Below are positions 1-28,042 of a stretch of 28,042 nucleotides of DNA, in pieces (the first letter of the stretch is position 1; each line of letters begins with the position of its first letter). Below the pieces are notes generated by a model. The model saw only the letters and a list, made by a program, of their open reading frames with translations. It had not been told where the DNA came from and did no database searches. The position numbers and the translations under genes were made by a program. The DNA is from a virus: positions 1-28,042 of IMG/VR virus record IMGVR_UViG_3300036398_001779, one strand, 5' to 3'.

Positions 1-1
1 A

Positions 2-577
2 AGTTCTTATGCAGATATGGTTGTTGATGAATCTACTGGTGAGATGAAAGCCATTTTGTCAGAGCCATCCTGTAAGGTCGATGCTCTTATGGATGATATT
101 AGTAATGGCGATTTTGGTGATGATTCCGTTGCTGTCTGTGCAGTCTCTAGACAGCTTATTGAACTTTTAAGTGCTGCAATGACTAAAGCAAAGATTCCTC
201 ATGGGCTTATTACTGGTGCTCAAAATGAAGATGAGCGCCAAAAAGCAGTAGACGATTTCCAAGAAGGTCGTATCAAATGGATTCTTTTTACTGCACAGGC
301 TGGCGGTGTAGGTATTACCTTGACTGCAGCCCGTCGCTTAGTTATGCTTCAAAGGCCGTGGTCACTTGTTGATCATAAGCAAGCTTTAGATCGTGTACAT
401 CGTATTGGAAGCGAGATTCACGATTCAATTTTAATTATGGACTATGTAACTGAGGGGACTTTAGAAGAAAGAGTTCTTCAAGTTCTAGAGACAAAGTCTG
501 ACAACTTCGAACAAATTGTTCGAGATAAAGATCAACTGATGAAGTTGCTTAAAGACGATAAGGCAGGGTTACTATGA
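2..577 (+). CDS. SNF2-type DNA helicase, C-terminal part (5' truncated)
   Basis: The reading frame is open from the left edge, so the N-terminal ATPase lobe lies outside the window; the first ATG at 17 is internal. The visible part is the second RecA-like lobe of a superfamily 2 helicase. It carries a motif V-like TAQAGGVGITLTAA followed by motif VI QALDRVHRIG, whose arginines contact ATP. The Q..R.HRIG form, the run ending in RRLVMLQRPW before it, and the C-terminal EGTLEERVLQ are typical of SNF2/Swi2-like phage helicases. A Lys/Asp-rich helical tail follows. The protein would remodel or unwind DNA during phage replication or recombination. The stop overlaps the start of the nuclease gene by 4 nt (ATGA), so the two are probably translationally coupled. 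The family call is firm; the exact role is inferred. Confidence 0.88.
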   Translation, partial: SSYADMVVDESTGEMKAILSEPSCKVDALMDDISNGDFGDDSVAVCAVSRQLIELLSAAMTKAKIPHGLITGAQNEDERQKAVDDFQEGRIKWILFTAQAGGVGITLTAARRLVMLQRPWSLVDHKQALDRVHRIGSEIHDSILIMDYVTEGTLEERVLQVLETKSDNFEQIVRDKDQLMKLLKDDKAGLL

Positions 578-1503
578 GCGATGTTATAAGACTTTCTAAC
601 TCAGAACTCCAAACATTTAAAGATTGTAGACGTAAGTGGTGGCTCACCTACTACCGACGTTTGCAACCTAAATACAAAGACATGACTGGAGCTCTTGCAT
701 TCGGTAGCCGTATTCACGCAGCGTTAGATGCTCACTACGCAGAAAATCGTCCTCTTATTACTGCTCACGCAGAACTAGTTGAGGCAGATCGTCAGTTACT
801 ACTTGCAGATTTTCAAGATACTCATCAGCTTGAACAAGAAGCTGAAATGGGTCGCATCATGCTCGAAGGTTATGAGCAGTGGGTGGAAGAAAATGGAATT
901 GATGCTGAACTAGAAGTTATCTCTACAGAAGAGCAGATTATTGCTCCATTGTTCAATGGTGCTGTAGAGCTTCAAGGAAAACTCGATATGCGTGTTCGTC
1001 GTAAGGCTGACGGAGTTCGTATGTTTCGTGACTTTAAAACTGTAGGTGGATCTCTTAGCGATTTTGCAAACCTTGCTCCTATGAATGAACAAGTTTTAAC
1101 ATACATGCTTCTTGAATCTACAAAGAAAGATGAAGCAGAGCGTTCAGAAGGTGGCATTTTTACAATGCTAAAAAAAGTAAAGCGCACAGCAAACGCTCGC
1201 CCACCTTTCTACGATCAAATTGAAGTTCGACATAATATTTTTACAATGCGTTCTTTTTGGAATCGTATTCATGGAACTATTGCAGATCTTATGAATGTAA
1301 GAAAAGCTCTTGACACAGGAGCAGAACCAGCATATGTTGCATACCCACGGCCAACCCGTGACTGTAAATGGAAATGCCAATTTTTCGCTATATGCCCGAT
1401 GTTCGACGACGGAAGCGCTGCCGAGCAAGCACTTAGCGATTCATATGAGGTCGCAGACCCATATGCGTACTATGAATCAACCGAGAAAAAAGGAAGCGAG
1501 TGA
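574..1503 (+). CDS. Cas4/RecB-like PD-(D/E)XK nuclease with Fe-S cysteines
   Basis: A 309-aa protein with the ordered motifs of the PDDEXK_1 (RecB/Cas4/AddB C-terminal) family. An N-terminal helix carries Cys18. FGSRIH ends in His48, the metal-site histidine. GKLD supplies Asp138, and the D-x-K pair is Asp153/Lys155 in RDFKT. A helix with NEQVLTYMLL follows, in the place of the family's Q-x3-Y motif. Three cysteines at 264, 268 and 274 (C-x3-C-x5-C), together with Cys18, match the arrangement that binds a 4Fe-4S cluster in Cas4 and AddB. The likely activity is metal-dependent ssDNA or end-processing exonuclease. Its place between an SNF2 helicase and a Sak4-like ATPase argues for recombination or replication, not CRISPR adaptation; no cas1, cas2 or array is visible. 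Confidence 0.88.
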   Translation: MSDVIRLSNSELQTFKDCRRKWWLTYYRRLQPKYKDMTGALAFGSRIHAALDAHYAENRPLITAHAELVEADRQLLLADFQDTHQLEQEAEMGRIMLEGYEQWVEENGIDAELEVISTEEQIIAPLFNGAVELQGKLDMRVRRKADGVRMFRDFKTVGGSLSDFANLAPMNEQVLTYMLLESTKKDEAERSEGGIFTMLKKVKRTANARPPFYDQIEVRHNIFTMRSFWNRIHGTIADLMNVRKALDTGAEPAYVAYPRPTRDCKWKCQFFAICPMFDDGSAAEQALSDSYEVADPYAYYESTEKKGSE

Positions 1504-2288
1504 CGATGAGCGAAATTCAACGCTCTCTTACTGTAATGGTGTACGGAGAGAGCAAGGTTGGTAAATCAAGTCTTGCTGTCACCGCACCTTACCCACGACT
1601 CATGCTTGACGTTGAAGGCGGTCACAGGTTTTTGCCTATTATCGTCAAGTACTGGGATCCACTGCGTGAAGAACCACCTATCGCAGATGGAACTTGGGAC
1701 ACTGTTGTAGTCACGGTTCGTGATTACGATACTGTTCTAAAAACATACCAATGGCTTCAACTTGGAAAGCATCATTTCAAGAGTCTAATTATTGACTCTG
1801 TATCTGAGCTTCAAGTGAAGTGTTTGGAAAACATTGCTGGTGTCAATCAAATGACACAGCAGCAATGGGGAGAGTTGCTACGTCACATGGGTGGTCTTTT
1901 ACGAGATCTTCGTGACTTAACAATGCATCCAACCAATCCGTTAGAAGCAGTAGTTTTAACTGCAATGGCTCGTATTGATAAGGATGGTCGTTATCGTCCA
2001 TACTTACAAGGACAGCTAGCAATTCAGGCTCCATACTTCTACGACATTCTGGGGGCAATCACTGTTGAAGAACGGATGAACCCAGATCCAACTCAACCTC
2101 CATACAAAGTTCGTCGTATGTATGTTGAACGCACTAATTCATACGAAGCTGGCGAGCGTGTTCAAGGACGCCTTGGCAAAGTCGTAGAACAAGAAAACAT
2201 GTCAATTGAAAAAATGCTAGACATTGTTTTTGGACCAAAACAAGCAGCGGCAGCTGAAACAACTACACAGAAAGAAGGCACTCAGTGA
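1500..2288 (+). CDS. Sak4-like RecA-fold ATPase (AAA_24 type)
   Basis: A 262-aa P-loop ATPase. The Walker A motif GESKVGKSS starts at residue 16 (Lys22, Ser23), and the Walker B strand SLIIDS ends at Asp99. A short N-terminal strand leads straight into the P-loop, and GG follows the first acidic strand (DVEGG). This layout matches phage Sak4/AAA_24 proteins, compact RecA relatives that act as single-strand annealing recombinases. The DUF669/SSB-like gene immediately downstream fits, because Sak4 of phage HK620 has been reported to be stimulated by its cognate SSB. The chosen GTG start at 1500 overlaps the upstream stop (GTGA) as at the neighbouring junctions; ATG at 1506 is a possible alternative. 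The tail after residue 245 is Ala/Thr/Gln-rich and probably disordered. Confidence 0.82.
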   Translation: MTMSEIQRSLTVMVYGESKVGKSSLAVTAPYPRLMLDVEGGHRFLPIIVKYWDPLREEPPIADGTWDTVVVTVRDYDTVLKTYQWLQLGKHHFKSLIIDSVSELQVKCLENIAGVNQMTQQQWGELLRHMGGLLRDLRDLTMHPTNPLEAVVLTAMARIDKDGRYRPYLQGQLAIQAPYFYDILGAITVEERMNPDPTQPPYKVRRMYVERTNSYEAGERVQGRLGKVVEQENMSIEKMLDIVFGPKQAAAAETTTQKEGTQ

Positions 2289-2824
2289 GTTCACGCAATT
2301 GGGCAGACCTCATTAAAGATGCTGGAGATGCGGGAAGTTATGAACCGCTACCAGACGGCGACTACGATTTAGTAGTAGTCGAAGCCACTGCGACAACATC
2401 GCAATCTGGCAAAACCATGTTCAAAGTAAAGGCGCAAGTTGAGGGCGGAGCTCACAATAAACGTCTTGTATGGGACAACTTAGTTGTCTCACCTGATTCA
2501 CCAGCAGCGCTGGGAATCTTGTTTAAGAAGTTCCACGCCATGGGAATTGGTCGTGGATACTTTGATAGCAATCCAACTAACGCTCAAATCGAGCAAGCAA
2601 TTATGGGTCGTCGATTCCGTGCACAGATTGGTAGCCGTCTATATAACGGCGCTAAGAAGAACGAAATCAAGAACTACTACCCAAGCGCACAGACAGTTGC
2701 TGCAATGAATGGCGAGACAGCCGCTCCTGCAACCACTGCTGCTGCACCTGCTCCAGCTCCTGCACCAGCGCCAGCACCTGCTGCCGCTCCTGCACCTGCT
2801 GCAGCTCCAGCGTCACCGTTCTAA
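2285..2824 (+). CDS. DUF669/SSB-like single-strand DNA-binding protein
   Basis: A 179-aa protein starting at GTG, overlapping the ATPase stop by 4 nt. The first ~130 residues resemble phage DUF669 proteins, which stand in for SSB: LPDGDYDLVVVEA, a Ser-Gly-Lys segment, then a second strand set with RLVWDNLVV, and a helix with KKFHAMGI. From about residue 143 the protein becomes a low-complexity Ala/Pro/Thr linker made largely of AP pairs and ends in SPF. A flexible linker ending in Pro-Phe recalls the C-terminal tip of bacterial SSB, but the acidic residues normally before that tip are missing. Position next to Sak4, a Cas4-like nuclease and a helicase supports ssDNA binding during recombination or replication. 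The DUF669 assignment comes from pattern memory, so moderate confidence is given. Confidence 0.7.
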   Translation: MSSRNWADLIKDAGDAGSYEPLPDGDYDLVVVEATATTSQSGKTMFKVKAQVEGGAHNKRLVWDNLVVSPDSPAALGILFKKFHAMGIGRGYFDSNPTNAQIEQAIMGRRFRAQIGSRLYNGAKKNEIKNYYPSAQTVAAMNGETAAPATTAAAPAPAPAPAPAPAAAPAPAAAPASPF

Positions 2825-2840
2825 AGCTGGTTTTGCTAGG

Positions 2841-2871
2841 TTGCTACCCAACAGTTTTTGTTGGGTAGCAA
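2841..2871 (+). terminator. 12-bp perfect hairpin after the recombination block
   Basis: The 12-nt arm 2841-2852 is exactly complementary to 2860-2871, with a 7-nt loop (AGTTTTT). It lies 17 nt after the stop of the SSB-like gene and before the glycosyltransferase gene. The downstream run is only ATTTAGTAATT, so the U-tract is weak. It may be an intrinsic terminator with partial read-through, or an mRNA-stabilising 3' structure. Confidence 0.65.
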
Positions 2872-2900
2872 TTTAGTAATTCAAAAGAGAAAGAGAAAGA

Positions 2901-3929
2901 ATGAAAATACTAGTTACTGGGTGCACAGCATCTCAGTCGTCTCATAACGCAATAAGTCGTTATCCGACTTTTACTGGTCTTATTCATGATGCTTTTATCG
3001 AACTAGGGCATGAAGTTTTTCTTACAAAACCACATCTTTCATACTCAAAAGAGTTTTTAGATCGTTTTGATTTAATTTTTGTTGGTCTAGCTTCTCCATC
3101 AAACCTATCAGCTCACTACTCGTATGGAGCTTTTTCTTTGGCTAATAAGGCAAGGGAGCTTGGAAAGCTTCGTTTAATTATTGATATGCCAGAGCCACAA
3201 AAAATTAGAACAACTATTAGAGATTTTTATACAGGAACAGACAGCTTTTATAAAGATTTTTACTCTAAAAGAATTCAATTTAGCGAAGCTTCTATTCCAG
3301 AAAATAAAGAGCAAATTTTAAGTTTTGTAGATTACCTGCATAATGAAAAGTGGGAGCAGACCTTTGTCCCAAGTATGCCTTGGTTTTCAAAAAATATTAT
3401 TACAAAAAATGTTCCGAATTTAGATGAAGACAGTATCGTATCCCTTTGCTATGACAGAGTTCTTATAGATGAAGCTGAAGATAAGTTTTCTGAATCTAAA
3501 AAGACATACTGGTGCGCCGATAATTATAAATCTGCGTGGACAAAGAAAGTATCAAAAAGTTTGACTTTACCCGTTCAACCAACAAGAAATAATAACTACA
3601 GTACGAATGAGATGGTTGTGTCAAAGATCAGTAGTTCAGTAGGCACTTTAATTAGTACCTATCAGGGAGGAGATCCTTGGTGGTCTGTTGCAATATCTCA
3701 ATCACTCATAGCAGGGGTCCCTGTTGTTACTGAATGGCGTCATACCGCCGAGCTAGGAGCAGAATGGGCGTATTTACCGTCAACAATAGAGGAAATGAGC
3801 CCAGCAGAAAGAACACTAGTGGCTCAGAGTCAAAAAGATTTTTACAGAGAGGCAGCGCCTTCATACGCAGACTCTTTGGAAAAAACAGCGAGAGCTCTGG
3901 ACAACCAGAGCCAGTTGTCGTTAGTCTAG
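2901..3929 (+). CDS. Probable GT-B-fold glycosyltransferase
   Basis: A 342-aa protein. The N-terminus (MKILVTGCTAS, then a helix and LGHEVFL) looks like the first beta-alpha-beta unit of a GT-B glycosyltransferase. Near the C-terminus is the donor-binding-like stretch STYQGGDPWWSVAISQSL followed by AGVPVVTEW; similar pieces occur in phage-encoded glycosyltransferases, where a Gly-rich turn and a helix lead to a conserved acidic residue. The start is ATG at 2901 after a purine-rich GAGAAAGAGAAAGA. It sits alone after the hairpin at 2841-2871, in the replication arm and far from the structural genes, so the acceptor could be modified DNA bases instead of virion proteins. No base-hydroxymethylating enzyme is in this window, so that remains a guess. 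The fold is fairly likely; substrate and acceptor are unknown. Confidence 0.55.
   Translation: MKILVTGCTASQSSHNAISRYPTFTGLIHDAFIELGHEVFLTKPHLSYSKEFLDRFDLIFVGLASPSNLSAHYSYGAFSLANKARELGKLRLIIDMPEPQKIRTTIRDFYTGTDSFYKDFYSKRIQFSEASIPENKEQILSFVDYLHNEKWEQTFVPSMPWFSKNIITKNVPNLDEDSIVSLCYDRVLIDEAEDKFSESKKTYWCADNYKSAWTKKVSKSLTLPVQPTRNNNYSTNEMVVSKISSSVGTLISTYQGGDPWWSVAISQSLIAGVPVVTEWRHTAELGAEWAYLPSTIEEMSPAERTLVAQSQKDFYREAAPSYADSLEKTARALDNQSQLSLV
3894..3911 (+). other. 7-bp hairpin near the end of the glycosyltransferase gene
   Basis: GCTCTGG (3894-3900) and CCAGAGC (3905-3911) form a perfect stem around an ACAA loop, inside the last codons of the glycosyltransferase and 45 nt before the next start. There is no U-tract, so it is not a classical terminator. 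It could pause polymerase or protect the 3' end; it may also be chance. Confidence 0.35.
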
Positions 3930-3955
3930 GAAAAACTGTACGAAAGGACAGCGAA

Positions 3956-4396
3956 ATGGCCAAAGTAAATATGCCGTGGGTTAAAGAACAGTTAACCAAT
4001 AACCGCACAAAGCGTGTTGTTGGGGATAATGTTATTTCCCTACTAGAAAAGTGGGAAGAACTAAAGAACACAGATCCAGACCCACAAAAGAACGAAGCAA
4101 ACCTAAGTCAGATTGTTGAACTATTCAGCAAGCTAGCTTTGGGCCATGCAATTATTGTTGAAAACAAAAATGATCATTGGGTGCCAGCTCAAGCAGGTCA
4201 AATTGTTATTGCCGATGAAGTTCGAGTCAAATGGAATGCATTTGATGGAGAAATGGGCAAACTACACAATGGTCGCCGTGGAAAAGTAGTAAGTATTCGA
4301 TACGGTGACATTATTGTCAAAACAATTGACGGTAAAGAACCTGTCTTGGAAGGATTTCACTACACTCCTCAACAATTGGAAAAGCGGGTTCCATAG
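3956..4396 (+). CDS. Conserved-type phage protein with KOW-like segment
   Basis: A 146-aa protein that I do not recognise as a known family. ATG at 3956 is chosen because AAAGGA lies 7 nt upstream and it starts after the glycosyltransferase stop; an in-frame extension back to 3734 would sit wholly inside that gene. The N-terminal half is charged and helical (WVKEQLTNN, LLEKWEELKN). The second half is beta-rich: VRVKWNAFDGEMGKLH, then NGRRGKVVSIRYGDIIVK, which has the short strand-Gly-strand look of a KOW/SH3-like barrel that often contacts nucleic acid. It ends GFHYTPQQLEKRVP. The stop overlaps the next GTG by one base (TAGTG). Function is not known; an accessory role in replication or transcription is only a guess. 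Confidence 0.8.
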   Translation: MAKVNMPWVKEQLTNNRTKRVVGDNVISLLEKWEELKNTDPDPQKNEANLSQIVELFSKLALGHAIIVENKNDHWVPAQAGQIVIADEVRVKWNAFDGEMGKLHNGRRGKVVSIRYGDIIVKTIDGKEPVLEGFHYTPQQLEKRVP

Positions 4397-4608
4397 TGAA
4401 CTCAGCTACTTTTAAATTTAGAGTTGATGGTAGCGACTATCAAAACATACAAGAAAAAGCTAAAAAAGAGTTAGCTGGATTTATGGAGATCGGATCTGAA
4501 GATCTTGGTAAATACGTTAGCTATGAATTAGAAATAGAACCTAATCAAAAAGCAAGTAGTACTTACTCATATACCGCCCTAGTGACTGCGAGGTTAAAGA
4601 ATGTCTGA
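4396..4608 (+). CDS. Small hypothetical protein (70 aa)
   Basis: GTG start at 4396 overlaps the previous stop by one base, and the 3' end overlaps the next gene by 8 nt. This is the dense packing of a phage operon and is the main support for its being real. The protein alternates strands and a helix: TFKFRVDGSDY, a Lys/Glu-rich helix, then YVSYELEIEP and YTALVTARLK. This could be a small alpha-beta fold. No motif or family is recognised. Confidence 0.7.
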   Translation: MNSATFKFRVDGSDYQNIQEKAKKELAGFMEIGSEDLGKYVSYELEIEPNQKASSTYSYTALVTARLKNV

Positions 4609-4951
4609 GAGTATAAACAACACCGTTCCCCCTGTTAATGAATATATGAAACAGACATCCGATAATCCCTATCGAGTAGAAGCTCTTCGTGAAGCTGCTC
4701 GTATCACTACGCAAGATAGAAACGCTAACTATGGCGGACCAGAAGAAAATTTTACAAGAACTGCCAAAATCTGGTCCGTTATTCTTGGTATTGAAATAAC
4801 CAATGAGCAAGTAGCAATGATGATGGTTGGTCTTAAAATGGCACGTTTTGCTCATGGATCAGGATTCCAAGCCGATACATGGATAGATATTGCTGGATAT
4901 GCAGGATGTGGTTATGAAGTAGGAAAGATAGCGTCAGAACAAATTAACTAG
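4601..4951 (+). CDS. DUF6378-like phage protein
   Basis: A 116-aa protein. The core resembles a family of unknown function widespread in actinophages (DUF6378): ITTQDRNANYGGPEENF, then a helix with IWSVILG, then NEQVAMMMVGLKMARFAHG, and finally TWIDIAGYAGCG. The YG-PEENF and D-IAGYA-CG elements are the features I recognise. The fold is probably all-helical. No catalytic role is established; a MazG-like or nucleotide-related role has sometimes been suspected for helical phage proteins with such Glu/Asp motifs, but nothing here proves it. The start ATG lies inside the last codons of the upstream gene. It is followed by the first WhiB gene 16 nt later. Confidence 0.75.
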   Translation: MSESINNTVPPVNEYMKQTSDNPYRVEALREAARITTQDRNANYGGPEENFTRTAKIWSVILGIEITNEQVAMMMVGLKMARFAHGSGFQADTWIDIAGYAGCGYEVGKIASEQIN

Positions 4952-4967
4952 TTTCTTGGAGGGGAAC

Positions 4968-5258
4968 ATGTCTGAGCTTGTACCGCCTTGGCAATATAGA
5001 CAACCTCTCTGCGCTGAAATAGGCGCAGAGTTGTTTTATATAGAAGATAAAGATGAAGAAGTAGTTGGGCAAAGACTTAACGGGTACGTTGATGCAAAAA
5101 GGATATGCATGTCCTGCTCTCATTTAAAAGAGTGCGGTGAGTGGGCTATTAATAATGAAAAGTATGGATTTTGGGGTGGATACTCTCCAGTTGAAAGAAA
5201 AGAAATTCGTAACAAATTAAATATAATACTTGAGGACAATCTCCCCTCTGCTTCATAA
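4968..5258 (+). CDS. whiB-like: WhiB-family Fe-S transcriptional regulator
   Basis: A 96-aa WhiB (Wbl) protein. The four cluster cysteines are Cys15, Cys47, Cys50 and Cys56, in the canonical C-Xn-C-x2-C-x5-C spacing (ICMSCSHLKEC). They are followed by the GFWGG turn, the Wbl signature, and a basic C-terminal helix (ERKEIRNKL). Wbl proteins carry a 4Fe-4S cluster and bind the primary sigma factor to redirect transcription; phage copies such as TM4 WhiB can repress the host whiB2. ATG at 4968 is chosen because the strong Shine-Dalgarno GGAGGGG (4958-4964) lies just before it. A longer TTG start at 4956 would place the Shine-Dalgarno inside the gene. The 31-residue gap between Cys15 and Cys47 is acidic (EDKDEEV). 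Confidence 0.95.
   Translation: MSELVPPWQYRQPLCAEIGAELFYIEDKDEEVVGQRLNGYVDAKRICMSCSHLKECGEWAINNEKYGFWGGYSPVERKEIRNKLNIILEDNLPSAS
5007..5030 (+). promoter_or_regulatory. GC-rich hairpin plus T-rich run inside the first WhiB gene
   Basis: CTCTGCGC (5007-5014) pairs perfectly with GCGCAGAG (5023-5030) around an 8-nt loop. CAA/TTG can extend the stem past a bulge, and TTGTTTTATAT follows at once. This resembles an intrinsic terminator placed about 40 nt inside the coding region, so it might attenuate the gene when untranslated. Since it lies in coding sequence, chance is possible. Confidence 0.3.
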
Positions 5259-5296
5259 GAGTAGACTATTGTCTTAACCTAGCGAAAGTTGGACTC

Positions 5297-5590
5297 ATGG
5301 CTGCTGAACCAGTTATCAGTCCTGTACCTATTTGTGAGTCTTGTTGGATGGAAAACCATGCTCGATGGGAACCAGAAAGTATGGACAAGACTGGCCGCAT
5401 ATTAATGCGTCTTAAAGGCGTAGATGTGCCTAATAAAGTCAATAGCGGATCTGTTGAAGTTTGCGCTATGTGCGGATCTGTAACTATAGCTGGAATATTT
5501 GAAATGAAACTTACTAGCGAAATGTATTTTTTAGAGCAGCAGAGTCCAGATTTTGAGCTTAATATTAACCCTGAAGATGATCAGATATAA
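5297..5590 (+). CDS. Small CxxC/CxxC zinc-ribbon-like protein
   Basis: A 97-aa protein with two knuckle pairs, Cys13/Cys16 (ICESC) and Cys56/Cys59 (VCAMCGS), spaced about 40 residues apart. This is the usual arrangement of a structural zinc ribbon. The central segment contains WEPESMDKTGRILMRLKG. The C-terminal part after the second knuckle is acidic (NPEDDQI). Small proteins of this kind are frequent in actinophages and may bind nucleic acid or proteins, but I do not know a function. ATG at 5297 has only a poor Shine-Dalgarno. It lies between two WhiB genes in what seems to be one operon, 9 nt before the next start. Confidence 0.75.
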   Translation: MAAEPVISPVPICESCWMENHARWEPESMDKTGRILMRLKGVDVPNKVNSGSVEVCAMCGSVTIAGIFEMKLTSEMYFLEQQSPDFELNINPEDDQI

Positions 5591-5599
5591 GGAGGGTAT

Positions 5600-5935
5600 A
5601 TGAAAAGCGATAGACCAGGTGATTTCCTTTGGGAAGAATGGGAAGGCTCTGGATATGATCCACAAGTAGATTGTTCGGTTATTTATTACACTTTTGAACA
5701 TATTGATTTAGAAAATGATTTAGTAAGAAGAGCTCTAGCTTCTGCTCTACAAAGAGATGGGGTAGCCATTTCTTTGGGAGATGGATTTAATTTAATTGAC
5801 AAGTGCCTTCCAAACTATGGATGGACTGGAATAATAGAAGATGAAGAAGATTATGTAGTTTGTAATGAGCTAGGTGAAACAGAGTATGGGGATTTAGTTG
5901 ACTCTATCCTTCCTGCAACTTGGATAGAAATATAA
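5600..5935 (+). CDS. Acidic hypothetical protein (111 aa)
   Basis: The start is well supported by AAGGAGGG a few bases before the ATG. The protein is strongly acidic and rich in Asp, Glu and aromatic residues (DFLWEEWEGSGYD near the start; EDEEDYVVCNELGETEYGD near the end). Predicted strands alternate with one helix (LVRRALASALQRDG). No transmembrane helix or signal peptide is seen. I do not recognise a family. Small acidic phage proteins can mimic DNA or inhibit host proteins, but nothing specific supports that here. A 57-bp AT-rich gap with a promoter-like palindrome follows. Confidence 0.75.
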   Translation: MKSDRPGDFLWEEWEGSGYDPQVDCSVIYYTFEHIDLENDLVRRALASALQRDGVAISLGDGFNLIDKCLPNYGWTGIIEDEEDYVVCNELGETEYGDLVDSILPATWIEI

Positions 5936-5973
5936 TTTAAGATAGTTGCTTTATAACCGATAATTTTATAGTT

Positions 5974-5993
5974 TATAGTCTACTATAGTTATG
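5974..5993 (+). promoter_or_regulatory. Palindromic TATAGT element and probable leaderless promoter
   Basis: The 57-bp gap before the WhiB-zinc-ribbon gene is very AT-rich and contains TATAGT three times (5967, 5974, 5984). TATAGT at 5974-5979 and ACTATA at 5982-5987 form a perfect inverted repeat around CT. TACTAT at 5981-5986 fits the actinobacterial -10 consensus TANNNT and lies 7 nt before the GTG at 5993. This is the spacing expected if transcription starts on the start codon. TTGCTT at 5946-5951 is a weak -35 candidate. There is no Shine-Dalgarno. The palindrome overlapping the -10 could be an operator. Confidence 0.5.
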
Positions 5994-6517
5994 TGTGGAA
6001 ACCAGCAGAAAACCTCAATTGGCAATCAGAAGCCACCTGTGCAAAACCTTCTAATAGGTACGCCTTAGATTGGTTTTTTTCTAAAGACTTTAAAGAAAAA
6101 TATGCGGCTAAGAACATGTGCTTTACCTGTCCAGTACGCTCAGAGTGCCTCCAGTGGGCTTTAGAGCATCGCCAGATTTGGGGTATTTGGGGTGGAAGAG
6201 ATGAGGTTGATATTCGCAGAGCTTTATCCGTGTCTTACAGTGGTGAAGAAACTAGACGACGCAGATTTCCAAACTGTCCATATTGCACAGCTCGTCCTTC
6301 TAAACTAGAAACATCTATAGAAGAGCTACCTAATGGTGGCCGCTGGACCACAGCAAAAGTTGTTACTTGCACAGAATGTGGCTTTGCTTGGAGAAGTCGT
6401 ACTAGCGCAAATGCGGTTGAAGCTTACAAAATAGAACGTAGCGAAAAATCAAATAAAAAAACTAAATCTAAAAAATCTTCCTTGTCCAAACCTGCAAACC
6501 CTTCTCCAAAACAGTAA
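5993..6517 (+). CDS. whiB-like: WhiB domain fused to a C-terminal zinc ribbon
   Basis: A 174-aa protein, longer than usual phage Wbl proteins. The N-terminal WhiB domain has cysteines 16, 43, 46 and 52 (MCFTCPVRSEC) and the GIWGG turn at 64-68, followed by a basic RRR stretch. A second module has Cys95/Cys98 (NCPYC) and Cys126/Cys129 (CTECGF), a zinc ribbon of the kind found in RNA polymerase subunits and transcription factors. The last 30 residues are Lys/Ser-rich and probably disordered and DNA- or RNA-binding. GTG at 5993 continues this frame; the ATG at 5991 opens a different frame. The absence of a Shine-Dalgarno suggests a leaderless mRNA. The 3' end overlaps the opposing methyltransferase gene by 50 bp. 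Likely role: redirecting host or phage transcription. Confidence 0.9.
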   Translation: MWKPAENLNWQSEATCAKPSNRYALDWFFSKDFKEKYAAKNMCFTCPVRSECLQWALEHRQIWGIWGGRDEVDIRRALSVSYSGEETRRRRFPNCPYCTARPSKLETSIEELPNGGRWTTAKVVTCTECGFAWRSRTSANAVEAYKIERSEKSNKKTKSKKSSLSKPANPSPKQ

Positions 6518-7043
6518 CTTTATTTGCATAAGGGATTAAAAATGCATCAATTCCAGTCTTAGGTTGGTCCATTTTAGGTAGAGAAGCTCCCCACATATAA
6601 TCATCAAAAGCAAGTATCCCTCCGTTATTTAAACAAGAGTAACCATCTAGGCCATCCCTAAGTGCCCAAATTGCGTGATGATCTGCATCTACATAAACAA
6701 ATTCATACTTTTTGTTGTTTGTTTTAAAAAACTCTTTAGTTGTCATTTTCTTTTTAATAAGCTGACCTGAGTCAATAAAAGATTTTAACTTTTGATCATA
6801 GGTATCTTCTACACTTTTCCAGTCCATATCCATATGCTCTTCTTCTTCAGAGCCCTCCCAAGTATCAACATCTGTCAAAGTTGATTCTGGGTGGGTAAGA
6901 ACGTTATCAAAAAGCCATACGGAAGCATCACCTGTGTATGCCCCTAGCTGCAGAAAATCTACCTTTACATCTTTATATGCAGGTAGAAATTTAGAAAAGT
7001 TGTGGATTGCCCCACCTTCAATAAACCAATTAGGGTAGGTCAT
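6468..7043 (-). CDS. Class I SAM-dependent methyltransferase (Methyltransf_24-like)
   Basis: A 191-aa methyltransferase. Motif I is FLQLGAYTGDAS (residues 30-41; the glycines contact SAM). An acidic residue ends the second strand, in LTDVDTWEG. Motif IV-like YVDADHH lies at 117-123, followed by a helix and a strand with NGGILAFDDY. The VDADH...GG...DD pattern is characteristic of Methyltransf_24/TylF-type O-methyltransferases, which often methylate sugars. It overlaps the GT2 glycosyltransferase gene by 4 nt (ATGA), so the two are probably translated together and may act on the same product; sugar O-methylation is therefore the favoured guess. It is the last gene of the minus-strand unit and runs 50 bp into the convergent WhiB-zinc-ribbon gene. 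Confidence 0.85.
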   Translation of the reverse strand: MTYPNWFIEGGAIHNFSKFLPAYKDVKVDFLQLGAYTGDASVWLFDNVLTHPESTLTDVDTWEGSEEEEHMDMDWKSVEDTYDQKLKSFIDSGQLIKKKMTTKEFFKTNNKKYEFVYVDADHHAIWALRDGLDGYSCLNNGGILAFDDYMWGASLPKMDQPKTGIDAFLIPYANKVTVLEKGLQVWTRKIF

Positions 7044-8101
7044 GCCTTTAGCTCACAAAACATTAAGTTCTTAGCAAGTCTTTCCTTATGTTCTGGAGTA
7101 GCAATCTCTAAAGCAGCTCTAGCGTGAATAACTGCGTCTTGATATCTTCCTAAGTTATAAGCAGCAATCGCTGCCATATCATGTGGTGTATGACCCCAAG
7201 CTTCTGCTTCGCAAAGATATTCCATAGGCTTTACTGTAATTGCTAAAGCTTCTGTTGCTTTTTCGTAGCACTCTTCCCATTTAGCAGCGTGGTAGTAGTG
7301 CTGGGCTAGATCAACGTATGGTTCTCTACGTTCTGGAGCTTCTTTTATTGCTAATGTAAACCACAACTCTGCATCTTCTTTAGATAGTTTGCCAAGAAAA
7401 CGCATTGAAGCTGCACGCTCTGGAGCCCATCTTGCTCTGTGAAGTTGTAGGTGACGTTTAAATTGTTCCTTTGCTTCATCAAATCTGTTATAAAAATATA
7501 GTTCTCTTGCATAATAAAAAGCATTTCTATCATCACTTGGATCTTCTTCAACAGAAATCTTTAGTAAGTCTAAATACTGTCCTCGTGATTTTGTATTATC
7601 TGCATGGTGCTCCATAGTTGCTTGAGTCCAATATTGAACTTCTTGCATACGATCAGGAACTAAAATTTCATGTACTGGATGCTTCCAACGATAGCCATGG
7701 CGAGCATGGATTTTATCTCCGCCAAAGGTAAGACCTGGAGTACCGTCTTCATTCCAGTTCCAAATGTAGTTATATCTAGGTCGAGTGGCTTTAGCTTCAA
7801 ATGCTTTTTCAAGTTCTGCTTTCCATCCCGGCAACATAATCTCATCCATATCTAGAGGGATGCAGTAATCAATATCAGCTGGAAGTAGCCCTAAAGAAAC
7901 GTTTCTTGCTTGATCAAAGCGCCAAGGTCTTACACAAATAGACACAACATTAATCCCTAAAGCCAGAGCCTTCTCGACAGTCTTATCTGTTGATCCTGTG
8001 TCGGCTATGAGTAGATAATCTGCCTCATCTTTTACAGAGTTATACCAAGTCTCAACAAACTGTTCCTCGTTAAGGGCTATTGTATAAACGGCTACCTTCA
8101 T
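7040..8101 (-). CDS. GT2 family glycosyltransferase with TPR-like C-terminus
   Basis: A 353-aa protein. The N-terminal ~130 residues form a GT-A domain: the nucleotide-binding start VAVYTIALNEEQF, ADTGSTDKT after the second strand, RNVSL, and the metal-binding D-x-D in LDMDE (Asp84, Asp86). The remaining half is helical with TPR-like pairs (for example AQHYYHAAKWEECYEKATEAL and AIAAYNLGRYQDAVIHARAAL). This GT2-plus-TPR form occurs in bacteria and in phages. TPRs could hold a protein acceptor, much as OGT does, although OGT belongs to a different family. It overlaps both neighbours by 4 nt. Its place in the same transcript as Thr-rich collagen-like fibres makes fibre glycosylation a reasonable inference; surface or DNA targets cannot be excluded. 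Confidence 0.88.
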   Translation of the reverse strand: MKVAVYTIALNEEQFVETWYNSVKDEADYLLIADTGSTDKTVEKALALGINVVSICVRPWRFDQARNVSLGLLPADIDYCIPLDMDEIMLPGWKAELEKAFEAKATRPRYNYIWNWNEDGTPGLTFGGDKIHARHGYRWKHPVHEILVPDRMQEVQYWTQATMEHHADNTKSRGQYLDLLKISVEEDPSDDRNAFYYARELYFYNRFDEAKEQFKRHLQLHRARWAPERAASMRFLGKLSKEDAELWFTLAIKEAPERREPYVDLAQHYYHAAKWEECYEKATEALAITVKPMEYLCEAEAWGHTPHDMAAIAAYNLGRYQDAVIHARAALEIATPEHKERLAKNLMFCELKA

Positions 8102-8331
8102 TTTTTATCTTTATCTGTTTGTATTTTAGAAAAGTCTATTGAAAAAAATATACTTCCATAATATTTTTTATTAGGGGTCTCCATTGACTTTCTTATATGC
8201 ATCTCTCCAGTTGTAGATTCTTTAACTTGATCAATGCTTAACTCAAATAAATTAGCTACTTCTTCCCAAGCGTTACCCATAAGCTCTTTATAAGTATTTC
8301 CAATTACATTTACTTCATATGCTGCTTTCAT
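8098..8331 (-). CDS. Small protein, possibly dodecin-like (77 aa)
   Basis: A 77-aa protein with a clear AAAGGAG Shine-Dalgarno. Secondary structure reads as strand (AAYEVNVIGNT), long helix (YKELMGNAWEEVANLF), strand (GEMHIRKS), strand (YYGSIFFSIDF), then a charged tail. That beta-alpha-beta-beta order, the V.G.T turn before the helix and the size resemble dodecin, a flavin-storage protein. The typical flavin-stacking tryptophan after the helix and the glutamine of the last strand are not evident. A flavin-binding protein two genes from a flavin-dependent halogenase would make sense, but the similarity is weak and is offered only as a lead. It overlaps the GT2 gene by 4 nt. Confidence 0.7.
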   Translation of the reverse strand: MKAAYEVNVIGNTYKELMGNAWEEVANLFELSIDQVKESTTGEMHIRKSMETPNKKYYGSIFFSIDFSKIQTDKDKK

Positions 8332-8344
8332 TTTTCTCCTTTGC

Positions 8345-8635
8345 TTAGTTGTAGTTTTTTACTATTCCTATAATTGCTAATACTATCCATAAAATATTAA
8401 ACCATATGATTGTTGGCAAAGTTTTTACAGTGGATGACCATACAAGAGCTATACTAGACCCTAAAGCAAAAATGTAAAGCCACCAAAATTGAATATCAAA
8501 TATAAGACCAGGAAAGATTATAATAATTTTTGTCATAAATGCAAAAAATTCTACGGTGTTCGCTCTGTTCCAATACTTTTTGTGACGCATTGTAGAAAGA
8601 GCTGTTATCCATTGTAGATTTTTATTTATATCCAT
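8345..8635 (-). CDS. Three-helix membrane protein (96 aa)
   Basis: Three hydrophobic segments are visible, about residues 31-47 (FFAFMTKIIIIFPGLIF), 50-67 (FWWLYIFALGSSIALVW) and 73-91 (LPTIIWFNILWIVLAIIGI). A basic, aromatic N-terminus (MRHKKYWNRAN) probably stays in the cytoplasm. It overlaps the last 14 nt of the halogenase gene, so coupling is likely. I do not recognise the family. A membrane anchor or transporter serving the adjacent halogenase or glycosyltransferase is possible; a holin is another option, but there is no endolysin next to it. Confidence 0.75.
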   Translation of the reverse strand: MDINKNLQWITALSTMRHKKYWNRANTVEFFAFMTKIIIIFPGLIFDIQFWWLYIFALGSSIALVWSSTVKTLPTIIWFNILWIVLAIIGIVKNYN

Positions 8636-9998
8636 AAAGCTCTAACTCCTTTTTAGCTTGATTTGGGGTTATTTTTCCAGTACCAGCTAATATCCAATTC
8701 CAAAGAGGTGATCCAATACAGCCAAAATAGTAATCGTATTGAAAAATTCCAGGAATTTTATTTTTTGACTTTTCTAAAACTTCTTTTGTAAACTCGGTAA
8801 GCATATTTTTTTCTGTAAAATTACGCCAAAACTCCGAGTCTGTTCTTCCTCCTTGGTAATGTAGTACAAGAAAATCTTGTATGTCATCATACATTTTTCT
8901 CATTCTTTCATTGTATCTAGAGATATTACTATCTAAAAAAGTTTTTTCAGGGGTCTCTCCTAAAAATTCAAAACAAAATACTAACATTTGAACGATGGTA
9001 GTGTGGATAGAAGTAGCCTCTAGTGGCTCAGCAAAAGCTGCTGATAGTCCCATAAAAATACAGTTTTTCTCCCAAAGAGAGTCTAGTCTACCAGCCTCAA
9101 AATCAATAAATTTAATTGGAGTAATTTTTTGATTTAAATATTTTTCAATTTCTTTTTGAGCGTCTTCATCTGAAATACAATTTCTATCATAAACATAACC
9201 ACAACCTCTTCTACTTTGAAGAGGAATATCCCACATCCAACCAGAAGACAAAGCATGCGCCGTTGTTAATGGTTCTGGTATTTCATTTTCTTTATATTCT
9301 AATAGAAAAGGCATAGCTCTGTTAACTGGAAGATGGTCACTGTATGATTTCCATTTAACATTCATTTTTTGTGAAAACAGTCTAGAAAATCCAGTACTAT
9401 CTATAAACAAATCTCCAGTCACTGTCTGATTGTTGTCAAGTACAATAGAATCTATTTTTCCATTTAATTCAGATATATTTATTTCTTTTACTACAGCATC
9501 TATTACTTCTAATCCTTCTTTAACAAATTTATTTTTAAAATATTTACCAATTTTATGTCCGTCAAAGTGTAAAGCATAACTTTCTGGGAAATGATTAGAT
9601 TCAAAATGTCTTCCTATATTAGAAGCTATATGCATTTTTTCTACACCAAAACGAGAAAAAGCTTGTAAAAAATCAATATCTGGATTTTGACCAGAAGTAT
9701 TGCTTCCGTCTAAGGGTGCATAATAAGAAGAACCATCTCCTGTCCAATTTTTATGTCTAATTCCAAGTTTAATTGTTGCATCTATTGATTCAAAAAAATC
9801 TTTAAAATCAATGTCAGTATTAAACCATCTATTTTGAACTAAATCTAAAAGAAGACCAGTTGAACCCTCACCAGCACCGATAATACCAATTTTAGAGGAT
9901 TCGACTACTGTAATTTTGTGTACATTGGGTTGAGTTTTTAAAAGAAATAAAGCAGAAATCCACCCAGCTGTCCCTCCGCCAACAATTACAATTTTCAT
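8622..9998 (-). CDS. Flavin-dependent tryptophan-halogenase homologue
   Basis: A 458-aa member of the FADH2-dependent tryptophan halogenase family. The N-terminal Rossmann signature is GGGTAGW (residues 7-13). Lys77 in TIKLGIRHKNW aligns by pattern with the catalytic lysine (Lys79 of PrnA/RebH) that relays HOCl. The family motif WxWxIP is intact as WMWDIP at 254-259. Glu327 in EPLEATS matches the active-site glutamate (Glu346 in PrnA). All key residues are therefore kept. The protein is shorter than the ~530-aa tryptophan halogenases, so the substrate-covering region differs and the substrate need not be tryptophan. A cyanophage enzyme of this family, VirX1, is known to halogenate. No flavin reductase is visible; the host would have to supply FADH2. 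Gene position just after fibre genes suggests late expression. Confidence 0.93.
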   Translation of the reverse strand: MKIVIVGGGTAGWISALFLLKTQPNVHKITVVESSKIGIIGAGEGSTGLLLDLVQNRWFNTDIDFKDFFESIDATIKLGIRHKNWTGDGSSYYAPLDGSNTSGQNPDIDFLQAFSRFGVEKMHIASNIGRHFESNHFPESYALHFDGHKIGKYFKNKFVKEGLEVIDAVVKEINISELNGKIDSIVLDNNQTVTGDLFIDSTGFSRLFSQKMNVKWKSYSDHLPVNRAMPFLLEYKENEIPEPLTTAHALSSGWMWDIPLQSRRGCGYVYDRNCISDEDAQKEIEKYLNQKITPIKFIDFEAGRLDSLWEKNCIFMGLSAAFAEPLEATSIHTTIVQMLVFCFEFLGETPEKTFLDSNISRYNERMRKMYDDIQDFLVLHYQGGRTDSEFWRNFTEKNMLTEFTKEVLEKSKNKIPGIFQYDYYFGCIGSPLWNWILAGTGKITPNQAKKELELYGYK

Positions 9999-10038
9999 AT
10001 GTCTTTTCCTGTCTTTTGTCTTTTATTTATTATTTTTA

Positions 10039-10662
10039 CTAGTAAGGAGTTGCCCCGCTAATGCTATTGTTTTCCGTTCCAGACCAAAAACCATTGCTGT
10101 TTCCATCAAAGTAAGATCCTAACGTATTTGACTTCTCTAGCATAACAGAATCCACATAAAAAATCTCCCCTGAAGTGGTAGAACTAGTAACAATTCTGAT
10201 ACTCATAAAGTTTGCAGACCCTTGTTTTGTCACTGATCCACTTAAACGCACCCAGTTTCCTGTGTATGATAGATTTTGAATTCCAATATTTGCAGCAGAT
10301 ACCGTACCTACCGAGAGGGTGTCTTCATACTGAAGCGCTCTTATAAAATAGTTTGCTGCTGAATTACCGCTGGCAAGTTTTACATACGCACTAATATAAT
10401 AAGTTCCTTCGCCACCAACTAAAGGAATAAAAGTATAAGCAGCGGCAGAACCAGAAGCGTTAGTTACCGATAAGGATGCCGCCCCTGTATTAAATTCAGA
10501 TGTTGTTCTAGCAAGTGTTGCTGAAGCGACAGATGACCAACCAGTGGTGTCTACCTCAAAAGAAGGGTTAGGTACATAGTTAACTCTATATCCAAGAGCT
10601 TTTGGTTCGGCTTTATTCTTTAAAAACCCAGCACTAGCGGCTACTCCTATGCTTAATGGCAT
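10039..10662 (-). CDS. Tail-fibre-type protein with CBM4/9-like jelly-roll domain
   Basis: A 207-aa protein. It opens with a short MPLSIGVAASAG segment resembling the [13 protein letters not shown] and [13 protein letters not shown] starts of two neighbouring collagen-fibre proteins, suggesting a common attachment segment. Then VNYVPNPSFEVDTTGW starts a domain with the pattern of carbohydrate-binding module family 4/9 proteins: N-PSFE-GW, later GAASLSVTN, YYISAYVKLASG, GNWVRLSGSV and IFYVDSVMLEKS. This beta-sandwich often binds polysaccharide. It ends with a short YFDGNSNGFWSGTENNS loop typical of phage proteins carrying this domain. It lies 12 nt after the adjacent fibre gene with a GGAG Shine-Dalgarno. 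A role in host-surface binding is likely. Confidence 0.82.
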   Translation of the reverse strand: MPLSIGVAASAGFLKNKAEPKALGYRVNYVPNPSFEVDTTGWSSVASATLARTTSEFNTGAASLSVTNASGSAAAYTFIPLVGGEGTYYISAYVKLASGNSAANYFIRALQYEDTLSVGTVSAANIGIQNLSYTGNWVRLSGSVTKQGSANFMSIRIVTSSTTSGEIFYVDSVMLEKSNTLGSYFDGNSNGFWSGTENNSISGATPY

Positions 10663-10674
10663 TTCTACTCCTAA

Positions 10675-11936
<1,262 letters not shown>

Positions 11937-11955
<19 letters not shown>

Positions 11956-12094
11956 TTACAGCTCCTTTTCTTCCACATCCAAATATGATGTACTGCCATA
12001 ATAGCCATAAGAGCCCACATTAACTGCATCTCTGTAAAAGGAAACGACCAGTCGGTAGAGGTAACTATTGTCTGATCATGGTTATCATGCTCCA

Positions 12095-12095
<1 letters not shown>
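11937..12095 (-). CDS. 52-aa single-pass membrane protein overlapping two fibre-region genes
   Basis: This short gene starts at an ATG sharing one base with the upstream stop (TAATG) and is preceded by GAGGGGGGAAGC, a very strong Shine-Dalgarno. It encodes 52 residues: a polar N-terminus ([16 protein letters not shown]), one hydrophobic helix at about 24-41 ([18 protein letters not shown]), and a short basic, Cys-containing tail (KKRSCKC). Its last 19 nt overlap the start of the following collagen fibre gene, and the fibre's Shine-Dalgarno lies inside it. The layout suggests N-out/C-in topology. Size and topology fit a holin-like or membrane-docking protein, but no family is recognised and there is no lysin next to it. 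Confidence 0.7.
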
Positions 12096-13734
<1,639 letters not shown>

Positions 13735-16700
13735 CTATGCCTGAGCTTCAGACCATGAAAGTTTGGCTGATGTTAGTGTTGAGTTACCGCTTAATCTAGC
13801 AACTGCGATGGTAATAATATCAGGTCCATCAGGGAAAATGCTATCTCCACCAAGAATTGAGTTAGACATTTCAAACAGACTTGCTACGTTTGCAACTGTA
13901 GTTCCTACAGCTCCACGGAAGTTGTAAATCTGTACTCCACCAGAAACAGTATCTGCTGCGGTGTGCTCAACAACCTGTGTTAGAGAAGGTGAATCAACAC
14001 CAACAAAGTTCAAGTTATTGAGACGTGGGTTAAGAAGAACCTTAACGTCAACAAGTTGATCAGATGAAATACCTACTTCAGATAAACGCAACTGCATGCG
14101 GTTAATAACATCTCGGTCACCAAGCTTACCTGTTAAACCTTCAGATACAGATGGGCTTAAGCGGAGGGAAATAAGAGGCTGGTAGTTTGGACCAGATGTG
14201 TTGTTCAAAGAACCATCTGGATATAGGAAGTATGTAAACTGAGTATTTCCTTGACCAGTAAAGTCAAGAACTTCAGAGATAATAGATCCAGATTCAGCTA
14301 AAATTGTTTGGTTAGTACCTACTGATGGATATGTAAAGGTATTAGTTCCAGTTACAGTAACTGTAAAGGCTCCGTTTGCAACTCCAGTTGAAGAGGTTGA
14401 TGGTTGATTTCCGTTTAAAACAGTATTTGCTACTCCATAAATACCGACATACATACCAGTTGTTAGATTATGAGACGCTACAGTAGTAACTGTCATAACG
14501 TTAGATGTTCGTGCAAATGATGCACCAGTGCTAATTGTTGCTGATAAAGGTGCTAAATGTAGTAAGTTTGCAGAATTAACAATAGTCTTATAGCGAGTTC
14601 CATTTGTTAGATTTGCAAGAGTGTTAGATCCTACAACTCTAGTTGGAGGGTTTTGTGCGTTTGATCCTCTTAGACCATTTGAGCCAATTGACTCGAATTG
14701 GAGAATATCTCCACTTCTAAATCCGTGAGTCTGTACTGTCATCAAATCGTTTGTTAGGTTAATACCAGTTGATGCGAATGATTTAGCTGTAGTTCCTCGA
14801 ACATCCAAAGTCTGGCTGTTTTGAGTAAAGAGGTATGCGTTGTCGTCATCAAAACGACCATCCATCATTACAGAAGTACCCCAGTGGAAAAGGGAAGGAA
14901 TGTAAGTTGGGTTTGCATAAGTCACTACTTCGTAACGAGCTGGCATGTTACCAGAACGCAAGTATGACTCGAACAAGTTGTTGTTGTGAACAAACTCATG
15001 TACATACTGAACCTGTCCATCAGTTGTCTTAAAACCATAACGAATTTTACCTGCTCCGTACCAAGAATAGTCAATGTAAGCCATTTGAATTCTTGATAAA
15101 TCTAGGTTGTAACCAGTTACACCAGTTCCATCACAAGGATCAACTGACCAATTTGCTTGAGGAACTTTAGTATCTACAGTCTTAGTAATAATAATTCCTG
15201 ATTTAGCAGGAGTAAATGAGTGAATTGTTGTTGTTCCAACGCTAGATAAGTTTACAAAACCTTCAGCATCTGGATCAGATTTTAATTTAAATGTATTTCC
15301 GTTAATAAGACTTACATAATAAGTTCTACCATTTACCAGTCCGCCAATTGGCTCACCGTCAATTGAGTTGTAAATTACTGGCAACAAGTCGGTTAAACCG
15401 TGTCCAACAATTGTAAAGATATCTGTAGATGTGTTTACTACTGTTGCAGGGTTAAATTCTTTTTCAGTACCAGATGAACCCTTATACTCAGGTCGAACTG
15501 ACATACGAGTTTCTGAGTCAATCTGTGTTACGCGATAGCTTTGACCACGCATAACAATAAAATCACCAACATCTAACTGAGCTTGGAAGCTTGTTCCAGT
15601 TCCAAAGATAACTTCGTTACCTTGTAGAGCAGCCGCAGTTCCACCTATTTGCTGAGTTGAAGATCTACGCACACAATAAATTTCTTGTCCATCAAATTCA
15701 AAGAACATACCGTTTTGGAAATCATACATACCAGTACGAACAGCTCCACCACTCCACTCACGAACGTAGAACTGAGGGAATCCATAAGCACGAGCTTCTG
15801 GAATACCGCCAGCCTTACTAATTCTAAATGTAGTTAGATCTACTACAGTTACTTGGAACGCACCGTTATAAACAGTGCTTGTAACGCCAGCAGAATCTTT
15901 TGCTTCACTAATAACTATAAACAAGTCATTAATTAAACCGTGAGGACGGCGAGTTTTACATGTAATAACACTATCGCTAAATTTAATCATACTTTCAAGG
16001 TCAATTGATGGTTTGAAGTTAATACCGCAAGATGTCTGTAGACCCTTACCTGACTGGTAACGGAAGTACTTACGAGTTTGACGAACAATAGAGCCAAAGG
16101 AAGTTCCACTTCCTACTGACATTTCAACTCCACCATCAAATGGACGATGCAAGCTGTAGCCTTCAGGACGAACGTAGATAAAGGTTGGATATGAGTAAGA
16201 CACCGCTGTATATGCGGCTGCATACGGACGATCCACAGAAATTTGCGTATCAGAACCGATAGCTGCAATACGACGAATAATTGGTCCGACTGGTGTTGTC
16301 TTTACAAGTGTAAATAAAGATCCAGTTCCTGTTGTACTGAAATCCGCTGGGCTTGTATTAGATGTTGCATCTGCTGCAGATCCGTGTAAAGAAATTTGAG
16401 TATCGCTAATTTTACGGACAAAATAGTAGTAACCATCAACTAATGGGCTAGGAGATACTCCGCCATTTGCACTAAACTTTACTGTGTCTCCAGTTTCAAA
16501 GTTGTGTGTGCGTGTAATGCGGTTAGTTGCTGTATCAACATTTGCAGCAGAAAAATCTGTTTGATCCGCATATAGTCTGAATGCTAGACCAGTGCCAGCT
16601 GCAGTGATGTCAACTGTGTTTGTTCCAGCATTAGCGTCTGCTTCTGTTGGATGTAATGTTAGAGTTGTAGCACCTGTTCTACGAACAAAGTAAGAGTCAT

Positions 16701-19700
16701 TATTTGTTAGCCCGGTTGGAGAAGTTCCTCCGCCATTATTAAATATAACTTGACAACCTGTAGAGAAATTATGTGCTTTAGTAATAACTTCAGTGCTTGT
16801 ATTAATATCTGACGCTGCAAATGTTATATCTAAATTAACAGTGTTTGCACTTATTGTAAATGCACTACCAGTTCCAGCAGCTGTTATGTCTATAGTATTA
16901 GTTCCAGCTATAGCATCTGCAATAGTTGTGTGGAGGGCAATTGTTGAAGAAGATGCAGCACGGACAAAGTAAGTAGTTCCTTCAACTAAAGGTGCAGGAG
17001 CTGTTCCACCACCAGCAGAAAAGACAACTGCTTGTCCTGTAGGAAGTGTATGAGCCTTGCCAATCACGTTGGTTGATGTGTTTACATCAGCTGCTGCAAA
17101 TGTTAAAGTTCCATGAGTTTTTGTAGTGTTAGATGGGAATAGGCGGAATCTATCTCCCACCTTAAGAATTTTAGTAAACTGAGTACCAGTTCCTGTTACA
17201 AGAACAGAGCCAGAACCAATAGTTACCGAGCCAGCACCAGTTACGTTTCCGTTAATTTGATCTGTAGTAAATTTGTGCCCGACACCTGTACCAAAATCAG
17301 CTACAGTAACAACAACACCTGTTGCTGCGTTTGCTGCAGATGATGCAAGACGTAAGTAATCTCTGTTAATAGCAACTACAAAGTAATCTGTTAAATCTGT
17401 TAGACCAGAGATAGCTGTTGCTGCGTCACCTTTATCATATAAAACTTTTGTTCCAGTTATAAATCCATGAGAAGGTATAAAGAAAGCGTTTTGAACAATA
17501 TCAATTGAAGTTCTTGGATTAAATATTTTTTCAATTTCTGGAACTTGACCTTGTGCTGTAACTGTAAATGTATTTGGTGCACCGCCAGGCAAGCTTGTAA
17601 TATTGTAAATACCGTCTGGAGTCTTTGATAAAGATTGTAAACTATGTCGTCCAACACCAGCTGGAGTGTCTGTAATATTTACTGCAGTTCCAGCTACAGC
17701 ATTTTCTGGTGTAGTTGCAAGTTTAATATTATCTCCATCTACGAAGATAATGTAATAAGGAGTTGCAGTTGTTAAACCGTTAACTACAGTCTGACCCTTT
17801 GCATCATAGAGAACCAACTCGCCTTGTAAAAATCCATGACTTGGGAGAGTAATTGTATCGGTTGCATAGTCAAGTGCAGTAATTAAAAGTTGCTGAGTTC
17901 CAGTTCCCGCACCAGTAATATTAGCAAAAGTTGTAAGTGCAGTCGTTGTAGCAAGTCTTACAATACTGTTATCAACTTTTTTAATATAATAAGTACTATT
18001 GTTAGTTAAACCAGGAATTGTAGTTCCACCGTTATTTGAATAACGAACAGTTTGACCATCAACTAATCCATGGTTTGCAATGTAAAGACTATCTTCAGCA
18101 ATATTGACTGTTGAAAATATAAAGCTATGTGATGTTCCAGTTCCTGCTGCAGTAAGATTAATATATGTAACAGAATTAAGAGCAAGTTTTAATCTAATTC
18201 TGTTTGAATCAATTACTTCTTGTACATAGTATGTAGACCCATTAACGAGTGGCGCAATTGCAGTACCGCCACCAGTGCTGTAAATCAAAGGTTGATCTAC
18301 CTGAAAACCGTGGCTACTAATTGTTAAAGTGTCTTCAATAATATTGGCGACAACTCGACTAATAGTAGAACTTGTTACTGTCTCTCTTGTAGAAGGAGTA
18401 GTTAAATTAATTGTTGTAAATGTTGGGCTAGGAGTACTGCTTAACCGATATGTAAAAGTATTTACAGTATTTATATAATATGTAGTTCCATTTGTAATAC
18501 CTACAGGTGCTGTACCATTAAAGTTTGTAATAACAGCTTCGCCATTTACTAAATTATGAACTGTAGGAGAATGGATTAAATCATTTTGTGAATCAAAATT
18601 AATTGGGACAAATGCATGATATGAACTACCAGCGGAAGCAATACTAATTTTATTAGTTCCATTTTCTGAATCTAAAGCTGTTGGGTAAACCTCATTACCA
18701 GTTGTAAATGTAGAAACAATAGTCATTACAACAGATCCTTGTCCATTGTTGAATGATCCAATATTTGTTATTGCAGCACCATTAAATGTGCTTTGTCCGT
18801 CAAATAAACCTGTAGATGTTCCTACGTTAGTAGCTGTAGCAGCAATAAATGAACCGCCTCCTCCTCCTGATCTTTGAGAAGTATTTGTTCTAGCTCCAGC
18901 ACCACCTGAATAACCGCCTCCTCCTCCTGATTGCTGTCTATCCTGCTGCTCACCAGAACCACCGCCACCAAAACCACCAAAACCACCTGCTCTACCAGAA
19001 GTAGATGCAAGAAGTCCGTCGTTAAAAGCTCCTCCACCAGTTTCTCCTACTGGGCCATTCTCACCTCTAGCTAAGAAACCACCTCCACCTGGAGAAAATC
19101 CACCTATAGATCTTCCTCCAAATGTTGCTAATCCTCCCAACCCTCCAGTCTGAGATGCACCTCCAACAGTAGTAAGAGAACCGTTAAGACCGTTAGAACC
19201 ATTTGAGTCTGCTGACCCTCCACCAGCTACGAATAAAGGTTGGTTTGTAGATTTACGAACAACAAAAGTTCCACCACCTGAACCACCAACAAGGTTACTA
19301 GTATTTGGAGCCGCTCCTCTTTGCCCCACAACAATAGTAATAATTTCTCCCTTAGTTAAAACTACTCTTCCCGATACAGTTGCACCATTTCCAGCTGTGC
19401 CACCACCACTTCCTTCATACCCTGCAGCACCGCTTACTGTAAACCCATAAATACCTGATACAGGAACTGTCCAATCTTGGTAACCTGTGTAAGCACCTTC
19501 GTTAATGTATGTTGCAGCCCAAGCTGCGGCGCTGTATGCCGAGTTCATTTGATTTTTAGTAGGACCTACTCGTCCCGTAAGACCACAAGTAGTAAATGTA
19601 TGTGTGTTTGAAGCAACCGTATATAAAGCTTGAGATCCCGCAAAACTAGAAGCAGATACGTTCTTTAAGAAATATGTATTACCAGAAGTTAAGCCTGTCA

Positions 19701-20097
19701 ATGGAGTAGAATTTGTATAATATTTTACAGCTTGATTACTTGCTGTTGAAGCATCTATATTTAACTTAGTGTCATAAACTACAGGAGTATCAAAAGTAAC
19801 AGCTCCTGCAGTAACCGAGGTTATATTTATTACAGATGAATTAGATGATGAAGTTAATTCAAGTGTTTTTGTGTCTACAATATTTGCAAAAACAAGATCT
19901 CCTGATGTGATTCCACCAAAAGAACCAACACCACTTCTATAAATAAAACCAGTTCCATCTGTTAATGCAGCTGGAATATCAGTCTGAGGCTGACCACTTA
20001 GGGCTTTAAAATATATATAATTATCATCTATATTTACATTTGTTTTTTCAAAGGAGTGAGTTCCGTTAGCACCTACTGCTGTAATATTTATGGCCAT
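13735..20097 (-). CDS. Giant modular tail/adhesion structural protein (2120 aa)
   Basis: The longest gene here, with AAAGGAG before the ATG. Three kinds of region are visible. About residues 200-460 are a Gly-rich domain (many GGGG and GGSGGG runs) that starts WTVPVSGIYGF. From there to ~1300, plus copies near 1585 and 1830, a ~75-residue module recurs: HGF..G..V.Y, then GLTNGTTYYI or PLVEGTTYFV, then RLA or LHT, ending TAAGTG; I count about eleven copies, one of them N-terminal. A conserved core near 1300-1360 contains RPFDGGVEMSVG and RQTRKYFRYQSGKG, as in large virion structural proteins of aquatic phages. The C-terminal ~160 residues lack the module. This is likely a baseplate or long tail-fibre component, exposed to the host. 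Exact position in the virion is not known. Confidence 0.88.
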   Translation of the reverse strand: MAINITAVGANGTHSFEKTNVNIDDNYIYFKALSGQPQTDIPAALTDGTGFIYRSGVGSFGGITSGDLVFANIVDTKTLELTSSSNSSVINITSVTAGAVTFDTPVVYDTKLNIDASTASNQAVKYYTNSTPLTGLTSGNTYFLKNVSASSFAGSQALYTVASNTHTFTTCGLTGRVGPTKNQMNSAYSAAAWAATYINEGAYTGYQDWTVPVSGIYGFTVSGAAGYEGSGGGTAGNGATVSGRVVLTKGEIITIVVGQRGAAPNTSNLVGGSGGGTFVVRKSTNQPLFVAGGGSADSNGSNGLNGSLTTVGGASQTGGLGGLATFGGRSIGGFSPGGGGFLARGENGPVGETGGGAFNDGLLASTSGRAGGFGGFGGGGSGEQQDRQQSGGGGGYSGGAGARTNTSQRSGGGGGSFIAATATNVGTSTGLFDGQSTFNGAAITNIGSFNNGQGSVVMTIVSTFTTGNEVYPTALDSENGTNKISIASAGSSYHAFVPINFDSQNDLIHSPTVHNLVNGEAVITNFNGTAPVGITNGTTYYINTVNTFTYRLSSTPSPTFTTINLTTPSTRETVTSSTISRVVANIIEDTLTISSHGFQVDQPLIYSTGGGTAIAPLVNGSTYYVQEVIDSNRIRLKLALNSVTYINLTAAGTGTSHSFIFSTVNIAEDSLYIANHGLVDGQTVRYSNNGGTTIPGLTNNSTYYIKKVDNSIVRLATTTALTTFANITGAGTGTQQLLITALDYATDTITLPSHGFLQGELVLYDAKGQTVVNGLTTATPYYIIFVDGDNIKLATTPENAVAGTAVNITDTPAGVGRHSLQSLSKTPDGIYNITSLPGGAPNTFTVTAQGQVPEIEKIFNPRTSIDIVQNAFFIPSHGFITGTKVLYDKGDAATAISGLTDLTDYFVVAINRDYLRLASSAANAATGVVVTVADFGTGVGHKFTTDQINGNVTGAGSVTIGSGSVLVTGTGTQFTKILKVGDRFRLFPSNTTKTHGTLTFAAADVNTSTNVIGKAHTLPTGQAVVFSAGGGTAPAPLVEGTTYFVRAASSSTIALHTTIADAIAGTNTIDITAAGTGSAFTISANTVNLDITFAASDINTSTEVITKAHNFSTGCQVIFNNGGGTSPTGLTNNDSYFVRRTGATTLTLHPTEADANAGTNTVDITAAGTGLAFRLYADQTDFSAANVDTATNRITRTHNFETGDTVKFSANGGVSPSPLVDGYYYFVRKISDTQISLHGSAADATSNTSPADFSTTGTGSLFTLVKTTPVGPIIRRIAAIGSDTQISVDRPYAAAYTAVSYSYPTFIYVRPEGYSLHRPFDGGVEMSVGSGTSFGSIVRQTRKYFRYQSGKGLQTSCGINFKPSIDLESMIKFSDSVITCKTRRPHGLINDLFIVISEAKDSAGVTSTVYNGAFQVTVVDLTTFRISKAGGIPEARAYGFPQFYVREWSGGAVRTGMYDFQNGMFFEFDGQEIYCVRRSSTQQIGGTAAALQGNEVIFGTGTSFQAQLDVGDFIVMRGQSYRVTQIDSETRMSVRPEYKGSSGTEKEFNPATVVNTSTDIFTIVGHGLTDLLPVIYNSIDGEPIGGLVNGRTYYVSLINGNTFKLKSDPDAEGFVNLSSVGTTTIHSFTPAKSGIIITKTVDTKVPQANWSVDPCDGTGVTGYNLDLSRIQMAYIDYSWYGAGKIRYGFKTTDGQVQYVHEFVHNNNLFESYLRSGNMPARYEVVTYANPTYIPSLFHWGTSVMMDGRFDDDNAYLFTQNSQTLDVRGTTAKSFASTGINLTNDLMTVQTHGFRSGDILQFESIGSNGLRGSNAQNPPTRVVGSNTLANLTNGTRYKTIVNSANLLHLAPLSATISTGASFARTSNVMTVTTVASHNLTTGMYVGIYGVANTVLNGNQPSTSSTGVANGAFTVTVTGTNTFTYPSVGTNQTILAESGSIISEVLDFTGQGNTQFTYFLYPDGSLNNTSGPNYQPLISLRLSPSVSEGLTGKLGDRDVINRMQLRLSEVGISSDQLVDVKVLLNPRLNNLNFVGVDSPSLTQVVEHTAADTVSGGVQIYNFRGAVGTTVANVASLFEMSNSILGGDSIFPDGPDIITIAVARLSGNSTLTSAKLSWSEAQA

Positions 20098-20108
20098 TTA
20101 TTTCTCCT

Positions 20109-22532
20109 TTACCGTACCCATAGATAGCCTGGAAGTGTGTTAACAACATCGCTAGAGGACCATTGACCGTACCCAGCGGACCATGTGCGTGCTGCGTTAC
20201 CAGCTGCGCCGCCAAAACCAAATCCAGAGTCAGCTCCACCGTTTGTCGCGGCGCCAAAGGAGTGAGCGCCCTCATCCATCGGGCATCCTACCCAGGCACC
20301 AGCGCGACCAAGTGACGAAAGACCTGCGTTGTCTGTGGTTGAGTTAGCAGAGTTGTTTGCAAAGGAACCGATACCCCACTGTTGCAGGATATTTTCTGTT
20401 CCTGTTTGAAGCGGAAAGGCGGAGCCAGACTTCATTGGCATTGAGTTCATTGACACAGAAGTTCCAATTTGCGGATCAGTAGAGTTAGCAGGAATTGTGT
20501 TAAAACCGCCAGTGTAATTTCTTAAAGTACAAGCTTCAAACATTGTTCTGGCAGTTGAAAAGATCATGATTGGCGGGACGCGGTTTGCGGTCATTTCCAT
20601 CATTAGACGAGTGAATGGCACACGGTTCCATGCCGCGTACTTTGACCAGTTTCCACTTGTAAGATTCATGTCAGCTGCATTTTGCAAAGTTGAATTTGTC
20701 CAGAATGCGCTACCCGATGGCATGTCGCCACGGTTGTGCACCTTAAGAATCAGCTGCCAGTCTCCGCCGTCGATAAAGTTAAACTTAATGTATGTAAGGT
20801 ACGGGTTTCCTACTAAACCAGGATCTAAATAGTAAGCACCATTTGTTGTTACTCCTAAAGATCTTAAATCAGCAACACTGTTTGCTGCTTTTTCAGAAGC
20901 ACTTCCGTCTCTAATTATTGCTTTAGTTGCACTTAAAGTAAAATTATGAGCATCTGGTGTTTTTTCAACCCAATAATAATTTTGAGCGTTTGCGTCTGAA
21001 GTTACTCTTCCTCCTACTGGAAAATTATATTTCAGCATATCAAACTCTGCATACCCGTTATTTTGAATATGAAAATACTCTTTTGTAGTAGACACACCTA
21101 TTTTTTTAAAAGTTTGAGTGCCAGTTCCTCCACTAATTGAAGATACTAATGTTGTTCCGGGAGCTCCTGTAGGTAAAGTTCTTAATGTCATAGTGTAGTT
21201 AACTGATACACCTTGTTGAAACACTGAATCAATAAAATAAGTTTCTCCATTAGACAGCCCTGATGCAGCTGAACCTGTAGTGGAATATAAAACCATTGTT
21301 CCTGGATACCAACCTAAGTCTGCAACTCCAGAATTAGGAGATAAAACAACGTTAGAACCGCTATATGAAGATACAGTTGCAATATTTCCTAAATCGTTTG
21401 CACCATCAAATACTTTTGCAGCGTCAGAAACTAGCGATAAAGTAACTTGAGTATTGCTATTATCATTATTTCCAGCAAAAGTACGAGCTTGATTTGCAAG
21501 CTGGAATGTTCCAGACATAGATGAAACAATGTCAATAGCATCTCCATCTGGTACTTCACTTACTTGAAAAGTAGATTCACCTACAGGACTGTTAAGAGCA
21601 TTTGTTGTTTTTAAAAAAACTACACCACGAGGGTTTGTAGAAAAGTACCCTGAAGATGCTGGAACTGTTAAATTATAATAAAGAGCAGTTCCTAATGTTC
21701 TACTAGCAAAAGTTTCTGTTCCGTGGTTAACAGTAATTGTATTGTTAACTGTATTTACAGACGAAATTGTGCTGGTAGATCCACCGACAGTTGCACTGTT
21801 TGACCAGTCAATGTTAAAAGTTGAAAGGCTGTTAGATCCATCAAAAGTCTGTGCAGTTGCTGAGTTTGATGAATCAAAAGATTTTGCTGCAGTATTTGAA
21901 GCTTCAAACTCTTGAGAAATTGTAGAGTTAAGGTTTAAAAAATAGAAAGGGGTATTTAAACCAAAACCGTGTGTTGAGTCTGTTTTTACTGTAAGAGTAG
22001 AGGTTGCTTCTCCATCTGTAATAATACCTTCTGCATCTGCAATACGAATCTGTGAGCCTTGAAAAAACTCACCAGTGATAATAGATGTATAAAGATCTTC
22101 AATTGCATTGTTGCCTTGCTGAATATCTTTGCAAAGATATGTAAAAGTAGTTGTATTAGGGATAGAGTTAATAATATAAGATCCATTTGCAGTAACTGAT
22201 TTTGTTCCAGTTACGTTAATAGGAATACCTACAGCCAGTCCATGGTCTGTGGCTGTTACTACAGTAATTTCACGAGTGCCAGTGTTTGTTGCGATAGATG
22301 CAATACCTGGAATAGTGGTATCACCGCTCTTAGAAAAAAACGATGGGGTGTTATTAATAAGCTCAACTGTTTCCCACTTGGTAGGCTGAAGACCGTACTC
22401 AAAGTCCGTATCAATAAGGTTTTCAGGTTGCGAAATACGCAGTTTTGTTACTGGATCAATAAACTCTTTTGGAAAACGAATCTCTCCGCCTGTACCACTG
22501 GAGCCGCTGCTACCGCCTAAAAACCCTGGCAT
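20109..22532 (-). CDS. Large tail/baseplate-type structural protein (807 aa)
   Basis: An 807-aa protein. The flexible MPGFLGGSSGSSGTGGE start is followed by FPKEFIDPVTKLRISQPENLIDTDFEYGLQPTKWE in two parts, a beginning I associate with virion structural proteins of T4-like aquatic phages. The middle contains one copy of the GLSNGETYFID-type module found many times in the next gene and several repeats of the form SFDSSNSATAQTFDGSN. The last ~250 residues are compact, with NRGDMPSGSAFW, MEMTANRVPPIMIFS, and end in PGYLWVR. It is probably assembled together with the giant downstream protein. Neither signal peptide nor membrane helix is present. The family name is from pattern memory, so the role remains tentative while coding status is certain. 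Confidence 0.85.
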   Translation of the reverse strand: MPGFLGGSSGSSGTGGEIRFPKEFIDPVTKLRISQPENLIDTDFEYGLQPTKWETVELINNTPSFFSKSGDTTIPGIASIATNTGTREITVVTATDHGLAVGIPINVTGTKSVTANGSYIINSIPNTTTFTYLCKDIQQGNNAIEDLYTSIITGEFFQGSQIRIADAEGIITDGEATSTLTVKTDSTHGFGLNTPFYFLNLNSTISQEFEASNTAAKSFDSSNSATAQTFDGSNSLSTFNIDWSNSATVGGSTSTISSVNTVNNTITVNHGTETFASRTLGTALYYNLTVPASSGYFSTNPRGVVFLKTTNALNSPVGESTFQVSEVPDGDAIDIVSSMSGTFQLANQARTFAGNNDNSNTQVTLSLVSDAAKVFDGANDLGNIATVSSYSGSNVVLSPNSGVADLGWYPGTMVLYSTTGSAASGLSNGETYFIDSVFQQGVSVNYTMTLRTLPTGAPGTTLVSSISGGTGTQTFKKIGVSTTKEYFHIQNNGYAEFDMLKYNFPVGGRVTSDANAQNYYWVEKTPDAHNFTLSATKAIIRDGSASEKAANSVADLRSLGVTTNGAYYLDPGLVGNPYLTYIKFNFIDGGDWQLILKVHNRGDMPSGSAFWTNSTLQNAADMNLTSGNWSKYAAWNRVPFTRLMMEMTANRVPPIMIFSTARTMFEACTLRNYTGGFNTIPANSTDPQIGTSVSMNSMPMKSGSAFPLQTGTENILQQWGIGSFANNSANSTTDNAGLSSLGRAGAWVGCPMDEGAHSFGAATNGGADSGFGFGGAAGNAARTWSAGYGQWSSSDVVNTLPGYLWVR

Positions 22533-22609
22533 TAGTTAGCACCTCTCTTTAGCTTAAAGATATTTGTCAATAGAATAACAGTTTTTACGCACACTGATTT
22601 TGGATTCAT
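22532..22609 (-). CDS. Possible 25-aa leader peptide before the 807-aa structural gene
   Basis: In the 81-bp gap upstream of the structural gene, an ATG opens 25 codons and stops with TAA sharing one base with the next ATG (TAATG). An AGGTG lies about 10 nt before it. The peptide is basic with a hydrophobic centre (VKTVILLTNIF). The junction mimics the real overlap at 12095, but the length is small and chance is possible. TTGACA at 22565-22570 (minus strand) is the only other notable string here. Confidence 0.3.
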   Translation of the reverse strand: MNPKSVCVKTVILLTNIFKLKRGAN

Positions 22610-22613
22610 TTAA

Positions 22614-23264
22614 TTATACACCTAACCACCAAGACATAGATGTAGAAAAAGAGCCTTGTGGTCCCGTTGGACCACTTGGTCCTGTCGCTCCACCTTGAGT
22701 TTCAATAAAAACACCATTGTTATATACATAAGTTTTTGCTGTATTTGTATCAAACCAAGCATCACCATTTGTTGAAGTTTCAATATTTGGTTGTGTAGAA
22801 CTTGCAGTAAATTTACCGACACCACCAGTTGGTCCCGTAGGTCCTTGAACTGTAGAAGTTGGTCCTGTAGGGCCTGTAAAACCAGTTAAGCCTCTAGGAC
22901 CCGTTGGGCCTTGAGGTCCTGTTACAGTACTTGCAGCCCCTGTAGCTCCTGTCGGCCCAGTAGGTCCTGGATCACCAATCTCTCCTTGAGGGCCAACTAT
23001 GCCTTGAGCACCCGTAGGTCCTGTAGGTCCTTGAGGTCCAGCTACATCTGATACAGCACCCGTTGGACCGACATTACCAGTTGGTCCTGTTATACCTTGC
23101 TCACCTTGTGGACCCGTAGGGCCTTGAATGCCTTGAGGACCTTGAGGTCCTGTAGGTGCAACACGAAGTGCTTCCCAATAAACCCCAGTATAAACCCAAG
23201 ATTGACCGCCAACGGTAAATACTTCGTCAACTGCCGCTGGTTCAGGAAAATTAATAGCTACCAT
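22614..23264 (-). CDS. Short collagen-like fibre protein
   Basis: A 216-aa fibre. The N-terminal 38 residues ([20 protein letters not shown]) are a diverged form of the [14 protein letters not shown] module of two fibres upstream, followed by [10 protein letters not shown]. The Gly-X-Y stalk uses GPQ and GPT triplets. A linker with [18 protein letters not shown] interrupts it, as in the 625-aa fibre. The end is a brief [12 protein letters not shown] without a globular tip, so it may join another protein through this Trp-rich tail. AGAGGACG precedes the ATG. The absence of a C-terminal domain is the main oddity relative to its paralogues. Confidence 0.88.
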
Positions 23265-23297
23265 TTGGTCCGTCCTCTCTTTCTTTGGTTTATATGT

Positions 23298-23306
23298 ATT
23301 TTATCA
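23298..23306 (-). promoter_or_regulatory. Possible extended -10 promoter before the short collagen gene
   Basis: On the minus strand the gap reads TGATAAAAT, i.e. a TGN extension plus TAAAAT, about 30 nt before the ATG at 23264. No -35 hexamer is evident. It could allow separate expression of the downstream fibre genes; AT-richness makes chance matches common. Confidence 0.25.
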
Positions 23307-23310
23307 GTGA

Positions 23311-23493
23311 TTAAATTTGTGGTTCTTCTACGCCAGAATTTTTCATACCAACGTAAGCCTGAGCCCAATTAGCTGCTGAAGCAGAAGATTCCCAAGGTCC
23401 ACTCTCATCAATAACATTGTCTCCGTAAAGAATCTGTACTAAAGGTCCATTTTCAGCAAAAGGACCGCTTTCGATAAGTAAATATGAAAACAC
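23311..23493 (-). CDS. 60-aa protein with GPF/GP-W elements
   Basis: GTG start at 23493, with AAAGGAG overlapping the stop of the beta-propeller gene. The protein holds two or three related bits: SGPFAENGPL, ESGPWESSAS, and a final AANWAQAYVGM. It may be a truncated or repeat-derived fibre-associated peptide. No family recognised. It is kept because of its good ribosome-binding site and tight spacing to both neighbours. Confidence 0.65.
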   Translation of the reverse strand: MFSYLLIESGPFAENGPLVQILYGDNVIDESGPWESSASAANWAQAYVGMKNSGVEEPQI

Positions 23494-23506
23494 TGTATAT
23501 TCTCCT

Positions 23507-24424
23507 TTATACCGAGTAGGTTATTTTTCCAGCTGCGCCAACAGCTAAGCCGTTATTGTTGTCAAGAAATACACCATTGATAGTTGATGTGCCAAAACCA
23601 CTAGTTCTTTGAATCCAAGTAACTCCATCAAAAGAGGTTGCTAGTTTACCGCTTGCTCCTCCAGCAATATAAGTTCCATCTGGAGATATGCTTATAGATC
23701 TAACGGTAGAAGCTCCAAATGTGCTTGTAGGAAACGACTGAGTCCATGTAGTTCCATTATTTGAAAATGCAAATTTACCAGCTTCACCACAAGCAAAGAA
23801 TCTTCCTCCTGCAGTAGCTGTGACTGCAAAAATACTGCTTGTTCCAAAACTAGAAGTTCTTTGAGTCCAAGTAGTTCCGTTTGTTGAAGTGGCAAGTTTT
23901 CCATCATATCCAACAGCTACAATAGTGCTGTTAGACGCCCAAAGGCCATTTATGTAAGTTGTTCCAAAAGAAGAAGCTCTTAAAACCCAGCTAATACCAT
24001 CTACAGAGGTTGCTAACTTTCCAGAACCTCCAGCTGCTATCCATAAAGATGCACTAGGAGAGTATGTAATTGCAAGAATCGGTGTTGCGCCAAAACCAGA
24101 AGAACGAGCTGTCCAATTTATGCCGTCTGGGGACGTAGAAATTTTTCCAGAGCTTCCACCAGCAACATACTGATTATTTCCATAAGCCACAGCAAAAACA
24201 CTGTTTTCTCCAAAGTTACTTTCTCTTTGAACCCAATTTTGTGTGTCACCAGAGGTAGCAATTTTTCCATTATTTCCAACAGCAACATATCGATCTAATG
24301 ATTCGTTGTAGTTTATTGCATTTATGTTTGATAAAGCAAAACTACTATCTGTAACTAAAGCCCATGTGACTGGAGTAAAAGGAAAAGCTAAAGTAGCGTG
24401 CATAGCGTGAACTGATATCAGCAC
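23507..24424 (-). CDS. Seven-bladed beta-propeller protein
   Basis: A 305-aa protein built from seven copies of a ~41-residue unit with the core GKLATS.DG..W..R.SSFG (for example SGKISTSPDGINW, SGKLATSVDGISW, DGKLATSTNGTTW). The last copy stops at GKITYSV, and the missing strands are supplied by the N-terminal VTWALVTDSSF, the usual closure of a propeller ring. The unit resembles BNR/YCF48-type blades. Such propellers bind sugars or proteins, so a receptor-binding or host-surface role at the tail is plausible; the sialidase Asp-box is not clear enough to claim catalysis. GTG at 24424 lies two bases after the upstream stop and lacks a Shine-Dalgarno, so re-initiation is likely; an ATG seven codons later is an alternative. 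Confidence 0.88.
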   Translation of the reverse strand: MLISVHAMHATLAFPFTPVTWALVTDSSFALSNINAINYNESLDRYVAVGNNGKIATSGDTQNWVQRESNFGENSVFAVAYGNNQYVAGGSSGKISTSPDGINWTARSSGFGATPILAITYSPSASLWIAAGGSGKLATSVDGISWVLRASSFGTTYINGLWASNSTIVAVGYDGKLATSTNGTTWTQRTSSFGTSSIFAVTATAGGRFFACGEAGKFAFSNNGTTWTQSFPTSTFGASTVRSISISPDGTYIAGGASGKLATSFDGVTWIQRTSGFGTSTINGVFLDNNNGLAVGAAGKITYSV

Positions 24425-24425
24425 A

Positions 24426-26303
24426 TTACACCGTCAAGTTTCCGCTTAGAAGCCACTCGTTAGTAGCAAGCTTAATTAGCGAACCTACAGCATACCTTGC
24501 TTTAGTTGTAATTCTAGTTCCTTCTGATCTTATAAGAACACCTTCTTGTCCTCTTACTGTTACTTGACCTACACCAAGTTGAGTAAAGACAATTTGAGTT
24601 CCTACAGGGAATGTATATGCACTAAATCCATCTAATGGAATAGTTAAATCTACTGGAGTAGAGCTGTTCATTTTTACAATTCGTGCAGCATCTCCAGAAG
24701 TTAAAATAATTGAAGTTAAATAGTTTGATCCAGTTAGTTCAAAATTAGCTGGTCCTGTAGGGCCAGTAATTCCTTGACCTCCTGTTGGTCCTGTAATACC
24801 TTGAGGTCCCGTAGGTCCTTGAACTGTAGAAGTTGGTCCTGTCGGTCCAGTAATTCCTTGTGGTCCAGTTATACCTTGTGGACCAGTTGGTCCAACAATA
24901 GGACCAGCATTTACCCAGCTGGAACCATTCCACACATAAAGATTTCCATTTGCAGAAACTATGTATGCATCATTTACAGTATTACCAACTGATGGAAGGT
25001 TTACTACGTTAGCAACTTGTCCCTTAACAGTAATAGAAGTTCCTTGTGCACCTTGTGGTCCTGTTGGTCCAACTTCACCCGCACCAAGAACTAAAACCCA
25101 AGAAGCATATGTATTTCCGTCACCATTAATTTTGTCAACAAGAATAGTTATAGAAAGACCTGCAATTATTGTAATTACACCTTCCATAAAATTACTTGGA
25201 ACTGCGGTGCTAGCTAATCTTGCTCTTGTTCCAACTGAAAAAGCATCTACTTTATTAACTGTAAAGTTTTTAGTAACTCCACCTTCAATAGTTAAATTGC
25301 TTGAAGAGGTAACACCTAAATAGCTAGGTCCTTGTGGGCCAGTCTGTCCAGTTGGACCTTGCTGACCTTGAGGTCCAGTTACACCTTGTGGACCAGGAGC
25401 TGTAGAAGCTGCACCAGTAGGACCAGTTATACCTTGTGGTCCAGTAGGGCCTTGAATTGTAGAAGCAGCTCCAGTAGGTCCTGTTGGTCCATCCAAGCCA
25501 CGAAGACCTGCAGGACCTGTAGCACCAGTAGCACCCGTAGCGCCTGTAGCGCCTTGTGGTCCTGTTGGCCCACCTGAAGGACCCGTTGGTCCAGTAATTC
25601 CTGTTGGCCCAGTTACTGAAGGTCCAGTTGCACCTGTTGCGCCTTGCGGTCCAGTAAATCCTGTAAATCCTCTAGGACCAGTTGGTCCCTGTGCGCCAGT
25701 TGGTCCAGTAATACTTGGCCCAGTTTCACCTATTTCACCTTGTGGACCTGTAGGACCACCTGCGCCAGTAGGACCTGTAACTCCTTGAACACCTTGTGGT
25801 CCAGTAATACCTCGTATACCCGTTGGGCCTTGCGGTCCTGTTGGTCCTGTTACATATAAACCTTGTGCTCCAGTAGCACCTGTTGGTCCTTGTGCTCCAG
25901 TAGCACCTGTTGGTCCTTGCGCTCCAGTCGGACCCGTGACAGTTGAGTTTGGTCCTGTAGGTCCAGTGGCTCCCGTAGGCCCTTGAGATCCTACATTTGA
26001 AGAAGCAGATTCAACCCAGTAACCATCGTAATAAACAAATAATCTTCCTGTCTCTGCGTTAAACCAAGCATCACCTGCGTCTGGGGATCCAGGAGGTGTT
26101 GATGCGGCAACTGAAAATATACCTGTAGGACCCGTTGGTCCAGTTACAGTGCTTGCTGCTCCTTGAGCTCCAGTCGGTCCAGTTGGGCCAACTACTGTAG
26201 ATATAACTAAGTTCCAAGAAGTTCCATCCCATTGCCAAGTCTGAACTCCAGATGTAAAAGTTTGATTAACTGTTGGTGAGTTAGGAAAATCGATAGCTGA
26301 CAT
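24426..26303 (-). CDS. Long collagen-like tail fibre protein (625 aa)
   Basis: The longest collagen fibre here. Order of parts: N-terminal module ([14 protein letters not shown] ... WQWDGTSW, 1-38), brief Gly-X-Y, a linker with [20 protein letters not shown], a long stalk of roughly 215 residues of GPT/GPQ/GAT triplets, and a beta domain (~328-412: [16 protein letters not shown] ... [12 protein letters not shown]). A small module with [18 protein letters not shown] and [12 protein letters not shown] follows, then a second stalk and a C-terminal domain (516-625) ending [12 protein letters not shown], paralogous to the end of the 426-aa fibre. AGGAGA precedes the ATG. Expected to trimerise as a collagen-type stalk with a C-terminal tip. 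Confidence 0.92.
25861..25914 (-). repeat. 27-bp exact tandem duplication in the long collagen stalk
   Basis: 25861-25887 and 25888-25914 are identical and a third, slightly changed partial copy follows. Each unit encodes nine residues (three Gly-X-Y triplets of GAQ, GPT and GAT). Exact identity including third codon positions points to a recent duplication that lengthened the stalk. Confidence 0.9.
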
Positions 26304-26320
26304 TTATATTTTCTCCTAAC

Positions 26321-27019
26321 CTATAGTTGTGATTCATATGTGAATTGAATAAGAATTTTATCATTTGCACTAAACTCAAAAGGTAAACTATCAGTTACAG
26401 CTATACCTTCATCAAAAGTTGCAGTTTGAGAGTGCATAAATAACTGAATTTTGTCATTGATTCCACCAGTAAAAATTGCAGTTCCAAAATAATTTAAACC
26501 TGGACCTTCATCACGAACTACAACTTGCCCTACTGGTTGAAAATTTTCAAATACAGCTGCTGTAGGTAAACTAATAGAGTAAGCGCCAAGACCTCTACTA
26601 AATCCTGCAGTGCCAGCAATAATACGAATTTCACCCATAATTGTTGCACCAATATTTACATAACGACCTGTACTACTTCCGTTACCTAACACTGGATTAG
26701 TAGTGCTAGCAGTAAGCACTGGTGTATATGTAGTCCAAGGAGTAATTGCAAATGATCCTGTTGGACCAGTTGCCCCTGTCGGTCCTGTTACTGTAGAAGC
26801 TGCTCCTGTTGGTCCAGTTACTCCTGGACCTGTAGGACCCGTTGGACCAGTTGCTCCAATAGCAGTCGAGTCATTACCTGGTGCACCTGTAGGTCCAGTT
26901 GGGCCAACAGCACTGGTACGAACTAGACGCCAAGCAGTGCCATTCCATTGGTATGTTTGAATTCCATTTGTATATGTTTGATTTAGTGTTGGGCTATTTG
27001 GAAAATCAATTGCTGCCAT
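26321..27019 (-). CDS. Collagen-like fibre with C-terminal beta domain (232 aa)
   Basis: N-terminal module [14 protein letters not shown] ... [11 protein letters not shown] (1-37) is nearly the same as in the 625-aa fibre. A short Gly-X-Y stalk (about 40-92) with a [11 protein letters not shown] break follows. The rest is a tip domain starting [12 protein letters not shown], with [16 protein letters not shown] and [12 protein letters not shown], a beta fold common at the ends of phage fibres; the tip of the next upstream gene is related. AAGGAGG lies before the ATG. Likely a short receptor-contacting fibre. Confidence 0.88.
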
Positions 27020-27033
27020 TAGTGTCTACCTCC

Positions 27034-28042
27034 TTAGCTCGCTGATATAAAGGCACCATTTAGATAAATGACGCCTCCCGTTGTTAATGTAATTGGTGCT
27101 GTTGCAGTCATAGCGGTTCTTAAACCGTTAGTTCCTAAATACCATAGGTTCATAATAGCCGAACCAGCTGGGGCAACTCCCACAATATGATAAGAAGTTC
27201 CTGCTACTGTAACTGTTCCTGGAATAATAACTTCTCTTCCATCTTGAGGAAGTACTGGCAAACTAACTGTGTATTGTCCAGAACCAAAACCAGTTACGTT
27301 TGTCATATTAATATTTAAATTAACAATAACTTCTTGTCCATATTTAACATAAGTTCCTGCACCAGGAGTTCCAATAAAGGTTAAACCAGTTCCAGCCCAT
27401 ACTGGGGTGTAATTAGTTACTGTTGGTGTTCCTGCTGGACCAGTCACACCTGTAGGACCTGTAGGACCAATTTTATCTGCAATAATAATATTTCCACCGA
27501 TAGATAGATCGGTTACATCTTGATACACAATTGAGCTTGGCGCTGTAAAAGGAACTTCATATACAATAATTGTGTCTGTACTTGATAAGTTTCTACCAGC
27601 AGATGCACTGTTGTTAAATGTTCCAGGAACATTTGATGTACTTCCAGAAGTTAAACGTAGAGCAAGAGAGTTTGTAACTAAGACGTTACTTACATCAAAG
27701 TACATTCTTTCACCACGAACTGCAGTTAAGTCAGGATTGTCTCCTACTAAACCTGCAACTGTAAAAGCACCACCTTCACCAGTTGAGGTAATAACATAAG
27801 TAACACCACCTCTAGGGCCTGTGGCACCAGTAGCACCTGTAGGTCCTGTAACAGTAGAAGGAGAACCTGTAGGTCCTGTAGGTCCTGTAACACTTGGACC
27901 AGTTGCGCCCGTTGCTCCTGTTGGACCAACAATCTGACCCACATCTACCCAAGAGCTTCCATCCCACACATAAAGATTTCCATCTGCATCAACAATGCGT
28001 CCATCATTAACTACGTTACCTACAGAAGGAAGTGCTACAACT
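27034..28042 (-). CDS. Collagen-like fibre, C-terminal part (5' truncated)
   Basis: The frame is open to the right edge, so the real start lies outside; the GTG at 27969 is internal. The first visible residues (VALPSVGNVVNDGRIVDADG, then LYVWDGSSWVDVG) match the small module before the second stalk of the 625-aa fibre. Gly-X-Y repeats follow, then a beta domain (~YVITSTGEGGAFTVAGL) and a brief [10 protein letters not shown]. The tip has NYTPVWAGTGLTF, TYVKYGQEVIVNLNI and GSGQYTVSLPVLP, related to the tip of the 232-aa fibre. It is thus the paralogue nearest the right edge of the fibre array. Confidence 0.88.
   Translation of the reverse strand, partial: VVALPSVGNVVNDGRIVDADGNLYVWDGSSWVDVGQIVGPTGATGATGPSVTGPTGPTGSPSTVTGPTGATGATGPRGGVTYVITSTGEGGAFTVAGLVGDNPDLTAVRGERMYFDVSNVLVTNSLALRLTSGSTSNVPGTFNNSASAGRNLSSTDTIIVYEVPFTAPSSIVYQDVTDLSIGGNIIIADKIGPTGPTGVTGPAGTPTVTNYTPVWAGTGLTFIGTPGAGTYVKYGQEVIVNLNINMTNVTGFGSGQYTVSLPVLPQDGREVIIPGTVTVAGTSYHIVGVAPAGSAIMNLWYLGTNGLRTAMTATAPITLTTGGVIYLNGAFISAS

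Follow-up and report, generated by a model that had tools for sequence, protein, structure and literature searches.

P0001, the product of a gene in a viral DNA stretch of 28,042 nt (the window; Table 1), is a flavin-dependent halogenase (FDH) with a tryptophan-halogenase fold and retained catalytic residues, as judged from its sequence and modelled structure. Moreover, its gene lies in an accessory cassette that is exchanged between phages, together with the gene for a small membrane protein of a conserved, previously undescribed family; comparison of loci indicates that the same small protein pairs with quite different FDHs, drawn from several deep lineages. The presence of an FDH in an actinophage was already known, and what is new is the context, that is, the small membrane partner and the swappable cassette. 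Overall, the best explanation is that a mobile cassette of FDH and membrane partner was added to a gene set that decorates the surface or the fibres, a reading that we judge evenly balanced between right and wrong. Because the partner is common to unrelated phage FDHs, and because near-isogenic phages occur in nature both with the cassette and lacking it, the role of phage halogenases becomes testable.

Table 1. Features of the window, with their positions and strands
Feature	Position	Strand	Remarks
Window, IMG/VR record IMGVR_UViG_3300036398_001779	28,042 nt		virus record
Second WhiB-family protein	4956..5258	+	
WhiB-family regulator	5993..6517	+	convergent with the fibre operon; served as unbiased bait for relatives
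Methyltransferase (Methyltransf_24)	6468..7043	-	nearly constant in relatives
GT2-type glycosyltransferase, TPR-like C-terminus (PHROG 13126)	7040..8101	-	in almost all relatives, FDH-bearing or not
77-aa ORF, hypothetical	8101..8331	-	Shine-Dalgarno-like AAAGGAG upstream
Accessory cassette: 77-aa ORF, small protein and FDH	8103..10021		about 233 bp instead in L183/L185
Small membrane protein, 96 aa	8345..8635	-	7 Trp; three predicted hydrophobic helices; 14-nt overlap with the stop end of the FDH gene
FDH, P0001, 458 aa	8622..9998	-	profile match, AF2 model, fold match
Glu327, equivalent of PyrH E354 / PrnA E346	9018..9020	-	HMMER alignment with PyrH
WMWDIP motif, residues 254-259	9222..9239	-	
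A94-P95-L96, in place of His-Pro-Phe of reference enzymes	9711..9719	-	indole-stacking pair lost
Lys77, equivalent of PyrH K75	9768..9770	-	HMMER alignment
GGGTAGW flavin-binding motif, residues 7-13	9960..9980	-	
Fibre-type protein, carbohydrate-binding CBM_4_9 domain	10039..10662	-	directly upstream of FDH
Collagen-like tail-fibre protein	10675..11955	-	PHROG match

The halogenase and its substrate pocket

The frame in which an earlier note on this DNA (the sequence-only reading) had seen a halogenase is intact and complete, and lies on the minus strand, a point which that reading left unstated. It has its ATG at 9998 and its stop at 8622-8624 and comprises 458 codons, with a Shine-Dalgarno-like AGGAAAAG 5' of the ATG; the plus strand across 8622-9998 is full of stops. 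P0001 matches the Pfam family PF04820 (Trp_halogenase) over residues 2-447 with 303 bits (E 5e-90; cut-off 21 bits) and PHROG 2928 ('tryptophan halogenase') with 351 bits, and the four motif positions named by the sequence-only reading are all found where it had put them; the catalytic roles of PyrH K75 and E354 we take to be established knowledge. The AF2 model (pLDDT 92, pTM 0.91) matches tryptophan halogenases with Z 38-46 (for SttH, Z 46.4, rmsd 2.3 and 441 residues), as against Z 32 for CmlS and CndH, which are phenol/pyrrole-type or other FDHs. The nearest folds are thus those of tryptophan halogenases, and not of non-halogenating monooxygenases, the placement that had been named as speaking against the assignment. 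With PyrH, SttH and AbeH, tryptophan 5/6-halogenases of the PF04820 variant-A type, P0001 shares the fold (Z 43-46), the flavin motif, the Lys, WxWxIP and the Glu, whereas it differs from them in sequence (about 27-30% identity), in its length, in having Ala/Leu for His/Phe, in its viral origin and in its membrane-protein partner. At 458 aa, against mostly 497-554 aa in the solved enzymes, it is indeed shorter than its bacterial counterparts, as had been claimed; its nearest relative, from L022 (57% identity; L-numbers are labels of the related loci and contigs compared with the window), has 456 aa, and the short form is therefore shared.

Conservation was counted over 291 unique FDH homologues, including a viral subset of 144-146 sequences. 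Every one of the 144 viral FDHs with a residue in the Lys77 column has K, 146 of 146 keep the leading Trp of WxWxIP, and the Glu327 column has E in 140 of 146 and Q in five. A Gln for the catalytic Glu (EPLQATSI) is present in close phage FDH relatives, namely those of L005, L006, L008, L025, L027, S-PM2 (L015) and Sf-CH11 (L021). Pairs of related FDHs give dN/dS values of 0.06-0.13, indicating strong purifying selection. As the catalytic residues are kept, the relatives are under purifying selection and the gene has a Shine-Dalgarno-like site, an active enzyme is likely; kept motifs are no proof, and halogenation by P0001 is, on these grounds, quite probable. Assays of many FDH homologues detect no halogenation, and it is conceivable, if improbable, that P0001 is an FDH-fold protein that no longer halogenates, that is, a flavin oxygenase (for example, a hydroxylase) or a relic. 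Close relatives carrying Gln fit such a protein, since the change from E to Q inactivates characterised tryptophan halogenases (PMC8407142), but the window keeps Glu327, the lysine is the same in every viral FDH with a letter in that column, dN/dS is low in the relatives, and the nearest folds are true tryptophan halogenases.

The indole-stacking pair (PrnA H101/F103, PyrH H92/F94), whose role we take from established knowledge, is a feature of free-tryptophan halogenases that P0001 lacks. In its clade the first stacking position is G or A in 73 of 79 members (range G/A/S/T) and the second is I or L in 78 of 79 (range I/L/V); bacterial relatives have H in 111 and F in 107 of 136, and the reference enzymes have H/F in 4/4. 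Loss of this pair makes free tryptophan a doubtful substrate for P0001, and phage FDHs of this type should not be annotated as free-tryptophan halogenases. The altered substrate pocket proposed by the sequence-only reading is thus supported, by the loss of His and Phe and not by the shorter length from which it had been argued. As to the C-terminal module, whose residues bind the amino-acid moiety in free-tryptophan halogenases, PyrH E452 aligns with a Pro beside a 3-residue insertion, but Th-Hal does not show this Glu either. With its altered pocket, the large clade of viral enzymes also offers something new for biocatalysis.

In a 135-row tree, P0001 falls in a 57-row, all-viral clade (SH-aLRT 97) that is nested with alphaproteobacterial and phage FDHs; a branch with SH-aLRT 100 separates it from VirX1 and the solved tryptophan halogenases (a quick FDH tree was made without bootstrap). 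Kinship with VirX1 (cyanophage Syn10, PDB 6QGM; identical to Syn10 CPUG_00131), which the sequence-only reading had cited as a known viral member, is therefore not supported, and a VirX1-like viral halogenase is ruled out both by the tree and by the scores (146 bits against VirX1, 205 bits against PyrH). The two are viral variant-A FDHs with the same catalytic residues, but P0001 belongs to a separate deep lineage and has APL at the stacking position, where VirX1 has YPF. Its best PHROG match, PHROG 2928, holds the phage halogenases of cyanophages and HTVC008M (70 phage records with full-length matches); these are at most about 37% identical to P0001 and have 2OG-Fe(II) oxygenases at their loci, not the small membrane protein. 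In a search of 84,980 genomes, none of the best 80 bacterial loci among the matches listed exceeds 40% identity, and most of these relatives are alphaproteobacterial; recent capture from an actinobacterial host was rejected on this basis. The FDHs of the window and of L030, L057 and L090 may form one clade (AU p 0.655); a single acquisition of all actinophage FDHs was likewise rejected, since DSL-LC01, L191, L194 and L228 hold other lineages.

The cassette and its setting in the fibre operon

The window has DNA similarity to Actinomycetia phage DSL-LC01 and shares its gene order: WhiB, RecA-like, exonuclease and helicase genes follow in the same order, and the fibre operon is convergent with WhiB. 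Together with the two WhiB proteins, this bears out the earlier view of a probable actinophage. The putative fibre operon, too, is supported, in that predicted genes are on the minus strand throughout from 28041 to 6468, the collagen-like, CBM-like and other fibre-type genes coming first and then the FDH, the small ORFs, the glycosyltransferase and the methyltransferase; a promoter scan of this operon gave no excess over shuffles. Within the operon, 23507-24424 (minus strand) encodes a predicted repeat protein, and the DSL-LC01 gene at the matching place is annotated as a photosystem II assembly factor, probably a beta-propeller fibre part. The sequence-only reading had also called an actinophage halogenase noteworthy, and an FDH does lie beside fibre genes in a probable actinophage, but a 'tryptophan halogenase', ORF137, was published for the lake actinophage DSL-LC01 in 2023 (PMC10611076). 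Like P0001, ORF137 is encoded between glycosyltransferase and fibre genes, at the same operon position of a related actinophage; unlike P0001, it has 523 aa, and it is only 25% identical, with no small partner found beside it. The same site thus holds another FDH lineage in DSL-LC01.

Two stretches of the window are collinear with L183, L184 and L185 at 93% DNA identity, one ending at 8102, where the glycosyltransferase gene starts, and the other beginning at about 10022, on the upstream side of the FDH gene. The cassette of 1.92 kb that lies between them is cleanly absent between glycosyltransferase and fibre genes in these contigs. Its G+C content is about 31%, as against about 40% in the flanks. 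In related phages the FDH and the small protein come and go, the glycosyltransferase and the methyltransferase being nearly constant, and FDHs found at this same site are only 25-50% identical to each other. The sequence-only reading had the fibre-gene setting right but missed both the overlapping membrane-protein gene and the nature of the cassette. Location alone proves little, however, because fibre regions are general insertion hot spots. The place just ahead of the SSB-like gene in replication clusters (helicase-primase to SSB and DNA polymerase) is an insertion hot spot for the FDH/small-protein pair, with the small protein alone in L262 and some 20 similar loci, the FDH alone in L033, and both in L276 and L280.

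The setting raises the possibility, which we think unlikely, that the FDH acts on the virion, halogenating Trp or Tyr in its fibre proteins, the small protein being incidental or an aid to assembly. Enzymes that act on peptides offer precedents, MibH acting on a lanthipeptide and QhpG on peptidyl Trp, and P0001 has a weak profile similarity, far below the cut-off, to QhpG and LodB, which are maturases of peptidyl residues. Moreover, its gene comes directly after a CBM-type fibre gene and collagen-like genes, FDHs are found inside fibre arrays in L026, L028, L029 and L031, and FDHs often adjoin 2OG-Fe(II) oxygenases. Yet near-identical relatives have these fibre genes but no FDH, and in L033 and L276 the FDH is in a replication gene cluster, away from fibres.

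Pairing of the halogenase with a small membrane protein

The gene for the small protein is directly downstream of the FDH gene, and its ATG is preceded by AAGGAG within the FDH 3' end. Neither the protein nor its relatives have a significant Pfam or PHROG match (E 0.001), a consensus-like query found no match in 50,697 phage records, and no cellular homologue was found in 398 Actinomycetota genomes, in a search without a positive-control genome. The 21 members of the family have a mean column identity of 63%, with E29, K36, W51, W52, W66, N80 and W83 invariant. The structure model is of low confidence (pLDDT 67), and the best Foldseek match to it, SemiSWEET, is not significant (E 4.9). Small ORFs upstream of cyanophage FDHs (S-PM2 GC 860, S-H38, Sf-CH11) were considered as relatives and rejected, being soluble proteins of unrelated sequence. 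In L005 (1594-1827), a different two-helix membrane protein (DUF6552) comes right after the FDH, and relatives of that FDH are without a small protein of the window's type.

The WhiB-family regulator was used as a bait that is neutral to both FDH and small protein. The 48 loci that span the interval divide into 10 with both genes, five with FDH only, none with the small protein only and 33 with neither (Fisher p 4.6e-7), the loci being contigs, that is, fragments that are not independent events and in which lack of an FDH does not mean absence from the genome; without near-duplicates, the counts are 7/5/0/19 (p 3e-4). The small protein is thus present in 10 of 15 FDH-positive and in 0 of 33 FDH-negative loci. 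The FDH-negative records, which are up to 134 kb long, had no FDH anywhere, and those searched again, as whole records, had no small protein. When the small protein itself was the bait, an FDH was found at most 8 kb away in 53 of 79 loci, a sample that was picked for resemblance to this bait and includes near-duplicates. The other 26 have no FDH within 8 kb, although three of these contigs carry one further off, and the small protein may therefore act alone or with a distant FDH.

In both bait sets taken together, the FDH is followed by the small protein on the same strand in 56 of the 65 loci that hold both, the commonest gap being -4 nt; in L188, L190 and L223 the small gene is inverted with respect to the FDH, the pair being kept despite the changed order and strand. 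On an FDH tree with 23 small-protein-paired FDHs, the label needs 10 changes, of which at least seven are forced by well-supported branches. In 210 of 210 pairs, conservation is higher in the small protein than in its FDH (median 72% versus 28%); in the pair L194/L265 the identities are 90% for the small protein and 28% for the FDH. We consider it very probable, from these patterns, that FDH and small protein are functionally coupled. To this must be added that the FDHs of the P0001 clade obtained with an FDH bait, on contigs rich in 2OG oxygenases, are mostly without the small protein, which is present only at L026 and L028; given its rarity in this clade, it is not the partner of every phage FDH. 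Short, very divergent FDH-like proteins (393-401 aa, 22-24% identical) come after the small protein in L277 (3479-4660) and L332 (3638-4843). We found no published report, in the open-access literature, of phage halogenases paired with a membrane protein.

It could be argued that the small protein works by itself, in superinfection exclusion or as some other moron protein, that it hitch-hikes with FDHs at shared hot spots and that it has no joint function with them, and the 26 of 79 loci without a nearby FDH, the common occurrence of FDHs without the small protein (for example, in five of the 15 FDH-positive actinophage loci) and the spot between primase and SSB genes that the two share on different contigs are all in line with this idea. 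We nevertheless regard it as rather improbable, because order, strand and the -4 overlap recur with unrelated FDHs, because the small protein alone occurs in none of the 33 FDH-negative actinophage loci, nor in the FDH-negative records searched whole, and because three contigs counted as lacking an FDH carry one at a greater distance.

Possible roles of the cassette

Phage halogenases have been listed since the early cyanophage genomes, and the roles suggested for them, which are speculative, include antibiotic protection, secondary metabolites and capsule decoration (PMC2984593, PMC7824862, PMC10452541). As a variant-A FDH, P0001 would use reduced FAD, O2 and halide to form hypohalous acid; the acid would travel to Lys77 and from there reach an electron-rich aromatic ring, and Glu327 would assist in substrate activation. 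The 96-aa membrane protein may anchor the FDH at the membrane, or present or transport the substrate. The group halogenated would then be a membrane- or surface-associated aromatic and not free tryptophan, and such a membrane-linked substrate is a tentative proposal that we hold at somewhat less than even confidence. The host surface or the phage's own fibre proteins may be decorated in a variable way as a result, with changed receptor recognition or the exclusion of other phages as a possible gain. Given the fibre, glycosyltransferase and methyltransferase genes around the cassette, and its exchange between phages, variable decoration seems a plausible role, though one that we would rate slightly on the doubtful side. 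In a bolder version, phage FDHs from several deep lineages and the new family of small proteins would constitute a mobile two-gene system for halogenation at the membrane, which is possible but on the whole not to be expected; if true, it would halogenate the host envelope, phage fibres or the Trp-rich small protein, and would represent a phage surface modification of a kind not described before. The small protein could itself be the substrate, with the FDH acting as a peptide halogenase of the MibH kind.

Alternatively, the FDH may be an auxiliary metabolic enzyme that halogenates a small diffusible molecule (indole, a quinolone or a tryptophan derivative) to yield a signal or antibiotic during infection. 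The variant-A FDHs characterised so far, VirX1 among them, all work on small aromatics or in natural-product pathways (PMC8407142), and for a cyanophage cluster Iyer et al. suggest either a halogenated metabolite or decoration of the capsule (PMC7824862). However, the window holds no biosynthetic cluster, P0001 lacks the indole-stacking pair, and a freely diffusing product would not explain why a membrane partner is conserved and translationally coupled, unless that partner is an exporter; we therefore hold this alternative to be unlikely. The neighbours of phage FDHs elsewhere also bear on the choice between decoration and metabolism. Of the 142 proteins encoded no more than two genes away from 60-odd distinct viral FDHs, 2OG-FeII_Oxy_3 is found in 26 and 2OG-FeII_Oxy_5 in 25 (overlapping sets), and PHROG 274 ('endonuclease V') in 29. 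In L281 (4279-8270), a sulfotransferase, an Asp/Arg hydroxylase, an APS-kinase-like protein, DUF2061, an FDH and the small protein follow in a row, which looks like a larger decoration cassette. Such modifying enzymes, the 2OG oxygenases and those of L281, point to decoration chemistry rather than to a metabolic pathway, although they could be building a metabolite instead.

Two further features recur around phage FDHs. T4-like contigs (L003, L006, L008, L012, L023, L025 and L048) carry one to three FDHs beside fibre genes and, alongside these, up to about 10 genes resembling those for 2OG-Fe(II) oxygenases. Proteins of about 230 aa with an N-terminal 'PxWYK' motif are also found repeatedly beside phage FDHs (L265, 2404-3132; L274, 8828-9538; L003, 5982-6686 and 7302-7997); they are DUF6065-like, and the two that were tested match PHROG 7084.
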